This document shows positions 1-64,000 of a stretch of 64,000 nt of DNA, piece after piece; within the stretch, counting starts at the first letter, position 1; every line of letters starts with the position of its first letter. The position numbers were made by a program, and so were the translations under genes. A model generated the notes under the pieces. It was not told where the DNA came from, did not search any database, and saw only the letters and a list, made by a program, of their open reading frames with translations. The DNA is taken from the NCBI RefSeq assembly GCF_036634195.1, contig NZ_JAZIFY010000001.1, forward strand, positions 6,458,501 through 6,522,500, read 5' to 3'. This stretch comes from Streptomyces sp. P9-A4. Its GTDB lineage: Bacteria; Actinomycetota; Actinomycetes; Streptomycetales; Streptomycetaceae.

Positions 1-6
1 GGCTCC

Positions 7-348
7 ATGGGCCGGATGCTATCCGGCGGACCCGAACGTACGGTCAGGAAGGGGCCGTCCCGAGGACGCCCGCGAGCGGCACGGGGAACCGGACCCCGTC
101 GGCTGCTGCTGGGTCTGCTGGTCCTGTTCGACCGGCCGCACAGCAGCCTGTACGTTCTCGGGGTCTTCTTCTCGCTCGCGCTGCTCTTCGACGGCCTCGG
201 CCTGATCGCGATCGGGGTGGGCGGCCGAAGGACCGTCAGCATGGTGACCCCGCAGGAGGTCCGGGCCTCCCGTCCGGCCGACGACACCGGCTCCGCTGGG
301 CTCCCTCCGGAGCGGTCAGAAAGCGCGCCCGGTCAGTCGAACAACTGA
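7..348 (+). CDS. Short membrane protein, possibly a DUF308/HdeD-like fragment
   Basis: Residues about 31-73 form two hydrophobic segments separated by a short RPHSS turn, like one helical hairpin of the multi-helix DUF308/HdeD membrane proteins. The N-terminus is arginine-rich and the C-terminus is polar and low in complexity. At 113 residues it is much shorter than a normal HdeD protein of about 200, and the reading frame is open to the window edge. It may therefore be the end of a longer gene or a degraded copy. No ribosome binding site can be judged this close to the edge. Function unknown. Confidence 0.4.
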   Translation: MGRMLSGGPERTVRKGPSRGRPRAARGTGPRRLLLGLLVLFDRPHSSLYVLGVFFSLALLFDGLGLIAIGVGGRRTVSMVTPQEVRASRPADDTGSAGLPPERSESAPGQSNN

Positions 349-442
349 CGTGGGCATACTCACCCGATCAGAATGTGGCCGATAAGTGTCGACTTCTGGT
401 CAGTAGGCCGGTCCGCCCACGCGGATTGCCAAGACTCGATCC

Positions 443-1000
443 GTGGCGAGAATCGAGCACGAGGGTGGGAACCGGACCGTGGAGCACCACGGGGGTGTCC
501 CCGCCCGGCAACCGTCCTACGAAGGAGTCTGGCGCTTCACCGCTGCCGCGGTCGACGTCTCCGTCCCACAGGCCAGGCACGCCGTACGCGACCTGTTGGT
601 CCGCCAGGGCGTACCCCTCCATGACGAGATCATGGACGGCCTGCTGCTGATCGTCTCCGAGCTGGTGACCAACGCAGTGCGGCACGCGGCGCTGCTGTCC
701 CCGGAGATAGCGGTCGAGGTGGCCATCGGACCCGAGTGGGTCCGGGTGTCCGTCGAGGACAACCACCCCTACCGGCCCAAGGCCCTGGAGGCGGACTACG
801 GGCAGACCGGCGGTCGCGGCCTGCTGCTGGTCCGGGAGATCGCCCTGGAGTCCGGCGGCGTCTGCGACGTCGAGCACACGGCGAGCGGCGGGAAGATCAT
901 CTGGGCGGCGCTGCCCCTGGCCCCGATGGCACCGGGGCCGGGAGGCATGCCTCGTACGCGGACGGTCACCAGCCCCCTGACGGACCCGTCAGTTCCCTGA
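443..1000 (+). CDS. ATP-binding anti-sigma-factor-like protein (HATPase_c_2)
   Basis: A single-domain GHKL ATPase of the RsbW/SpoIIAB type that is very common in Streptomyces. The N box ELVTNAVRHA lies near residue 75, followed by a degenerate G1 region (VEDNHPYRP) and the G2 motif GGRGLLLV. No sensor or membrane part is present. Such proteins usually bind a sigma factor or an anti-anti-sigma partner; no partner gene is adjacent. The GTG at 443 lacks a clear Shine-Dalgarno sequence, and a GTG at 479 behind GAGGGTGGG is an alternative start. The last 35 bases overlap tail-to-tail with idi on the other strand. Confidence 0.8.
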   Translation: MARIEHEGGNRTVEHHGGVPARQPSYEGVWRFTAAAVDVSVPQARHAVRDLLVRQGVPLHDEIMDGLLLIVSELVTNAVRHAALLSPEIAVEVAIGPEWVRVSVEDNHPYRPKALEADYGQTGGRGLLLVREIALESGGVCDVEHTASGGKIIWAALPLAPMAPGPGGMPRTRTVTSPLTDPSVP

Positions 1001-1586
1001 CGGCCGGCCGCGCCGCGTCGAGCACCGTCATGAACCAGGCGGAGAACGGCGCGGCGGCGTGGCGCTCGGCCAGCTCCTCGGAGGTCACGAAGACGGTGTC
1101 ATCGATCTCTTCGGGGTCCGGCTTCGGTGCGGCCTGCACGAGGCCGACGAAGAGGTGGTTGAACTCCTGCTCCACGAGGCCCGATGCCGGGTCCGGGTGG
1201 TTGTAGCGGACGGTGCCGGCCTCCGCGAGCAGCGAGGGCGAGACGCCCAGCTCCTCGAAGGTGCGCCGGGCCGCCGCCGCGAACGGGGCCTCGCCCGGGT
1301 AGGGGTGGCCGCAGCAGGTGTTCGACCAGACGCCGGGGGAGTGGTACTTGCCGAGCGCGCGGCGCTGGAGCAGCAGCCGGCCGGACTCGTCGAAGAGGAA
1401 GACGGAGAAGGCGCGGTGCAGCAGGCCGGGCGCCTGGTGCGCGGCGAGCTTCTCCGCGGTGCCGATGGTCGTCCCGTCCTCGTCGACCAGTTCGAGCATG
1501 ATCGGCGCCGCGGCTCCGGACGGTTGGACACCGTTCGACGCGATCTCCGGCGAGATCTGAGCCGCGGTGGCTGGTGTGGTCGGCAT
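966..1586 (-). CDS. idi: Isopentenyl-diphosphate delta-isomerase, type I
   Basis: A 206-residue Nudix-fold enzyme that interconverts IPP and DMAPP, the C5 units for squalene and other terpenoids. Diagnostic stretches are HRAFSVFLFDESGRLLLQRR, then SNTCCGHP with the catalytic Cys and a metal-binding His, then the Nudix helix ending in RRTFEELG and EQEFNHLF near the C-terminus. The ATG at 1586 is chosen because GAAGG lies at a good distance; the open frame runs further upstream but without family similarity. Its presence near the hopanoid operon fits a supply role. It is separated from the next upstream minus-strand gene by a strong hairpin. Confidence 0.93.
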   Translation of the reverse strand: MPTTPATAAQISPEIASNGVQPSGAAAPIMLELVDEDGTTIGTAEKLAAHQAPGLLHRAFSVFLFDESGRLLLQRRALGKYHSPGVWSNTCCGHPYPGEAPFAAAARRTFEELGVSPSLLAEAGTVRYNHPDPASGLVEQEFNHLFVGLVQAAPKPDPEEIDDTVFVTSEELAERHAAAPFSAWFMTVLDAARPAVRELTGPSGGW

Positions 1587-1678
1587 ACCCATCCTTCGCT
1601 TCGGTCCTCGGCCCCGGTGGGGGAAACACAGTCTGCCGTACAAAAGCGGCTTGTCCGTACTTCGACGGCCGGACGTGG

Positions 1679-1721
1679 CCGCTCCCGCCGCGCCGGAGCG
1701 GAACCGGCGCGGCGGGAGCGG
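1679..1721 (-). terminator. Perfect 18-bp hairpin between the broken acetyltransferase gene and idi
   Basis: The arms at 1679-1696 and 1704-1721 are perfectly complementary around a 7-base loop. No T-tract follows, as is common in Streptomyces. It sits just downstream of the methyltransferase-GNAT gene and upstream of idi. Confidence 0.7.
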
Positions 1722-1738
1722 AAGCGGCGGGGGTGGCC

Positions 1739-3011
1739 TCACACCCCGAAAGCCGCCGGATACACGAGCATGCCGGACGGAACGGGCGCGGTGCCGTCCA
1801 GGACGAGCGCCATCATCGTCTCGTCCGGGACTTCGAAACCTGGCTTGATTCCATACTCAGACGCACGTACGAACCCGAACCTCGGGTAGTACTCCGGATG
1901 GCCCAGTACGAGGACGTGCCGCTCCCCCCGCAGCCGCGCCGCGTCGAGCACCGCTCGAACGACGGCCTGTCCGGCCCCCGAGCGCTGGTGCTCCGGCGCC
2001 ACCGAGACCGGGGCGAGCGCCGCCGAGGGCAGGCCCCCACCAGGCTTGGGGTCTCCCCGCCGAAGGCAGGGGAAGGGTGATCAGGGCGTGGGCCGCGACC
2101 GAGCCGTCCGGGGCCTCGGCCACGAACGACTGGCCGGGCAGCCAGGCGTCGGCGTCCCGCCGGAGCGCGTCGACCAGATCGGCCTCCGCCTCCGATCCGA
2201 AGGCCGCCGCCACGACCCGCCACACCGCCCCGGCCTCCCCGTCCCGCTCCGGACGGACGGTCCAGCGCGGATCGGCGGGCCGCAGGACGAAGCCGGCGTA
2301 CCCGTAGTCGGAGCCGTGCTCGCGCCGCAGCGCGATCTCGGCGCGCGCCCCGGCCACCGCCTCGGCCGTGCCGGGCACGGTGGTGTCGGCGGCGTCGGCG
2401 TGCGCCGCGAGCGGGACGTAGTACTCGTCCCAGTCGCTCTCGGGCTGCGGGAGCGTCGCCACCACGTGGTAGCCGGCCCCGACCGCCGCCGCCGCGTTCC
2501 CGGTGACGGTACGGAGCGGGTAGTGCTCCTCCCAGAAGGCGCGGGCCACGGGGCCCGGATCCTCGGCGGTCCACACGCACTCGGTGAGGACGAGGGTGCC
2601 GCCGGGCGCGAGGAGCCTGCGCCATTCGGCCAGTGCCCGGTCGAAGCCGAGGACGAAGACCGAGCTCTCGGCCCAGACCAGGTCGAAGGAGCCGTCGGGG
2701 AGCGGCAGCGCGCCCATGTCGGCGTTGAGGGTGCGGATCGATCCGTCCAGCCCGCGGGCGGCGGCGGACTCCCGCAGCTCGGCGAGGAACGGCTCATGGG
2801 TGTCGACGGCGGTCACCTCGGCGCCCGCCTCGGCGGCCAGGAGCAGCGCGGAACGGCCGGGGCCGCAGCCCAGGTCGAGCACCCGGGGACGCTCGGGGAG
2901 CGGCCCGGCCGACGAGAGGAGCCGGCGGGTGGTGGTGTCGGAGCCGGGACCCTGCCGCGGAAGGCCGTGGTGCAGGGCGAAGAAGGCGTCGTGCAATGCG
3001 TTGTCGGACAA
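1739..3011 (-). pseudogene. Methyltransferase-GNAT fusion broken by a frameshift
   Basis: The N-terminal half is a class I SAM methyltransferase (glycine motif VLDLGCGPGRSALLL, then VTAVDTHEP and LVWAESSVFVLGF). The C-terminal part is a GNAT acetyltransferase beginning near 2280. The GNAT domain starts in the frame of the methyltransferase but finishes in another frame, whose last part reads SVAPEHQRSGAGQ and HPEYYPRFGFVRASEYG, the acetyl-CoA loop and end of a YhbS-like enzyme. The break coincides with a 37-base insertion at 2020-2070. The start is a TTG at 3011 with AAGGG upstream. The methyltransferase could still be made; the acetyltransferase is probably dead unless the shift is a sequencing error. 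Confidence 0.8.
2020..2072. repeat. Short palindromic repeat inserted in the GNAT domain
   Basis: Two near-identical 14-base direct repeats (2020-2033 and 2057-2070, one mismatch) lie 37 bases apart. The inserted stretch folds into two hairpins: a CCCCCA/TGGGG arm pair at about 2034-2051 and CCCCGCC/GGCAGGGG at 2055-2072. Similar GC-rich palindromes occur between genes in many Streptomyces genomes. Thirty-seven is not a multiple of three, which matches the frameshift. Confidence 0.6.
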
Positions 3012-3081
3012 CGTGGGAAACCCTTGTGTGAGAGGGCCCCGGCCGACGACGTGACGTACCGGTGGTTGGACCGGGATCAGG

Positions 3082-3153
3082 TCAGCCGGAGACCCGGAGG
3101 CTGAGGGACGACCGGGCGCTGCCGCTGCGGGCAGCCTCCATCGCGACGGTCAT
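3082..3153 (-). CDS. Possible 23-residue upstream ORF
   Basis: A small ORF, MTVAMEAARSGSARSSLSL plus four more residues, starts with ATG at 3153 and has GAGGAGCTGAGG just upstream. It lies between the CDF exporter gene and the methyltransferase fusion on the same strand. It may be a leader peptide or chance. The evidence is only the ribosome binding site and codon pattern. Confidence 0.25.
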   Translation of the reverse strand: MTVAMEAARSGSARSSLSLRVSG

Positions 3154-3209
3154 CAACCTCAGCTCCTCTCTCCACGCGTTCGTACGAAGAGACTAACAGT
3201 CGGCCGTGG

Positions 3210-4151
3210 TCAGAGACAGAGCCCGGCCTCGTGCTCCGCGTGCCCGGCCGGCTCCAGCTGGAAGGTGCAGTGCTCCACGTCGAAGTGGGACCCCAGGCAC
3301 CCCTGGAGGGAGTGCAGCATCTTCTCGTGCCCGACCGAGTCCAGCGCCCCCTGGTCGACGACCACGTGCGCGGAGAGCACCGGCATGCCCGAGGTGATCG
3401 TCCAGGCGTGCAGGTCGTGCACGTCCTCGACACCCGGCAGGGCCAGGATGTGCGCCCGTACCTCCGCCATGTCGACACCCTTCGGCGCCGCCTCCAGGAG
3501 CACGTCCAGGGTCTCCCGCAGCAGCTTGAACGTACGGGGGACGATCATCAGGCCGATCACGATCGAGGCGATCGGGTCCGCGTACTGCCAGCCCGTCGTC
3601 AGGATGACCGTGGCGGCGATGATCACGGTGACCGAGCCCAGGGCGTCCGCGAGGACCTCCAGGTACGCCCCGCGCACATTGAGGCTCTCCTTCTGGCCGC
3701 GCATCAGCAGCGACAGCGAGATCACGTTCGCGACCAGGCCGATCACCGCGAAGGCGATGGCGAGCCCGCCCTTGGTCTCGGCCGGCTCGACGAACCGCTG
3801 GATCGCCTCGTACAGCACGTAGCCGCCGACGACGAGGAGCAGCAGACAGTTGGCGAGCGCCGCCAGGATCTCGGCCCGGGCGAACCCGAAGGTGCGGTTC
3901 CCCGAGGGAGGCCGGTTCGCGAAGTGGATCGCGAGCAGCGCCATCGCGAGGCCGACCGCGTCGGTCGCCATGTGGGCCGCGTCGGCGATCAGCGCGAGGG
4001 AGTCGGCGACCAGACCGCCGATGATCTCGATCACCATCACGGAGAGCGTGATGCCGAGTGCGATCCGCAACCGGCTCTTGTACGCGGCCCCCGCGGTCCC
4101 CGTCGGCGGCGGGCCGCCGTGGCTGTGCCCGTGGTCGTGTCCAGCCCCCAT
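3210..4151 (-). CDS. Cation diffusion facilitator metal exporter
   Basis: A 313-residue CDF (CzcD/ZitB-like) membrane protein that exports divalent metal, probably Zn2+, in exchange for protons. The N-terminus has a His-rich stretch (GHDHGHSHGG). Transmembrane segments follow, with the metal-site patterns DSLALIADAAHMATD in TM2 and LEVLADALGSVTV in TM5. The cytoplasmic C-terminal domain has VHDLHAW and ends in a Cys/His-containing tail. The ATG at 4151 follows GGAGG at seven bases; the frame extends to 4196 but without similarity. An imperfect palindrome near 4216-4250 could carry metal-dependent control. Confidence 0.9.
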   Translation of the reverse strand: MGAGHDHGHSHGGPPPTGTAGAAYKSRLRIALGITLSVMVIEIIGGLVADSLALIADAAHMATDAVGLAMALLAIHFANRPPSGNRTFGFARAEILAALANCLLLLVVGGYVLYEAIQRFVEPAETKGGLAIAFAVIGLVANVISLSLLMRGQKESLNVRGAYLEVLADALGSVTVIIAATVILTTGWQYADPIASIVIGLMIVPRTFKLLRETLDVLLEAAPKGVDMAEVRAHILALPGVEDVHDLHAWTITSGMPVLSAHVVVDQGALDSVGHEKMLHSLQGCLGSHFDVEHCTFQLEPAGHAEHEAGLCL

Positions 4152-4215
4152 CGCGTGGCCTCCAGATCGTGTCGTCTCGTGTGCCCCGATTCGCAAGTGA
4201 ACTACGGGAGGGGGG

Positions 4216-4250
4216 TATGTGCAACACGGTACTGAACACCGTTGTCATAT
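4216..4250. promoter_or_regulatory. Imperfect palindrome upstream of the CDF gene
   Basis: On the plus strand, TATGTGCAACACGGT and ACCGTTGTCATA form an imperfect inverted repeat. On the minus strand the same stretch offers ATGACA and TACCGT as weak -35/-10 boxes. It could be an ArsR- or Zur-like operator for the exporter, but no known consensus is matched exactly. The rest of 4152-4436 shows nothing recognisable. Confidence 0.3.
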
Positions 4251-4436
4251 GCTCTGACCTGCGGCGATGCATTCAGGACCGGCCATGGCGGGAAGGCGGC
4301 TCCGCAGCCCCTCGCGCGGGCCCGCGACGGTGGTTTGTGAGCCGGGCCACCGATCGCCCATGATGATCTCCGCAGGACGAGGCGCACCCTTACGGACACG
4401 GGTGGGCCCGGGGGAGTCCTGCCCGCGAAGCCTCGG

Positions 4437-4466
4437 TGAACTCGTGTTCCGTTCATCCGATAGCCT
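4437..4466 (+). promoter_or_regulatory. Candidate promoter of the envelope-polymer operon
   Basis: TGAACT and TAGCCT are separated by 18 bases, about 100 bases upstream of the first operon gene. The match to a housekeeping-type promoter is moderate. Confidence 0.3.
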
Positions 4467-4563
4467 CAGCCGACGTGTCGCCGCCCGGTGCCGGGGCGCA
4501 CCGCCGCGCCCGGGGCCGCCATGGCCCCGCCGGCCCCTCGTCAGCTCCAAGGAGTGAGTTCGT

Positions 4564-6357
4564 CTGTCGACCGCCATCCTCACCGGCCCCCCGGCACCCG
4601 GCTCCTCGCTCGACGGAGACCTGCGGTCGCTCGGCTTCGACGTCAAGGCCGCCTCCGGCGCCGAACAGGCCGCCGCGCTGCTGGCCGCCGTCCCCGCGGG
4701 TGAGCGCGTCGCGCTCGTCGACCCCCGGTTCGTCGGCCACCTGCACGCGCTGCGCCTGGCCCTCACCGACCCCAGGTTCCCCGCCGCCGCCGCACCCGGC
4801 ACGCTCACCGCGCAGAACGGGGCCCGCCCCGCGCTCACCCGCGCCCTGACCGCCGCCTCGGCGACCGCCGGTGACAGGGACGACCTCACCGGCACCCTCG
4901 CCGACGCCCTCGACGCCGACGGCGTCGCCGTGCACCGGCCCCAGCTCGGCACCCTCGTCGCCACCGTCCCCGCCGACGCCGAGGCCCGCCACGAGGCCCG
5001 CGCCGCCGTCGCCGCCGTGGACGACGAGGCCGTACGCCTCCGCTCGGCCGTCAAGGCCCACGACGGCTTCTTCACCACCTTCTTCATCAGCCCGTACTCG
5101 CGCTACATCGCCCGCTGGTGCGCGCGCCGCGGACTGACCCCCAACCAGGTCACCACCGCCTCGCTGCTCACCGCACTGATCGCGGCCGGCTGCGCGGCGA
5201 CCGGCGAGCGCGGCGGCTACATCGCCGCCGGCGTCCTGCTCCTGGTCTCCTTCGTCCTCGACTGCACCGACGGGCAGCTCGCCCGCTACGCGCTGAAGTA
5301 CTCGACGATGGGCGCCTGGCTCGACGCCACCTTCGACCGCGCCAAGGAGTACGCCTTCTACGCGGGCCTCGCCCTCGGCGCCGCCCGCAACGGCGACGAC
5401 GTCTGGGCCCTGGCCCTCGGCGCGATGATCCTGATGACCTGCCGGCACGTCGTGGACTTCTCGTTCAACGAGGCCAACCACGACGCCACCGCCAACACCA
5501 GCCCCACCGCGGCCCTCTCCGACCGGCTCGACAGCCTCGGCTGGACCGTCTGGGCCCGCCGCATGATCATCCTGCCGATCGGCGAGCGCTGGGCGATGAT
5601 CGCCGTCCTCACCGCGGTCACCGCCCCCCGGATCGTCTTCTGGGCACTGATCATCGGCTGCGCCTTCGGCGCCTGCTACACGACGGCGGGCCGCGTCCTG
5701 CGCTCCCTGACCCGCAAGGCGAAGCGCACCGACCGGGCCGCCCAGGCGCTGGCCGACCTCGCGGACTGCGGGCCGCTGGCCCAGCTGGCCGCCCGCGTGT
5801 TCGGCCGGTCGGGAGCCCGCGGCGCGGGAGTCGTCTTCGCGGCGATCGCGACGGCGGGTCTCCTCTTCGCCGTCCTCACGTGGCCCTTCGGCGACCGGCA
5901 GATCGTGATCGCCGCCATCGGCTACGTGATCCTCTCCGGCGCCGCCGTCGCCCGCCCCCTCAAGGGCGCCCTCGACTGGCTCGTACCCCCGCTCTTCCGC
6001 GCCGCCGAGTACACCGCCGTCCTCGTGCTCGCCGCCCGCTCCGACTCGGCGCAGGCCCTGCCCGCCGCATTCGGGCTGGTCGCGGCGGTCGCCTACCATC
6101 ACTACGACACGGTGTACCGCATCCGCGGCGGCACCGGCGCGCCGCCCGCGTGGCTGGTGCGCGTCACCGGCGGACACGAGGGGCGCACGCTCCTGGTGGC
6201 CGTCCTCGCCGCCCTGCTGGCGGACCGCGGCGACGACTTCACCCTGGCACTGACCGCCCTCGCGGTGGCCGTCGCCCTCGTGGTGCTCGTGGAGTCCATC
6301 CGCTTCTGGGTCTCCTCCGGAGCACCCGCCGTTCACGACGAAGGAGAAACAGCATGA
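4564..6357 (+). CDS. DUF5941 CDP-alcohol phosphatidyltransferase, CTG start
   Basis: A 597-residue protein. The N-terminal ~150 residues match the DUF5941 region found before a CDP-alcohol phosphatidyltransferase domain in streptomycetes. The active-site pattern is complete: DCTDGQLARYALKYSTMGAW with a following LDATFD, giving D-x2-DG-x2-AR-x8-G-x3-D-x3-D. Several transmembrane helices follow. It should transfer a phospho-alcohol from a CDP donor at the membrane. An in-frame stop at 4555 leaves no ATG, GTG or TTG before 4930, which would remove the N-terminal domain. A CTG at 4564 has AAGGAG nine bases upstream and yields STAILTGPP, so I take CTG as the start. The stop overlaps the next gene (ATGA). 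Confidence 0.85.
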   Translation: MSTAILTGPPAPGSSLDGDLRSLGFDVKAASGAEQAAALLAAVPAGERVALVDPRFVGHLHALRLALTDPRFPAAAAPGTLTAQNGARPALTRALTAASATAGDRDDLTGTLADALDADGVAVHRPQLGTLVATVPADAEARHEARAAVAAVDDEAVRLRSAVKAHDGFFTTFFISPYSRYIARWCARRGLTPNQVTTASLLTALIAAGCAATGERGGYIAAGVLLLVSFVLDCTDGQLARYALKYSTMGAWLDATFDRAKEYAFYAGLALGAARNGDDVWALALGAMILMTCRHVVDFSFNEANHDATANTSPTAALSDRLDSLGWTVWARRMIILPIGERWAMIAVLTAVTAPRIVFWALIIGCAFGACYTTAGRVLRSLTRKAKRTDRAAQALADLADCGPLAQLAARVFGRSGARGAGVVFAAIATAGLLFAVLTWPFGDRQIVIAAIGYVILSGAAVARPLKGALDWLVPPLFRAAEYTAVLVLAARSDSAQALPAAFGLVAAVAYHHYDTVYRIRGGTGAPPAWLVRVTGGHEGRTLLVAVLAALLADRGDDFTLALTALAVAVALVVLVESIRFWVSSGAPAVHDEGETA

Positions 6358-7091
6358 TCGGTCTCGTACTGGCAGCCGGTGCCGGACGGCGTCTGCGCCC
6401 CTACACCGACACCCTTCCGAAGGCCCTCGTGCCCGTCGACGGCGAGATCACGATTCTCGACGGGACGCTGAAGAACTTCGCCGAGATCGGCCTCACCGAG
6501 GTCGCGATCGTCGTCGGCTACCGGAAGGAGGCCGTCTACGACCGCAAGGACGCCCTGGAGGCGAAGTACGGCCTCAAGATCACCCTCGTCGACAACGACA
6601 AGGCCGAGGAGTGGAACAACGCCTACTCCCTGTGGTGCGCCCGTGAGGTCCTCAAGCGCGGTGTGATCCTCGCCAACGGCGACACCGTCCACCCGGTCTC
6701 CGTCGAGAAGACCCTGCTCGCCGCCCGCGGCGAGGGCAAGAAGATCATCCTCGCCCTCGACACGGTGAAGCACCTCGCCGACGAGGAGATGAAGGTCATC
6801 ACCGCCGAGGACAAGGGCGTCCAGCGCATCACCAAGCTGATGGACCCGGCCACCGCCACCGGCGAGTACATCGGTGTCACCCTCATCGAGGCCGAGGCCG
6901 CCGAGGAGCTCGCCGACGCCCTCAAGGCCACCTTCGAGCGCGACCCCGACCTGTACTACGAGGACGGCTACCAGGAGCTCGTCAACCGCGGCTTCACCGT
7001 CGACGTCGAGCCCATCGGCGACGTCACGTGGGTCGAGATCGACAACCACGACGACCTCGCGAAGGGCCGTGAGATCGCGTGCCAGTACTGA
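6354..7091 (+). CDS. LicC-like (phosphocholine cytidylyltransferase family) nucleotidyltransferase
   Basis: A 245-residue nucleotidyltransferase with the N-terminal signature LVLAAGAGRRLRPYTDTLPK. The loop WNNAYSLWCAREVL resembles the NNFYSL region of LicC, and ANGDT supplies the metal-binding aspartate. It likely activates a phospho-alcohol to its CDP form for the two CDP-alcohol transferases that flank it. It overlaps the upstream stop by ATGA and is overlapped by the next gene over 13 bases, so translation is coupled. The substrate cannot be read from the sequence. Confidence 0.85.
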   Translation: MIGLVLAAGAGRRLRPYTDTLPKALVPVDGEITILDGTLKNFAEIGLTEVAIVVGYRKEAVYDRKDALEAKYGLKITLVDNDKAEEWNNAYSLWCAREVLKRGVILANGDTVHPVSVEKTLLAARGEGKKIILALDTVKHLADEEMKVITAEDKGVQRITKLMDPATATGEYIGVTLIEAEAAEELADALKATFERDPDLYYEDGYQELVNRGFTVDVEPIGDVTWVEIDNHDDLAKGREIACQY

Positions 7092-8140
7092 CCCGGCTGA
7101 TCCCCTCGCCGGTCGTCGTCGACATCCGCCGGGGAGCGCTGGACGACCTGTCCGCGCTCCTCGCGGACCAGCGGATCTCCAGTAACGGCAAGATCGCCGT
7201 CGCCATCAGCGGCGGCTCGGGCCTCAAGCTGCGTGACCACTTCGCCCCCGAGCTGCCCGGCGCCGACTGGTACCCGGTCTCCGGCGGCACCATCGACGAG
7301 GCCGTGAAGCTCGCCGACGCCATGCGCGGCAAGCGGTACGACGCCGTGGTGGCCCTCGGCGGCGGCAAGATCATCGACGTGACCAAGTACGCGGCGGCCC
7401 GGGTCGGGCTGCCGCTGGTGGCCATCGCGACCAACCTGTCGCACGACGGGATCTGCTCGCCGATCTCCACCCTGGACAACGACAACGGGCGCGGCTCCTA
7501 CGGTGTGCCGACCCCGATCGCGCTGGTCGTCGACCTCGACGTGATCCGGGACGCCCCGGTGCGCTACGTCCGCTCCGGCATCGGCGACGCGATCTCCAAC
7601 CTCTCCGCCATCGCGGACTGGGAGCTGTCGCACCAGGTGACCGGGGAGCCCGTCGACGGCCTCGCGGCCGCCATGGCCCGCAGCGCCGGCGAGGCCGTGC
7701 TCCGCCACCCCGGCGGCGTCGGCGACGACGACTTCCTCGTCACCCTCTCCGAGGGCCTGGTGATGTCCGGCATCGCCATGTCGATCAGCGGGGACAGCCG
7801 CCCCTCCTCGGGCGCCTGCCACGAGATCAGCCACGCCTTCGACCTGCTCTTCCCGGACCGCGCCGCCAGCCACGGCGAGCAGTGCGGCCTCGGAGCGGCC
7901 TTCGCCATGCACCTGCGCGGCGCCGCCGACGGCTCCGCGCTGATGGTCGAGACCCTGCGCCGGCACGGACTTCCCGTCCAGCCGGAGGAGATGGGCTTCA
8001 CCGTGGACGAGTTCGTCCAGGCGGTGTCCTTCGCCCCGCAGACCCGGCCGGGCCGCTTCACCATCCTCGAACACCTCGACCTGTCCGACGACGAGATCAG
8101 GGACGCGTACGCCGACTATGCCAAAGCCATCCGTAGCTGA
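7079..8140 (+). CDS. Glycerol-1-phosphate dehydrogenase-like, iron-alcohol-dehydrogenase family
   Basis: A 353-residue member of the family that includes archaeal sn-glycerol-1-phosphate dehydrogenase and Bacillus AraM. It shows the dinucleotide loop GGGKIIDVTKYAA, the SHDGICSPIS motif typical of G1P dehydrogenases, and candidate metal ligands in GIGDAISN, ACHEISHAFD and SHGEQCGLG. It probably reduces a keto-phosphate such as dihydroxyacetone phosphate to a polyol phosphate. The GTG start lies inside the end of the preceding gene. In this operon it would supply the phospho-alcohol activated by the nucleotidyltransferase. The stereochemistry of the product is an inference. Confidence 0.82.
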   Translation: MPVLTRLIPSPVVVDIRRGALDDLSALLADQRISSNGKIAVAISGGSGLKLRDHFAPELPGADWYPVSGGTIDEAVKLADAMRGKRYDAVVALGGGKIIDVTKYAAARVGLPLVAIATNLSHDGICSPISTLDNDNGRGSYGVPTPIALVVDLDVIRDAPVRYVRSGIGDAISNLSAIADWELSHQVTGEPVDGLAAAMARSAGEAVLRHPGGVGDDDFLVTLSEGLVMSGIAMSISGDSRPSSGACHEISHAFDLLFPDRAASHGEQCGLGAAFAMHLRGAADGSALMVETLRRHGLPVQPEEMGFTVDEFVQAVSFAPQTRPGRFTILEHLDLSDDEIRDAYADYAKAIRS

Positions 8141-8897
8141 GCTCCGCCCGGTCGTCCACCCTCCGGGTGTGAAGGACCGGCGCAGTGGGGAGCACTGGGG
8201 CGGTCGCATGTACATGCGGGAGATCTCGCTCCGGATCACCCGTCGGCTCGTCGGCACCAAGGTCACGCCGAACCAGCTCACGTACGTCATGACCATCGCC
8301 GGCGTCCTCGCGGCCCCGGCCCTGCTCGTCCCGGGCATCCCCGGGGCGCTGCTCGGCGCGCTCATGGTCCAGCTCTACCTGCTGCTCGACTGCGTCGACG
8401 GCGAGGTGGCCCGCTGGAAGAAGCAGTTCTCGCTGGCAGGTGTCTACCTGGACCGGGTCGGCGCCTACCTGTGCGACGCGGCGGTGCTCGTCGGCTTCGG
8501 CCTGCGCGCCGCCGACCTGTGGGGCTCGGGCCGGATCGACTGGCTGTGGGCCTTCCTCGGCACCCTCGCCGCGCTCGGCGCCATCCTGATCAAGGCCGAG
8601 ACCGACCTCGTCGGCGTCGCCCGGCACCAGGGCGGTCTGCCGCCGGTCAAGGAGTCGGCCTCCGAGCCGCGCTCCTCCGGCATGGCGCTGGCCCGCCGGG
8701 CCGCCGGGGCGCTGAAGTTCCACCGGCTCGTCCTCGGCATCGAGGCCTCGCTGCTCATCGTGGTCCTGGCGATCGCGGACCAGGTCCGCGGCGACCTGTT
8801 CTTCACCCGGCTCGGTGTCGCCGTCCTGGCCGGCATCGCCCTGCTCCAGACCGTGCTGCACCTGGTGTCGATCATGGTCTCCAGCAGGCTGAAGTGA
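8118..8897 (+). CDS. Second CDP-alcohol phosphatidyltransferase, variant active site
   Basis: A 259-residue membrane protein of the CDP-alcohol phosphatidyltransferase family. The motif reads DCVDGEVARWKKQFSLAGVY followed by LDRVGAYLCD. The first three aspartates of D-x2-DG-x2-AR-x8-G-x3-D-x3-D are present, but the fourth, usually regarded as the catalytic base, is alanine; an aspartate occurs four residues later. The protein may use another residue or have a changed role. The ATG overlaps the previous gene by 23 bases. It differs from the DUF5941 enzyme of the same operon, whose motif is complete. Confidence 0.82.
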   Translation: MPKPSVAELRPVVHPPGVKDRRSGEHWGGRMYMREISLRITRRLVGTKVTPNQLTYVMTIAGVLAAPALLVPGIPGALLGALMVQLYLLLDCVDGEVARWKKQFSLAGVYLDRVGAYLCDAAVLVGFGLRAADLWGSGRIDWLWAFLGTLAALGAILIKAETDLVGVARHQGGLPPVKESASEPRSSGMALARRAAGALKFHRLVLGIEASLLIVVLAIADQVRGDLFFTRLGVAVLAGIALLQTVLHLVSIMVSSRLK

Positions 8898-8905
8898 GGC
8901 CGGCC

Positions 8906-9790
8906 GTGAGTACTCCGCTCAAGGTGGGCGCGGTCGTCATCACGATGGGCAACCGCCCCGACGACCTGCGCGCGCTGATCGACTCGGTCGCCAAGCAGGA
9001 GGGCGACCCCGTCGAGGTCGTCGTCGTCGGCCAGGGCACCCCGGTCACCGGGGTGCCCGACTGGGTGCGGACCGTGGACCTGCCGGAGAACGTCGGCATC
9101 CCCGCCGGCCGGAACGTCGGCATCGAGGCCTTCGGCCCCGGCGGCACCGACGTCGACGTCCTGCTCTTCCTCGACGACGACGGGCTCCTCGCCCACGCCG
9201 ACACCGCGGAGCTGGTCCGGCAGGCCTTCACCGCCGACCCGCGCCTGGGCATCATCACCTTCCGGATCGCCGATCCGGAGACCGGGGCCACCCAGCGCCG
9301 GCACGTGCCGAGGCTGCGCGCCTCCGACCCGATGCGCTCCTCGCGGGTGACCACCTTCCTCGGCGGCGCCAACGCCGTCCGCACCAAGGTGTTCGCCGAA
9401 GTCGGCGGTCTGCCGGACGAGTTCTTCTACGCGCACGAGGAGACCGACCTCGCCTGGCGCGCGCTCGACGCCGACTGGATGATCGACTACCGTTCCGACA
9501 TGGTGCTGCTGCACCCCACCACAGCACCCTCCCGCCACGCCTCGTACCACTTCAACGTGGCCCGCAACCGAGTCTGGCTGGCACGCCGCAATCTGCCCGC
9601 GCCCCTGGTGCCGGTGTATCTCGGCGTCTGGCTCCTGCTCACCCTGGCCCGTCGGCCCTCGCCCTCCGCGCTCAAGGCGTGGTTCGGCGGATTCCGCGAA
9701 GGCTGGACGACCCCCTGCGGACCGCGCCGGCCCATGAGGTGGCGTACGGTGTGGCGGCTGACCCGGCTGGGTCGCCCCCCGGTCGTCTGA
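8906..9790 (+). CDS. Family 2 glycosyltransferase
   Basis: A 294-residue GT-A fold enzyme. The nucleotide-binding start is KVGAVVITMGNRPDDLRALI, the metal-binding acid cluster is VDVLLFLDDDG, FLGGANAVR lies in the acceptor region, and the HEETDLAWR motif carries the usual catalytic acidic residue. It probably adds a sugar to a lipid-linked or polymer acceptor made by this operon. The GTG at 8906 has GAGG six bases upstream; a GTG at 8894 overlapping the previous stop is possible. A 49-base gap separates it from the transporter genes. Confidence 0.87.
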   Translation: MSTPLKVGAVVITMGNRPDDLRALIDSVAKQEGDPVEVVVVGQGTPVTGVPDWVRTVDLPENVGIPAGRNVGIEAFGPGGTDVDVLLFLDDDGLLAHADTAELVRQAFTADPRLGIITFRIADPETGATQRRHVPRLRASDPMRSSRVTTFLGGANAVRTKVFAEVGGLPDEFFYAHEETDLAWRALDADWMIDYRSDMVLLHPTTAPSRHASYHFNVARNRVWLARRNLPAPLVPVYLGVWLLLTLARRPSPSALKAWFGGFREGWTTPCGPRRPMRWRTVWRLTRLGRPPVV

Positions 9791-9839
9791 CATCGTGGTA
9801 CCGACGTGCCGCGCATCTTGAACACGAAAGTTTCGACTT

Positions 9840-10769
9840 GTGAGTGACACACACCAGGGCGGGGCGGTCGCGACGAGCGCGCCCCCGTCCGTCGACGAGG
9901 GCCTGACCCCCGCCGCGCTGGCCTCGAAGTACGGCCTCTCGGTCAGCGGCGCCCGGCCCGGGCTGTTCGAGTACGTCCGCGAGCTGTGGAGCCGCCGCCA
10001 CTTCATCCTGGCCTTCTCCTCGGCCAAGCTGACCGCCCAGTACAGCCAGGCGAAGCTGGGGCAGGTGTGGCAGGTCGCGACCCCGCTGCTCAACGCCCTG
10101 GTCTACTACCTGATCTTCGGGCTCATCCTGGGTGCCGGACGCGGGATGTCCAAGGGGGTCTACATCCCCTTCCTCGTCACCGGCATCTTCGTGTTCACCT
10201 TCACCCAGAACTCGGTCATGGCCGGCGTCCGGGCGATCTCCGGGAACCTCGGCCTGGTCCGGGCCCTGCACTTCCCCCGGGCCACCCTGCCGATCTCGTT
10301 CTCCCTCCAGCAGCTCCAGCAGCTGCTGTTCTCGATGATCGTGCTCTTCGCGGTCTCGATCTCCTTCGGCAGCTACCCCTCGCTGCGCTGGCTGCTGCTG
10401 CTCCCGGCCCTGCTGCTGCAGTTCGTGTTCAACATCGGACTCGCCATGATCGTGGCCAGGATGGGTGCGAAGACGCCCGACCTGGCCCAGCTGATGCCGT
10501 TCATCATGCGCACCTGGATGTACGCGTCCGGTGTCATGTTCTCGATCCCCGCGATGCTTGCCGACAAGCCCGCGTGGATCGCCGACGTCCTGATGTACAA
10601 CCCGGCGGCGGTCTACATGGACCTGATCCGCTACTCCCTCATCGAGGGATACGGTGCCGAGAACCTGCCCTCGCACGTGTGGCTGACCGCCCTCGGCTGG
10701 GCGGTGGCCTTCGGCATCGGCGGTTTCGTCTACTTCTGGAAGGCCGAGGAGAGGTACGGCCGTGGCTGA
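9840..10769 (+). CDS. ABC-2 type polysaccharide/teichoic acid exporter permease
   Basis: A 309-residue integral membrane protein of the TagG/Wzm type with about six transmembrane helices from residue 50 on. It carries the family stretch KLTAQYSQAKLGQVWQVATP in the first helix region. It pairs with the ATPase encoded next, whose start overlaps its end by eight bases. Such pairs export lipid-linked teichoic acids or O-antigen-like glycans across the membrane, which is the main evidence that this operon makes a surface polymer. The GTG start has only a weak ribosome binding site. Confidence 0.88.
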   Translation: MSDTHQGGAVATSAPPSVDEGLTPAALASKYGLSVSGARPGLFEYVRELWSRRHFILAFSSAKLTAQYSQAKLGQVWQVATPLLNALVYYLIFGLILGAGRGMSKGVYIPFLVTGIFVFTFTQNSVMAGVRAISGNLGLVRALHFPRATLPISFSLQQLQQLLFSMIVLFAVSISFGSYPSLRWLLLLPALLLQFVFNIGLAMIVARMGAKTPDLAQLMPFIMRTWMYASGVMFSIPAMLADKPAWIADVLMYNPAAVYMDLIRYSLIEGYGAENLPSHVWLTALGWAVAFGIGGFVYFWKAEERYGRG

Positions 10770-11547
10770 CACCGACCGGTCCAACGTTCCCACCGTCATC
10801 TGCGACGACGTCCACATCGTCTACCGGGTCAACGCCGGTGGCGGCGGCAGGGGCAGCGCCACGGCGGCGCTCAGCCGCATCGTCGGCCGCGGCAAGGCCG
10901 AGGTCAGCCGGGGCATCCGCAAGGTGCACGCGGTGCGCGGTGTCACCTTCACCGCCTACCGGGGCGAGGCCATCGGCCTCATCGGCTCCAACGGCTCCGG
11001 CAAGTCCACGCTGCTCCGCGCCGTCGCGGGACTCCTGCCCACCGAGAGCGGCAAGGTCTACACCGACGGCCAGCCCTCGCTGCTCGGCGTCAACGCGGCC
11101 CTCATGAACGACCTCACCGGCGAGCGCAACGTGATCCTGGGCGGCCTCGCCATGGGCATGAGCCGCGAGGAGGTGCGCTCGCGGTACGACGGGATCGTCG
11201 ACTTCTCCGGCATCAACGAGAAGGGCGACTTCATCAGCCTGCCGATGCGGACGTACTCCTCCGGCATGGGCGCCCGGCTCCGCTTCGCCATCGCCGCCGC
11301 CAAGAACCACGACGTCCTCCTCATCGACGAGGCGCTGGCGACGGGTGACCGCAAGTTCCAGATCCGCTCCGAGGAGCGCATCCGGGAGCTCCGCAAGGAG
11401 GCCGGCACGGTCTTCCTGGTGAGCCACAGCAACAAGTCCATCAGGGACACCTGCGACCGGGTGCTCTGGCTGGAGAAGGGCCAGCTCCTCATGGACGGGC
11501 CCACGGACGAGGTCCTCAAGGCGTACGAGCGGGAAACCGCCCGCTGA
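10762..11547 (+). CDS. ABC exporter ATPase (TagH/Wzt type)
   Basis: A 261-residue ATPase with Walker A GSNGSGKST, signature YSSGMGARLRF, Walker B VLLIDE and the switch histidine in LVSHSN. The sequence LPTESGKV and the long N-terminal stretch before RKVHAVRGV are typical of polysaccharide exporters. It has no C-terminal carbohydrate-binding extension like that of O9a Wzt. It is the last gene of the operon and is followed at once by a strong terminator. Confidence 0.9.
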   Translation: MADTDRSNVPTVICDDVHIVYRVNAGGGGRGSATAALSRIVGRGKAEVSRGIRKVHAVRGVTFTAYRGEAIGLIGSNGSGKSTLLRAVAGLLPTESGKVYTDGQPSLLGVNAALMNDLTGERNVILGGLAMGMSREEVRSRYDGIVDFSGINEKGDFISLPMRTYSSGMGARLRFAIAAAKNHDVLLIDEALATGDRKFQIRSEERIRELRKEAGTVFLVSHSNKSIRDTCDRVLWLEKGQLLMDGPTDEVLKAYERETAR

Positions 11548-11558
11548 CCCCGCTTCCC

Positions 11559-11598
11559 GAACTGCCCCCACCCTTCCGGTGGGGGCAGTTCCGTTTTT
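11559..11598 (+). terminator. Intrinsic terminator of the envelope-polymer operon
   Basis: A perfect 14-bp stem (11559-11572 with 11578-11591) and a 5-base loop are followed by CGTTTTT. It lies 12 bases after the ATPase stop and separates this operon from the TetR gene and the hopanoid genes. Confidence 0.92.
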
Positions 11599-11656
11599 CG
11601 CGCGTCGTGCCGTCACCTGGAATGTGCATGCGGTCAACATCGGGCAGGATGAGCCC

Positions 11657-12301
11657 ATGGCAGCGATCTCGGGGGGAAAGACCTACCACCACGGCGACCT
11701 GCGCAACGCGCTGATCTGTGCCGCCGTCGACCTCGCCACCGAGGGCGGCCCCGAACGGGTCGTCCTGCGGGAGGCGGCCCGCCGGGTCGGCGTCTCGCCC
11801 ACCGCCGCCTACCGGCACTTCGACGGCCGCGGCGAACTCCTCCGTACCGTCAGGACCCACGCCCAGCGGGTCCTCGCCGACGCCATGGAACGGGCCGCGG
11901 CCCGCGAGCCCGGCGCCGACGACCCCGCCCTCGCGGCCGAGCGCCGGCTCGCCGCCCTCTGCCGGGGATACGTCGGCTTCGCCGTGGAACACCCCGGGCT
12001 CTACCGGGCCGCGTTCTGCGTGCCCCGGCCTGCCCGGGAGGAGCTGCCGGGACCGGCCGAGCGGCAGGCGCCCGAGCCCGAGGTCCGCGCCTTCACCCTG
12101 CTCCGGGAGGCCCTCGAAGCCCTCGCCGGCACCCCCCGGCCGGGGGTCCGCGCCGCCGGTGGTGTCGCAGCGTGGTCGGCTATTCACGGACTGTCACTTC
12201 TCCTGCTCGACGGCCCTCTTCGCCGGCTTCCCGCGCAGCGCAGGAACGCCGTCGTCGAGACCACCCTCGCCATGGTCGTCTCCGGGACCCGTACCCTCTG
12301 A
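11657..12301 (+). CDS. TetR-family regulator with WHG-type C-terminal domain
   Basis: A 214-residue repressor. The N-terminal helix-turn-helix is recognisable in YHHGDLRNALICAAVDLATE and VLREAARRVGVSPTAAYRHF. The C-terminal ligand domain includes AAWSAIHGLSLLLLDGPLR, the pattern of the WHG/TetR_C_33 domain. The ATG at 11657 is used since upstream codons show no similarity. It precedes the hopanoid operon by about 250 bases on the same strand, but nothing in the sequence proves it controls that operon. The intervening 12302-12546 shows no clear palindrome. Confidence 0.85.
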   Translation: MAAISGGKTYHHGDLRNALICAAVDLATEGGPERVVLREAARRVGVSPTAAYRHFDGRGELLRTVRTHAQRVLADAMERAAAREPGADDPALAAERRLAALCRGYVGFAVEHPGLYRAAFCVPRPAREELPGPAERQAPEPEVRAFTLLREALEALAGTPRPGVRAAGGVAAWSAIHGLSLLLLDGPLRRLPAQRRNAVVETTLAMVVSGTRTL

Positions 12302-12546
12302 GGTCTGCTTCGGGCCGAACTGCCTTGCGCGGAAGCCGGGTTGACGGCTCGTTCGGGTGAGGGGCGGAGCGCCCGGCACCCCGGAACGGCGACGGTCGTC
12401 GTACAACGTAAGCTGGAGCGGTCTGTTTCGCGGCAAGTAGGGCGATACCCCACGGCCATCGGGCCTCCGGGCGGCGGCTCTACGGTCAGGGGTCGGCGGC
12501 GTGTCCGAAATAGGATGGATTGGATCGGCAGTGTAGAACGGGAGAC

Positions 12547-12618
12547 GTGACGGCCATGACGCAGAATCTCCAGCTCCACGAGGGTGTCGCCGTCCCTCCG
12601 TCGGGCAGTGACCTGTGA
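12547..12618 (+). CDS. Possible 23-residue leader ORF coupled to hpnC
   Basis: GTG at 12547, preceded by GGGAG, opens a small ORF beginning MTAMTQNLQLHEGVAVPPSG. Its TGA overlaps the hpnC GTG (GTGA). hpnC itself has a weak ribosome binding site, so translation of the short ORF could bring ribosomes to hpnC. The peptide has no run of a single amino acid that would suggest classical attenuation. Confidence 0.45.
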   Translation: MTAMTQNLQLHEGVAVPPSGSDL

Positions 12619-13526
12619 CGGACACCAGCCAGGCGCGCACCGACGCCGCCTCGCGCGCCACACTCGGCAAGGCCGCGGACGAGAACTTCCCCGTGGCCCC
12701 CTTCTTCCTGCCCCGGGCCTGGCGCGACGACCTCATGGCCGTCTACGGCTTCGCCCGCCTCGTCGACGACATCGGCGACGGCGACCTCGCCCCCGGCGGC
12801 GCCGACGCCCGCCACCTCGGCCTCGGCCCCGAGGCCGCCCGCGACCGGCTCGCCTTCCTCGACGCCTTCGAGACCGACCTCCGCCGCGTCTTCGACGGCA
12901 CCCCCCGGCACCCCCTGCTGCGCGGCCTCCAGCCGACCGTCCGGCGCTGCGGTCTCACCCCCGAGCCCTTCCTCGGTCTGATCGCCGCCAACCGCCAGGA
13001 CCAGCAGGTCGGCCGCTACGAGACCTATGACGACCTCCTCGCGTACTGCGAGCTCTCGGCCAACCCCGTCGGCCGGCTCGTCCTCGCGATCACCGGCACC
13101 GACACCCCCGAACGGCTCAGGCGCTCCGACGAGATCTGCACCGCCCTGCAGATCGTCGAGCACCTCCAGGACGTCGCCGAGGACCTCGCCCGGGACCGGA
13201 TCTACCTCCCCGCCGAGGACCTCAAGCGCTTCCACGTCACCGAGAGCGACCTCGCCCGGCCCACCGCCGGCGCCTCCGTGCGCGCCCTGATCGCCTTCGA
13301 GGCCGGCCGGGCCCGCGACCTGCTCGACGCGGGAGCCCCCCTCGTCGGCAGCGTCCACGGCAGGCTGCGGCTCCTCCTCGCCGGATTCACCGCCGGGGGC
13401 CTCGCCGCGCTCGACGCGATCACCGATGCCGGATTCGACGTGCTGACCGGGCCACCGAAGGCCACCAAGCCGAGCCTGATGCGCCAGGCGGGAGCGGTTC
13501 TGCTCCGGGCGCGGAGAGAGGGGTGA
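12615..13526 (+). CDS. hpnC: Squalene synthase-like HpnC (presqualene diphosphate to hydroxysqualene)
   Basis: A 303-residue trans-prenyltransferase-fold protein. The first aspartate-rich motif is DDIGD and the second region reads LQDVAEDLARDR. In the three-enzyme bacterial route HpnD makes presqualene diphosphate from two farnesyl diphosphates, HpnC converts it to hydroxysqualene, and HpnE reduces that to squalene. NFPVAPFFLP at the N-terminus is typical of HpnC. The GTG overlaps the small leader ORF, and its stop overlaps the hpnD start (GTGA), so the genes form one operon. Confidence 0.92.
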   Translation: MTDTSQARTDAASRATLGKAADENFPVAPFFLPRAWRDDLMAVYGFARLVDDIGDGDLAPGGADARHLGLGPEAARDRLAFLDAFETDLRRVFDGTPRHPLLRGLQPTVRRCGLTPEPFLGLIAANRQDQQVGRYETYDDLLAYCELSANPVGRLVLAITGTDTPERLRRSDEICTALQIVEHLQDVAEDLARDRIYLPAEDLKRFHVTESDLARPTAGASVRALIAFEAGRARDLLDAGAPLVGSVHGRLRLLLAGFTAGGLAALDAITDAGFDVLTGPPKATKPSLMRQAGAVLLRARREG

Positions 13527-14473
13527 GCGCGACCGTGGAGGCACAGCCCCAGCCGTCCGCACCCGTACAGGCCGCCTACAGCTACTGCGAGGCGGTCACC
13601 GGACAGCAGGCGCGGAACTTCGCCTACGGAATCCGGCTGCTGCCGACCGAGAAGCGGCAGGCGATGTCCGCGCTGTACGCCTTCTCCCGGCGCGTCGACG
13701 ACATCGGCGACGGCACGCTCCCGCCCGAGGCCAAGCGGGAGCGCCTGGAGGCCACCCGCGCCCTGCTCGACCGGATCAGGGCCGAGGAGATCGACGAGGA
13801 CGACACCGACCCCGTCGCCGTCGCCCTGGCCGACTCGGCCCGCCGCTTCCCGATCCCGCTCGGCGGTCTGGACGAACTCATCGACGGCGTCCTCATGGAC
13901 GTGCACGGCGCGACCTACGAGACCTGGGACGACCTCAAGGTCTACTGCCGCTGCGTCGCCGGCGCCATCGGCCGGCTCTCCCTCGGCGTCTTCGGCACCC
14001 AGCCCGGCGCCCAGGGCGTCGAGCGTGCGGCCGAGTACGCCGACACCCTGGGCCTCGCGCTCCAACTCACCAACATCCTCAGGGACGTACGCGAGGACGC
14101 CGGGAACGGACGGACCTACCTGCCCTCCGACGACCTCGCCAAGTTCGGCTGCGGCGACGGCTTCGGCAGCGACACCCCGCCCGCCGGCGCCGACTTCGCC
14201 GGCCTCGTCCACTTCGAAGTCCGACGCGCCCGCGCCCTGTTCGCCGAGGGCTACGGACTCCTGCCCATGCTCGACCGGCGCAGCGGCGCCTGCGTCGCCG
14301 CCATGGCCGGCATCTACCGCCGTCTCCTCGACCGGATCGAGCGCGATCCCGAGGCCGTGCTCCGGGGCCGTGTCTCGCTGCCCGGCCACGAGAAGGCGTA
14401 CGTCGCGGTCCGCGGGCTCTCCGGCCTCGACACCCGCCACATCGCCCGGCGCGCCGTCAGGAGGCGTGCCTGA
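13523..14473 (+). CDS. hpnD: Presqualene diphosphate synthase HpnD
   Basis: A 316-residue squalene/phytoene synthase family enzyme joining two farnesyl diphosphates to presqualene diphosphate. Motifs visible are YAFSRRVDDIGD (first Asp-rich motif, near residue 60) and LTNILRDVREDA (second, near residue 185) with GRTYLP after it. It starts by a four-base overlap with hpnC and its stop shares a base with the next ATG (TGATG). Confidence 0.93.
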   Translation: MSATVEAQPQPSAPVQAAYSYCEAVTGQQARNFAYGIRLLPTEKRQAMSALYAFSRRVDDIGDGTLPPEAKRERLEATRALLDRIRAEEIDEDDTDPVAVALADSARRFPIPLGGLDELIDGVLMDVHGATYETWDDLKVYCRCVAGAIGRLSLGVFGTQPGAQGVERAAEYADTLGLALQLTNILRDVREDAGNGRTYLPSDDLAKFGCGDGFGSDTPPAGADFAGLVHFEVRRARALFAEGYGLLPMLDRRSGACVAAMAGIYRRLLDRIERDPEAVLRGRVSLPGHEKAYVAVRGLSGLDTRHIARRAVRRRA

Positions 14474-14580
14474 TGCGCCCGTACGTCCCCGGCCGCGGGG
14501 CAACCCCGGGCGCCGCCACGGCGTCCCTGACCGAGGTGCCCGCGCACCCGCCCACGACGATCCGAACGGAGGCCGCGTGA
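14473..14580 (+). CDS. Small 35-residue protein between hpnD and hpnE
   Basis: A short ORF fits exactly between the two genes: its ATG overlaps the hpnD stop (TGATG) and its TGA overlaps the hpnE GTG (GTGA). The product is basic at the N-terminus and contains ATASLTEVPAHPP. The ASLTE segment and the position recall small Streptomyces proteins annotated as DUF6380, but I am not certain. The tight coupling at both ends argues that it is translated. Confidence 0.5.
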   Translation: MRPYVPGRGATPGAATASLTEVPAHPPTTIRTEAA

Positions 14581-16019
14581 CCCACGAAGGAACCGAGCGG
14601 CACGCCTCGCCGGGAGCCCCCGGCCCCGGCACCGGGACCGGCGGAGACCGGCGGCCCCGCGCCGTCGTCGTCGGCGGCGGGCTCGCCGGGGTCACCGCCG
14701 CGCTCCAGCTCGCCGAGAGCGGCCTTCGTGTCACCCTCCTCGAAGGCCGGCCCCGGCTCGGCGGCCTCGCCTTCTCCTTCCGCCGCGGCGACCTCACCGT
14801 CGACAACGGCCAGCACGTCTACCTGCGCTGCTGCACCGCCTACCGCTGGTTCCTCGACCGGATCGACGGAGCCCGGCTCGCCCCGCTCCAGGACCGCCTC
14901 GACGTGCCCGTCCTCGACGTCGGCCACCCGCGCGGCCCGCGCCTCGGCCGGATCCGCCGAGACGCCCTGCCCGTACCGCTGCACCTCGCGCGCAGCCTCG
15001 CCACGTACCCCCATCTCTCGCTCGCCGAGCGGGCCTCCGTCGGCCGGGCCGCGCTCGCCCTGAAGAAGCTCGACCCCGCCGACCCCGCGCTCGACGGCAT
15101 CGACTTCGCCACCTGGCTCGGCCGGCACGGTCAGTCCCCGCGGACCGTCCAGGCGCTGTGGGACCTCGTCGGCATCCCCACCCTCAACGCCCCCGCCCCG
15201 CAGGCCTCGATGGGGCTCGCCGCGATGGTCTTCAAGACGGGTCTGCTCTCCGAGCCCGGCGCCGCCGACATCGGCTGGGCCCACGTGCCGCTCGGCGAAA
15301 TCCACGACACCCGGGCCGCGAAGGAACTCGACGAGCTCGGCGTCCGCACCGCGCTCCGTACCAAGGCCGAGCGGATCTCCCGTACCGGCGACGGCCGTTG
15401 GACCGTCGACGTGCCCGGCGAGACCCTGGAGGCGGACGTCGTCGTCCTCGCCGTGCCGCAGCAGGAGACCCACGGCCTGCTGCCCGAGGGCGTCCTCGAC
15501 GACCCCGACCGGCTGCTCGACATCGCCACCGCCCCCATCCTCAACCTCCACGTGGTCTACGACCGCAAGGTGCTGAAGCGTCCCTTCTTCGCCGCGCTCG
15601 GCTCGCCCGTGCAGTGGGTCTTCGACCGCACCGAGTCCTCCGGACTCACCGGCGGCGGCCAGTACCTCGCCGTCTCCCAGTCGGCCGCCCAGGAGGAGAT
15701 CGACGAACCCGTCGCCGCCCTGCGCGCCAAGTACCTCCCCGAGCTGGAGCGGCTGCTGCCCGCCGCCCGGGGCGCGGGCATCCGCGACTTCTTCGTCACC
15801 AGGGAGCGGACGGCGACGTTCGCGCCCACCCCGGGCGTCGGCAGGCTCCGCCCCGGAGCCCGCACCCGGGCGCCGGGGCTGTATCTGGCCGGGGCCTGGA
15901 CCGCCACCGGCTGGCCCGCGACCATGGAGGGGGCGGTGCGCAGCGGCTTCAGCGCCGCGGGCGCCGCGCTCTCCGCCCTCGGCCGCCGCCATGACCATCC
16001 GCTGCAGGAGGCGGCATGA
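14577..16019 (+). CDS. hpnE: Hydroxysqualene dehydroxylase HpnE
   Basis: A 480-residue FAD-dependent oxidoreductase of the amine oxidase/phytoene desaturase fold. The dinucleotide motif VVVGGGLAGVTAALQLAESG is near residue 30, RLGGLAFSFRRGD follows, and the C-terminal FAD motif is GLYLAGAWTATGWPATMEGA. It reduces hydroxysqualene to squalene. The GTG start is coupled to the small upstream ORF and the stop overlaps the next gene (ATGA). The first ~30 residues are a low-complexity GTG/PG-rich leader. Confidence 0.9.
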   Translation: MTHEGTERHASPGAPGPGTGTGGDRRPRAVVVGGGLAGVTAALQLAESGLRVTLLEGRPRLGGLAFSFRRGDLTVDNGQHVYLRCCTAYRWFLDRIDGARLAPLQDRLDVPVLDVGHPRGPRLGRIRRDALPVPLHLARSLATYPHLSLAERASVGRAALALKKLDPADPALDGIDFATWLGRHGQSPRTVQALWDLVGIPTLNAPAPQASMGLAAMVFKTGLLSEPGAADIGWAHVPLGEIHDTRAAKELDELGVRTALRTKAERISRTGDGRWTVDVPGETLEADVVVLAVPQQETHGLLPEGVLDDPDRLLDIATAPILNLHVVYDRKVLKRPFFAALGSPVQWVFDRTESSGLTGGGQYLAVSQSAAQEEIDEPVAALRAKYLPELERLLPAARGAGIRDFFVTRERTATFAPTPGVGRLRPGARTRAPGLYLAGAWTATGWPATMEGAVRSGFSAAGAALSALGRRHDHPLQEAA

Positions 16020-17116
16020 GTGTGAGTACCGGAACAAGAGGAGAGACCGTGCCGACTGTGCCGCCGGGTAATCCGGCCGTCGACACCGCGGACGTGTCCG
16101 CACTGCTGGAGCGGGGGCGGACCCTGTCCACGCCCGTACTGCGGGCGGCCGTCGACCGCCTCGCGCCGCCCATGGACACCGTGGCCGCCTACCACTTCGG
16201 CTGGATCGACGCGCAGGGCAACCCCGCGGACGGCGACGGCGGCAAGGCCGTCCGCCCCGCGCTCGCCCTGCTGTCGGCCGAGGCCGCGGGTGCCGCGCCC
16301 GAGGTCGGCATCCCCGGCGCCGTCGCCGTGGAACTCGTCCACAACTTCTCGCTGCTGCACGACGACCTGATGGACGGCGACGAGCAGCGGCGCCACCGCG
16401 ACACCGTGTGGAAGGTGCACGGACCCGCGCAGGCCATCCTCGTCGGCGACGCCCTGTTCGCGCTCGCCAACGAGATCCTGCTGGAGCTGGGCACCGTGGA
16501 GGCCGGCCGGGCGACCCGCCGGCTCACCACCGCCAGCCGCAAGCTCATCGACGGCCAGGCCCAGGACATCTCCTACGAGCACCGCGAGCGGGTCACCGTC
16601 GAGGAGTGCCTGGAGATGGAGGGCAACAAGACGGGCGCCCTGCTCGCCTGCGCCGTCTCCATCGGCGCCGTCCTCGGCGGCGCCGACGACCGGACCGCCG
16701 ACAAGCTGGAGGAGTACGGCTACCACCTCGGCCTCGCCTTCCAGGCCGTCGACGACCTGCTCGGCATCTGGGGCGACCCGGAGGCCACCGGCAAGCAGAC
16801 CTGGAGCGACCTGCGCCAGCGAAAGAAGTCCCTGCCGGTCGTCGCCGCCCTCGCCGCCGGCGGCAGGGCCTCCGAGCGGCTCGGTGAACTCCTCGCCGCG
16901 GACGCCAAGTCCAATGACTTCGACACCTTCTCCGAGGAGGAGTTCGCCACCCGCGCGGCCCTCATCGAGGAGGCCGGAGGGCGCGAGTGGACCTCCCAGG
17001 AGGCCCGTCGCCAGCACGCCGTCGCGATCGAGGCCCTGGACGAGGTGGACATGCCCGCCCGGGTGCGGGCCCAGCTCACCGCACTCGCCGACTTCGTCGT
17101 CGTACGGAAGAGATGA
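16016..17116 (+). CDS. Polyprenyl diphosphate synthase (FPP/GGPP type)
   Basis: A 366-residue trans-isoprenyl diphosphate synthase. The first aspartate-rich motif is LLHDDLMDGD near residue 120 and the second is FQAVDDLLG near residue 245. Conserved GGKAVRP and EMEGNKTGALL are present. The likely product is farnesyl diphosphate for HpnD, judging from the operon; chain length cannot be fixed by eye. The ATG overlaps the hpnE stop. The start at 16016 gives a leader before the first conserved region, so an internal start is possible. Confidence 0.9.
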   Translation: MSVSTGTRGETVPTVPPGNPAVDTADVSALLERGRTLSTPVLRAAVDRLAPPMDTVAAYHFGWIDAQGNPADGDGGKAVRPALALLSAEAAGAAPEVGIPGAVAVELVHNFSLLHDDLMDGDEQRRHRDTVWKVHGPAQAILVGDALFALANEILLELGTVEAGRATRRLTTASRKLIDGQAQDISYEHRERVTVEECLEMEGNKTGALLACAVSIGAVLGGADDRTADKLEEYGYHLGLAFQAVDDLLGIWGDPEATGKQTWSDLRQRKKSLPVVAALAAGGRASERLGELLAADAKSNDFDTFSEEEFATRAALIEEAGGREWTSQEARRQHAVAIEALDEVDMPARVRAQLTALADFVVVRKR

Positions 17117-17223
17117 TCACCATCACCCTGATATGAGTTCGCAGTCGCCGGCCGGTGCCCTCCGGCGCCGGCCGACGGCAGACCCGTAGAAGCAGAAGAA
17201 ACCGACTGCGCAAAGGGGAAGCC

Positions 17224-19209
17224 ATGACAGCGACGACCGACGGAAGCGCCGGGGCCGTGGGCCCCCGGGCAGCCGCGGCCAGCAAGACGAACGACACCGG
17301 CGCCGGTGCGCCGGACCTCGACGGCGCCGCCGCACGGGCCACGGAACTGGCCGTCGAGCACCTCCTCGCCCGGCAGGACCCCGAGGGCTGGTGGAAGGGC
17401 GACCTGGAGACCAACGTCACCATGGACGCCGAGGACCTCCTGCTCCGCCAGTTCCTGGGCATCCTCGACGCCGACACCACCCGCGCCGCGGCACTCCACA
17501 TCCGCCGCCTGCAGCGCGAGGACGGCGCCTGGCCCACCTTCCACGGCGGACCCGGCGACCTCTCCGCCACCATCGAGGCCTATGTGGCGCTGCGGCTCGC
17601 CGGAGACCCGCCCGAGGCCCCGCACATGGCCCGCGCCGCCGCCCGGGTCCGCGCCGACGGAGGGATCGCCGCCGCCCGGGTCTTCACCCGGATCTGGCTC
17701 GCCCTCTTCGGCTGGTGGCGCTGGGACGACCTGCCCGAGCTGCCCCCGGAACTGCTCTTCCTGCCGAAGTGGTTCCCGCTCAACATCTACGACTTCGGCT
17801 GCTGGGCCCGGCAGACGATCGTGCCGCTCACCGTGGTCTCCGCGAAGCGCCCGGTACGGCCCGCACCCTTCCCGCTCGACGAGCTGCACAGCGACCCGGC
17901 GCGCCCCAACCCGCCCCGGCCGCTCGCCCCCGTCACCGGCTGGGACGGGATCTTCCAGCGGCTCGACAAGGCCCTGCACGTCTACCACCGGGTGGCGCCG
18001 CGCGCGGTGCGCAGGACCGCCATGAACCTGGCGGCCCGCTGGATCGTCGAGCGCCAGGAGAACGACGGCTGCTGGGGCGGCATCCAGCCCCCCGCCGTCT
18101 ACTCGGTGATCGCCCTCCACCTCCTCGGGTACGACCTGGGGCACCCCGTCATGCGGGCCGGACTCGAATCCCTCGACCGCTTCGCCGTACGGGGGGAGGA
18201 CGGCTCCCGCATGATCGAGGCCTGCCAGTCGCCCGTCTGGGACACCTGCCTCGCGACCATCGCGCTCGCCGACGCCGGGCTCCCCTCCGATCACCCGGCG
18301 CTGGTGAAGGCCGTCGACTGGATGCTCGACGAGGAGATCACCCGGACCGGGGACTGGGCGGTACGCCGGCCCGGACTGCCGCCGGGCGGCTGGGCGTTCG
18401 AGTTCCACAACGACACCTACCCCGACATCGACGACACCGCCGAGGTGGTGCTCGCGCTCCGCCGGGTCGACCACCCCGACCCTGCCCGGGTGTCGGCGGC
18501 CGTCGGCCGGGGCGCCCGCTGGACGCTCGGCATGCAGTCCCGGGACGGCGGCTGGGGCGCCTTCGACGCCGACAACACCAGCGTCCTCCCCAACAAGCTG
18601 CCCTTCTGCGACTTCGGCGAGGTGATCGACCCGCCCTCCGCCGACGTCACCGCCCATGTGGTGGAGATGCTCGCCTACGAGGGAATGGCCCAGGACCCCC
18701 GTACCCGCAGGGGAATCGAGTGGCTGCTCGCCGAACAGGACCCGAACGGAGCCTGGTTCGGCCGCTGGGGCGTGAACTACGTGTACGGAACGGGCTCGGT
18801 GATCCCCGCGCTCACCGCGGCCGGGCTCCCCGTCTCCCATCCGGCGATCCGCCGGGCCGTCGGCTGGCTCGGCTCCGTACAGAACGAAGACGGCGGCTGG
18901 GGCGAGGACCTCCGCTCGTACCACGCGAAGGAGTGGATCGGGCGCGGCGACTCCACCGCCTCCCAGACCGCCTGGGCGCTCATCGCCCTCCTCGCCGCCG
19001 GCGAGCGCGACTCCGAGCCCGTCCGGCGCGGCGTCGCCTGGCTGGCCGAGACCCAGCGGGAGGACGGCTCCTGGGACGAGCCGCACTTCACCGGCACCGG
19101 CTTCCCCTGGGACTTCTCCATCAACTACCACCTCTACCGTCAGGTCTTCCCCCTCACCGCGCTCGGGCGCTACGTGCACGGGGAGCCCTCGCCCGGCAAG
19201 GAACGCTGA
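17224..19209 (+). CDS. shc: Squalene-hopene cyclase
   Basis: A 661-residue class II triterpene cyclase that folds squalene into hopene/hopanol at the membrane. The catalytic acid motif DIDDTA lies at residues 401-406. QW-type repeats are spread along the protein, for example QDPEGWW, QENDGCWGG, QSRDGGWGAFD, QNEDGGWGED and QREDGSWDE. The C-terminal GTGFPWDFSINYHLYR is characteristic. The start ATG at 17224 follows AAAGGGGAA; the frame extends 23 codons further upstream without similarity. It is separated from the synthase gene by 107 bases, and its stop shares a base with the hpnG ATG. Confidence 0.96.
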   Translation: MTATTDGSAGAVGPRAAAASKTNDTGAGAPDLDGAAARATELAVEHLLARQDPEGWWKGDLETNVTMDAEDLLLRQFLGILDADTTRAAALHIRRLQREDGAWPTFHGGPGDLSATIEAYVALRLAGDPPEAPHMARAAARVRADGGIAAARVFTRIWLALFGWWRWDDLPELPPELLFLPKWFPLNIYDFGCWARQTIVPLTVVSAKRPVRPAPFPLDELHSDPARPNPPRPLAPVTGWDGIFQRLDKALHVYHRVAPRAVRRTAMNLAARWIVERQENDGCWGGIQPPAVYSVIALHLLGYDLGHPVMRAGLESLDRFAVRGEDGSRMIEACQSPVWDTCLATIALADAGLPSDHPALVKAVDWMLDEEITRTGDWAVRRPGLPPGGWAFEFHNDTYPDIDDTAEVVLALRRVDHPDPARVSAAVGRGARWTLGMQSRDGGWGAFDADNTSVLPNKLPFCDFGEVIDPPSADVTAHVVEMLAYEGMAQDPRTRRGIEWLLAEQDPNGAWFGRWGVNYVYGTGSVIPALTAAGLPVSHPAIRRAVGWLGSVQNEDGGWGEDLRSYHAKEWIGRGDSTASQTAWALIALLAAGERDSEPVRRGVAWLAETQREDGSWDEPHFTGTGFPWDFSINYHLYRQVFPLTALGRYVHGEPSPGKER

Positions 19210-19880
19210 TGGGACGCGAGCCGGGCCCCGGCGCCCCACCGCCCCTGCTGATCGCCTGCGCGCTCGGCATCGAGCGGCTCGCCCTGCGCAGCGGCGACCG
19301 GGGCGGCGCTCCCGGGCCCGTGACCGTGCTGCGGACCGGCATGGGGCCGGACCGCGCCCGTACGGCGGTCTCCCGGGCGCTCGCCGAGGAGGGGTGGCGG
19401 GACGCCGCCGTCATCGCCTCCGGGTTCTGTGCGGGGCTCGCCCCCGGCATGCACCCGGGGGACCTGGTCGTGGCCGACGAGACCCGTGGCCCGGACGGCA
19501 CCACCCTCTGCTCCGGCACCGAACTGCTGGTGAAGGCGCTGGTCAGAGCCGTACCAGGGCGGGCCGTGCACACCGGGCCGCTGACCGGCTCCGACCATGT
19601 GGTGCGCGGGCCCGAGCGGGCCGCGCTGCGCGCCACCGGGGCGATCGCCGTCGACATGGAGTCCGCCGCGACCCTGGGTACGGCCCGGGGCACCGAGCCG
19701 CCCGGCGGCGGGCCGGGCGCCCGCCCGGTTGCGGCCGTCCGGGTGGTCGTGGACGCTCCAGAACATGAACTGGTCCGGATCGGCACGGTACGCGGGGGAA
19801 TATCGGCCTTCCGTGTCCTTCGTGCCGTCCTTCCCGCATTCTTCGAATGGCACCGTTCTTTGCTGCTCCCCAGGAGGTGA
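19209..19880 (+). CDS. hpnG: HpnG-like nucleosidase/phosphorylase
   Basis: A 223-residue member of the PNP/UDP phosphorylase superfamily. Known HpnG proteins release adenine from adenosylhopane, giving ribosylhopane. Visible signatures are VLRTGMGPDRARTAVSR, SGFCAGLAPGMHPGDLVVAD and VDMESAA, the last being the ribose-binding motif. It overlaps shc by TGATG and is followed eight bases later by hpnH, its pathway partner. Confidence 0.88.
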   Translation: MGREPGPGAPPPLLIACALGIERLALRSGDRGGAPGPVTVLRTGMGPDRARTAVSRALAEEGWRDAAVIASGFCAGLAPGMHPGDLVVADETRGPDGTTLCSGTELLVKALVRAVPGRAVHTGPLTGSDHVVRGPERAALRATGAIAVDMESAATLGTARGTEPPGGGPGARPVAAVRVVVDAPEHELVRIGTVRGGISAFRVLRAVLPAFFEWHRSLLLPRR

Positions 19881-19887
19881 ACGAGTT

Positions 19888-20910
19888 ATGGCCATGCCGC
19901 TCCGTCAGTCCATCCGGGTCGGGACCTACCTCTTCGAACAGAAGCTCCGCAAGCGCGAGAAGTTCCCGCTCATCGTCGAACTCGAACCGCTCTTCGCCTG
20001 CAACCTCAAGTGCGAGGGCTGCGGGAAGATCCAGCACCCGGCCGGCGTCCTCAAGCAGCGCATGCCCGTCGCCCAGGCCGTCGGGGCGGTCCTGGAGTCC
20101 GGCGCCCCCATGGTGTCCATCGCGGGCGGCGAGCCCCTGATGCACCCTCAGATCGATGAGATCGTGCGGCAGTTGGTGGCCAAGAGGAAGTACGTCTTCC
20201 TCTGCACCAACGCGATGCTGATGCGCAAGAAGCTGGAGGACTTCACCCCCTCCCCGTACTTCGCCTTCGCCGTGCACATCGACGGCCTGCGCGAGCGGCA
20301 CGACGAGTCGGTCGCCAAGGAGGGCGTGTTCGACGAGGCGGTGGCGGCGATCAAGGAGGCCAAGCGGCGCGGCTTCCGGGTCACCACCAATTCGACCTTC
20401 TTCAACACCGACACCCCGCAGACCATCATCGAGGTGCTCAATTTCCTCAACGACGACCTCCAGGTCGACGAAATGATGATCTCGCCCGCCTATGCGTACG
20501 AGAAGGCCCCCGACCAGGAGCACTTCCTCGGCGTCGAGCAGACCCGCGAACTCTTCAAGAAGGCGTTCGCCGGGGGCAACAGGCGCCGCTGGCGGCTCAA
20601 CCACTCGCCGCTCTTCCTGGACTTCCTGGAAGGAAAGGCGGACTTCCCCTGCACCGCCTGGGCCATTCCCAACTACTCGCTCTTCGGCTGGCAGCGCCCC
20701 TGCTATCTGATGAGCGACGGCTACGTCCCCACGTACCGTGAGCTCATCGAGGACACCGACTGGGACAAGTACGGCCGGGGCAAGGACCCGCGCTGCGCCA
20801 ACTGCATGGCGCACTGCGGCTACGAGCCCACCGCCGTCCTCGCCACCATGGGCTCGCTCAAGGAATCCCTGCGCGCGATCAGGGAGACCGTCTCCGGGAA
20901 CAGCGCGTGA
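19888..20910 (+). CDS. hpnH: Adenosyl-hopene transferase HpnH (radical SAM)
   Basis: A 340-residue radical SAM protein that links an adenosyl group to hopene to begin side-chain elongation. The iron-sulfur ligands are C38, C42 and C45 (ACNLKCEGCGK); SIAGGEPLMHP follows. A C-terminal Cys region (DPRCANCMAHCGYEP) is typical of HpnH. The ATG at 19888 has AGGAGGTG, which overlaps the hpnG stop codon. Confidence 0.95.
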   Translation: MAMPLRQSIRVGTYLFEQKLRKREKFPLIVELEPLFACNLKCEGCGKIQHPAGVLKQRMPVAQAVGAVLESGAPMVSIAGGEPLMHPQIDEIVRQLVAKRKYVFLCTNAMLMRKKLEDFTPSPYFAFAVHIDGLRERHDESVAKEGVFDEAVAAIKEAKRRGFRVTTNSTFFNTDTPQTIIEVLNFLNDDLQVDEMMISPAYAYEKAPDQEHFLGVEQTRELFKKAFAGGNRRRWRLNHSPLFLDFLEGKADFPCTAWAIPNYSLFGWQRPCYLMSDGYVPTYRELIEDTDWDKYGRGKDPRCANCMAHCGYEPTAVLATMGSLKESLRAIRETVSGNSA

Positions 20911-20950
20911 GGAGCGGGCGGGGGAGGGAGCGGGAGAGGAAGGGGCCGCG

Positions 20951-22336
20951 ATGAGCGGGGAGTTCGACCTGCGGGCGCTGCTCGCCGAGCGCGGCGGCGA
21001 GCGGTACGAGCTGCACGCCCGCTACCTCAACCACCAGCTCCCGCGCATGCTCCACACCATCGGCTTCGACAAGGTCTACGAGCGGGCCGAGGGCGCCCAT
21101 TTCTGGGACGCCGACGGGGTCGACCACCTCGACATGCTCGCCGGCTTCGGTGTGATGGGTCTCGGACGGCACCACCCCGTCGTCCGCCAGGCCCTCCACG
21201 ACGTCCTCGACGCCCAGCTCGCCGATCTCACCCGCTTCGACTGCCAGCCACTGCCCGGACTCCTCGCCGAGCGCCTCCTCGCCCACAGCCCCCATCTCGA
21301 CCGGGTCTTCTTCGGCAACAGCGGCACGGAGGCGGTCGAGACCGCCCTCAAGTTCGCCCGGTACGCCACCGGGCGGCCCAGGGTCCTCTACTGCTCCCAC
21401 GCCTTCCACGGGCTCACCACCGGCTCCCTCTCCGTCAACGGCGAGAACGGCTTCCGCGACGGCTTCGCCCCGCTGCTGCCCGACACGGCGATCGGGCTCG
21501 GCGACCTCGACGCCCTGGAGCGGGAGCTGCGCAAGGGCGACGTGGCCGCCTTCGTCGTCGAGCCCATCCAGGGCAAGGGCGTCCACGCGTCCCCGCCCGG
21601 CTTCCTGCGGGCGGCCCAGGAGCTGCTGCACCGGCACGGCGCCCTGCTCATCGCCGACGAGGTGCAGACCGGCCTGGGCAGGACCGGCGACTTCTACGCG
21701 TACCAGCACGAGGAGGGGGTCGAACCTGACCTGGTCTGCGTCGCCAAGGCGCTCTCCGGCGGCTATGTGCCGGTCGGTGCCACCCTCGGCAAGGACTGGA
21801 TCTTCAAGAAGGTCTACTCGTCGATGGACCGGGTCCTGGTCCACTCGGCGAGCTTCGGGTCGAACGCCCAGGCCATGGCCGCCGGGCTCGCCGTCCTCTC
21901 GGTCATGGAGGACGAGGGGACGGTCGCGCACGCCCGCCGGATCGGGGACCTGCTCTCCGGACGCCTCAAGGAGCTGGTGCCCCGGTACGAGCTGCTGCAC
22001 GAGATCCGGGGACGCGGGCTGATGATCGGGATCGAGTTCGGCCGGCCGTCCTCGCTGGGGCTGCGCAGCCGCTGGACGATGCTCCAGGCGGCCCGCAAGG
22101 GCCTCTTCGCCCAGATGGTCGTGGTTCCGCTGCTCCAGCGGCACCACATCCTCACCCAGGTCTCCGGGGACCATCTGGAGGTGATCAAGCTGATCCCGCC
22201 GCTGGTCATCGACGAGGCGGACGTGGACCGGTTCGTCACCGCCTTCACCGCCGTCATGGACGACGCCCACGGTGGCGGCGGGCTGATGTGGGACTTCGGG
22301 AAGACGCTGGTCAAGCAGGCGGTCGCACAGCGCTGA
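20951..22336 (+). CDS. Class III aminotransferase (HpnO-like) of the hopanoid operon
   Basis: A 461-residue PLP-dependent class III aminotransferase. It has FFGNSGTEAVETALKFARYA, the Asp of IADEVQTGLGRTG, and the PLP lysine K266 in AKALSGGYVPVGA. By position and similarity it should aminate a C35 hopanoid side chain to aminobacteriohopanetriol. In S. coelicolor, as I recall, ispG and dxs copies stand between hpnH and this gene; here the gap is only 40 bases. ATG at 20951 has GAGAGGAAGGGG upstream. Confidence 0.88.
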   Translation: MSGEFDLRALLAERGGERYELHARYLNHQLPRMLHTIGFDKVYERAEGAHFWDADGVDHLDMLAGFGVMGLGRHHPVVRQALHDVLDAQLADLTRFDCQPLPGLLAERLLAHSPHLDRVFFGNSGTEAVETALKFARYATGRPRVLYCSHAFHGLTTGSLSVNGENGFRDGFAPLLPDTAIGLGDLDALERELRKGDVAAFVVEPIQGKGVHASPPGFLRAAQELLHRHGALLIADEVQTGLGRTGDFYAYQHEEGVEPDLVCVAKALSGGYVPVGATLGKDWIFKKVYSSMDRVLVHSASFGSNAQAMAAGLAVLSVMEDEGTVAHARRIGDLLSGRLKELVPRYELLHEIRGRGLMIGIEFGRPSSLGLRSRWTMLQAARKGLFAQMVVVPLLQRHHILTQVSGDHLEVIKLIPPLVIDEADVDRFVTAFTAVMDDAHGGGGLMWDFGKTLVKQAVAQR

Positions 22337-22368
22337 GAGGCGTGGCCGGACGGATGACCCCGGGCTTT

Positions 22369-22401
22369 TGCCTCTGAGGCAAGAAACTTGCCTCAGAGGC
22401 A
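22369..22401. promoter_or_regulatory. Perfect inverted-repeat operator before the XRE-cupin gene
   Basis: Arms TGCCTCTGAGGCAAG (22369-22383) and CTTGCCTCAGAGGCA (22387-22401) are exact reverse complements around AAA. Each arm contains its own smaller palindrome (GCCTCTGAGGC and GCCTCAGAGGC). It lies 22 bases before the regulator's ATG and 33 bases after the aminotransferase stop, so it may serve as an operator, a terminator, or both. Auto-control by the XRE-cupin protein is an inference. Confidence 0.65.
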
Positions 22402-22422
22402 CGATCCTGGCGAAATAGAGGC

Positions 22423-23052
22423 ATGGACCACGTCCCCGGGGACCATCCCCCGGACCCTGCCGTTCCCGACGTCCTGCCCGACGTCGCCCCGCAGCTGCGG
22501 GCCCTGCGCCGCCGCCGGGGACTCACCCTGGAGGCCGCCGCCCAGCGGGCCGGGCTCTCGCCGGCCCACCTCTCGCGCCTGGAGACGGGGAACCGCCAGC
22601 CCTCGCTGCCGATGCTGCTCGGCCTCGCCCGTATCTACGGTACGACGGTCTCCGAGCTTCTCGGCGAGGCACCCCCCGAGCGGGACCCCGTCGTCCGCGC
22701 CGGGCGCTCCGAACCCGTCGAGGCGGACGGTTGGATCTACCGCCAGGCCGGCGGCGCCGGCCGCGCCCTCCAATGCCTGCGGGTCCACGTGCCGTACGCC
22801 ACCCGGGCCGACATCGTGCGCGTCCACCCGGGCGAGGAGTGGATCCACGTCCTGGAGGGCCGGGTGCGGCTCGCGCTCGGCGAGGCCGTCCACGTCCTCG
22901 ATCCCGGGGACAGCGCGCACTTCGACTCGCTCACCCCGCACCGGATCGGCGCCGCCACGCCCGGCGGAGCCGAGCTGCTCTTCGTCCACACCCTGCTGCA
23001 GAGTCCCGCCGCCGAGCTGTGTCTCGGTGACGGGACCCCGCATCGGCGCTGA
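22423..23052 (+). CDS. XRE-family regulator with C-terminal cupin domain
   Basis: A 209-residue protein. The helix-turn-helix (residues about 25-80) reads LRALRRRRGLTLEAAAQRAG and SPAHLSRLETGNRQPSLP. The cupin domain (about 125-200) contains HPGEEWIHVLEGRVRLALGE and LDPGDSAHFDSLTPH. Such regulators sense a small ligand through the cupin. It lies directly after the hopanoid operon and before a small DUF6126 membrane protein, with a perfect palindrome just upstream. Confidence 0.9.
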   Translation: MDHVPGDHPPDPAVPDVLPDVAPQLRALRRRRGLTLEAAAQRAGLSPAHLSRLETGNRQPSLPMLLGLARIYGTTVSELLGEAPPERDPVVRAGRSEPVEADGWIYRQAGGAGRALQCLRVHVPYATRADIVRVHPGEEWIHVLEGRVRLALGEAVHVLDPGDSAHFDSLTPHRIGAATPGGAELLFVHTLLQSPAAELCLGDGTPHRR

Positions 23053-23101
23053 TCCCGCGCGCCTCCCGAGAGGCACGCCCCTTCGTCAGAAAAGGACCGA
23101 G

Positions 23102-23257
23102 ATGTCCGAGAAGTCACGACCTGTCACCGGCGAAGAGCGCGGGGAAGGCAAGTTTCCCAAAGGGCTCGTCCTCCGTCTCTTCGCGTATCTGATCGCCGGA
23201 CACCTCTTCGCCGGCTTCCTCTACCTGCTCTTCATGCTGGGCGGGCAGAACCAGTAG
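23102..23257 (+). CDS. Small DUF6126-type membrane protein
   Basis: A 51-residue protein with one hydrophobic segment (LVLRLFAYLIAGHLFAGFLY) after a charged N-terminus. The ATG at 23102 follows AAAAGGA. It matches the DUF6126 family that commonly accompanies XRE-cupin regulators in streptomycetes. Function unknown; the 49-base gap suggests co-transcription with the regulator. Confidence 0.75.
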   Translation: MSEKSRPVTGEERGEGKFPKGLVLRLFAYLIAGHLFAGFLYLLFMLGGQNQ

Positions 23258-23284
23258 CCGGTCCCGGGTGCCTGAGAGGCGACG

Positions 23285-23310
23285 CGGGCCCGGGAGTGTC
23301 ACCGGGCCCG
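23285..23310. terminator. Bidirectional hairpin between DUF6126 and the phosphatase
   Basis: Arms CGGGCCCGG and CCGGGCCCG with an 8-base loop lie between the converging genes. No T-tract follows. Confidence 0.6.
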
Positions 23311-23322
23311 GACCGCCGGGGC

Positions 23323-24144
23323 TCAGGCCTCCGTGAGCAGGCGCTCCCGCAGCCGCTCGCGGGTCTCCGGGGCCAGCTTCAGGCCCTCGGCGAGGTAGGC
23401 GTCCACCGAGCCCCAGGTCCCTTCGATGGTCTCGAAGGCGCCCCGCAGATACTCCACCCGCGCGTCGAACAGCGGGCTCAGCAGCTCCATCACCTCGGGC
23501 GACATGGCGTCGGAGGCGGTGGAGCTGCGACGCACCTTGTAGCGGCGGTGCGGGTCGTTCGACTTCACGTAGTCGGCCTCGATGGCATCCCGCTCGACCC
23601 CGAGGGCGAGCAGGGTGATCGCGATCGAGAGCCCGGCGCGGTCCTTGCCGGCCGCGCAGTGCATCAGGACGGGGACGCTGTCCTCCGCGAGCGCGTGCAG
23701 GACACGGCTGTGCTCGGCGGTCCGCTCGACCACCATCTTCCGGTACGAGTCGGACATCCGGCCGGCGGCCTTGCCGTCGCCGAGGATCTCCCGCAGCTGG
23801 ACGAGGTCCCCGTCCTGGACGAGCTTCCAGAACTCCTTGCCGTCGGCCGGGTCGTTGAGCGGTATGTTCACGTTCCGCGTGCCGGGCAGCTCGACGTCGG
23901 GCCCCTCGAGCTTACGGTCGGCCAGGTTCCGGAAGTCGAAGACCGTGTGCAGCCCCAGCGAGGCGAGGAAGGCCGCGTCCTCCTCGGTCGCGTGGGCGAG
24001 GTGGCCGCTGCGGAACAGGCGGCCGGGGCGCACCGCGCGCCCGTCCGTCGTCGGCAGACCCCCCACGTCCCGGAAGTTGCGGACCTCGGCCAGCTCGGGC
24101 TCGTTCGCGTCGGCGGGCGGGACCTGCGGCAGCTGCTGCGTCAC
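23323..24144 (-). CDS. Tyrosine-protein phosphatase (PTP family, IphP/MptpB type)
   Basis: A 273-residue phosphatase. The P-loop is HCAAGKDRAG (HCx5R), followed by IAITLLALGV. The N-terminal NFRDVGGLPTTDGRAVRPGR and LFRSGHL are hallmarks of this family, which acts on phosphotyrosine and sometimes phosphoinositides. The GTG at 24144 with AGGAG six bases upstream is preferred over a TTG at 24180. It is cytoplasmic, with no signal peptide. It converges on the DUF6126 gene and is not part of an obvious operon. Confidence 0.9.
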   Translation of the reverse strand: MTQQLPQVPPADANEPELAEVRNFRDVGGLPTTDGRAVRPGRLFRSGHLAHATEEDAAFLASLGLHTVFDFRNLADRKLEGPDVELPGTRNVNIPLNDPADGKEFWKLVQDGDLVQLREILGDGKAAGRMSDSYRKMVVERTAEHSRVLHALAEDSVPVLMHCAAGKDRAGLSIAITLLALGVERDAIEADYVKSNDPHRRYKVRRSSTASDAMSPEVMELLSPLFDARVEYLRGAFETIEGTWGSVDAYLAEGLKLAPETRERLRERLLTEA

Positions 24145-24444
24145 GGCTGCTCCTGTTCTCTCGATCGATTCCTGGGGCAATCATCTCGGGTGCCGGCGGG
24201 GGAGCACACCCCCTCGCTCTGGAATGGGCGATCTGTCCGTATTGAGGAGTTCGCCATAACCCGCCCGGGTTGCAGGGGAGATGGGGATCGCTGCGTGAGC
24301 AGCGTCATAACCGTGACGGACCGTGCCTGATCGTCTTTTCCAAATGCCCCCCGGGAAAAGGAGATCGAGGGACCGTCATCAACGGAGGGTGACCGGAATT
24401 CCGGCCGGATATCGCGGAATCCCGGAGCAATTGAAAACCCCGGC

Positions 24445-24474
24445 TTGTTCACGCCGACCCCACTCGTCTAGCGT
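24445..24474 (+). promoter_or_regulatory. Candidate promoter of the riboswitch-M23 peptidase transcript
   Basis: TTGTTC (24445-24450) and TAGCGT (24469-24474) are spaced by 18 bases, placing transcription start at the 5' edge of the riboswitch. The rest of 24145-24440 shows no clear signal. Confidence 0.45.
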
Positions 24475-24662
24475 CGCGCTCAATCCGGACGGACCGCCGA
24501 ATCCTGCCACCGACCGGAATCCGCACTCACCCGTACAAGGCAGGAGCGGGGGACCCAGGTAAGTCGCCGATCCCTCCAAGAAGGACGGCTCGGGGTGAAG
24601 CCGCGTGAGAACGCGGCCGGACATCTCCAGTCCGAACCCGACAGCTCACCTCGCAGGCGCCG
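24475..24662 (+). ncRNA. c-di-AMP riboswitch (ydaO/yuaA leader)
   Basis: The conserved blocks appear in order: CAATCCGGACGG (24481), GCGGGGGACCCAGG (24546), CGGGGTGAAGCCG (24591) and, near the 3' end, CCGAACCCGACAGCTCACC then TCGCAGGCG. The outer GCGC segments at 24476-24479 and 24657-24660 can pair as P1. In actinomycetes this class lies before genes for cell-wall hydrolases such as rpfA, where c-di-AMP lowers expression. The next gene is a LysM/M23 peptidase starting 15 bases downstream, which fits. Confidence 0.93.
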
Positions 24663-24676
24663 GAGAGGAATTCGCC

Positions 24677-25648
24677 ATGCCCGCAAAGGGTAAGCACCGC
24701 CGCACCATGCCCAACCGCCTGGCCCGTGGCATCGCCGCCGCCGGCACCGGAGGCGCCGTCGTCGCCCTCCCGCTTCTCGGAGCCACCGGCGCCCACGCCG
24801 CCGAGCAGGCCGCCCCGGCCGCCGCCCCCGCCGCCGCCCAGGTGAAGGCCGCCGCCGCCCCGGCCGCGCCCACCGCCGCGAAGGCCGCGCCGAAGACGTA
24901 CGCCGTCGTCCGCGGCGACTACCTCTCGAAGATCGCCGCCGAGCACCACCTCACCGGCGGCTGGCAGAAGCTGTACGAGGACAACCGACAGGTCGTCGGC
25001 GAGAACCCCTCGCTCATCATGCCCGGCATGAAGCTCACCCTCGGCGCCAAGAGCACGGCCCCGGCCGCCGCCCCGAAGAGCACCGCCAAGGCCGCCCCGA
25101 AGGCCGAGCGCAAGGACTCCGCGAAGAGCTCCGGCGACACCACGCGCGCCTCCCGCGGCTCCGAGCGCGCGGCAGCCCCGGCCGCCGTCACCTCGGACTC
25201 CGCCACCACCTCGCGGTCCTCCGGCTCCTCGGCCTCCGCGTCCGGCTGGGTCACGCCCGTCAGCGGCGGCGGCTTCTCCACCCCGTACCACGCCTCCGGC
25301 TCCATGTGGTCCTCCGGCTATCACACCGGTGTCGACTTCATCGCCTCCTCCGGCACCACCGTCCGCGCCGTCGGCGCCGGCACGGTCGTCTCGGCCGGCT
25401 GGAGCGGCGCGTACGGCAACGAGGTCGTCATCCAGCACGCCGACGGCAACTACTCGCAGTACGCCCACCTCTCCTCCCTCTCCGTCTCAGCCGGCCAGTC
25501 CGTCAGCGGCGGCCAGCAGATCGGCCTCTCCGGCTCCACCGGCAACTCCACCGGGCCCCACCTGCACTTCGAGATCCGCACCTCGCCGAGCTACGGCTCC
25601 GACGTGGACCCGCTGGCCTACCTCCGCCAGCACGGCGTCTCCGTCTGA
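24677..25648 (+). CDS. Secreted LysM-M23 peptidoglycan endopeptidase
   Basis: A 323-residue exported protein. Residues 1-45 hold a basic start and a hydrophobic signal peptide ending near AHAAEQA. An Ala/Pro/Lys-rich linker follows, then a LysM domain (TYAVVRGDYLSKIAAEHHLT to IMPGMKLTLG), a Ser/Thr-rich linker and a C-terminal M23 metallopeptidase with HTGVDF and HLHFE zinc ligands. It cleaves peptide cross-links in the wall. The ATG at 24677 lies just behind the c-di-AMP riboswitch with GAGAGGAA; an in-frame GTG at 24605 lies inside the riboswitch and is rejected. Confidence 0.93.
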   Translation: MPAKGKHRRTMPNRLARGIAAAGTGGAVVALPLLGATGAHAAEQAAPAAAPAAAQVKAAAAPAAPTAAKAAPKTYAVVRGDYLSKIAAEHHLTGGWQKLYEDNRQVVGENPSLIMPGMKLTLGAKSTAPAAAPKSTAKAAPKAERKDSAKSSGDTTRASRGSERAAAPAAVTSDSATTSRSSGSSASASGWVTPVSGGGFSTPYHASGSMWSSGYHTGVDFIASSGTTVRAVGAGTVVSAGWSGAYGNEVVIQHADGNYSQYAHLSSLSVSAGQSVSGGQQIGLSGSTGNSTGPHLHFEIRTSPSYGSDVDPLAYLRQHGVSV

Positions 25649-25667
25649 CGCCCACGGAATCTCCGGC

Positions 25668-25691
25668 GGCCCGGCACGTGTGTGCCGGGCC
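25668..25691 (+). terminator. Hairpin after the M23 peptidase
   Basis: Perfect arms GGCCCGGCAC and GTGCCGGGCC around GTGT, 20 bases past the stop. No long T-tract. Confidence 0.7.
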
Positions 25692-25707
25692 GTCGGTGTA
25701 TTCCGGC

Positions 25708-25737
25708 TTGGCGAATTCTTTATCGGTGGCATATGTC
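25708..25737 (+). promoter_or_regulatory. Candidate promoter of the SGNH hydrolase gene
   Basis: TTGGCG and TATGTC with an 18-base spacer, 63 bases before the GTG start, in a locally AT-rich stretch. Confidence 0.4.
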
Positions 25738-25800
25738 ACCCTGAGTCAACCCCTCCTTACGGTCGCGTAGGTCACATCCGAAAGGGAAGGATGTGCTCCC

Positions 25801-26595
25801 GTGGCAGACGATTCGAGATCAACAGACAAGAACGCATTCGGGTCGTACGCGGCGATCGGTGACAGCTTCACCGAGGGCGTCGGAGACCCCGGACCCGACG
25901 GGACCTACGTCGGCTGGGCGGACCGCTTCGCGGTGCTGCTCGCCGACCAGCTGCCGGAGCACGACGCCTTCCGCTACGCCAACCTGGCCGTACGTGGGCG
26001 CCTCCTCGATCAGATCGTGGCGGAACAGGTCCCCAGGGCGAAGGAACTCGCCCCCGATCTGGTCACCTTCTGCGCCGGCGGAAACGACATCATCCGCCCC
26101 GGCACGGACCCCGACGACGTCGCCGAGCGCTTCGAGCGCGCCGTCGCCGAACTGACCTCCGCCGTCGGCACCGTCATGGTGACCACCGGCTTCGACACCC
26201 GCGACGTGATCCTCCTCAAGCACCTGCGCGGCAAGATCGCCACCTACAACGGGCACGTCCGGGCCATCGCCGACCGCTACGGGTGCCCCGTCCTCGACCT
26301 GTGGTCGCTGAAGTCCGTCCAGGACCGGCGCGCCTGGGACGACGACCGGCTGCATCTCTCGCCCGACGGCCACACCCGGGTCGCGCTGCGCGCCGCCCAG
26401 GTCCTCGACATGCCGGTCCCCGCCGACCCGGACCAGGCGTGGCCGCCGGTTCCCCCGCGCGGCACGCTCGAAGTGCGCCGCGACGACATCCACTGGGCGA
26501 AGGAGTACCTCGTGCCGTGGATCGGGCGCCGCCTGCGCGGCGAGAGCTCCGGCGACCACGTCGAGCCCAAGCGCCCGAACCTCATGCCCCTGTAG
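25801..26595 (+). CDS. SGNH/GDSL-family hydrolase (cytoplasmic)
   Basis: A 264-residue esterase/lipase-like protein without a signal peptide. Block I is YAAIGDSFTEGVGD with the nucleophile S22, block III is FCAGGNDII, and block V is DRLHLSPDGH with the catalytic Asp and His. The GTG at 25801 follows AAGGA. The substrate is unknown; this group is widespread in actinobacteria as a cytosolic acyl hydrolase. Its end overlaps the converging radical SAM gene by 14 bases. Confidence 0.9.
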   Translation: MADDSRSTDKNAFGSYAAIGDSFTEGVGDPGPDGTYVGWADRFAVLLADQLPEHDAFRYANLAVRGRLLDQIVAEQVPRAKELAPDLVTFCAGGNDIIRPGTDPDDVAERFERAVAELTSAVGTVMVTTGFDTRDVILLKHLRGKIATYNGHVRAIADRYGCPVLDLWSLKSVQDRRAWDDDRLHLSPDGHTRVALRAAQVLDMPVPADPDQAWPPVPPRGTLEVRRDDIHWAKEYLVPWIGRRLRGESSGDHVEPKRPNLMPL

Positions 26596-27460
26596 TCGGG
26601 GCCACGGCCGCCGGGCTTACGCCGGCGGGGATCCGCTCCAGGACCCCGCCGGCGAACACGTCGTACAGCGGCAGCGTCTCCAGATGGACGTAGCCGATGT
26701 GACAGTCGCAGACGGCGAGCGGACAGGCGCGGGGGCGCAGGGCGGCCCGGTACGAACCGTCGTACAGGTTCCCCAGCTCGGCCTTGACGAAGTGGCAGCG
26801 CCGAACCGTCCCCTCGCCGTCCACCGAGATCACCGACTCCCCGGTCCGGCAGGGCAGCCCGGCCGAGCGGTGCGGATGACGGCTGTACGGGAACAGCGGG
26901 TCGATCCGCGTCCACTCCGCCGCCTCCGCGTCGGTGTACGTGTGCCCCTCCGCCGCGTTCACCCAGAGGTAGACGTGCGCCGGCAGCGCCGCCCGCAGCC
27001 TGCGGGCGTGCTCCGCGTGTTCGGGAAGGCCCACCACGCCGACGCTGAACCGGATGCCCCGGTCGGCCAGCTCACCGCACTTGCCGAGGAAGCGCTCGTA
27101 CGGCGTCTGCCCCGGGTGGTACGTGCACCAGAGCGCCACGCTCTCCGGGTCCGCCTCCGCCAGCCAGTCGGTCCGGCAGCTCAGATTGGTCTGGATCGCC
27201 ACCCGCTCGACGTGCGGAAGCCGGGACAGTTCGACCAGCGCCCGCCGGTACCAGGAGCGGACGAGGCCCTCGCCCCACGGGGTGAAGAGGATCCGCAGCC
27301 GGTCGCCGGTCCGGCCGGCGGCCCAGCCGGCGAACCGGTCGAGCGCGGCCCGGTCCGCGCGCAGCTGCTCCCGGCTGTCGCGGCGCTTGGCGAAGGGGCA
27401 GTAGGGGCAGTCGAAGTCGCAGGAGGAGAGCGGGCCGCGGTAGAGCAGCGTCAGGTCCAT
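26582..27460 (-). CDS. STM4011-family radical SAM protein
   Basis: A 292-residue radical SAM enzyme with the cluster motif CDFDCPYCPFAKRRD (Cx3Cx2C) near the N-terminus. Cys residues near the C-terminus (PCRTGE, RRCHF and CPLAVCDCHIGY) suggest auxiliary iron-sulfur clusters. It belongs to a five-gene set named after Salmonella STM4011-STM4015 whose function is unknown. The ATG at 27460 (MDLTLLYRGP) matches the family start, but a GTG at 27502, nine bases after the upstream stop, gives a partly duplicated N-terminus and may be used instead. It is last in the operon. Confidence 0.88.
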   Translation of the reverse strand: MDLTLLYRGPLSSCDFDCPYCPFAKRRDSREQLRADRAALDRFAGWAAGRTGDRLRILFTPWGEGLVRSWYRRALVELSRLPHVERVAIQTNLSCRTDWLAEADPESVALWCTYHPGQTPYERFLGKCGELADRGIRFSVGVVGLPEHAEHARRLRAALPAHVYLWVNAAEGHTYTDAEAAEWTRIDPLFPYSRHPHRSAGLPCRTGESVISVDGEGTVRRCHFVKAELGNLYDGSYRAALRPRACPLAVCDCHIGYVHLETLPLYDVFAGGVLERIPAGVSPAAVAPTTGA

Positions 27461-27511
27461 GCCCGTGGCCGGGCCGGGTGACAGGAGCGGTGTCAGGTCC
27501 ACGGTCGCCGC

Positions 27512-28855
27512 CTACTTCGCCTCGTACGCGGCCATCGCGGCCCGTACGGCGGGGGAGAAGAGCTCGGGGCCCAGCCCGTCGGAGTGCGCGAGGCCCTCGG
27601 GGGACAGGCGCAGCAGCCCCGCCGGGGCCGCCGTGTCCAGCCAGCCGTAGCCCTCGAACCGGGCGAGGTCCGGGCCGAAGTCGGTGAAGGGAGAAGAACC
27701 GAATCGCGCCTCGTACCCGTCGACGGGCATCCCCTCCGCCTGGAGCAGCGACTGGAGGAGGTGACGGCGCCGGGCCTCGGCCCCGGTCGTTCCGTAGCCG
27801 TGCCGGGCGCGTGCGAAGTCCTCCGTCTCCGTGTAGGTGTCGATGATCGTGCGGATCCTCCGCATGTCGACGGCGTAGTCGAAGGAGTAGTGCAGGGCGG
27901 AGGTGTACGAGCGGGCCCCGCAGCCCAGGCCGATCATGCCGTCCGTCTGGCAGGCGTAGTCGTCCGGGCCGGAGGGACCGGCGTCCGCGCGGCGGAACAT
28001 CCGCATCGACACCTGCTCGTAGCCGTGCGCGAGGAGATGGTCCCTGCCGTACCGGTAGAGGCGGAGCCGCTGCTCGTCCCAGGCCTGGTCGGCCGCCGCG
28101 GGGTCCTGGATCCGGCCGAGGCCGGTGAGCGGGCGTACGTACAGCGGATAGAGGTACAGCTCCTCGGGCCGCCAGGCGAGGGCCGCGTCCAGCGAGAGCC
28201 GCCATGACCGCTCCGTCTGGCCGTCGATCCCGTAGATCAGGTCGATGTTCAGCACGGGGACGCCGGTCTCCCGGATGCGGCCGAGCGCCGCCTCGACGTC
28301 GGCGCGCCGCTGCGGCCGGACGGCCGCCCGTGCCTCGGCCTCCACGAAGCTCTGCACGCCGATGCTGAGCCGGGTCGCTCCCCGCTCGGCGAGGACCGCG
28401 AGGCGGTCGGCGGTCGCCGTCGACGGCGAGGTCTCCACGGAGAGCGGCACCGCCCGCAGATCCGCCCCCATCCGCTTCTCGGCGATGTCGCAGAGCCGCT
28501 CCAGCTCGGCGGCGGTGAGGAAGGTGGGCGTGCCGCCGCCGAACGCGGCCGTCGCGAACCGCACCGGTTCGGTGTCCCCGAGGGCCTCGCGCACGGCGGT
28601 GGCCTGACGGTCGAGTGCGTCGAGGTAGCGGGTCGTCAGCTCGTCCGGGGCGCCGATGCGGGTGAAGAGGTTGCAGAAACCGCAGCGGACCTCGCAGAAC
28701 GGTATGTGCGCGTAGAGGGAGAGCGCGTCCTTCGGCTCGCCCCGCCAGAGCGCGGCCAGGGACGGCCCCGGGGCGGGCAGCGGCCGGTACGCCGTCTTGT
28801 GCGGGTACGCGTAGACATAGCTCCGGTACGGGCGCGGGGTGGCTCGGTCGCTCAT
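27512..28855 (-). CDS. STM4012-family radical SAM protein (HemW-like)
   Basis: A 447-residue radical SAM protein related to HemW/coproporphyrinogen oxidase-like enzymes. The motif is IPFCEVRCGFCNLF (Cx3Cx2C), with AFGGGTPTFL and IGVQSF typical of this group. The ATG at 28855 overlaps the STM4013 stop (ATGA), so translation is coupled. The substrate is unknown. Neighbours suggest a multi-step modification carried out with the other four proteins. Confidence 0.9.
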   Translation of the reverse strand: MSDRATPRPYRSYVYAYPHKTAYRPLPAPGPSLAALWRGEPKDALSLYAHIPFCEVRCGFCNLFTRIGAPDELTTRYLDALDRQATAVREALGDTEPVRFATAAFGGGTPTFLTAAELERLCDIAEKRMGADLRAVPLSVETSPSTATADRLAVLAERGATRLSIGVQSFVEAEARAAVRPQRRADVEAALGRIRETGVPVLNIDLIYGIDGQTERSWRLSLDAALAWRPEELYLYPLYVRPLTGLGRIQDPAAADQAWDEQRLRLYRYGRDHLLAHGYEQVSMRMFRRADAGPSGPDDYACQTDGMIGLGCGARSYTSALHYSFDYAVDMRRIRTIIDTYTETEDFARARHGYGTTGAEARRRHLLQSLLQAEGMPVDGYEARFGSSPFTDFGPDLARFEGYGWLDTAAPAGLLRLSPEGLAHSDGLGPELFSPAVRAAMAAYEAK

Positions 28856-29688
28856 GCCACGGCCTCCGGCTCCGGGCCCGCCAGCTCGAACTGCGCGTAC
28901 GGGACGGTCCAGACGACCTCGTGGCCGAGGCGATGGCCGGTGTGGCCGTCCTCCCCGTAGGCCGTGCCGTGGTCGGAGCAGACGATCGCGAAGCACGGGC
29001 GGCGGCTGCTCATCGCGGCGAAGAGCCGCCCGATGTGCCGGTCGATGTAGACGAGGGCCGCCGCGTGGGTGGCCCGGGAGTCGCCGGCCTCGCGGGTCGC
29101 GCCCGGCAGGTGGAACCAGTTGGGCTGGTGCAGCGCGGACACGTTGACGAAGAGGAACAGCCGTTGCTCGTGGGGGAGCCCGGCGACGACCTCCTCGGCG
29201 CGCGTCACCTGCGACTCGAAGGAGGTGGGGGAGGCCACGCCGAAGGAGGGCTCCCAGTGGCTCTCCTGGAAGAGGTCCGGGAGCACGGAGCCGAGCGGCG
29301 GCTGCTTGTTGAAGAACCCGACGCCGCCGACGCACACGGTCCGGTAGCCCTCGCCCACGAGGGCGGAGACGAAGTCCGGGGTGTCGTGGACGTAGGTGCC
29401 GTCGGCGGTCGACTCGCTGCCCGCGAAACGGGCGGCGAACAGACGCGGGTGCGGGCCCGGGGTGGCCGGCGTCGGCAGGAAGCCGGCGAATATCGCCTGG
29501 TGGGAGGCGTAGGTGAAGCTGCCGGGAGCGTGCCGCCGCTCCCAGGCCCCGCCGGGGAGATGGCGGGCCAGGTGCGGGATGCGGCCCTCGGCCGCCAGCT
29601 CCACCGCCACGTCGTACCGGAGCGTGTCGAGGGTGACCAGGAGGAGATCGTGGCTTCCGACGATCGCGTTCATGTCGGGCTGGTTCAC
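28852..29688 (-). CDS. STM4013-family sulfatase/alkaline-phosphatase-like hydrolase
   Basis: A 278-residue protein of the alkaline phosphatase superfamily. The N-terminal LLLVTLDTLRYDV supplies a metal aspartate and the nucleophile Thr region; the C-terminal CSDHGTAYGEDGHTGHRLGH supplies metal Asp/His residues. It may hydrolyse a phosphate or sulfate ester or transfer a phospho-group. The GTG at 29688 overlaps the STM4014 stop (GTGA); an ATG at 29673 is also possible. Confidence 0.87.
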   Translation of the reverse strand: MNQPDMNAIVGSHDLLLVTLDTLRYDVAVELAAEGRIPHLARHLPGGAWERRHAPGSFTYASHQAIFAGFLPTPATPGPHPRLFAARFAGSESTADGTYVHDTPDFVSALVGEGYRTVCVGGVGFFNKQPPLGSVLPDLFQESHWEPSFGVASPTSFESQVTRAEEVVAGLPHEQRLFLFVNVSALHQPNWFHLPGATREAGDSRATHAAALVYIDRHIGRLFAAMSSRRPCFAIVCSDHGTAYGEDGHTGHRLGHEVVWTVPYAQFELAGPEPEAVA

Positions 29689-30881
29689 GCGGTGCTCGTT
29701 CCTGTGGTGCTGGTGCTGGTGCTGGTGCTGGTGCTGGTGCCGGTGGTGTTGGCAGTGGTTCTTGTGGTGTGCCACCCGCGGTCGGCCGGGAACTGCGCCG
29801 CGACCTGGGCCTCGTACGTGTCGAGGCCCTCCGCCCCGCTGCCGGGCAGGCCCGTGAGGCCCGGGAGCAGATCCCCGAAGGCGTTCACCTCGCCCACGGC
29901 GAAGCGGCGCCAGCCCGTGGAGGGCAGCAGGTCCACGCCCACGCACCGGGTGCCGGGGAAGACGGCCGCGGCCCGCTCGCACACCCCGAGCGCGTCCGTC
30001 CACCGCCCGCCGGCCGCGCCGATCGCGGCGCGGGCCGCGTCGAGATCGCCCCGGGCGCCGCCCAGATGCAGGTTGGTCATGGGGGAGCGGCTGGTGCGGA
30101 GCACCGCATGGGTGGCCCGCCCGTCGACGACGACCACCCGCAGGTCGGCGGCCCGGCCGTCCTGGGTGGCCTTGGGCAGCCAGCGCTCGACGTGCAGACC
30201 GTCGGGGGCGAGGGCGTCCACGATCGCGGCGACCTCGCTCTCGCTGGTGTAGCGCCGTACCCGCAGGGAGTTGAAGAGCCGCCCGCCGGGCCCGCGCTCC
30301 ACCGAGGTGGTGGCCTGGATCCGCCCCGCGCCGTTCGTCTCGACGGCCAGCACGCCCGAGGCGGAGGATCCGTGCGCGAGCTTCACGAACACCCTGCGCA
30401 TCCCGGTCCCGGCGGTCAGCGCCTTCACATCGGCCCAGCCGCGCACGGCGGGGGCGGACGGCCCGGACGTCGGGGACTCGGGCACCGGGACTCCGGCGGC
30501 GCTCAGCAGGCCGTGGCTCAGCCGCTTGTCGAACAGGGCCGCCAGCTCGGCGGGGTCGTCGACGAGGACGGCGCCCGAACCGGCGACGGTCCCGGCGAGC
30601 TCAGCCGCGGCGGCGAGGAACCGCGCGTACCAGCGGCCGGTGCCCTCCACCCGCGACGGTTCGTCGACCCCCCGGAGCAGCCGGTCGGCCTCCGGGTCCT
30701 CACCGGGCGAGTCCAGGCGTACGGTCTCGCCCGCGGCGAACCGCGCCGTGCCGCGGAGTACTTCGGGCCATGACACCGCCCGCGCCTCGGGCAGCCCGGC
30801 GGACCGCAGCGCGTCCCGGAAGAACGCGACGCGACGGCCCGCCGGATCGCCGACGACCACGAGGCGCGGGCGGGCGGTCAT
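29685..30881 (-). CDS. STM4014-family protein, ATP-grasp-like
   Basis: A 398-residue protein. RRVFVKLAHGSSASGVLAVE and the acidic FAVGEVNAFGDLLPG near residue 345 resemble the nucleotide and metal-binding parts of ATP-grasp ligases, so a ligase role is plausible but inferred. The C-terminal ~25 residues are an unusual Ser-Thr repeat encoded by a hexanucleotide tandem array at 29706-29741. It starts at ATG 30881, overlapping the STM4015 stop (ATGA). Confidence 0.82.
   Translation of the reverse strand: MTARPRLVVVGDPAGRRVAFFRDALRSAGLPEARAVSWPEVLRGTARFAAGETVRLDSPGEDPEADRLLRGVDEPSRVEGTGRWYARFLAAAAELAGTVAGSGAVLVDDPAELAALFDKRLSHGLLSAAGVPVPESPTSGPSAPAVRGWADVKALTAGTGMRRVFVKLAHGSSASGVLAVETNGAGRIQATTSVERGPGGRLFNSLRVRRYTSESEVAAIVDALAPDGLHVERWLPKATQDGRAADLRVVVVDGRATHAVLRTSRSPMTNLHLGGARGDLDAARAAIGAAGGRWTDALGVCERAAAVFPGTRCVGVDLLPSTGWRRFAVGEVNAFGDLLPGLTGLPGSGAEGLDTYEAQVAAQFPADRGWHTTRTTANTTGTSTSTSTSTSTTGTSTA
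29706..29741. repeat. Hexanucleotide tandem repeat at the 3' end of the STM4014 gene
   Basis: Five perfect GGTGCT units and one GGTGCC. On the coding strand it reads AGCACC, giving alternating Ser-Thr. Unit length is a multiple of three, so copy-number change would alter tail length without a frameshift. It lies only 18 bases from the STM4013 start. Confidence 0.9.
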
Positions 30882-31837
30882 TCGGCGACCGCGACGTACC
30901 GGTAGACCTCGCCGTCGCCGTCGTCCTCCGGATCCTGCGGGTCGTCGAGGACGACGGTCACGCCGTGCGGCACGAGGGCGGAGCTGAGCCGGTCCGCCAT
31001 GGCCTGGGAAAGATAGTGGTGGGTGAGGTCGAGACGGGTGAGATGGGTCAGCGGCTGCCCGTCGAGCAGGGCCGCCGCGCCCTCGTCGGTGAGTACGCCC
31101 ATGGACAGGTCGAGCCGCTCGATCCGGGCGACGACCGGGGCGCCCGCCACGGCGGCGGCGACGGCGTCCTGGATCACGCTGTTGCACAGACCGAGGGAGC
31201 GCAGGGCGGGGAACGACGAGCCGGAGAGCAGCGGCGCCAGGTCCTCGGTCGTGCTGTCACCGCCGTACTCGTCGGTGCCGAGCCACAGTTCCAGCTTCTC
31301 CAGGGCGGGCAGGTCGCTGCCCACGATCCCGCGCACCACCTCGGCGCCCAGGCCGCCCGTCTCCACGACCAGGGTCTCCAGGCAGTTGTGCCGGATGGAG
31401 GGGAAGGCCAGGCTCGTGCCGCCGCGGACCGCGAACTCCCGCAGGGCCGGGTAGGCGGCGAGCAGCGGGGTCACATCGGACTGCACGATCCACGAGATCT
31501 CGCAGTCCTCGGACCCCATCTCCCCGAGGAACACGGCCTCCAGGCCGGTGAGCCGGTTGTTCGCGGCGATGAGCGCCGTGACGATGGCGGCGGACGACTC
31601 CTCGTACGCCTCGTTCCAGCCGCCGACGATCAGCGCCCGCACCCTGCCCGTGTCCACCGTCTTCAGGAACCGCTCGAACAGCGGCCCCCACTCCTCGTCC
31701 CCGGGGTCGCTGTACGTGGGGGCGGAGATCCGCCAGGCCACGTCCGCCGCGCCGGGCAGCTCGCCCCGCGCGTCCGCGTCGGGGAACTCGAACACGGGCA
31801 GTCCGTGGAATTTCCTCAGGTGGTGGCCAACGGTCAT
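30878..31837 (-). CDS. STM4015-family leucine-rich repeat protein
   Basis: A 319-residue protein with leucine-rich repeat-like segments, for example LPALEKLELWLG, FPALRSLGLCNS, IERLDLSMGVLTDEGAAALL and LTRLDLTHHYLS. Such folds bind proteins or peptides, so it may present a substrate to the modifying enzymes encoded downstream. The ATG at 31837 is preferred (GGGAG upstream). It is first in the five-gene operon, behind a DNA-damage-type promoter. Confidence 0.88.
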   Translation of the reverse strand: MTVGHHLRKFHGLPVFEFPDADARGELPGAADVAWRISAPTYSDPGDEEWGPLFERFLKTVDTGRVRALIVGGWNEAYEESSAAIVTALIAANNRLTGLEAVFLGEMGSEDCEISWIVQSDVTPLLAAYPALREFAVRGGTSLAFPSIRHNCLETLVVETGGLGAEVVRGIVGSDLPALEKLELWLGTDEYGGDSTTEDLAPLLSGSSFPALRSLGLCNSVIQDAVAAAVAGAPVVARIERLDLSMGVLTDEGAAALLDGQPLTHLTRLDLTHHYLSQAMADRLSSALVPHGVTVVLDDPQDPEDDGDGEVYRYVAVAE

Positions 31838-31883
31838 GACGGTGCTCCCGGCGACGGACGACGTGGATCGGCTGATGCCAAGA

Positions 31884-31906
31884 GTTGTACCAAGCGGCAC
31901 TGACAA
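31884..31906 (-). promoter_or_regulatory. PafBC-like DNA-damage promoter of the STM4015-4011 operon
   Basis: On the minus strand the sequence reads TTGTCAGTG, eight bases, TACAAC. The mycobacterial RecA-independent (PafBC) promoter consensus, as I recall it, is TTGTCRGTG-N8-TAnnnT. Only the last base of the -10 differs. It ends 47 bases before the STM4015 ATG. Confidence 0.7.
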
Positions 31907-31957
31907 CGCCCTTGGCCGGGTCGGCTCGACGGGGCCGGGGGCCGGATTCGGGGCCCG

Positions 31958-31980
31958 TTGTCAGACCCGGCCTCTAGCGT
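31958..31980 (+). promoter_or_regulatory. PafBC-like DNA-damage promoter of the DUF6745 module
   Basis: TTGTCAGAC, eight bases, TAGCGT on the plus strand. The -10 fits TAnnnT exactly and the upstream half differs from TTGTCRGTG at two bases. It points away from the minus-strand promoter 52 bases away and precedes the ATG at 32025 by 45 bases. Confidence 0.65.
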
Positions 31981-32024
31981 CGTTCCCATGTCCGGCCACA
32001 CCGGCCGGACGGGGAGGGAGAGCC

Positions 32025-32351
32025 ATGTACCGGCAGGGAGACGTGCTGATCGCGCCCGTCGAGGAGACGGCCGTTCCCGAGCGTGCCAGGACGGCCGCGG
32101 GGGAGCCCAGGGACGCCAGGGGCCGGCTGGTCCTCGCGCTCGGCGAGGTCACCCGTCACGCCCACGCGATCCCCGGACCCGGGCGGCTCGTGCGGGAGCC
32201 GGGGCCCTTCGGCCCGCTCCTGCTCGAACTCCCTGAGGGGGGCCGGGTGGTGCACGAGGAGCACGCGCCGATCGCGCTGCCCAAGGGCTGGTACCGGGTC
32301 GTGCGCCAGCGGGAGTACGTGCCCGGCGCGTACCGGATCGTCGCGGACTGA
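32025..32351 (+). CDS. Conserved hypothetical protein, partner of DUF6745
   Basis: A 108-residue protein with the pattern YRQGDVLIAPV, LALGEVTRHAHAI, VVHEEHAPIALPKGWYRVVRQREY. The three conserved His-containing stretches suggest a beta-rich fold that may bind metal, but no function is known to me. The ATG at 32025 follows GGGGAGGGAG. It is followed 84 bases later by the DUF6745 gene, and the pair is divergent from the STM4015-4011 operon. Confidence 0.75.
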   Translation: MYRQGDVLIAPVEETAVPERARTAAGEPRDARGRLVLALGEVTRHAHAIPGPGRLVREPGPFGPLLLELPEGGRVVHEEHAPIALPKGWYRVVRQREYVPGAYRIVAD

Positions 32352-32435
32352 CCGCCTCACCCACTGGCCGACCGAACGACTCACCGCATGACCGAGAACC
32401 CGCACCGACCGAACGAGATCCTGGGGGACACCGAC

Positions 32436-33455
32436 ATGAACCGCACCACCGCACAGGACAAGTGGCGCTCCGTCGCCGCGGCCACCGGGCCCGCCGACCG
32501 CGCCGCCGCCGAGGCCGGCGTCCGGCTCGCCTACCGCACGGCCGGCCTCGCCGAACCCGACCGCGTCCTCTGGGCGGACTCGCCCGTCGAGGCCGTGGCG
32601 CTCCTGGCCCGCCTGCCGGACCCGGGCCGCTCGGTACGGGAGGAGGTGCGCACCCGACCGTGGGCCGAGGAGCGGCGCCGCCTCCACGACGCCCTGGGGC
32701 CCGCCGCCTGGGCGGCGCACTGGCAGTCGACCGGGGCGGTGCTCTGGGACCTCACCCGGGCCCTCGCCGACCGGATACGGGCGGGGGTGACCGAGGCCGT
32801 CGAGGCGGCGGAGGAGGGGGACGAAGGGCCGGACGACGTCCGTCTCGTACTGCTCGACGCGGTGCTCGGTCAGCACGACGCCGCCTGGCTCGCCGCGTTC
32901 GACGGCCAGGGCGAGCGCCTCGCGGGCCTCGCCGCCGTCGCCGAGAACGCCGGCTGGTGGTGGCCGTACGAGAACGCCGTCGTGGTCTGCGAGCGTCCCG
33001 TCGAACTCCACCGCGACGAGGCCGGGCGGCTCGACCGGGGCGACGGCCCCGCACTCGCCTACCCCGACGGATTCGCCCTGCACGCCTGGCGGGGCATGAC
33101 GGTGCCCGCGGAGTTCCTCGCCGGACTCGCCGGACTCACCCCCGAGCGGATACGGCAGGAGGAGAACGCCGAACTGCGGCGCGTGATGCTGGAGTACTAC
33201 GGCTACGACCGCTACCTCGCCGCCTCAGGAGCCGTGCACGAGCACCAGGACGAGACGGGTGTCCTCTGGCGGATCGGACTGCCCGACGACGAGGACGTGG
33301 TGATGGTCGAGGTCGTCAACTCCACTCCCGAGCCCGACGGCAGCCATCGCACCTACTGGCTGCGGGTGCCGCCGACGACCAGGACCGCGCGCCAGGGCGT
33401 CGCCTGGACCTTCGGTCTGCAGCCCGACGCGTACGCGCCGCTCGTCCAGACCTGA
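32436..33455 (+). CDS. DUF6745-type protein
   Basis: A 339-residue cytoplasmic protein of unknown function. The middle region AENAGWWWPYENAVVVCERP and the C-terminal half with HRDEAGRLDRGDGPALAYPDGF match the DUF6745 type. VLWRIGLPDDEDVVMVEVVNSTPEPDG closes the conserved part. The ATG at 32436 has GGGGGA eight bases upstream and is preferred over the ATG at 32388, which has none. It is probably co-transcribed with the preceding gene from the DNA-damage-like promoter. Confidence 0.75.
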   Translation: MNRTTAQDKWRSVAAATGPADRAAAEAGVRLAYRTAGLAEPDRVLWADSPVEAVALLARLPDPGRSVREEVRTRPWAEERRRLHDALGPAAWAAHWQSTGAVLWDLTRALADRIRAGVTEAVEAAEEGDEGPDDVRLVLLDAVLGQHDAAWLAAFDGQGERLAGLAAVAENAGWWWPYENAVVVCERPVELHRDEAGRLDRGDGPALAYPDGFALHAWRGMTVPAEFLAGLAGLTPERIRQEENAELRRVMLEYYGYDRYLAASGAVHEHQDETGVLWRIGLPDDEDVVMVEVVNSTPEPDGSHRTYWLRVPPTTRTARQGVAWTFGLQPDAYAPLVQT

Positions 33456-33617
33456 GGACGCGGCGAGGGGAGGTGAGGAGACGGGGGACGGACGGGCCCG
33501 GCTGGTACGAAAGAGGTGAAGGGAGCCGCCGTCAGGAGTGGCGTACGGGTGGTGGCGGCGCCGGGTGCTGGGATGTGCCCGCCGGAGCCCCGGCACCCAT
33601 CCTCGAAGGGACCGCCC

Positions 33618-34388
33618 GTGACGATCCGTCGGCCCAGCGCCGCCCGTACCGCCCGTCTGCTCGCCGCCACCGCCGTGCTCGGCGGCCTTCTCGTCGGGAC
33701 CGCCGCTCCCGCCCTGGCCGCCGCGCCCGAGCGGACGGCTCTCCGGAAGGCGGCCCGTGCGGAGGCGCCCGTGACGGTCACCGTCACGGGCAACGGCCAT
33801 GCCGCCGCCGCCCCCGACCTGGCGATCCTGTCCGTCGGCGTCGAGGCCGCCCGTAAGACCGCGAAGGAGGCGATGGCCGCGCAGAACACCGCAGCCGAGG
33901 CCCTTCTCGACGTGCTGCGCAAGCAGGGCATCGCCGACCGGGACATCCGTACCGACAGCCTCTCGCTGTTCCCGGTCTCCACACAGACCTCCGAGGGCGA
34001 GAGCAAGGTGACCGGCTACCAGGCGGGCCAGTCCTTCTCCGTGAAGGTCCGCGACATCGACAGGACGGGCCAGGTCATCGGCGCGGTCAACGACGCCACC
34101 GGCGACGCGGGCCGGATCAACGGCGTCGTCTTCGACGTCGCCGACCCCTCGGCGCTGCGGGTGAGGGCGCGCGAGGCGGCCTACAAGGACGCGCACGACA
34201 AGGCGGCGCAGCACGCCCGGCTCAGCGGACACCGGCTCGGCCGGCTCGTCTCGCTCAGCGAGGGCGAGTCGGTGCGCCCCGGCCCCGGTGTCACGCCCGC
34301 CCTCGCGGCCGACGAGCCGAGCGTGCCGCTCGCCCCGGGCGAGATCGAGGAGCACATCACGGTCTCGGCGGTCTACGAGCTGATCTGA
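33618..34388 (+). CDS. Secreted SIMPL-domain (DUF541) protein
   Basis: A 256-residue exported protein. Residues 1-35 form a signal peptide (RRPSAARTARLLAATAVLGG followed by a cleavage site near PALAAAP). The SIMPL domain covers residues 60-255: VTVTGNGHAAAAPDLAILSVGV, then DIRTDSLSLFP and GYQAGQSFSVKVRD. These proteins form beta-rich oligomers of unclear role at the cell surface. The GTG at 33618 follows AAGGGA. Confidence 0.88.
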   Translation: MTIRRPSAARTARLLAATAVLGGLLVGTAAPALAAAPERTALRKAARAEAPVTVTVTGNGHAAAAPDLAILSVGVEAARKTAKEAMAAQNTAAEALLDVLRKQGIADRDIRTDSLSLFPVSTQTSEGESKVTGYQAGQSFSVKVRDIDRTGQVIGAVNDATGDAGRINGVVFDVADPSALRVRAREAAYKDAHDKAAQHARLSGHRLGRLVSLSEGESVRPGPGVTPALAADEPSVPLAPGEIEEHITVSAVYELI

Positions 34389-34467
34389 CGACGGGACTCC
34401 GAAGCGGAGCCGCGATTGTGCCGCGCCGCGCCGCCGGTCGCGGAGGGGCGCAGGCGCGGAGACGGCC

Positions 34468-35103
34468 CTACTCGGGTCCGTCGCTCCCGGGTTCTTCGCC
34501 GTCCTCGTCGGGGAGGAGGTGGAGCTCCCGGGCCAGGGCCTCGTCCGCCCAGCGCAGCATCGCGGTGCGGGAGAGGGAGCCGGCGTAGGCGGTCGTCTGC
34601 ACCGCGAGGCCGTCGAGGAAGGCGGTGAGCCGCCAGGCCGCGACCGCGGGATCCGCGCAGCGGAACTCCCCGGCGGCGGCACCCTCTGTGATCACCCCGG
34701 TCAGCGCCGCCTTCCACTCCTGGTCGAGGGAGGCGGCGACGCGCCGGAGCTCCGGGTCGCGCAGCGAGGCCGCCCAGCCCTCGATCCACAGCCGCCAGCC
34801 CTTGGCCTGCCCGGTCGGGGCGTACCAGCGCACGGCGGCCCGCAGCCGTCGCACGGCGCTGGTGCGACGCCCGAGGAGCTGCCGCAGCTGCGCGAGGTCG
34901 GCCTCGGCGGCGTGCGCGAAGGCGGCGGTGACCAGCTGTTCCTTGGACGAGAAGTGGTAGAGCACCAGGGCGTTGCTCACCCCGAGGGCGGAGGCCACGT
35001 CGGAGATCCGGACGGCGGCGACGCCACGCGCCTCGATCTGTCCGACGGCGGCCCGCAGCAGCTCGTCCCGCCGCTCGGCCACGCTCAACCGCACTCTCGC
35101 CAC
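34468..35103 (-). CDS. TetR-family regulator (BetI-like)
   Basis: A 211-residue repressor. The helix-turn-helix is RISDVASALGVSNALVLYHF. The C-terminal domain (WYAPTGQAKGWRLWIEGWAA, TAFLDGLAVQTTAYAG) resembles BetI-type TetR proteins. The GTG at 35103, with AGGGTGA upstream, is preferred over the ATG at 35124. It lies downstream of an amino-acid dehydrogenase gene on the same strand, whose promoter holds a TetR-like palindrome, so the two may be linked. Confidence 0.87.
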   Translation of the reverse strand: MARVRLSVAERRDELLRAAVGQIEARGVAAVRISDVASALGVSNALVLYHFSSKEQLVTAAFAHAAEADLAQLRQLLGRRTSAVRRLRAAVRWYAPTGQAKGWRLWIEGWAASLRDPELRRVAASLDQEWKAALTGVITEGAAAGEFRCADPAVAAWRLTAFLDGLAVQTTAYAGSLSRTAMLRWADEALARELHLLPDEDGEEPGSDGPE

Positions 35104-35165
35104 GCCGGTCACCCTACACAGCACATGACAAGGGCATGATCATCGGCGGCTCCACCACGCGGCCG

Positions 35166-35274
35166 GACCACCACCCGACCGGTTGCACCGGACCACCACC
35201 ACCCGACCGGTTGCACCGGACCACCACCACCCGACCGGTTGCACCGGACCACCACCACCCGACCGGTTGCACCG
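35166..35274. repeat. Four tandem copies of a 28-base repeat
   Basis: One 25-base and three 28-base units run head-to-tail, each containing CCGACCGGTTGCACCGGACC. They lie in the short gap between the TetR gene and the dehydrogenase gene. The copies are contiguous without spacers, so this is not a CRISPR array. Each unit contains the small palindrome ACCGGT. Confidence 0.92.
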
Positions 35275-35301
35275 GACCGCCGTCGCCCGCCCTCCATCGG
35301 A

Positions 35302-36480
35302 TCAGTACCAGCCGTAGCGCTCCGCGATCACCGGCAGCCGTTCCGCCACCAGCGCGTGCGCCGCGGCGCGCGGGCTCGTGCCGTCCGCCGCCGCGCGGTC
35401 GAGCATCCCGCCGACGAGGGTCCGCATCGCCCGCCGCACCCGGTCGAAGGCCTGGTCGGCGTCGGCCTCGATGTCGCCGAAGAGCGTCCACCACCACCAG
35501 GCGTTGGTGCACGAGTTCACGACGACATCCGGCAGCACCGTCACCCCGCGCGCGGCGAGCGCCTCCTCGGCCTCCGGAAGCACCGGCATGTTGGCCGCCT
35601 CGGCGATCCAGCGGGCCGTGATCCGCCCCTGGTTCCCGGCGTCGATCGCGTACGAGACGGCCGCGGGCACCAGGACCTCCGCCTCGGCGGACAGCCAGGC
35701 GTCCCCGGGCTCCTCGCGGTCGCCGGGCCGCAGGACCGAGCGGTCGACGGCGCCGTGGGCGTCGCGGGCCGCGAGCAGCGCCTCGACGTCGAGGCCGTCG
35801 GGGTTGGCGATCGTGCCCCGGACGTCGGCGACGGCCACCACCCGCAGGCCCGCCCGCGCCAGGAACCGGGCGGTCGCCCCGCCCATCGTGCCGAGCCCCT
35901 GCAACGAGACCCGGGTCCCCGTGTACTCCCGGCCGGCCCGGTCGAGGGCGACGAGCACGGACTCGGCGACCCCGAGGCCGCCGACCAGCTCGTCCAGGCC
36001 GATGCCGTCGACATCGATCGCGAAGGCGTCGGCGAGCCGCCGCCGGGCGGCCGCCTCGTCCTCCAGGAGCGGGTAGACCGCCTGCACCGAGGAGACGAGC
36101 CCCGCCTCGGCCACGGCCCGGTCGACCAGGTCCTGGGTGAGCCCCAGGTCCTCGCCGGTGGTCCAGAACCGCTCGACGTACGGCCGCATCGCACGCAGAT
36201 AGCGGACCAGGACGCCGTACGCCTCGGGGGAGCGCGGGTCGCAGTCGATGCCGCCCTTCGCGCCGCCCAGCGGGACGTACCGGGCCTTCTCGTCGTAGTG
36301 CAGGGCCTCCTTCATGGTCATGCCACGAGCGAGCCCGGCGACCTCCTCGGCCGTGCAGCCCTCCCGCATTCGCAGTCCGCCGCTGGCCACTCCGCGCACC
36401 AGCCGGTCGATCACCAGATGCCCCCGGCGCCCGGTCACGTGGTCGGTCCAGCCGACGGACATCAGGGGGGCGGAACTCAT
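35302..36480 (-). CDS. Glu/Leu/Phe/Val dehydrogenase
   Basis: A 392-residue NAD(P)-dependent amino acid dehydrogenase that deaminates a hydrophobic amino acid to a keto acid. The substrate loop PLGGAKGGIDCDP contains the catalytic lysine region. The Rossmann motif is SLQGLGTMGGATARFL; VPAAVSYAID and NSCTNAWWWW follow. Its exact substrate is not readable. The ATG at 36480 has GAGGAG. A perfect inverted repeat at 36521-36540 lies just upstream. Confidence 0.9.
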   Translation of the reverse strand: MSSAPLMSVGWTDHVTGRRGHLVIDRLVRGVASGGLRMREGCTAEEVAGLARGMTMKEALHYDEKARYVPLGGAKGGIDCDPRSPEAYGVLVRYLRAMRPYVERFWTTGEDLGLTQDLVDRAVAEAGLVSSVQAVYPLLEDEAAARRRLADAFAIDVDGIGLDELVGGLGVAESVLVALDRAGREYTGTRVSLQGLGTMGGATARFLARAGLRVVAVADVRGTIANPDGLDVEALLAARDAHGAVDRSVLRPGDREEPGDAWLSAEAEVLVPAAVSYAIDAGNQGRITARWIAEAANMPVLPEAEEALAARGVTVLPDVVVNSCTNAWWWWTLFGDIEADADQAFDRVRRAMRTLVGGMLDRAAADGTSPRAAAHALVAERLPVIAERYGWY

Positions 36481-36520
36481 GGCGGATCTCCTCGGGAGGG
36501 GCGGGTCGGCGGATGTGCCG

Positions 36521-36540
36521 TACTGAACAGCCATTCAGTA
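36521..36540. promoter_or_regulatory. TetR-like palindromic operator upstream of the dehydrogenase
   Basis: TACTGAACAGCCATTCAGTA: two exact 7-base arms around six bases, 41 bases before the ATG. Size and shape fit a TetR-family operator. The nearest TetR gene is the BetI-like one downstream. Confidence 0.6.
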
Positions 36541-36693
36541 TGCCGGACCGTCCCGGCCACCCGTGCCCACGGTCCGTGACAGGGCGGCGGCCACCCTTCT
36601 CCGCCGCCCGTGACGCGGCGGCGGCGTCCTTCCCCGACCGTTCGCCGCGCGGGCCGCCCATAATGGAACGACCCCCAGAGATCAGGAGGTCCT

Positions 36694-37893
36694 GTGACCG
36701 GTACCGGCTCCGACCGTTCGCCACGGGCGCGGCTGCGCGCGCTGCGCCCCGAGTCCTTCGGCGCGGACCCCACGGGTGAGCGCCTCGCCCGTATCCATCG
36801 CTCGCCGAACTTCGCGGACGGGATCTTCCGGAACCCCGAAGCGGCCCGACGCGGGCCCTCCGGCTCCGGCGTCGAATTCGCCAAGATCTATTTCGACAAG
36901 GAAGGACGCTCGCGCCGCGCCCCCACCGGCACGATCCCCGTCCATCCCACCACCCTCGCCGACCTGGCCAGGCCCCCGGCCACCGGCCTGCGGCTGACCT
37001 GGATGGGGCACTCCGGCATCCTCGCGGAGATCGACGGCCACCGGGTCCTCTTCGACCCGGTCTGGGGCGAGCGCTGCTCCCCCTTCCCCTTCGCGGGGCC
37101 GAAGCGGCTCCACCCGGTGCCCGCGCCGCTCGCCGAGCTCGGCCCGGTCGACGTCGTGGTGATCTCGCACGACCACTACGACCACCTCGACCTGCCGACG
37201 ATCAAGGAGCTGGCCACCACCGACACCGTCTTCGCGGTGCCGCTGGGCGTCGGCGCGCACCTGGAGCGCTGGGGCGTGCCCGCCTCCCGGCTCCGGGAGC
37301 TGGACTGGAACGAGTCCACCGAGGTCGGCGGCCTGCGGCTCACGGCCACCCCGGCCCGGCACTTCTGCGGGCGCGGGCTGCGCAACCGGCAGATGACCCT
37401 CTGGGCCTCCTGGGCGGTGGCGGGCCCGAGCCACCGGATCTTCCACAGCGGGGACACCGGCTACTTCTCGGGCTTCAAGGACATCGGCGCGGCCCACGGC
37501 CCCTTCGACGCCACCATGATCCAGATCGGCGCGTACTCGGAGTTCTGGACCGACATCCACATGACCCCGGCGGAGGGCATGCGGGCTCATCTGGACCTCC
37601 AGGGCGGCGGCCCCGCCGGTGTGCTGCTGCCGATCCACTGGGGCACGTTCAGTCTGGCTCTGCATGCGTGGGCGGAGCCGGGTGAGTGGACGAGGGACGC
37701 GGCTGAGGAGGCCGGCCAGGCGGTGGCGTTCCCCCGGCCGGGTGAGCCCTTCGAGCCCGGGGGGAAGCTGCCGGGGGAGGCGTGGTGGCGGGCGGTGTCC
37801 CATCCGATCGCGCGTCCGTGGCGCCGTCCCCGCCCTGCCGAGGTCGAGCCCGAGAAGCGTAGCGACGATCTCGACCTCGCGGGCGAGCGGTGA
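36694..37893 (+). CDS. MBL-fold metallo-hydrolase, possibly chimeric at its 3' end
   Basis: A 399-residue metallo-beta-lactamase-fold enzyme of the UlaG/NAPE-PLD-like group. Metal ligands are in SHDHYDHLD, ARHFCGRG and HSGDTGYF, with a later PIHWGTF. The GTG start follows AGGAGGTCCT. From about 37,574 the coding sequence repeats at 56,833: about 75 bases are nearly identical, then similarity falls. Downstream of this block the codons (e.g. AGT CTG GCT CTG CAT) look less GC-rich than those upstream. I infer that the 3' end was exchanged when the island to its right arrived. Confidence 0.88.
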   Translation: MTGTGSDRSPRARLRALRPESFGADPTGERLARIHRSPNFADGIFRNPEAARRGPSGSGVEFAKIYFDKEGRSRRAPTGTIPVHPTTLADLARPPATGLRLTWMGHSGILAEIDGHRVLFDPVWGERCSPFPFAGPKRLHPVPAPLAELGPVDVVVISHDHYDHLDLPTIKELATTDTVFAVPLGVGAHLERWGVPASRLRELDWNESTEVGGLRLTATPARHFCGRGLRNRQMTLWASWAVAGPSHRIFHSGDTGYFSGFKDIGAAHGPFDATMIQIGAYSEFWTDIHMTPAEGMRAHLDLQGGGPAGVLLPIHWGTFSLALHAWAEPGEWTRDAAEEAGQAVAFPRPGEPFEPGGKLPGEAWWRAVSHPIARPWRRPRPAEVEPEKRSDDLDLAGER

Positions 37894-38114
37894 CGTCGGT
37901 CGGGGGACGGTGGAGGTACGCCATCGGCGCAACGCCGACCGTTGGCGCCGGACTTGACGGATGACGCGGGCGGCTCGTTGCTCGACGTGGACGCGAATGC
38001 GGCCGCGCCTGGCCCGGTCAGGTCCTGCACATCGTGCTTCCCTCGCGTGGGCCACCAGGCCGTGGGGCCGTCTCGGTCGCGTGTGACCGATGGTGAGCTC
38101 ATCGGCACCGGCCT

Positions 38115-38140
38115 CCCGACCGTCAACGATGACGGTCGGG
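38115..38140 (-). terminator. Hairpin downstream of the immunity gene
   Basis: Arms CCCGACCGTCA and TGACGGTCGGG around ACGA, 27 bases past the end of the minus-strand gene. The rest of 37894-38166 holds no recognisable gene. Confidence 0.55.
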
Positions 38141-38166
38141 TGAGCCGGCTGCCGGGGCGAGTCGGA

Positions 38167-39177
38167 TCAGGCGGTGGTCCAGCGCTGTACGGTCTCTTCG
38201 TCGTGGGTGAGCCACGTGCCGTCGCCGAGCGGCACGGCAGTAACTCCTGGCGTCTGCGGGTAGTCGAGTTCGGCGAGGGGCCTGAGCGTATGGGCGTCGA
38301 GCAGGAGGTGGGTGCCCTCCTCCGCCCATTGTTCCTCGGCCGCCACGACCAGAATCCGCTTGTCGTCGACGAAGCTCGGCGTGTAGCCGACGAAGAACCA
38401 GTCCTCGGGGAGTACCTCGCTGGCCTCGACGATGACGTCGTCGGCGCCGTCCTGCGTCCGGCAGAGGTAGCCCCCGCCGATGTCCTGGCTGACCAGCACC
38501 CCGTCCGCACCGAGGCCGACGTAGGGTTCCTCGGCGGTACCCGCCGCCCGGACTTCGAGCCCGGCGGCCGTGTAGGTGACCAGGAGGCAGTGGGTGCCGT
38601 CCTGGCCCATGGAAGCGGTGAGCAGAACCTCAGGGCGTGCGTCCGGGAACTGCTGGAAGGCGTACGTCGCCGAGAAGGACGGCAGGACGTGCTCGGCGAG
38701 CACCTCACCGGTGGTCAGATCGAGGGCGCGGCAGATGTCGCCCTTGGAAAGCCCGTCCGCCCCGAGGGGTCCAGCCATGGTCGCCAGAAGGACACGGCCG
38801 GCCGGGTCGGGCGTGCACGCGCCGGAGGCCTCGGGTGAATGCCGCCAGTCCCGGTGGCGGTGTTCCCAGCGGACGGTGCCGTCGGGTTCCTGGACGATGA
38901 CGGCCTCCCGGGTGCTGATGGCCAGGGTGCCGTCGGGCAGGGGCGAGCAGTAGGTGTCGGAGCCGTCCGCGGCCGGGTCGGTCCACGTGGCGCGGGCGGC
39001 GACCACCTGAGAGCGCTCGGTGCTGACCCTGCTGGTGGTGATCGCGCCGTCGTGCCGGGTCACGAGCCAGCGCGCGCCGTCGCGCAGGAGCCAGCCGTCC
39101 ATGTTCCCCAGCGCCTCGGTGATACCGGGCAGGGACTCGCGGGCGAGTAGCCGTGCGGGTACGCGGGGGTAGTCCAT
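38167..39177 (-). CDS. Presumed immunity protein of the Rhs toxin
   Basis: A 336-residue cytoplasmic protein with repeated beta-propeller-like strands (GTLAISTREAVIVQEPDGTV, VLLATMAGPLGADG, PEVLLTASMGQDGTHCLLV, GVLVSQDIGGGYLC). It has no signal peptide or catalytic motif that I recognise. Its ATG lies nine bases after the Rhs stop, with AGGAAGAG partly inside that stop region, the usual arrangement of a polymorphic toxin and its immunity gene. I know of no established immunity family it clearly matches; the function is inferred from position. Confidence 0.65.
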   Translation of the reverse strand: MDYPRVPARLLARESLPGITEALGNMDGWLLRDGARWLVTRHDGAITTSRVSTERSQVVAARATWTDPAADGSDTYCSPLPDGTLAISTREAVIVQEPDGTVRWEHRHRDWRHSPEASGACTPDPAGRVLLATMAGPLGADGLSKGDICRALDLTTGEVLAEHVLPSFSATYAFQQFPDARPEVLLTASMGQDGTHCLLVTYTAAGLEVRAAGTAEEPYVGLGADGVLVSQDIGGGYLCRTQDGADDVIVEASEVLPEDWFFVGYTPSFVDDKRILVVAAEEQWAEEGTHLLLDAHTLRPLAELDYPQTPGVTAVPLGDGTWLTHDEETVQRWTTA

Positions 39178-39186
39178 GTGCTCTTC

Positions 39187-42100
39187 CTAGTCCGTGTCCG
39201 GGGCGTAGCGGCTGGGCCAGTAGAACTGCCGCCGGTGGGTGGGTTTGTCGTCACCATACGTCGGCCCCGCGAGCATGCCCTCGATGCGGATGATGGGTGC
39301 GCAGAAATCGGGGCAGACGCTGCGCATGGCCGCGCCGTGGGTGGGCAGCCAGTCGTCCGAGCCTTTGCCGTGCAGACGACTGAGGTAGTGGAGGATGTTC
39401 TGCTCCGCATGCCCGCCTGGGACCTTGGGCGGCGTCGGGGGGAGGTACTGGTCGTTGGGGAGCGGGTAGAGGCCCATCTCCTCGGCCAGCTTCCGCTGGG
39501 CGGGCGTCAGCTTGCTCTTGCTGGTTCCGGCGACGATGAGGACGTCCTTGCCCTTGTGGCGGGTGGCGATGACCGCGACGGTCTGCCCCTCCCGTTGCCG
39601 CTTGTTGGGCAGGACTTGGGAGATCTTGTGTGCCATGTCCTCCAGTCCCTGCATGCAGGGCGCCAGGCCGAGGGGGTCGGCCTCGGTGGCGGGGTTGGCG
39701 ACGTAGCCGGCGGGGTTGGGGGCGGGGTCCAGGCCGAGCGGATCAGGGCTGACGTAGCGGCCGGCCTCGGGGTCGTAGTGGCGGAAGAAGTTGTAGTGCA
39801 GGCCGGTCTCGGGGTCGGCGTACTGGCCGGGGGAGCGCAGCGGGGTGTGTGCGCTGGCGTCCCGGTTCCAGGCGGTGGCGCCCCACTGGGTGGCGCGGCT
39901 GTACCAGGCGGTGGCGCCCGTGTGGTCGACGAGTTCTGTGGGTGTGCCGACGAGGTCGGTGACGATCGCGAAGAAGCGGGCGTCGACGGAGTCCTGGTCG
40001 CCGCCGGGGTTCTGCGTCGTGCGGCGCTCGGCCTGAGCGATCGGGCGGTGGCCGTCGTACTCCCAGGTCACGGTGGTGCCGGTGGAGGAGTCGGTCTGTT
40101 CCGCCAGGCGGCTGCCGTCCCAGCTGAAGAGGGTCTCGGCGACGACGGTGCCGTCGTCGGCGTGCCGGCGCTTGGCGATGCGGCGGCCGAGCGGGTCGTA
40201 GCGGTAGGTCCATCGGGTGCCGTCGGGTGTGGTGCAGGCGGTCAGTCGGTCGGCCGCGTCCCACTCGTAGCGCCAGATGTCCGGCTTGCGGGATATTCGC
40301 TTCTTGCGCCGTTCGACGATGCGGCCTGCCGCGTCGTAGGTGTAGTGCAGGGCGCCGGCGGATCGCAGTCGGTTGCCGCTGTACGTACGCCGGCCGCGGG
40401 ACTCGGGGTGCGGGGCCTTGTCCGGCCACTGGGCGGAGGTCTGGTTGCCCTCGCTGTCGTAGGCGTAGGTCTCGGTCCAGCCGTGGGACTCGATGCGCAG
40501 GGGTCGTCCCGCCGGGTCGAGTTCGTAATGCCTGCGATTGCCCGTCAGCCCGTCGGTGACGGTCTCCAGACGGTCGTCGGCGCGGTAGGCGTAGAGGCGG
40601 CGGCTGAGGGTCCGGTCCAGGGTGGTGAGGCGGTGTTCCCTGATCCGGCCCACCGCGTCGTAGGTGGTGCCGAGGACCACGGGTCGCTCGGGGCTGCCGA
40701 AGGACCGGGTCACCTCTCGGCCGGTGGCGTCGTGGGAGAAGGCGATGCCGTGGCCGTCGAGGGATACGCGGGTGCGGTTGCCCGCCTCGTCGTGGGTGAG
40801 ACGGGTGGTGGACCCGCCAGGAGTAACCCGCAGGGTCCGGCGCGAGAGTGCGTCGTAGCTGTACCGGCTGGTGCGCCGGTCGATGGTCTCGGCGACCGTG
40901 CGGCCCATGGCGTCCCACTCCAGCGCGAGGACGGAGTCGGTGGAGTGTGCCTCGGTGAGGCGGCCGGACCGGTCGTAGGTGTAGGTGGTGACGGCGCCCT
41001 CGACATCGCGGGCGGTGACGCGGCCGGCGTCGTCCAGGTGGGTGGTGACGGTCTGACCCAGCGGGTTGGTGCGGCTGCGCGCGCGGCCCGAGGGGTCGTA
41101 GCCGTAGCGCAGGGTGCGGCCGTCGAAGTCGGTCTCGGAGACCAGACGCCCCACGGCGTCGTACGCGTAGCTCCAGGTCAGTCCGGCGGCGTTGCGCACC
41201 TCGGTGAGGCGTAGTTCGGTGTCGTAACGGAAGTCGTAGCGGGCGCCGTCCGGAGTGGTGCGGGAGGCCGGCTGGTCGAAGTGGGTGTACTCGTATCGGG
41301 TGATACCGCCGTTGGCGTCGGTCTCGGTGAGGCAGTTGCCCTCCCCGTCGTAGGTCCACCGTTGGGTGGCGCCGTCGGGGCGGGTGTGTGAGGCGAAGTG
41401 GCCTTCGACGGTCCACGTGCACGTGGTGGCGGCACCGTCGGCATCCGTGACGGAGACGGGCCGGCCGAACGCGTCGCGAACCAGGGTGGTCGTCCTGCCC
41501 TGGGCATCGGTGTGGGCCAGGACCATACCGGCCTCGTCCGAGCGGTAGCTCTGCCGGACGCCCAGCGGGTCGGTGACCGCGGCGAGGGCTCCGTTCGGGT
41601 CGTACGCGTAGTGGGTGGTGGCCCCGTCCGGCGTGGTCAGGGAGACGTTGTTGCCGCGATCGTCGTAGGTGCGGTGCCACACGCTTCCGTCGGCGGCGGT
41701 CACGACGGTGGGCAGGCCCCGTTCGTCGTACCGTGTGGTGGCGAGGGAGCCGTCCGGCTCGCGTACGGAAGTGGGGTTGCCGTCCTCGTCCCAGGTGTAG
41801 GTGACGGTGCGGCCCTGGCTGTCGGTGCGGCTCTGGAGCCGGTCGTAGCGGTCCCAGATCTGGCTGATGGTGTTGCCCAGGGGGTCGGTCTCGGCGACGA
41901 CCTGGAGGCGGTGGTTGAGATGGAAGACGCTTGTGGCGCCGGTGGAGTCGGTGTAGCGGGTGACGCCCCCCTCGCTGTCGTAGGAGAAGGACGAGGACAG
42001 GAAGCCGTCGGGTCCCACGGTCCGGACCACGCGGCCGGCGTCGTCGTAGACGTACAGGTAGGTGGACCGGTTGCGGTCGGTCCATGAGGTGATGCGGCCG

Positions 42101-43920
42101 GTGGGGTCGTAGGCGAAGCGCATTGCCGTGCCTGAGGAGTTGGTGACGGCATCGAGGTTGCCGTCCGCGTCGTATCCGTACGGCATGACGGTGACGGGGC
42201 CTTGCGGGGTGCGAACACGCAGGGTGGTGATCCGGTCGTCGGTCACGTCCACCTGGACCCTGTAGCCGCCGCTGTGGGACACCATGGATGGCGCGCCGTC
42301 CGGGCGGCGGGTGAAGACGATGGTGTTGCCGTGGCGGTCGCTCAGTTCGGCGAGCCAGTAGGCCGGGGATGTGCGGTAGGGACTCCCGGTGAACGAGCGG
42401 GTGAGCCCTGCGGGTTCGGACAGGGTGTAGGTGGTCTCGTTCTCGTACACGCCGCCGTGGACGAGGGCGATCCGCGGTCCCTCAACGGGCCAGACCCGGT
42501 CTTCGCCGGGCTGCGGGAGCCGGGGGTAGACGAGGCACGATCCGTCGCTGCGGGCCCAGACGACACCCGGTCCCACGGGGTCGGCTTCCAGGCGCTCGTC
42601 GAAGAGCGAGGACCAGCTGCGGCCGAACCAGTGACCGTAGCGGTACGTCGACAGGTGTGTTCGGTCCACGACGAGGGGGAGCACGCCGGGCAGGGAGAGG
42701 TCGACCTGTGGCAGGGTCATCTCCCCCGTCGCGATGTCCACTGGGTCGGACCTGCACGTCTTGCGGTCCAGCGGGATGGAGTGACGACGCGCGTCGTCAC
42801 GGACTTCGCGCAGTCCGTTGGGCCTCGTTCGAGCGCTGTCGCCGGGCTTCCTTCGGTGCGGCGTCCGGGAGTCGCCCCCGCCGGTGTTGTCGTGGTCGCC
42901 CTTGCGCTGGCGGGCGAGGCGGTCGCGGATGTCGTCGTCGTTGTTCTTGTGGTCCTTGGAGATCTGCTTGACGGCCTTGGGGAGCGTCTCGCCGATGTGG
43001 TCGCCCATGGTCTTGGCGGACTTCACGAGGGCGCCCATGGCCTTCTCGATGACCGGGTCGAGGGCGTCGGCGATGTCGTCCCGGCCCTTGTTGCGTCCCT
43101 GGTGCCCCTTGGCCTTGGTCAGCTTTCCTGCGGTCTTGCCGTGGATCCCGACGCTCACACCGTTCAGCTTCGTGCCGGCCTGGTCGTGCTCGTCGTGCTC
43201 GATGTGGAAGCCCTTGCCCTTGCCCCCGCCGCCGCCCCCACCCGCGGAGGCGAGGTTCAGGCCCTCCTTGGCGCCCTGCACACCCTCGTCGAAGCCGTCC
43301 TTGCCGGCCTGCTTGGTCTGGTCGAGGTCCACGCCGTTCTGGACGCCCAGTGCGTCCATGCTCACCTGGACGACCAGGTCGGCGGCCATGTTCTCCAGCG
43401 AGGCCACGACCGGCTCGGTCATCACCGAGACGATGTGACCGACCGCCTCCTGCATTGCATTTGTGATCAGCTTCAGAAGTTGCTTCTTCGTGAACGCGAT
43501 CGCACCCGCGCCGAGCAGTGCGGACAGACCACCGGTCACCGGGATCAGCGCCATGGCCAGACCGGTCTGGCCGGCCAGGATCCCGAGCTCCGCGACGGCC
43601 TTCCACTTCATGCCCTCGATCGCGCCCGCCGCGAGGTCGAGCGCGTCCGCGATCGTCCGGGCGGCCGACACCATGTCCTTGAGGTGCTTGTCCTTGACCT
43701 TGCCCCAGTGGGCGTTGAGCGCGTCCATCGCCTCGCCGTGACCCGACGACAGCAGGCGCTGGACGTGGTTGTTGGCGAGCTGACCGTCGTCGGCGAGATC
43801 GTCCGCGAACTCCCGCAGCGCATCTGCCAGGTCGCGGTACGCGTCCTCGTCGACGTTGGGCCAGTTCACCCCCACGAGGTCCAGCAGAGTGTCCGCCCAG
43901 TCCGGCACTGTGACAGTCAT
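39187..43920 (-). CDS. Rhs-repeat polymorphic toxin with deaminase-like C-terminal domain
   Basis: A protein of about 1577 residues. Residues 1-200 resemble the WXG100-like/CpnT-type N-terminal domain used with type VII secretion (LVGVNWPNVDEDAYRDLADA). A Gly/Lys linker follows, then DUF6531 (DPVDIATGEMTLPQVDLSLP) and over twenty YD/RHS repeats. The core closes with YDPETGLHYNFFRHYDPEAG and PDPLGL. The variable tail from about 1415 carries GGHAEQN (H1504, E1506) and CPDFC (C1536, C1540), the H-x-E and C-xn-C zinc pattern of the deaminase fold. An ATG at 43944 with GGAAAG is an alternative start. No signal peptide is seen. Confidence 0.88.
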   Translation of the reverse strand: MTVTVPDWADTLLDLVGVNWPNVDEDAYRDLADALREFADDLADDGQLANNHVQRLLSSGHGEAMDALNAHWGKVKDKHLKDMVSAARTIADALDLAAGAIEGMKWKAVAELGILAGQTGLAMALIPVTGGLSALLGAGAIAFTKKQLLKLITNAMQEAVGHIVSVMTEPVVASLENMAADLVVQVSMDALGVQNGVDLDQTKQAGKDGFDEGVQGAKEGLNLASAGGGGGGGKGKGFHIEHDEHDQAGTKLNGVSVGIHGKTAGKLTKAKGHQGRNKGRDDIADALDPVIEKAMGALVKSAKTMGDHIGETLPKAVKQISKDHKNNDDDIRDRLARQRKGDHDNTGGGDSRTPHRRKPGDSARTRPNGLREVRDDARRHSIPLDRKTCRSDPVDIATGEMTLPQVDLSLPGVLPLVVDRTHLSTYRYGHWFGRSWSSLFDERLEADPVGPGVVWARSDGSCLVYPRLPQPGEDRVWPVEGPRIALVHGGVYENETTYTLSEPAGLTRSFTGSPYRTSPAYWLAELSDRHGNTIVFTRRPDGAPSMVSHSGGYRVQVDVTDDRITTLRVRTPQGPVTVMPYGYDADGNLDAVTNSSGTAMRFAYDPTGRITSWTDRNRSTYLYVYDDAGRVVRTVGPDGFLSSSFSYDSEGGVTRYTDSTGATSVFHLNHRLQVVAETDPLGNTISQIWDRYDRLQSRTDSQGRTVTYTWDEDGNPTSVREPDGSLATTRYDERGLPTVVTAADGSVWHRTYDDRGNNVSLTTPDGATTHYAYDPNGALAAVTDPLGVRQSYRSDEAGMVLAHTDAQGRTTTLVRDAFGRPVSVTDADGAATTCTWTVEGHFASHTRPDGATQRWTYDGEGNCLTETDANGGITRYEYTHFDQPASRTTPDGARYDFRYDTELRLTEVRNAAGLTWSYAYDAVGRLVSETDFDGRTLRYGYDPSGRARSRTNPLGQTVTTHLDDAGRVTARDVEGAVTTYTYDRSGRLTEAHSTDSVLALEWDAMGRTVAETIDRRTSRYSYDALSRRTLRVTPGGSTTRLTHDEAGNRTRVSLDGHGIAFSHDATGREVTRSFGSPERPVVLGTTYDAVGRIREHRLTTLDRTLSRRLYAYRADDRLETVTDGLTGNRRHYELDPAGRPLRIESHGWTETYAYDSEGNQTSAQWPDKAPHPESRGRRTYSGNRLRSAGALHYTYDAAGRIVERRKKRISRKPDIWRYEWDAADRLTACTTPDGTRWTYRYDPLGRRIAKRRHADDGTVVAETLFSWDGSRLAEQTDSSTGTTVTWEYDGHRPIAQAERRTTQNPGGDQDSVDARFFAIVTDLVGTPTELVDHTGATAWYSRATQWGATAWNRDASAHTPLRSPGQYADPETGLHYNFFRHYDPEAGRYVSPDPLGLDPAPNPAGYVANPATEADPLGLAPCMQGLEDMAHKISQVLPNKRQREGQTVAVIATRHKGKDVLIVAGTSKSKLTPAQRKLAEEMGLYPLPNDQYLPPTPPKVPGGHAEQNILHYLSRLHGKGSDDWLPTHGAAMRSVCPDFCAPIIRIEGMLAGPTYGDDKPTHRRQFYWPSRYAPDTD

Positions 43921-43978
43921 GACCAACAGCGGCGACCGGAGCATCGCACTTTCCGATCATCGGATCGTTGGTCCGATC

Positions 43979-44520
43979 GTGAGGGATGGGGAGACTTCTG
44001 ACGTTGCGTGGGCGGCGATCGCGCCGTTGTTGCCGCCGGTGGATCGTGCTCGTGGCCGGTGGCGGGATCACCACCGGGTCCTTGAGGGCATCGTGTTCAA
44101 GTTCCGTACCGGCCTGCCCTGGAGGGACCTGCCCGAGCGGCTCGGCTCCCGGCGAATCGTCGATGGACGATTCGCCCACTGGGCCACCGACGGCACCTTC
44201 GACCGCCTCCTGGCCACGGCCCAGAGCCGGGCGGAGATGGACCGGCTACTCGGTCCGCACCTTCCGTGCCTACCTCCGCGCCCGAGGGATCAAGGCCACG
44301 ATCCCCGAACGCGTCGACCAGCTCGCCGGCCGGCAACGACGCCGTGAACGGCCCTGCGGGTTCGACACGGCCGCCTACCGAGGGTTCGACAAAGCCGCCT
44401 ACCGACGCCGCAACGTCGTCGAAAGCTGCTTCCACCGCCTCAAGCAATGGCGCGGCATCGCCACCCGCTACGACAAATGCCCCCGACCGCTACGACATGA
44501 GGACGAGCTTGACGAGCAGA
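43979..44520 (+). pseudogene. Decayed IS5-family transposase
   Basis: Two pieces in different frames. The first (43979 to about 44245) reads SDVAWAAIAPLLPPVDRARG, then WRDHHRVLEGIVFKFRTG and PWRDLPERLGS, the usual N-terminal domain. The second (about 44245-44500) reads FRAYLRARGIKATIPERVDQ and NVVESCFHRLKQWRGIATRYDK, the C-terminal end. The central catalytic DDE part, several hundred bases in intact elements, is missing. A short duplication (FDTAAYRGFDKAAYR) is also present. It abuts the start of the Rhs gene on the other strand. Confidence 0.85.
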
Positions 44521-44691
44521 TGGCCGCTCTCGTCGAGACCACCCGCGAGATGTCGAGTTCCGAGGACGACGTCGCACCGGCGCCCTCGCGATGCCGCTGG
44601 TGGCGGCGAGCTACGGCGCCACTCGGCCGGAAGCCGGGCGCGTTCGGCATGATATGCCGGTGGACGTCCTGTCTCAGTCTCCGCGCGGCCG

Positions 44692-44724
44692 CGTATCACC
44701 CGTGTATCACCCGTGTATCACCCC
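44692..44724 (+). promoter_or_regulatory. Three 11-base direct repeats upstream of the response regulator
   Basis: GTATCACCCGT is present twice in tandem and followed by GTATCACCCCA, with exact 11-base spacing, one helical turn. OmpR/PhoP-type regulators bind such direct repeats. The array begins 132 bases before the response regulator start, so auto-regulation is likely. Nothing else recognisable lies between 44521 and 44823. Confidence 0.6.
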
Positions 44725-44823
44725 AGGTCAGACGGGTTGCTCGGTGTGCGCCGCAGGTTGCCGGGTGTGCGCGGTGGATGGTGAGGAGAGGCATGATGGA
44801 GGGCCGACCACCCCGCCTGATGG

Positions 44824-45564
44824 ATGCCCATGTCTGAAGCCACCCCCGTGATGATCCTGCTCGTCGAGGACGACGAGGTGATCCGTCGATCCGTCGCGAT
44901 GGCACTGGAACGCTACGGCTACCACGTGACCGTCGCGAGCGACGGGCTGAGCGGGCTCGAACTGTTCAGAGAGGGCCGGCACGACCTGCTGCTGCTCGAC
45001 GTGATGCTGCCGGGGCTCGACGGCATCGGGCTGTGCCGCCGGATCAGGGAGACGAGCATGGCCCCGATCCTGATGATGTCGGCACGCGGCGATGCCCTGG
45101 ACGTGGTCTCGGGACTGGAAGCCGGGGCCGACGACTATGTGGTCAAGCCCGTGGACACCTCGGTCCTGGTGGCCCGGATCCGTTCCCTGCTGCGCCGGGC
45201 GACGTTCGGCGCCTCGGGTCAGGCGGGGCAGCCCGGGAGCGCGGGACAGGCAGCACGGGAGGGGCGTGACGAGTCGGCCGGCCTGCTGGTCTTCGGCGAT
45301 CTCACGATCAACCCCGCTGCCCTGGAGGTGACCAGGGACGGCCGGGAAGTGGCCCTGGCGCCGACCGAACTACGGCTGCTGCTGGAGTTCGCGGCCCGTC
45401 CCGGGATCGTGCTGGACCGCCAGACCCTGCTGCGCAACGTCTGGGACTACGGCTGGGACGGCGACACGAGGGTCGTCGACCTGTGCGTACAGCGGCTGCG
45501 GAAGAAGATCGGCGCCGAACGCATCGACACGGTCCGCGGCTTCGGCTACAAGCTGCGGCGCTGA
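44824..45564 (+). CDS. OmpR-family response regulator
   Basis: A 246-residue regulator. The receiver domain carries the acid pair VEDDE, the phospho-acceptor Asp in LLLLDVMLPGLDG, and MMSARG and KPVD near its end. A Gly/Ala linker leads to a winged-helix domain (LTINPAALEVTRDGREVALA, RVVDLCVQRLRKKIG, TVRGFGYKLRR). Sequence style is close to CseB, which acts in cell-envelope stress. The start may be ATG 44824 or ATG 44830; neither has a strong ribosome binding site. The histidine kinase gene follows after 14 bases. Confidence 0.9.
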   Translation: MPMSEATPVMILLVEDDEVIRRSVAMALERYGYHVTVASDGLSGLELFREGRHDLLLLDVMLPGLDGIGLCRRIRETSMAPILMMSARGDALDVVSGLEAGADDYVVKPVDTSVLVARIRSLLRRATFGASGQAGQPGSAGQAAREGRDESAGLLVFGDLTINPAALEVTRDGREVALAPTELRLLLEFAARPGIVLDRQTLLRNVWDYGWDGDTRVVDLCVQRLRKKIGAERIDTVRGFGYKLRR

Positions 45565-45578
45565 ACGGAGACCACGAG

Positions 45579-46856
45579 ATGACGGTCGTTCGCGCACTGC
45601 TGAACCCCCGTTCCATGCGCTGGAAGATCATTGTTCTGGTGGCCCTGGCCTGCTCCGCGATGGCCCTCACCGTCGGTCTGCTCGTGCACGACTCGACCCT
45701 CAGGAGGTCGATGCACGACGGCGCGGCCAAGGCCCGCGCCACCCTGGACCGGGCGATCGACACCGCCCGGACCTCGGAGCGGGAATCGCCCCTCGCCACC
45801 CCGGGCGAACTCCCCGACGCCTTGATGCGGCAGCTCGACCGCCACACCGAGGGAACCTTCTACGAGGACGGGCCCCCCGCCCCCGTCTACTGGGCCGCGA
45901 GGTGGGAAGGCGGCCGGCTGTACGCGGTCGAGGTCGACATGACCACGGACGAGCTCACCCGACAGGCCCTCGACCGGCACATGTGGAAGTACTTCCTGCT
46001 CACCCTGGCCGTCGTGATCCCGGCCACGGCCCTGGCGACCGAACTGCCGGCCCGGCGACTGCGCCGGGTGGCCCGTACCGCCCGCCGGATCACGGCGGGC
46101 GACCTGGATGCCCGTACGGACATGGGCGGGCGCGGCGGCGACGAGATCGCCGAGATCGGCGCCACGGTCGACTCGATGGCGGACAGCCTGCAACAGCGCA
46201 TCGCGGACGAGCAGCGCTTCACCGCCGATGTCGCCCACGAACTCCGCACCCCGCTGATGGGCCTGCTCACCTCGTCCGAACTGCTCCCCGAAAGCGAGGC
46301 CACCGACCTCGTACGGGACCGGGTCCAGGTCCTGCGCGACCTGGTCGAGGACCTCCTGGAGATCTCCCGCCTCGACGCGGGCGCCGAGCAGCCACTGCCG
46401 CGACCGGTGGACCTCACCGAATTCGTCGAGGAGTCGGTGGCCAGGACCGGCCTCACCGCGCGGGTGACCACCCAGGGCGAGCCGACGGTCGCCAGGACCG
46501 ACCCCCGACGCCTGGACCGCATCGTCGCGAACCTCGTCGTCAATGCCCACCGCCACGGAGCCGGCCCCGTGGAGATCACCGTCGCCGGCCCGACGATCAC
46601 GGTACGGGACCACGGCCCCGGCTTCCCGGCGGACCTCCTCGCCCACGGCCCCCGGCGCTTCCGCACAGGCGCGGTGGAACGAGGCCGCGGTCACGGCCTG
46701 GGCCTCACGATCGCACGCGGCCAAGCCCAGGTGATCGGAGCGAAACTGACGTTCACCAACCACCCGGAGGACGGAGGAGCGGTAGCGACGCTGCGCCTTC
46801 CCGCAGCCACCCATGAACCGGCCGATCCCCACACGGCCGCGCAGCCGGTGACGTGA
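45579..46856 (+). CDS. Sensor histidine kinase
   Basis: A 425-residue membrane kinase. The first transmembrane segment is at about 15-35 (IIVLVALACSAMALTVGLLV), a ~95-residue extracytoplasmic sensor loop follows, and a second segment is near 135. HAMP, then the H box DVAHELRTPLMG, N box LVVNAHRHG and G boxes DHGPGF and GRGHGLGL follow. It phosphorylates the preceding regulator. Downstream genes for a D,D-carboxypeptidase and a VanJ-like phosphatase suggest the signal is cell-wall damage. Confidence 0.92.
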   Translation: MTVVRALLNPRSMRWKIIVLVALACSAMALTVGLLVHDSTLRRSMHDGAAKARATLDRAIDTARTSERESPLATPGELPDALMRQLDRHTEGTFYEDGPPAPVYWAARWEGGRLYAVEVDMTTDELTRQALDRHMWKYFLLTLAVVIPATALATELPARRLRRVARTARRITAGDLDARTDMGGRGGDEIAEIGATVDSMADSLQQRIADEQRFTADVAHELRTPLMGLLTSSELLPESEATDLVRDRVQVLRDLVEDLLEISRLDAGAEQPLPRPVDLTEFVEESVARTGLTARVTTQGEPTVARTDPRRLDRIVANLVVNAHRHGAGPVEITVAGPTITVRDHGPGFPADLLAHGPRRFRTGAVERGRGHGLGLTIARGQAQVIGAKLTFTNHPEDGGAVATLRLPAATHEPADPHTAAQPVT

Positions 46857-46964
46857 TCACCGGCAGGTGACCGAGGACTCGCGTTCACATACCGCACCGG
46901 GAGCCCGTTCACGTCGGGCGCCGCGGACATCTTCCCCTGCTCCACCCGCTGAAGAGCGGCCAGT

Positions 46965-47172
46965 TCACGGCCGGAGACATTCCCCCTGCGGATCGAAGCA
47001 GAGGAGGCCGTGCTCGCGGGCCGGCGCAGCGGCGTACTCGGACACTTCCTCAGCCGTGCCGTAAGACATGAGCAGGTACACAAGAGCCCGTCGTACATCG
47101 AGGCGGCTTGGCGGTCGTCGAATGGACGGTCGCCGTCCCACACGGCAAGGTCATAGCTCGCGAGCACATCGT
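46965..47172 (-). pseudogene. Remnant of a SYDLAVWEG-type hypothetical protein
   Basis: The minus strand reads SYDLAVWDGDRPFDDRQAAS and MYDGLL in one frame, then in another LMSYGTAEEVSEYAAAPARE and HGLLCFDPQGECLRP with a stop at 46965. These are the start and end of a common Streptomyces protein that normally has a long middle part. The middle is deleted and the frame is lost. The rest of 46857-47408 shows no gene. Confidence 0.6.
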
Positions 47173-47408
47173 CGCAGGCAGCAGCGCCGCCGATGCCAGC
47201 AGGCCCTGAGAACGGACTGCCATCAAGCGATCCATAAGGGACTCCCAGCCGCCCTGCCGCACAGACCACCGGCCACTGACGCATCCGATACACAGCCGAT
47301 GGGTTCCCGAGCGCCCGTAGCGCTCTCGCACCCGCCGCCCCGACACACCACCCACGCAGTCTTGGCGCCGTACCCCGACCCGTACGGCAGCCCCGGAGGT
47401 GGCCTCCG

Positions 47409-48392
47409 ATGTCCCTTTACCCCGCCCTTCGTCACCGCGCCGTAGGCGGCGCGCTGGCCCTGCTCGTCCTCGGCATCACGGCCGTCACAGCCATCACCGT
47501 GGAGCGCGGAGCCGACCCCACGCCCGCGTCCGGCAACCGATCGGCGGCCTCCACCGGACCTGGCCCCGACGGCGGCCCGGCCATCGACGGAAGCACGATC
47601 CAGTGGCCGCAGGACGGACAGAGCGCCGTGGAACTGGTGGGCGCGGGCTCCCCGCAAGCGCGGGGCGACCAGCGACCGGTGCCGATCGCGAGCCTGACGA
47701 AGGTGATGACCGCCCATGTCATCCTCAAGGAGCACCCGCTGCGGCCGGGTGAGCCGGGACCGCTGATCGAGGTGGACCGACAGGCCTTCCACGAGGTGGC
47801 GGTCGGCGGCGAGTCGACCGTTCCGGTCCAGGCCGGCCAGAAGTACTCCCTGCGCCAGCTCCTCGAACTGCTGCTGATCCCCTCGGGAAACAACGTCGCC
47901 CGTCTCCTGGCCCGCTGGGACTCCGGCAGCCAGGAGGCGTTCGCGAAGAAGATGCAGCGCACCGCGGACGACCTGGGCATGGGACGGTCGACCTACACGG
48001 GAGCGAGCGGGATCGAACCCACGACCACCAGCACCGCCGTGGACCAGTTGAAACTGGCCCGACAGGCGATGAAGGACCCCGTCTTCCGCGAGATCGTGGC
48101 CAGCCGGACCATCACCGTGCCCGGCATCGGCCCGATCACCAACACCAACTCCCTGCTGGACACCCCGGGCGTCGTCGGCATCAAGACCGGCTCCAGCACC
48201 CCGGCCGGAGGCAACCTCCTGTGGGCCTGCGAGGTCCGCAGCGGCGACACCACCCGCATGCTCCTGGGCGCCGTTCTGCACCAGCGGGCGAACACCACAC
48301 CCAACGAGGGAATGCACGCGGCCCTGGAGAACAGCCGCCGCCTCATCACCGATCTCCGCGACCGGTTGACCTCGGCACGGACGGAACGCTGA
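47409..48392 (+). CDS. D-alanyl-D-alanine carboxypeptidase (S11 family)
   Basis: A 327-residue exported penicillin-binding protein. One N-terminal transmembrane/signal segment (residues 12-32) is followed by a Pro/Gly linker. The three active-site motifs are SLTK (SxxK, in PIASLTKVMTA), SGN (in IPSGNNVA) and KTG (in GIKTGSST). It removes the terminal D-Ala from wall pentapeptides. No C-terminal anchor is present. The VanJ-like gene follows six bases later. Trimming pentapeptides is one known way to lower glycopeptide binding. Confidence 0.92.
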   Translation: MSLYPALRHRAVGGALALLVLGITAVTAITVERGADPTPASGNRSAASTGPGPDGGPAIDGSTIQWPQDGQSAVELVGAGSPQARGDQRPVPIASLTKVMTAHVILKEHPLRPGEPGPLIEVDRQAFHEVAVGGESTVPVQAGQKYSLRQLLELLLIPSGNNVARLLARWDSGSQEAFAKKMQRTADDLGMGRSTYTGASGIEPTTTSTAVDQLKLARQAMKDPVFREIVASRTITVPGIGPITNTNSLLDTPGVVGIKTGSSTPAGGNLLWACEVRSGDTTRMLLGAVLHQRANTTPNEGMHAALENSRRLITDLRDRLTSARTER

Positions 48393-48398
48393 ACCACG

Positions 48399-49637
48399 AT
48401 GACACCCATCCGCCCCGTACCCGACACCCCGGCACAGGACACGCAACGGAACGAGCCGCCGGGCGTGACGGTCCCGAAGGCCGCAGCCCTGCCGCTCGCC
48501 CCCGCCGCGACGGTCCCGAAGGCCGCAGCCCTGCCGCTCGCCCCCGCCGTGACGGCCCCGAAGGCCGCAGCCCCGCCGCTCGCCCCCGCCGTGACGGCCC
48601 CGAACACCCCAGCCCCGCCGCTCACCCCCACCGCAACGATTCCAAACCCCGCAAGCCCGCCGCCGCACCGTCCGCCCAGCCCATGGACGTCACGCCCCAG
48701 GGGCACGACCACCACGATCTGCTCCGCCGTTCTCACACTGATCATCGCGGGCCACGACTGGCTCCCCGACTCCCCGGGCCGCCTGGGCAGCCTGGCCGAG
48801 ACCCTGCTCCCCTGGACCGCGCTCGCCCTCCCCGCGCTGCTCGCCGCAGCCATACTGCGCAGATCGCCGGCGGCAACGGTCGCCCTGGTGGTCCCGATCA
48901 CCGTCTGGCTGGCGGTCTTCGGCGGCCGGCTCACCGACAAGTCCTCGCCCGGCGGAGACCTCACCGTCGTCAGCCACAACGTCCACCAGGAAAACCCCGA
49001 CCCGCACGGCACCGCACGGAGCCTGATCGCGTCCGGGGCGAACATCCTGGCACTCGAGGAACTCAGCCCCGACACGGCGCCCCTGTACGAGCAGGCCCTC
49101 GCGGCCACGTACCCGTACCACTTCTACGACGGCACGGTCGGTCTGTGGAGCCAGTACCCCCTGCGCGACACACGCCCCGTCCCGATCATGCCGTGGACCC
49201 GGGCCCTGCGCGCCACGGTGGACACCCCCCGAGGCCCGCTCGCCGTCTACGTCGCCCACCTCCCCTCCGTACGCGTCACCCCCGCCGGCTTCACCGCCGG
49301 CGCACGCGACGAAGCCCTCGACCGCCTGGCCGCCGACCTGCGAGCAGAACGCCTCCGGCGCGTCATCGTGATGGGCGACCTGAACGGCTCCACCGACGAC
49401 CGCGCGCTGCGCCCCCTGACCCTCGACATGACCTCGGCCCAGGCCACGGCCGGAAAGGGCTTCGGCTTCACATGGCCCGCACGCTTCCCCGTCGTCCGGA
49501 TCGACCAGATCCTCCTCAAGGGCATGAACGCCACCTCGGCCTGGACCCTCCCGGCGACGACGAGCGATCACCTCCCCGTGGCCGCCCGCCTCAGCCTTTC
49601 CCCGGAGACGCCGGAAAGCCCTCGGCAGCGCCCCTGA
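48399..49637 (+). CDS. VanJ-like membrane endonuclease/exonuclease/phosphatase-fold protein
   Basis: A 412-residue protein. Residues about 22-85 are a Pro/Ala-rich tail of four to five 14-residue repeats. Three hydrophobic segments follow (residues about 105-175). The extracytoplasmic EEP domain has VVSHNVHQENPD, ILALEELSPDT, VYVAHLPS, VIVMGDLNGS and TTSDHLPV. The order three helices then EEP domain matches S. coelicolor VanJ, which gives teicoplanin resistance and acts on undecaprenyl pyrophosphate. The identification as VanJ-like is by layout and motifs only. Confidence 0.8.
   Translation: MTPIRPVPDTPAQDTQRNEPPGVTVPKAAALPLAPAATVPKAAALPLAPAVTAPKAAAPPLAPAVTAPNTPAPPLTPTATIPNPASPPPHRPPSPWTSRPRGTTTTICSAVLTLIIAGHDWLPDSPGRLGSLAETLLPWTALALPALLAAAILRRSPAATVALVVPITVWLAVFGGRLTDKSSPGGDLTVVSHNVHQENPDPHGTARSLIASGANILALEELSPDTAPLYEQALAATYPYHFYDGTVGLWSQYPLRDTRPVPIMPWTRALRATVDTPRGPLAVYVAHLPSVRVTPAGFTAGARDEALDRLAADLRAERLRRVIVMGDLNGSTDDRALRPLTLDMTSAQATAGKGFGFTWPARFPVVRIDQILLKGMNATSAWTLPATTSDHLPVAARLSLSPETPESPRQRP
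48465..48650 (+). repeat. 42-base tandem repeats within the VanJ-like gene
   Basis: Units coding for TVPKAAALPLAPAA are repeated about four times with growing divergence toward the 3' side. They form a flexible N-terminal cytoplasmic tail. Confidence 0.85.
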
Positions 49638-49731
49638 ACCCGTTCCGTGCCAACCTGTCCCCGGCGGCCCCACACCTGATCCCAGCCCGGCGGCGCCCCA
49701 GGACCCAAGGCGGCGCCCCGGCCCTCAGGAG

Positions 49732-52059
49732 TCACGACCCGGAGCCCCCGCAACCAGCGGACGCGGCCAGCTCCCGTTCGGCCTCCGCCTGCCGAGGATG
49801 GCCCTGCTCGGCGAGGCCGCGCCGAGCGGCATCCAGCGTCGTACGGGCCTCCTCCGCACGACCGAGCCGACGCAGCGCGACGCCCAGGTCCAGGCGGGCC
49901 GGCTCGCTCCACGCGGCCATACCGGCCGCCTCGAAACCGTCGAGGGCGCGGCGCAGCAACGGCTCGGCCTCCGCGCAGCGCCCCAACTCGCCCAGATCCC
50001 GGCCGAGATGCTGCAACGTACCCGCCCGGAACACCGCCAGAACCTCTTCCGACTGACCAGGGATCCCGGCGCGGCACAGCTCCTCGCTCTGCCGGTGAAT
50101 GGCCAGCGCTTCCTCGGCCCGCCCCATCGAACGCAGGTGCCCGCCCAGTGCGTTGAGCGTCGAGAGCTCCGCCAGCCGGCTCTGCGGCGTGGCGTTCTCC
50201 CGGTGGCAGGCCGCCGACTCCTTCAGCCATGCCACCGTTTCCTCGGCCCGCCCCAGATGGTGCAGCGCTCCCGCCCCGTATCCGTGGGCCCAGCCCGTCT
50301 GCAGCAGGTCGCCCGCCTCGCGCGCCGCGGCCAGCGCCTCGCGGGCGGCCGCCAGCCCGCCGGCGTAGTCATGGACGCACAGGTTGTGCGCCCAGGCCAG
50401 GTAGTTGAGGTGCACGGCCTCGTCGCGCCGGCTGCCCAGCGCCCGCGCGGCGGCCACCGAGCAGCGGAAAACCTCCACCCACTGCTCCCAGTGCTGGGTG
50501 CGATCGGAGAACCAGTGCATCGCCTCCGCCGCGTCCAGGACCTCCTGGTGGTGCCCGTCGGCGAGGGCCTGGCGCAGGGCGTCCAGCCACTGGGCCCGTT
50601 CCGCCTCCAGCCAGTCGCGCGCCTCGCCGGGCCCACGGGGCGCGGTGGCGCCGTGCGGGTCGCCGACGGGGGAGCGCTCGGCGTCGAAGTGGAGCGCGGC
50701 GGCACCGGCGCGTGCCAGCGTCCACCGGGCGGTGTGCTCCCGGGCCAGATGGAGTTCCGCCGGATCGTCCTCGGCCAACCGCTCGGCGGCGAACAGGCGG
50801 AGGAGGTCGTGGAAGCGGTAGCGCTCGGCGGCCGGGTCGGGCTGGAGCAGCCCGCGGTCGGCCAGGTCCTGGGTGCAGAGTTCGGCCTGCCGCAGCGTCG
50901 TCCCGGAGAGCAGCGCCGCGGTCTGCGGGGAGAAGTCCGTACCCGCGGCCAGCGTGGCGCGCCGTAGTACCAGCCGTGCCAACGGCTCCAGCCGCCGGTA
51001 CGACAGCGTGAAGGCCGCCCGGACCTGGAGGTTCCCGGCCTGCAGCACATCGAGCCGGCGCCCCTCGTCGGCGAGTTGGGCCACCAGCTTCGCGAGCCGC
51101 TCCGCGGGCCGGGCCGCCAGCCTCTGCGCGGCGATGCGCACCGCGAGCGGCAACTGCCCGCACAGATCGGCCAGATCGCGCGCCGCCTGCGGTTCCGCCG
51201 CCACCCGCTCGGGTCCGACGACCCGGCTGAGGAGGGCGACGGACTCCTCACGGCGCAGTACACCGAGCGCGACGCGGTGCACGTCCTCCAGCCCGGTGAG
51301 CGCGTTGCGGCTGGTGACCAGGGTCAGCGCGGGCCCGGAAGCGGGCAGCAGCGGCCGGACCTGGTCCTCGTCGGCCGCGTTGTCCAGGACGAGGAGCACC
51401 CGCCGGTCCTCGACGGTGGCCCGCAGCAGCCCGGCCCGGCTCTCTGTGTCGGGTGGTACGGCGCCCTCGGCGATCCCGAGCGCCCGCAGCAGCCGCCGCA
51501 GAACCTCGCGCGGTTCCGTGGGCGCGGCATCCGTACCGCGCAGATCGACGGCGAACTGCCCGTCCGGGTAGCGGTCCGCGAGGCCGTGTGCCGCCCGTAC
51601 CGCGAAGGCCGTCTTCCCCAGCCCCGGCTGGCCCGTGACCAGCACCACCGCCGGGTAGGCAGGTCCGGCGTCCTCCGCGAAGGCCCGCAGCCGGGCAAGG
51701 TCGGCCTCCCGCGCGGTGAAGTCCCGTACGTCGCGTGGCAACCGCAGCCCCATCGCCCCCAGCGGGCCGCTCGGCGCCGCCGACGCCGCCCGAGGACGGG
51801 GCCGCCCCGCGGCCGCGGCCCGCTCCAGAGCCTCGGCCTCGCCCTCGGTACCGTCGAGCGCGAGCGCCGCGACCAGCGCGCCCACCGTACGACGCTGCGG
51901 ACCCCGCGTGCGCCCGCGTTCCATGTCGGCCAGCGCCCGCACGCTCACCCCCGCGCGGTGGGCGAGCTCCTCCTGGCTGAGTCCGGCGCGGGTGCGCAGG
52001 GTGCGCAGCAGCGATCCGAACTCCCCGTGGCCGGAGCGGGCGGAATCGGCAGTGGTCAT
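49732..52059 (-). CDS. XRE-NB-ARC-TPR regulator
   Basis: A 775-residue STAND-type regulator. The N-terminal XRE helix-turn-helix (residues 15-75) reads LRTLRTRAGLSQEELAHRAG. The NTPase has Walker A VLVTGQPGLGKTAFAV, Walker B RVLLVLDNA and the GxP-like motif CGQLPLAVRIAA. TPR-like repeats fill residues 470-760, for example LSTLNALGGHLRSMGRAEEA. Such proteins act as ATP-dependent switches. It is divergent from the large secreted hydrolase gene, and the shared 196 bases hold a perfect 11-base inverted repeat. Confidence 0.9.
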   Translation of the reverse strand: MTTADSARSGHGEFGSLLRTLRTRAGLSQEELAHRAGVSVRALADMERGRTRGPQRRTVGALVAALALDGTEGEAEALERAAAAGRPRPRAASAAPSGPLGAMGLRLPRDVRDFTAREADLARLRAFAEDAGPAYPAVVLVTGQPGLGKTAFAVRAAHGLADRYPDGQFAVDLRGTDAAPTEPREVLRRLLRALGIAEGAVPPDTESRAGLLRATVEDRRVLLVLDNAADEDQVRPLLPASGPALTLVTSRNALTGLEDVHRVALGVLRREESVALLSRVVGPERVAAEPQAARDLADLCGQLPLAVRIAAQRLAARPAERLAKLVAQLADEGRRLDVLQAGNLQVRAAFTLSYRRLEPLARLVLRRATLAAGTDFSPQTAALLSGTTLRQAELCTQDLADRGLLQPDPAAERYRFHDLLRLFAAERLAEDDPAELHLAREHTARWTLARAGAAALHFDAERSPVGDPHGATAPRGPGEARDWLEAERAQWLDALRQALADGHHQEVLDAAEAMHWFSDRTQHWEQWVEVFRCSVAAARALGSRRDEAVHLNYLAWAHNLCVHDYAGGLAAAREALAAAREAGDLLQTGWAHGYGAGALHHLGRAEETVAWLKESAACHRENATPQSRLAELSTLNALGGHLRSMGRAEEALAIHRQSEELCRAGIPGQSEEVLAVFRAGTLQHLGRDLGELGRCAEAEPLLRRALDGFEAAGMAAWSEPARLDLGVALRRLGRAEEARTTLDAARRGLAEQGHPRQAEAERELAASAGCGGSGS

Positions 52060-52121
52060 CGTGCGGGTCTCCGTGCGCGGTGCGGCCGGTGCCGGCCGGG
52101 GGCGGCGCGACGTGCGGTGGT

Positions 52122-52155
52122 CCGGCAGAAGTATGCAGGACCGCACTTCTGCCGG
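52122..52155. promoter_or_regulatory. Inverted repeat in the divergent NB-ARC/hydrolase promoter region
   Basis: CCGGCAGAAGT (52122-52132) and ACTTCTGCCGG (52145-52155) are exact complements around 12 bases. It lies midway between the two divergent starts, a natural operator position for the XRE domain of the NB-ARC regulator. Confidence 0.6.
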
Positions 52156-52255
52156 TGCGACTGCCTCGTGCCCGCACCGCCCGGGTGCTGGACTGGTTCT
52201 CGTTTTCCGTGTCCCGGCCCCTGTCGTGCGGCCGCCACAGTGCAAAGGGTTCTCG

Positions 52256-55200
52256 ATGAGACGTCTCTCCCTCCCCCTCGGACGACCGGGGCCGCTGCCG
52301 CCGGATCACGGAACCCGGCGGGGCCGGTTCCGTGCCGCGCTGCACGTCACCGGGCTCGCCCTGGCCGGGGCGCTCGTCGCCGGCACGCTGGTCGTCACCG
52401 CCGCCCCTCCGGCGGCCGCGGTACCCGTGGGGACGACGGTCGTGCTGCAGAGCGTCGGCGACAGCCAGGGCGACGGCACGGGCGACGACAAGAACGTCGG
52501 GTACGCGGGCGGCACCGGGCTGCAGATCTCCGGCACCGACCTCCTCTTCCGCGCGACCGAACCGAAGGGCGACCAGGACAACCAGCTGTGGTACCTGGAG
52601 GCGTCCGCGGGGGGCTCGTACAAGGTCAAGAGCCGTACCAAGAGCGGCTGCATGAGCAGGGACTCGGACGCCGCGGGCAACGCCCGTCTCGCGTTCCGTG
52701 ACTGCGGCGCAGCGGGAACCGACTGGGACTTCGCGTCCGCGAAGGGCGACCGCTACCGGATCCAGCCGGTCGGCCACTCCGACGAGTGGCTGGAGACCCC
52801 GCTGGACAAGGGCCGCGAGGTCACCCTGTCCAGGATCAAGGTGCTGGGCAACCGCCAGGAGTGGTACGTCACGCCGTACGAGCCGACGACCCGCGCCATG
52901 CCGGCGGATCCCACGTTCGACGACATGACGTTCATGACGGCCCACAACGCGTTCTACAACAGCGCCGACGTGGGCGGGATCGGGACGTCCCTACCGCCCA
53001 ACCAGTGGATGCCGATCCGTGACCAACTGGCCCAAGGTGTACGGGGGTTGATGCTCGACGCCCACAAGTACAACGGCCGGGTCCGGATGTGTCACGGACC
53101 CTGCGCGCTCGACAGCCGGCCGATGTCCGACGTCTTCACCGACATCGCGGACTTCCTCAAGGCACCCGGGAACGAGAAGGAGATCGTCACGGTCTTCACC
53201 GAGGACTACGTCGACGACCCCGCCGACCTGCGCGACGAGGTCGGCGACGACCTGGCCCCCGGCGGCCAACTGGCCGGCATGCTGTTCAACCCGGCCGACC
53301 CCCGCTGGGACGTCGCGAACAAGGGCTGGCCGAAGGTCTCCCAGCTCATCGACGCCGGCAACCGCGTGCTGCTCTTCTCCGACAGCTGGAACAAGGAGGA
53401 TCTGTTCCCCTCCGACACCAACGTCAACGTCGGCTTCGCGTACCAGCGCAACTGGACGGCCGAGAACTACTGGTCCTTGGGATCCGGCACCACCGACACA
53501 CCGGACTGGACCTGCAGGACACGCTGGGACGACGTACCGCTGGCCAAGGAGGAGAAGCACTTCCGCCGGCTGTTCGTGATGAACCACTTCCGTGACATGC
53601 CGTTCACGACCCGCGCGTCCTCGGACAACCAGCAGGTGCTGGAGCGGCTGAAGAAGTTCTGCCGGCCGGCCGCCCGCAAGAAGCCCAACTTCCTCGCCGT
53701 GGACCACTTCCACCTGGGCGGCGTACGCGCGACGGTCGAGGCGCTGAACCAGTACACGTACCACCCCGACACCCCCGGCTACGGAGGCACACCCGACAGT
53801 CAGGGCGAGAACTGGCACGTGCCGCGCCTGTCCGTGATGCCGCTCGGCGACTCCATCACGCTCGGGGTCGGCAGCTCCACCCGATCCGGCTACCGGGCCC
53901 CGCTCTGGCCGATGCTGACCGGCCGGGCCGACACTCTCGACTTCGTCGGCTCCCAACGCGAAGGCCAGCTCCCGGACATCGACCACGAGGGTCATTCGGG
54001 CTGGCTCATCGACGGCATCGCCGCGAACGTCGACAGCTGGCTGGAGGCGGCCAAGCCCAATGTCGTCCTGCTGCACATCGGCACCAACGACATGGACCGC
54101 GACAACGCCGTCGCATCCGCCCCGGCCCGCCTCGCCGCCCTCATCGACCAGATCACCGCGGCGTCCCCGCAGACCACCGTCGTCGTGGCCACGCTCGTCC
54201 CCTCCACCTCACCGACGGTCCAGACCCGCGTCAACGCGTACAACGCGCAGCTCCCCGGAATCGTCAAGGCCCGGCAGGACCGGGGCGACAAGGTCACGCT
54301 CGTCAGCATGGGCGCGCTGACCAACGCCGACATCTCCGACCGGCTCCACCCGAACAACACCGGCTACACCAAGATGGCCACCGCCTTCGCCGGAGGCATC
54401 GACACGGCCGCCCGCGCCGGCTGGATCAGCGACACCGTGACGGTGCGCCCCGCGCCCCCGCGCGCCGGACTCGGCGACTACCAGGTCGACGTCAACGCGG
54501 ACGGCTACGCCGACTACCTCACGGTCGACGCGGCGGGCGGCGTGCGGGCGTGGCTGAACAAGGGCGGTACGGGCACGGCGGGCTGGACCGAAGCAGGCCT
54601 GATCGCCACCGGCGTCCCGCTGAACGGCGGCCAGGTCCGCTTCGCGGACATCAACGGCGACCGCTACAGCGACTACCTCGTCGTCGACCCGGGCGGAGCC
54701 GTGCGCGCCTGGCTGAACAAGGGCGGCACAGGAACAGCGGGCTGGACCAGCGCCGGGCAGATCGCCTCCGGGGTGACGCTGGCCGGCGGCGAGGTCCGCT
54801 TCGCCGACATCAACGGCGACAAGTACGCCGACTACGTCGTCGTCGACCCGAACAGCGCCCTGCGGGTGTGGCTGAACAAGGGCGGTACGGGCACGGCCGG
54901 CTGGACCGGCGTCGGGCAGATCGCCTCCGGAGTGGGAGTACCCGGAGACCAGATCCGGCTGGCCGACGTCAACGGCGACGCGTACGCGGACTACCTCGCC
55001 GTCGATGCCGTGGGCGCCGTGCGGGCGTGGCTCAACAAGGGGGGTGCGGGCACGGCCGGCTGGACCGACGCGGGCCAGATCGCCGCGGGTACCGATGCCC
55101 TCGGCTCGGCCGTACGATTCGCGGACATCGACGCCGACCGTCGCGCGGACTACGTCGTGGTCGAGGCGAACGGTGCGGTACGGGCGTGGCTGAACAAGGG

Positions 55201-56083
55201 CGGTGACGGCACCGGCGTCGGCGGGGGTGGCTGGACGACGGTCGGCACGTTCGCCTCCGGCGTCGGCGCGCCGGTCGCGGACCTGCGCTTCGCCGACATC
55301 AACGCCGACCGCCGGGACGACTACCTGACGGTCGCGGCGGACGGCTCGGTGCAGGCCTGGCTGAACAACGGCACCCCGGGAAGCTGGACACCGCTGGGGA
55401 CGTACGCCACGACGACCGGAGCCCCGGGTTCGCAGGTGCGGTTCGCGGACCTGAACGCGGACGGCCGGGCGGACTATCTCACGGTCGCCGCCGACGGGTC
55501 GGTCAAGGCGTGGCTGAACCAGGGCGGCGTCGGGCGCGGTGGCTGGGCGGAGCTGGGAACGTACGCCTCGGGCACCGGCTCGCCGGGCGACCAGGTCCGG
55601 TTCGCGGACCTGAACGCGGACGGCCGGGCGGACTACCTCACGGTCGCCGCCGACGGGTCGGTCAAGGCGTGGCTGAACCAGGGCGGCAACGGCAACGGCG
55701 GCTGGACGGCACTGGGGACGTACGCCTCCGGCACGGGTGCGACCGGTTCGCTGGTCCGGTTCGCGGACCTGAACGCGGACGGTCGCGCCGACTACGTGGC
55801 GCTGGCGTCGGACGGGTCGGCGAAGGCCTGGCTGAACCAGGGCGGCAACGGCAACGGCGGCTGGACGGCACTCGGCGCCTACGCCCCGGCGCTCGGAGCC
55901 GTCGGGACGCAGCCCGTCTTCGCCGAGGCCAACGGCGACGGCCGGGCGGACTACCTGGCAGTGGCCGCGGACGGCTCGGTCCAGGCCTGGACGAACAACG
56001 GCGCGGCACTCAGTGGCGGCTGGACGGCGGCGGGCGTGATCGCCACCGGCGTCGGCGTACCGGCGAGCCAGGTCCACATCTGA
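52256..56083 (+). CDS. Secreted PI-PLC / SGNH hydrolase / FG-GAP repeat fusion protein
   Basis: A 1275-residue exported protein. A signal peptide (ALHVTGLALAGALVAGTLVV, cleavage near AAAVPVG) is followed by a ~130-residue beta-trefoil-like region. A phosphatidylinositol phospholipase C X-type domain (residues about 215-500) has its two likely catalytic His in FMTAHNAFY and RMCHGPCAL. An SGNH hydrolase (about 520-735) has GDSITLG, HIGTNDM and DRLHPNN. About ten FG-GAP/VCBS units (DLNADGRADYLTVAADGSVK and variants) end the protein. The ATG follows AAAGGG. It probably attacks lipids or esterified glycans outside the cell. Confidence 0.9.
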   Translation: MRRLSLPLGRPGPLPPDHGTRRGRFRAALHVTGLALAGALVAGTLVVTAAPPAAAVPVGTTVVLQSVGDSQGDGTGDDKNVGYAGGTGLQISGTDLLFRATEPKGDQDNQLWYLEASAGGSYKVKSRTKSGCMSRDSDAAGNARLAFRDCGAAGTDWDFASAKGDRYRIQPVGHSDEWLETPLDKGREVTLSRIKVLGNRQEWYVTPYEPTTRAMPADPTFDDMTFMTAHNAFYNSADVGGIGTSLPPNQWMPIRDQLAQGVRGLMLDAHKYNGRVRMCHGPCALDSRPMSDVFTDIADFLKAPGNEKEIVTVFTEDYVDDPADLRDEVGDDLAPGGQLAGMLFNPADPRWDVANKGWPKVSQLIDAGNRVLLFSDSWNKEDLFPSDTNVNVGFAYQRNWTAENYWSLGSGTTDTPDWTCRTRWDDVPLAKEEKHFRRLFVMNHFRDMPFTTRASSDNQQVLERLKKFCRPAARKKPNFLAVDHFHLGGVRATVEALNQYTYHPDTPGYGGTPDSQGENWHVPRLSVMPLGDSITLGVGSSTRSGYRAPLWPMLTGRADTLDFVGSQREGQLPDIDHEGHSGWLIDGIAANVDSWLEAAKPNVVLLHIGTNDMDRDNAVASAPARLAALIDQITAASPQTTVVVATLVPSTSPTVQTRVNAYNAQLPGIVKARQDRGDKVTLVSMGALTNADISDRLHPNNTGYTKMATAFAGGIDTAARAGWISDTVTVRPAPPRAGLGDYQVDVNADGYADYLTVDAAGGVRAWLNKGGTGTAGWTEAGLIATGVPLNGGQVRFADINGDRYSDYLVVDPGGAVRAWLNKGGTGTAGWTSAGQIASGVTLAGGEVRFADINGDKYADYVVVDPNSALRVWLNKGGTGTAGWTGVGQIASGVGVPGDQIRLADVNGDAYADYLAVDAVGAVRAWLNKGGAGTAGWTDAGQIAAGTDALGSAVRFADIDADRRADYVVVEANGAVRAWLNKGGDGTGVGGGGWTTVGTFASGVGAPVADLRFADINADRRDDYLTVAADGSVQAWLNNGTPGSWTPLGTYATTTGAPGSQVRFADLNADGRADYLTVAADGSVKAWLNQGGVGRGGWAELGTYASGTGSPGDQVRFADLNADGRADYLTVAADGSVKAWLNQGGNGNGGWTALGTYASGTGATGSLVRFADLNADGRADYVALASDGSAKAWLNQGGNGNGGWTALGAYAPALGAVGTQPVFAEANGDGRADYLAVAADGSVQAWTNNGAALSGGWTAAGVIATGVGVPASQVHI
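54480..56070 (+). repeat. FG-GAP coding repeats
   Basis: About ten units of roughly 53 codons, each with a calcium-binding-type D-x-N-x-D-x-x-x-D loop such as DVNADGYAD, DINGDRYSD and DLNADGRAD and then AWLNKGG or AWLNQGG. Units 7-9 are almost identical in DNA, which points to recent duplication or gene conversion. Confidence 0.88.
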
Positions 56084-56096
56084 CGCAGGTAGTCCC

Positions 56097-56139
56097 GGAC
56101 GCGGGGGCGGTGGCCGACAGGGCCACCGCCCCCGCGTCC
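56097..56139. terminator. Strong bidirectional hairpin between the secreted hydrolase and FKBP genes
   Basis: A perfect 19-bp stem (56097-56115 with 56121-56139) and a GACAG loop lie between converging genes. Confidence 0.85.
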
Positions 56140-56157
56140 CGTCAGAGCCGGCGCCCC

Positions 56158-56538
56158 TCAGACGGCGACGGAGAGCAGGTCCACCACGAAGACGAGCGTC
56201 GAGCCCGCAGGGATCAACGACGAGGGGGACTGGTTGCCGTACCCGAGACGCGGAGGAACGATGATCTCGCGCCGACCACCGACCTTCATCCCCCTGATCC
56301 CGCGGTCCCAGCCCTTGATGACCCTGCCACCGCCCAGCGCGAACTTGAACGGCTGCCCCCGGTCCCAGGAGGAGTCGAACTCCTTCCCGGACTCGAAGGT
56401 GACGCCGACGTAATGAACCCGGACAACCCTCCCGGGCTTGGCCTCGACCCCATCCCCGACGACGAGGTCGCGAACAGCCAGCTCGTCGGGAGCGGCCCCC
56501 TCCGGAAGGTGGATCTCGGGCTTGGTCAGTTCACTCAT
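56158..56538 (-). CDS. FKBP-type peptidyl-prolyl cis-trans isomerase
   Basis: A 126-residue single-domain FKBP without a signal peptide. Conserved stretches are VVRVHYVGVTFESGKEFDSS, GGGRVIKGWDRGIRGMKVGG, RREIIVPPRLGYGN and AGSTLVFVVDLLSV. It catalyses proline isomerisation and would bind FK506-like macrolides. The ATG at 56538 is the only reasonable start. Confidence 0.93.
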   Translation of the reverse strand: MSELTKPEIHLPEGAAPDELAVRDLVVGDGVEAKPGRVVRVHYVGVTFESGKEFDSSWDRGQPFKFALGGGRVIKGWDRGIRGMKVGGRREIIVPPRLGYGNQSPSSLIPAGSTLVFVVDLLSVAV

Positions 56539-56759
56539 CGCAGTCCCACTACTCTCCGGCGAAAGCCTTCAAACCAAGCATCCGCGCGCACGGTCACGCT
56601 AAGCAGTAGATCATCAAGCTGCCGAGAACACTGAGCGTCTTCAGCGTGGCCACTGATCGGGTGACGCCGGTGAGGTCGAGATGAAGGCCACAACGCACAA
56701 GGCCCCCGTGCCGTTGAGGGAGGCGTTCGGCGTCTCAAGCCACCGGCACAGGAGCCCTG

Positions 56760-56831
56760 TTGGTTCCCTGTCCTGCCGCACTCGACCTCCCTCATGCTCT
56801 GGTCGAGTGGGTCACGATGCTCGTCGTCACC
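56760..56831 (+). pseudogene. 5' stub of an IS transposase
   Basis: A TTG with AGGAG upstream begins LVPCPAALDLPHALVEWVTM and continues LVVT before running into the MBL fragment. This recalls the first residues of a common Streptomyces IS transposase (HARBI1/DDE_Tnp_4-like). Only about 24 codons remain. It marks the right edge of the 37.6-56.8 kb island. The stretch 56539-56759 shows nothing else. Confidence 0.5.
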
Positions 56832-57131
56832 CGGAGGGCATGCGGGCGCATCTGGACCTCCAGGGCGGCGGCCCCGCCGGTGTGATGCTGCCGATCCACT
56901 GGGGCACCTTCAACCTCGCCCCGCACCCGTGGGCCGAGCCGGGGGAGGGCGCGGTGGAGGCCGCCGCGGGCGCCATCCAGCGGATCGCCCTGCCGATCCC
57001 CGGCCGGCCCTTCGAGCCGGGTGCCGAGCGGGTGCCCGACACCGCGTGGTGGCGTCCGGTCGCCCGAGTCCCCGCGAGGGGCTGGAGCGAACCCCTCGTC
57101 ACCGAAAGTGACGGTGCGCTCACCGGTGCCG
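56832..57131 (+). pseudogene. 3' fragment of an MBL-fold hydrolase gene
   Basis: GMRAHLDLQGGGPAGVMLPI and HWGTFNLAPHPWAEPGEG repeat the end of the MBL gene at 36694, in the same orientation. The first ~75 bases differ from 37,574-37,650 at only a few positions; beyond that the copies diverge (IALPIPGRPFEPGAERVPDT, AWWRPVARVP). The N-terminal two-thirds, including all HxHxDH ligands, is absent. No convincing stop closes it before 57481. Confidence 0.8.
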
Positions 57132-57635
57132 GTGGCGTCGACGCGGAAGTGAACGCCGACGCAGGCATCGGCCGGTCGTCCGGGGGGCCCGGAACCGACG
57201 CGGGCCGGGGGTGCCGGAGGCCGCGCGGACACCCTGGCGCGCGGGCGGGCCGGTCGGGTCCGCGCCCTTGCCGGGGGATTCCGGTCGGGGGCGATTTCCG
57301 CAGAGGACGGAGGTGTGAGGGCGCCTCCGCCCCCTTCCGTTCCCGCCCGCTCCCGTCCCCGAATGGGTCTTCCGCGCCACGTCGTCGAGTTTCGGCCGAT
57401 GCTTCTCGGCCGGTCATACGGGGGGCGATACCGGAGCGGGCAGGTCAACGGGTAAGTTTGCCAACTGCGCACCGCACATGAATGGTTGACGACTACAGTG
57501 TGTGGTTGCTGATCATCGGTAGGCTCATCGCACCGCCGTCGTCCACCACCGTCTCCACCCCCCGTCTCCACCCATCGAAGAAGTACATAAGCGACCCCCG
57601 CAACGCCGATTCCTGGGCACGTACCAAGGACACTC
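57132..57635 (+). other. Non-coding leader before the conservon, with a candidate promoter
   Basis: No gene is seen. TTGACG (57486-57491) and TGATCA (57510-57515) are 18 bases apart in a locally AT-richer stretch, about 120 bases before cvnA, and could be its promoter. Confidence 0.35.
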
Positions 57636-59768
57636 ATGTCTCAACTTCGCGCACCCGCCTCGCGGTCCGATCGACGCGAGGGCGGGCGGCACGGCCGGTC
57701 AGGCGCCCGCTCCGCCCCCGGCAACCCCAGCACCCCCCCGGCACAGCCCCCCGCGCCGCACACCGCGGAAGCCCGCATACGGCCCCAACTCCTCCGCACC
57801 TCGGTGCTCCCCGCCGTCGCGGTGGCACTGGGCGGGGCGGCGGCCGTCCTCTTCACCATCCGTTCCACCGGCGCCAGCCCCACCCCCGGCCTCTGGGCCG
57901 CGCTCACCGGAGCCGCCGCCCTCACGGTCGCCTCCGTGACCGCCGCGGCGCTCGGCGCGGACCGCGCCGCCAAGGCGGTGCTCGACCGCTGCAACGCCCT
58001 GCGCCGCTCCAGCGCGGTCGGACAGGGCGAGCTGCGCACGGTTCTGGAACAGTTGCGCACGGGGGAGGCCATCCCGCCCCGCCCCGCGCTGCCGACGAGC
58101 TCCGGCGGCGACGAGTTCGACCTGCTCTCCCAGGAACTGACGCGCTCTCACGAGGCCGCCGTGGCCGCCGTCGTGCAGGCGTCGAAGCTCTCCAGCAGCG
58201 TCGGAAACGAACAGAAGGTCGAGGTCTTCGTCAACCTCGCCCGGCGCCTGCAGTCCCTCGTCCACCGCGAGATCCAGCTCCTCGACGAGCTGGAGAACGA
58301 GGTCGAGGACCCCGACCTGCTCAAGGGCCTGTTCACCGTCGACCACCTCGCCACCCGCATCCGCCGCCACGCCGAGAACCTCGCCGTCCTCGGTGGCGCC
58401 ATCTCCCGCCGCCAGTGGTCGAACCCGGTCACCATGACCGAGGTGCTGCGCTCCTCGATCGCCGAGGTCGAGCAGTACCCGCGCGTGAAGCTCGTACCGC
58501 CGATCGACGGTACGCTCCGGGGCCACGCCGTGGCCGACGTCATCCACCTCCTCGCCGAACTCGTCGAGAACGCCACGCTGTTCTCCGCGCCGCACACCAC
58601 GGTGCTGCTCCGCGCGCAGTACGTCACGGCCGGACTCGCGATCGAGGTCGAGGACCGCGGTCTCGGCATGCCCGTCACCGAGCAGAACAAGATGAACGCC
58701 CTGCTCGCCGACCCCGACCAGGTCAACGTCGCGCACCTGCTCCAGGACGGCCGCATCGGACTCTTCGTCGTCTCGGCGCTGGCCCGCAGGCACGGCATCA
58801 ACGTACGCCTCCAGTCCAACATCTACGGCGGGGTCCAGGCCGTCCTGGTCCTCCCGCAGGGCCTCCTCGGCGCCGACCCGGAGGGGCTGGCCCAGCACGA
58901 GCGCCAGGCCGCCGCGACCGCCGGTTCCTCGGCGGTCCCGCCGAACCAGGTGCAGATGCAGCCCCCGACGGCCTCGCGGCCCGCGCCCGCCACGCCTGTG
59001 ACGGCCCCGGCGCACCCCCAGGTGCCCGCGCCCCTGGTCATGGGCCCCACGGCCGGCACGGCACCCGTACCGCCGTCCACGCCCTCCCCGGAGCGGGCCG
59101 CCGCCCGCCACGAGGAGACCCCCGCCCCGCTCGCCTACCCGGGTACGGGTACGGGGAGCGGCGCGCAGCCGGGCGTGTACGGCGACCCGACCCGCACCAC
59201 CGGCACCGGCGGCTACGGGGACCCCGAGCGCACCTCCGTCGCCGGCGGGTACGGCGACGTGGACCGTACGTCCGCCACGGGAGGTTACGGGGACGTGGAC
59301 CGTACGTCCGCTCCGAGCGGATACGGGGAGCACGGCCACGCCCCCGCGGCCCACGGCTACGGCGAGTCCGGCCGCACCCTCGCGACCGACGACTACGGCC
59401 ACGCGCCCGCGACCGACGGGTACCGGGAGTCCGGCCACGCGTCCGCGACCGACGGCTACGGCGATTCCGGCCACGCGCCCGCCGTACCGGCACAGCCCGC
59501 CGGCGCCGACCGCTCGGGTCCGCCCGCCTCGCTCCTCTCGCCGCTGCCCCCGGCGCCCGAGTCCAACGGCCGCCCGCTGCTCCCCAAGCGGCGCGCCCAG
59601 GAGCACATCGTCCCGCAGCTGCGCGACGAACCCGTGGCCCGCAAGCCCGAGGAGCACGCCCTGCACGACCCCGGCTTGATGGCCGCGTTCCAACGCGGCA
59701 TCGGTCTCGCCGAGTCCCAGCCCGCCCCCCATGAATCGCTGCGTCCAGGCGACGCGCACAAGGAGTAG
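57636..59768 (+). CDS. cvnA: Conservon histidine-kinase-like protein CvnA
   Basis: A 710-residue membrane protein. Two transmembrane segments (about 52-75 and 87-105) precede a coiled, HAMP-like stretch. An ATPase domain follows with VIHLLAELVENATLFSAP (N box), VEDRGLGMP (G1) and GLFVVSALARRHG (G2). No typical H-box is obvious, as in known CvnA proteins. Residues about 430-650 are disordered, with about nine GYG-containing repeats such as GGYGDVDRTSATGGYGDVDR. The ATG follows AAGGA. It heads a five-gene operon that resembles a eukaryotic receptor/G-protein module. Confidence 0.92.
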   Translation: MSQLRAPASRSDRREGGRHGRSGARSAPGNPSTPPAQPPAPHTAEARIRPQLLRTSVLPAVAVALGGAAAVLFTIRSTGASPTPGLWAALTGAAALTVASVTAAALGADRAAKAVLDRCNALRRSSAVGQGELRTVLEQLRTGEAIPPRPALPTSSGGDEFDLLSQELTRSHEAAVAAVVQASKLSSSVGNEQKVEVFVNLARRLQSLVHREIQLLDELENEVEDPDLLKGLFTVDHLATRIRRHAENLAVLGGAISRRQWSNPVTMTEVLRSSIAEVEQYPRVKLVPPIDGTLRGHAVADVIHLLAELVENATLFSAPHTTVLLRAQYVTAGLAIEVEDRGLGMPVTEQNKMNALLADPDQVNVAHLLQDGRIGLFVVSALARRHGINVRLQSNIYGGVQAVLVLPQGLLGADPEGLAQHERQAAATAGSSAVPPNQVQMQPPTASRPAPATPVTAPAHPQVPAPLVMGPTAGTAPVPPSTPSPERAAARHEETPAPLAYPGTGTGSGAQPGVYGDPTRTTGTGGYGDPERTSVAGGYGDVDRTSATGGYGDVDRTSAPSGYGEHGHAPAAHGYGESGRTLATDDYGHAPATDGYRESGHASATDGYGDSGHAPAVPAQPAGADRSGPPASLLSPLPPAPESNGRPLLPKRRAQEHIVPQLRDEPVARKPEEHALHDPGLMAAFQRGIGLAESQPAPHESLRPGDAHKE

Positions 59769-59774
59769 ATCACC

Positions 59775-60209
59775 ATGGCGAGCAATGTGCCGACCGGCCA
59801 TTCCTCGGATCTCGACTGGCTGTTGAGCGGCCTGGTCCAGCGGGTCCCGTACACCCGCAACGCGGTTCTGCTCTCCTCCGACGGCCTCGTGAAGTCCGTG
59901 CACGGTCTCGACCCCGACGCCGCCGACCACATGGCGGCGCTCGCCTCCGGGCTGTACTCGCTCGGGCGCAGCGCGGGCGCCCGGTTCGGTGACGGCGGCG
60001 AGGTGCGGCAGGTGGTCGTGGAGCTGGACTCCACCCTCCTGTTCGTCTCCACGGCGGGCTCCGGCACCTGCCTCGCGGTCCTCGCGGGGCGCGAGGCCGA
60101 CGCGGCTGTCCTCGGATACGAGATGGCGATGCTCGTCAAGAGCGTCCGGCCGTATCTGGTCACCCCGGCGCGGCAGGCGGCCGGCGCGGTCGGTGGCCGC
60201 GGCCGGTGA
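59775..60209 (+). CDS. cvnB: Conservon roadblock/LC7 protein CvnB
   Basis: A 144-residue roadblock/LC7 protein (DLDWLLSGLVQRVPYTRNAV, LLSSDGLVKSVHGLD, ADHMAALASGLYSLGRSAG). In conservons this protein binds the GTPase CvnD and may act as its regulator. It starts six bases after cvnA, and its stop overlaps the cvnC GTG. Confidence 0.93.
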   Translation: MASNVPTGHSSDLDWLLSGLVQRVPYTRNAVLLSSDGLVKSVHGLDPDAADHMAALASGLYSLGRSAGARFGDGGEVRQVVVELDSTLLFVSTAGSGTCLAVLAGREADAAVLGYEMAMLVKSVRPYLVTPARQAAGAVGGRGR

Positions 60210-60583
60210 AGGTGACGTCCGCTCAGGATGGGCCCTGGCTCGACGACGCGGCCGGCCGGCTGATCCGCCCGTACACGGTCAGTGGTGGCCGGACCCAGCC
60301 CACCACCGCCCTGGACCTGCTGTCCATGGTGATGGCGACCGGCTCGTCACCCCAGGCCCACATGGGTCCCGAGCACAGCCTGGCCCTCGGGCTGTGCGGC
60401 GGGCCCACCTCGGTGGCGGAGATCGCGGCGCACTTACGGCTTCCGGCCGTGGTCACCAAGGTCCTGCTCTCCGACCTCGTGGACTGCGGGGCGATCACCG
60501 CCCGCGCCCCCCGATTCCACGCCTACCCAACCGACCGTTCCTTGCTGGAGGCAGTGCTCGATGGCCTACGACAACGGCTCTGA
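60206..60583 (+). CDS. cvnC: Conservon DUF742 protein CvnC, contains a TTA codon
   Basis: A 125-residue DUF742 protein (RLIRPYTVSGGRTQPTTALD, ALGLCGGPTSVAEIAAHLRL, VVTKVLLSDLVDCGAI). The leucine of AAHLRLP is encoded by TTA at 60434-60436, the only in-frame TTA I noticed in the window's intact genes. In Streptomyces, TTA codons need the developmentally controlled bldA tRNA, so translation here and coupling to cvnD may depend on bldA. GTG start overlaps cvnB. Confidence 0.93.
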   Translation: MKVTSAQDGPWLDDAAGRLIRPYTVSGGRTQPTTALDLLSMVMATGSSPQAHMGPEHSLALGLCGGPTSVAEIAAHLRLPAVVTKVLLSDLVDCGAITARAPRFHAYPTDRSLLEAVLDGLRQRL

Positions 60584-61184
60584 GCGCCACGACAGTGCCA
60601 CGACCGACGCCTTTCCCACCGCGCTCAAGATCCTGGTGGCCGGCGGATTCGGCGTGGGCAAGACGACCCTCGTGGGCGCGGTCAGCGAAATCGAACCGCT
60701 GAGCACCGAGGAGCTGCTGACCTCGGTCAGCGCCGCCACCGACAGCCTGGAGGGCGTGGAGTCCAAGACCACGACGACCGTGGCGATGGACTTCGGCCGC
60801 ATCACGCTCGACGACCGCCACGTCCTCTACCTCTTCGGCACCCCGGGCCAGGAGCGCTTCTGGTTCATGTGGGACGAACTCTCCGAGGGAGCGCTCGGAG
60901 CGGTCGTCCTCGCCGACACCCGCAGACTCCAGGAGTGCTTCTCCGCCGTGGACTTCTTCGAGCGGCGGGGCATCCAGTTCGTCGTCGCGGTCAACGAGTT
61001 CGACGGTTCCTACCGCTACGAACCGGACGAGATCCGGTCTGCCCTCGACCTCAAGCCGGAGGTGCCGGTCGTCCTCTGCGACGCCCGGATCTCCAGCTCC
61101 GGCATCCGCACCCTGCTGACACTCGTACAGCATCTGCTCACCACCCTCCCGGCCGCCGCGCCGAGCTACGGAGCCACGCCATGA
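60561..61184 (+). CDS. cvnD: Conservon small GTPase CvnD
   Basis: A 207-residue GTP-binding protein. The P-loop is VAGGFGVGKTTLVGAV; LYLFGTPGQERFWFMW is the switch-II/G3 region and VAVNEFD the G4-like motif. It is the G-protein of the conservon. The ATG lies 23 bases inside cvnC, so its expression is coupled to the TTA-containing gene. Confidence 0.94.
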   Translation: MAYDNGSERHDSATTDAFPTALKILVAGGFGVGKTTLVGAVSEIEPLSTEELLTSVSAATDSLEGVESKTTTTVAMDFGRITLDDRHVLYLFGTPGQERFWFMWDELSEGALGAVVLADTRRLQECFSAVDFFERRGIQFVVAVNEFDGSYRYEPDEIRSALDLKPEVPVVLCDARISSSGIRTLLTLVQHLLTTLPAAAPSYGATP

Positions 61185-61753
61185 CGTACGACCCGACCGG
61201 TCACCTCCTGCTGACGCCCGTCGACAAGGACGCGCCCGCCCGTGTGCAGCGGCTGCGCGAACTCGGTCTCGGGGAGCGGCCGGAACCGGCGTTCGACGAG
61301 TTCGCCCACCGCCTCGCCGAGGTCACCGGTGCCCCGTTCTCGATGGTCAACTTCATCGACGAGAACCGGCAGTTCTTCGCCGGCCTGCACACCCCGGAGG
61401 GCACCCACTCCGGCAGCGACCTCGGTGCCGCCGCGGCCGGCGCCGGTGGTGTCGGCCGGTTCATGGCCCGTGACCACGGCTACTGCCCGCACGTGGTCGT
61501 GCGGCGGAAGGCGCTGGTCCTGGAGGACGTCTGCGACTACCCGCGCTTCGCGGGGAACCCGGTCGTGGACGAGATCGGCATCCGCTCGTACATGGGGGCG
61601 CCGCTGATAGACCGTACGGGCGTCGCGCTCGGCACCATCTGCGTGGTCGACACGGACGTACGGCCGTGGGGGCGCGCCGGACTGGAGACGATCAAGACGA
61701 TGGCGGCGGAGCTGATGGAGCAGATCAACCGCCGCGAGGACGGGATGTTCTGA
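61181..61753 (+). CDS. GAF-domain protein at the end of the conservon
   Basis: A 190-residue protein with a single GAF domain (EFAHRLAEVTGAPFSMVNFI, FCAGLHTP-like FFAGLHTPEG, YCPHVVVRRKALVLEDVCDY, IRSYMGAPLIDRTGVALGTI). It could bind a small ligand and pass information to the CvnB-D proteins. The ATG overlaps the cvnD stop (ATGA). Conservons often end with an additional output or sensor gene, such as a cytochrome P450; here it is a GAF protein. Confidence 0.9.
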   Translation: MTYDPTGHLLLTPVDKDAPARVQRLRELGLGERPEPAFDEFAHRLAEVTGAPFSMVNFIDENRQFFAGLHTPEGTHSGSDLGAAAAGAGGVGRFMARDHGYCPHVVVRRKALVLEDVCDYPRFAGNPVVDEIGIRSYMGAPLIDRTGVALGTICVVDTDVRPWGRAGLETIKTMAAELMEQINRREDGMF

Positions 61754-61773
61754 CCCTCGGCGTCCGGGACACG

Positions 61774-61811
61774 GGGAGCCCCGGTACGGCATCGGCCGTA
61801 TCGGGGCTCCC
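61774..61811. terminator. Hairpin at the end of the conservon
   Basis: A 17-bp stem with one G-T mismatch and an ATCG loop, 21 bases past the GAF gene stop, between converging genes. Confidence 0.8.
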
Positions 61812-61838
61812 GGCATGTCGAGGCGCGACGCGCGGGGG

Positions 61839-61942
61839 GTCGGGCGCGGACGGGTGCCGGGTCCGGGGCGCGGTCGGGCGCGGACGGGTGCTGGATCCGG
61901 GGTGCGAGGTCAGGCGTGGACGGGCTCCGGGTCCGGGGTGCG
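61839..61942. repeat. Three tandem ~35-base repeats at the end of the acyl-CoA dehydrogenase gene
   Basis: Units start at 61839, 61873 and 61909, each with GGACGGG then CCGGGTCCGGGG or close variants. The unit at 61909 covers the last codons and stop of the dehydrogenase; the two others are outside it, suggesting duplication of the gene end. Confidence 0.75.
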
Positions 61943-63118
61943 GACCAGTTCGGACAGCCGCTCCGACCAGCTTCCCTTGTCCTGGCCGAGGGCGACCTCG
62001 GCCAGCCGCAACAGCTGGATGTCGGAGGTGCCCGCCGGGGCGAAGATGTGGTGGGCGTCCCGGAGGTAGCGCTCGATGGCGCGGTCGGTGAAGAGGCCGG
62101 CGGCGGCGTGGATCTCCATGGCGTTGCGCCCGGAGTCGATCGCCGACTCGACGTTGACGAGCTTGGCGTTCATCAGCTCGGCGTCGCAGGAGAGCCCCTG
62201 GTCGAGCAGGTGCACGGCGTGGTACGCGGAGAGCCGGGCGGTCATGAGGCGGGACTGCATCTGACCCAGCTTCAGCTTGACCGTGGGGAGGTCGTGGAGC
62301 GGCTTGCCGTAGCGGATGCGCTCGGAGGCGAAGCGGGTGGTCTCGTCCAGGATCGCCTGGTGGATGCCGAGCGAGACGGCCGTGAGGTTGGCCCGTCCGT
62401 ACAGAACGCTGGAGGAGTACGCGACGGAGAGTCCGTCGCCCTCGTCGCCCAGGCGGTTGGCGGCCGGGATCCGGCAGTTCTCGAAGATCAGCTCGCCGAA
62501 GCTGAAGCCGTGGAGACCCATGGCCTCCTGCTGCGGACCGGTCCTGAAACCGGGGCGATCGGATTCGACCAGGAAGGCGGTGAGTCCCTTCGAACCGGGA
62601 CCGGTCCTGACCACGACGCCGTGGAGATCGCCGACATGGCTGTTGCCGACGAAGACCTTGCTGCCGTTGAGGATGTAGTCGTCGCCGTCCCGAACCGCGC
62701 TGGCGGTCATGCCGAGGACGTGCCCCCCGGACTCGGGCTCGGTGACCGCGATGGTCGGCAGGCACTCGCCCGCGGCGATGGCCGGGAGCCAGGTCTTGCG
62801 CTGCTCGTCGCTGCCGAAGTGGACGATCTTGGCGGTGCCCAGCTGGGAGGCCTGGACCATGGCGCCCATGGCGCCGCTGACCCGGGACAGCTCCTCGATG
62901 ATGATGGTCTTCGCCAGATGCCCGGCGCCCATGCCGCCGTACTCCTGGTTGATGGTCGCGCCCAGCCAGCCCTGTTCGGCGATCAGCCGGGACAGCTCGT
63001 GGTGGACCGTCCGGGACGCCTCCATCTCGGCTATCCGCGGCCGGACCTCCCGCTCCGCGAAGTCGCGGACCGTCTCCCTGAGCTGATGATGCAGCCGACT
63101 GCTGAAGTAGGCGTCCAT
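61910..63118 (-). CDS. Acyl-CoA dehydrogenase
   Basis: A 402-residue FAD enzyme introducing an alpha-beta double bond into an acyl thioester. The family signatures TIAVTEPESGGHVLGMTASA and RYGKPLHDLPTVKLKLGQMQ, and the terminal DAHHIFAPAGTSDIQLLRLA are present. The ATG at 63118 follows GGGGAGGAA. An in-frame ATG about 30 codons upstream is possible. It stands alone, so the pathway is not evident. Confidence 0.9.
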   Translation of the reverse strand: MDAYFSSRLHHQLRETVRDFAEREVRPRIAEMEASRTVHHELSRLIAEQGWLGATINQEYGGMGAGHLAKTIIIEELSRVSGAMGAMVQASQLGTAKIVHFGSDEQRKTWLPAIAAGECLPTIAVTEPESGGHVLGMTASAVRDGDDYILNGSKVFVGNSHVGDLHGVVVRTGPGSKGLTAFLVESDRPGFRTGPQQEAMGLHGFSFGELIFENCRIPAANRLGDEGDGLSVAYSSSVLYGRANLTAVSLGIHQAILDETTRFASERIRYGKPLHDLPTVKLKLGQMQSRLMTARLSAYHAVHLLDQGLSCDAELMNAKLVNVESAIDSGRNAMEIHAAAGLFTDRAIERYLRDAHHIFAPAGTSDIQLLRLAEVALGQDKGSWSERLSELVRTPDPEPVHA

Positions 63119-63630
63119 CCGAGTTCCTCCCCTGCGAAACGCCTGGTCGGTCGTCCGGCCAGGTGGTGCATCGGCAGTGGTCCCGTCCCGAACAGGCCGA
63201 CACTTCATGGTGTTGATCTTTCCAGGAGGGAGCAATATCGCCACGAGATTTGTCCGAAACCCGAACGGTTGACGATCGGGAGCGACTGTGTTTCCGGTGG
63301 TCCCGCCCTGCTGGGGTCGATGAGCCCGGGATTCCGCTTGGGCTTCTTTCTGCCACATGCCAACGGCAAAGGACTCTCCGGCATATGCCCACGAAACCTC
63401 CTGTTCGCCACAGGGGCCCCTTCCGTACCCAAGACGGTTCATCCCGGAAGCCCGCCGGTCGCCGCTCCGTCCAATGCGCCGCGCCTCCGTTGCGCTACGG
63501 AGAGTGACGCGCACCCCTACGCGTGTCCTCGCGTCCGAGGCACCCGGAAAGGGGTTCGTGACCACCGGGGAAAGTGCGGTACTGTTCTCATGCGCGTTCA
63601 GCCAGGGGAAACCCCAGGTCAGACGGGCGC
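63119..63630. other. Intergenic region before tRNA-Pro
   Basis: No gene is supported. GTGACC (63558-63563) and TACTGT (63580-63585), spaced 16 bases, could be the tRNA promoter. A short CTCCGT/ACGGAG inverted repeat lies near 63490. Confidence 0.35.
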
Positions 63631-63704
<74 letters not shown>

Positions 63705-63723
63705 CTTGAGAAAGTCGGAATTC

Positions 63724-63759
63724 GAGGGGCCGTTTCAGAGTGATCTGAAACGGCCCCTC
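63724..63759 (+). terminator. Terminator after tRNA-Pro
   Basis: A perfect 15-bp stem (GAGGGGCCGTTTCAG with its complement) and an AGTGAT loop, 20 bases after the tRNA. The remaining 240 bases of the window show no recognisable gene. Confidence 0.88.
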
Positions 63760-64000
63760 GGTCGTTTCCTGTGGCCGGACTCCGGCCCTTCGTGAAGTGG
63801 GCCGCCCTTCCGGAAGTGCGGGTTCCTGGTCCTCCATGAAGGAGTGGCGAAGGCGACGGCCCGGCTGGACGGCACCGGACGCAGGGCGACAAGGAGTTCG
63901 CCGCCCCGGCGGACCGCCCGCCCGGCCGGGGATGCCGGGCCGGCGTTCGGCGGTGGATCGCGATTCCGTGCGGTCGGCGCTCACTGTGTGTGTCGGCGGC

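Follow-up and report, generated by a model that had tools for sequence, protein, structure and literature searches.

In the window (the whole 64-kb stretch of DNA analysed), seven genes are arranged around the intergenic region 31838-32024, five on the minus strand (STM4015 to STM4011) and two, SP and the DUF6745 gene, on the plus strand. The intergenic region holds two promoter-like motifs on opposite strands that point away from each other (Table 1). The NCBIfam families STM4011-STM4015 are named after Salmonella genes, and all five minus-strand proteins scored over the curated cut-offs and are members of these families. The original prediction described an operon with two radical SAM enzymes, a sulfatase-like hydrolase, an ATP-grasp-like protein and a leucine-rich-repeat protein, and the profile matches agree with this content. 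A literature search by name for STM4011-STM4015 and DUF6745 retrieved two papers that each mention one of the names once, and no functional study.

Table 1. Coordinates of genes and promoter elements at the locus, in window positions
Feature	Position	Strand	Details
STM4011 family radical SAM protein	26582..27502	-	NF038073, 420.1 bits
STM4012 family radical SAM protein, HemN/class-C-methyltransferase-like	27512..28855	-	NF006067, 630 bits
STM4013 family hydrolase, alkaline-phosphatase/NPP superfamily	28852..29673	-	NF038075, 419.1 bits; Sulfatase Pfam
STM4014 family protein, ATP-grasp-like	29685..30881	-	NF038074, 444.3 bits; weak RimK-family match
STM4015 family leucine-rich-repeat protein	30878..31837	-	NF038076, 389.5 bits (cut-off 275); start ATG at 31837 chosen
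Promoter-like element of the STM4015 operon	31884..31906	-	TTGTCAGTG (31906-31898), N8, TACAAC (31889-31884)
Extended -10 TG of the minus element	31892-31891	-	Read from sequence
RecA-NDp/PafBC-type promoter of SP-DUF6745	31958..31980	+	TTGTCAGAC (31958-31966), N8, TAGCGT (31975-31980)
SP, 108-aa beta-rich protein with invariant HxH and HxEH	32025..32351	+	phrog_27831, function unassigned
DUF6745 protein	32388..33455	+	PF20530, 380.6 bits; start uncertain

Domains and invariant residues of the seven proteins

Both radical SAM proteins carry a CxxxCxxC motif, with invariant cysteines at C54, C58 and C61 in STM4012, and at C28, C32 and C35 in STM4011, where five more cysteines (218, 236, 260, 265, and 267) are also invariant. 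STM4012 matched the structures 1olt (E = 2.6e-26) and NocN (9p2u; E = 1.6e-16). Spore photoproduct lyase is likewise a radical SAM enzyme and acts in DNA damage repair, but the radical SAM subfamilies matched by STM4011 and STM4012 are different ones. In STM4014, K119, K167, D317, E331, and N333 were invariant in 17 sequences. For STM4013, whose start was placed at M8 of the scanned frame, the alkaline-phosphatase-type residues D23, D241, H242, and H254 were invariant in the hydrolase set (including Salmonella and Deinococcus), and its profile gave a weak match over a short stretch (E = 2.2e-5) to the phosphodiesterase-nucleotide pyrophosphatase 2gsn. The radical SAM cysteines and the phosphatase-type and ATP-grasp-type residues were invariant across phyla, in sets that included Salmonella and Deinococcus, and their roles are presumed from what is typical of the families. 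STM4015 resembles an uncharacterized Bacteroides fragilis protein (PDB 2ra8, chain residues 81-346), a likeness that is a sequence match (E = 4.5e-39).

SP gave no match in Pfam or NCBIfam. Five of its residues (H45, H47, H77, E79, and H80) were invariant in 48 sequences, and its AlphaFold model is beta-rich, with a pLDDT of 89.3. Across 36 sequences of the DUF6745 protein, 23 positions are invariant; its model has a pLDDT of 81.6, and fold searches returned no match for either protein. Elsewhere in the window (39187-43944), a large YD-repeat protein is encoded, in which a C-terminal HAE...C-x3-C, seen in the translation only, resembles a deaminase.

The promoter elements, their conservation and the regulator

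Among 150 Streptomyces genomes, the STM4015 profile matched in 74 (71 over the cut-off) and the DUF6745 profile in 66 (63 over the cut-off). Of the 69 DUF6745 places listed, 64 were parsed; the five dropped were weak or partial, and the weakest STM4015 rows were dropped as well. At 55 of the 64, DUF6745 adjoins STM4015 and diverges from it. The other nine were seven distant copies (E = 1e-25 to 1e-30) not beside STM4015, one gene (G112) on a different contig than STM4015, and one (G142) whose genome had no match to STM4015.

The motifs were followed in 56 Streptomyces intergenic regions, made up of the window's own, 54 from fetched loci and one from a partial locus; they come from related species and hence are not independent. 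The plus consensus NTGTCRG-N10-TANNNT was kept in 54 of these (strict TTGTCAG in 46) and the minus variant TGTCRG-N7-TGRTANRMV in 55; a motif scan upstream of STM4015 and DUF6745 homologues had been proposed as a check, and in these regions it found the elements conserved. Invariant bases were T2, G3, C5, G7, T18, A19, and T23 in the plus element and T2-C5, G7, T15, G16, T18, and A19 in the minus element. Position 23 was T in all 56 plus elements and in none of the minus elements (C in 53, A in 3), and in the latter the conserved bases run beyond the -10 (T24 in 55 of 56). In the loci L080-L151 (0.56 Mb), 53 matches to the plus consensus were found against 1 for the reversed control, and 67 against 0 for the minus variant. 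The minus variant was also kept at 11 of 16 examined STM4015 loci without SP, the five misses comprising three STM4015 genes on their own and two loci that also have STM4014. GAACN4GTTC, the pattern of the LexA/SOS box, was present in none of the 56 regions. At locus L137, three GTCAGA-type half sites follow one another upstream of STM4015.

The plus element has a TTGTCRG box 17 nt before the TA of TAnnnT and, on its sequence, is a promoter of the RecA-NDp/PafBC class; it shares the TTGTCRGtg box, the 8-nt spacer and TAnnnT with such promoters in mycobacteria and at S. rimosus recA and S. coelicolor SCO6735. On the STM4015 side, box and spacing are those of the same class, but the -10 is extended and has C or A for the last T. 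Full membership of the minus element in the class was considered and rejected, as its -10 does not end in T, and we treat it as a putative PafBC-like, conserved extended -10 variant. As the minus element keeps box and spacing but has an extended -10 in place of the T of TAnnnT, use of PafBC at this site is predicted as likely rather than certain. The two divergent motifs thus lie where they had been proposed, facing away from each other, and their conservation marks them as non-chance, whereas the claim that both keep the exact geometry of the damage promoter holds fully for the plus site and, for the minus site, in box and spacing but not in TAnnnT.

In the 7.54-Mb genome, strict TTGTCAG-N10-TANNNT occurs 18 times, compared to once for a reversed-pattern control. 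The 18 include the plus site but not the minus site, whose -10 has C as its last base. When the window was scanned loosely (up to two mismatches), 3 matches were found against 5.77 expected, which is not significant. At ten of the 18 strict sites, the start codon of the chosen frame lies 6-7 nt past the -10, the layout of a leaderless message. A Pfam search of 12 of the 18 downstream proteins identified RecA, a DNA polymerase III beta-like protein (dnaN-like, three domains), an exonuclease/endonuclease-family protein (XthA-like, i.e., exonuclease III-like, by eye), two SWIM proteins, one WGR protein, an SNF2-type helicase domain (DUF3670), an MFS transporter, DUF4253, DUF4132, and two proteins without a family. 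The remaining strict sites were the window's own, four with only unconvincing or unsearched frames, and one (L009) with a frame outside the search. With RecA and the dnaN-like and exonuclease III-like proteins among its members, the set resembles a DNA-damage set, some members being unexplained. A set that includes recA is a feature in common with known RecA-NDp/PafBC promoters, from which the locus in the window differs in that its genes have no described DNA-repair role.

Two neighbouring WYL-domain genes lie between pafA (TIGR03686, 765.8 bits) and tatC (TIGR00945, 187.4 bits), the four standing in this order on one strand with other frames interspersed. Neither WYL protein had an NCBIfam match, and we therefore named them PafB and PafC on their WYL domains and gene order. 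PafBC has been reported to respond to single-stranded DNA (PMC11804915). Earlier papers already describe a TTGTCRG-type motif in Streptomyces (PMC2375139; PMC5087735) and UV induction of SCO6735 (PMC5087735), and a study of S. venezuelae reports that an initial search for the mycobacterial PafBC motif did not find it (PMC9380542). In contrast to that search, our counts and the older work place the motif in Streptomyces. No passage retrieved in the literature search linked a TTGTCRG-type motif to SP, DUF6745 or the STM4011-4015 genes.

Genome contigs were also scanned with the DUF6745 alignment, and 80 of 443 confirmed relatives were kept, 52 of these loci being actinobacterial. In all 15 Streptomyces loci counted, the plus consensus stood no more than 100 nt upstream of SP (the other three of 18 lacked an SP match, and some records may duplicate genomes of the 150-genome set), as it did in 30 of 34 loci of other Actinomycetota, 45 of 49 together; away from SP, 0.92 Mb of actinobacterial loci held 5 other matches, with 1 for the reversed control. 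Strict TTGTCAG was found in only 2 of the 34 loci outside Streptomyces, since C or A at the first base and G at the sixth are common there. The four misses were L271, one base off, and three Actinoplanes-type loci where other genes precede SP. In these three, all seven genes are co-oriented, the canonical motif precedes SP in none, and in two it is found at the operon head before STM4015 (TTGTCGG...TTAGGGT, with a GTG 7 nt downstream). On the STM4015 side of many Actinomadura loci, TGTC is combined with CTGATAGGAC, the final base being C. In a 396-genome sample of the rest of the phylum, STM4013 was over the cut-off in 6 genomes and DUF6745 in 10.

At two loci (L240 and L270), the STM4015 element lies inside an inverted repeat (TGTCGG...CCGAC) that is spelled differently in each of the two species and is possibly an operator or an RNA stem. 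Tandem STM4015 copies, accompanied by repeats of the promoter-like element, occur at L283 (Actinomadura viridilutea) and at G037:C16:59001-61173, as if gene and element duplicate jointly.

Searching 41 genomes of the genus for the minus variant as TGTCRG-N7-TGRTANAMC gave 37 matches in 27 genomes, compared to 3 for the reversed control. We fetched 30 of these loci; by reading, 14 were at the STM locus, four had the variant before PLD-helicase genes (Pfam PLDc_2, ResIII) and one before a priA-like gene (PriA_3primeBD), and the other 11 were seemingly unrelated, ambiguous or within genes. According to an earlier study, the S. coelicolor genes with recA-type motifs include priA (PMC2375139). In two Streptomyces genomes (L289 and L317), a minus-type element precedes a metallo-beta-lactamase-like gene near the chromosome end.

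Gene arrangements across phyla, phages and plasmids

The complete set of SP, DUF6745 and STM4011-4015 was present at 63 of the 80 genome-contig loci (42 of 52 actinobacterial, 21 of 28 other). Seven complete arrangements were seen, in which SP-DUF, 15-14 and 13-12-11 serve as the building blocks. Six loci had no STM match in the stretch (four SP-DUF6745, two DUF6745 alone), and the remaining 11 had a partial set, several of them at contig ends. The original prediction had spoken of an operon and a second two-gene module; its gene content stood, but a single seven-gene system, with blocks that change order from lineage to lineage, describes the locus better, and SP, DUF6745 and STM4011-4015 very probably form such a system. 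Record titles of the DUF6745 loci included Blastocatellia, Capsulimonas, Verrucomicrobia, Planctomycetota, and Methylobacterium, and the whole set was also found on annotated Deinococcus plasmids and one Methylobacterium plasmid.

Compared to the NCBIfam families as such, the STM4011-STM4015 genes are coupled here to SP-DUF6745 and to damage-type promoters. In the stretches examined from Salmonella and Paenibacillus, STM4015-4011 stands without SP-DUF6745, so the enzymes may be able to act on their own, and upstream of the cluster in Methylobacterium, Salmonella, and Paenibacillus no damage-type site was recognised. A HAD-type frame was seen by eye within six of eleven inspected non-actinobacterial clusters. 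On a Streptomyces albidoflavus plasmid (L206), an STM4013-family gene stands without the other six in the stretch examined, beside NUDIX and lasso-peptide B2 genes.

Among viral contigs, we kept 80 of 501 confirmed SP relatives. DUF6745 was also present in 54 of these stretches, the other 26 ending less than 1 kb after SP, and none of the 80 had a match to STM4011-4015. Few neighbours recur, single frames resembling primase, RusA, and ERF by eye. In Microcystis phage Ma-LMM01, SP and DUF6745 are adjacent, followed by a uracil-DNA glycosylase gene, and the pair sits between DNA polymerase and clamp-loader genes.

Searching the plasmid collection for SP gave four Deinococcus records, all of which were analysed for the RDRM, the site of the DdrO/IrrE radiation-desiccation regulon. 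Passages of the D. radiodurans regulon paper give the consensus TATGYYHTTARCRKA and state that RDRM sequence alone does not guarantee DdrO binding; SP, DUF6745 and the STM genes are not named in these passages (PMC8533742). In each fetched stretch, the best RDRM match lay 26-48 nt upstream of SP (scores 13, 13, 13, and 14 of 15), so that all four SP genes have a 17-bp RDRM-like candidate site directly upstream. At the three whole-set loci, the sole sites of at least 13/15 preceded the annotated start of SP by 42, 26, and 26 nt (3 observed against 0.58 expected under an order-2 Markov model). The fourth, D. ficus, has SP-DUF6745 with a 14/15 match 48 nt upstream of SP, and none of the genes annotated in the 12.3 kb examined is an STM gene. 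Single-region shuffles reached the score in 308 and 201 of 20,000, which makes the individual matches modest, and the site at L200 lies within an annotated hypothetical frame. Before STM4015, no match of at least 13 was found at the three Deinococcus loci with this gene. The RDRM-like sites at the four SP genes lend independent support to a damage link. PprI, like PafBC, has been reported to respond to single-stranded DNA (PMC10904395). On two Deinococcus plasmids, VWA-domain genes (L404, 7363-9222; L201, 3290-5308) lie near SP-DUF6745 or STM4015.

Damage control and possible function

Damage-type promoters in Streptomyces and relatives, and a Deinococcus damage-response site on part of the cluster, suggest that the locus probably helps against broken DNA. 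We read it, with a probability of roughly 0.6, as one seven-gene system under DNA-damage control, expressed from two divergent promoters, whose enzyme set would act together with SP-DUF6745 at damaged DNA; our best guess is a damage-induced modification system for DNA repair or replication. The parts of this reading differ in strength. From the motifs, damage control is predicted with good confidence for SP-DUF6745 and appears reasonably likely for the STM operon, while the odds that DNA repair or replication is the process served are about even.

The STM operon carries the strongest competing explanation, namely that only SP-DUF6745 belongs to the PafBC regulon and that the STM4015 element is a site of another regulator, or another promoter class, through which the operon answers another signal. 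The absence of T at minus position 23 in 56 loci where the plus element always has it, the conservation beyond the -10, the inverted repeat seen by eye around the box in some Actinomadura loci, and the Deinococcus STM4015 genes without an RDRM match of at least 13 are all in its favor. However, box, spacing and extended -10 fit the geometry of a -26-box promoter, the same variant precedes one priA-like and four PLD-helicase genes among the 30 fetched loci, and the canonical form itself stands at STM4015 in two Actinoplanes-type loci. We consider this explanation somewhat unlikely.

Under joint control of the seven genes, as we prefer, and by extension from mycobacterial work, damage would produce single-stranded DNA and thereby activate PafBC, which would help the housekeeping polymerase to start at the TTGTCRG box and -10. 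The products would be two radical SAM enzymes, an ATP-grasp-like ligase and an NPP/alkaline-phosphatase-like hydrolase, with the leucine-rich-repeat protein and SP-DUF6745. STM4015 might pick a large partner, which the ATP-grasp and radical SAM enzymes would modify, the hydrolase could strip or mature a phosphate-containing group, and SP-DUF6745 may work directly at damaged or stalled DNA. This chemistry of a selected partner, its modification and a hydrolase step is speculative. Somewhat less tentatively, the locus might represent a new DNA-damage response in several phyla, a radical-SAM/ATP-grasp pathway modifying a macromolecule chosen by the leucine-rich-repeat protein, with SP-DUF6745 at damaged DNA, placed independently under regulators that sense single-stranded DNA (PafBC in Actinomycetota, PprI-DdrO in Deinococcus).

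Provided that this regulation is correct, one gene pair has been adopted by two bacterial damage responses with no relation to each other, which would be a strong hint of a repair- or replication-linked job alongside radical chemistry. Seven families for which no described function was found turn into a single system that can be tested and whose trigger is likely. A further alternative is a small-molecule or cofactor pathway that is merely stress-induced and lies outside repair. Radical SAM, ATP-grasp, and NPP-like enzymes, with a HAD-type frame in several clusters, do look biosynthetic, and the damage-linked pair is absent from the versions in Salmonella and Paenibacillus, as far as the examined stretches reach; but sites of two unrelated damage regulons at SP-DUF6745, and phage carriage of the pair beside DNA genes, make such a pathway rather improbable.

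The original prediction also allowed for a defence system, and this part found little support. An antiphage or abortive-infection system with DNA damage as its alarm would agree with the patchy spread in Streptomyces (71 of 150 genomes over the STM4015 cut-off), with the plasmid copies and with SP-DUF6745 on phages, and STM4012 had one weak, partial PADLOC match (PDC-M51A, E = 3.2e-6). The other six proteins matched none of the PADLOC models (2023), the families of the recurrent gene set include no obvious toxin, nuclease or nucleotide-signal enzyme, and the Ma-LMM01 pair stands among DNA replication genes, so that we regard this reading as quite improbable. Chance or an annotation artefact has a negligible probability, for although the loose scan of the window was at background, the conservation counts and the 18 strict genomic matches against 1 contradict it.
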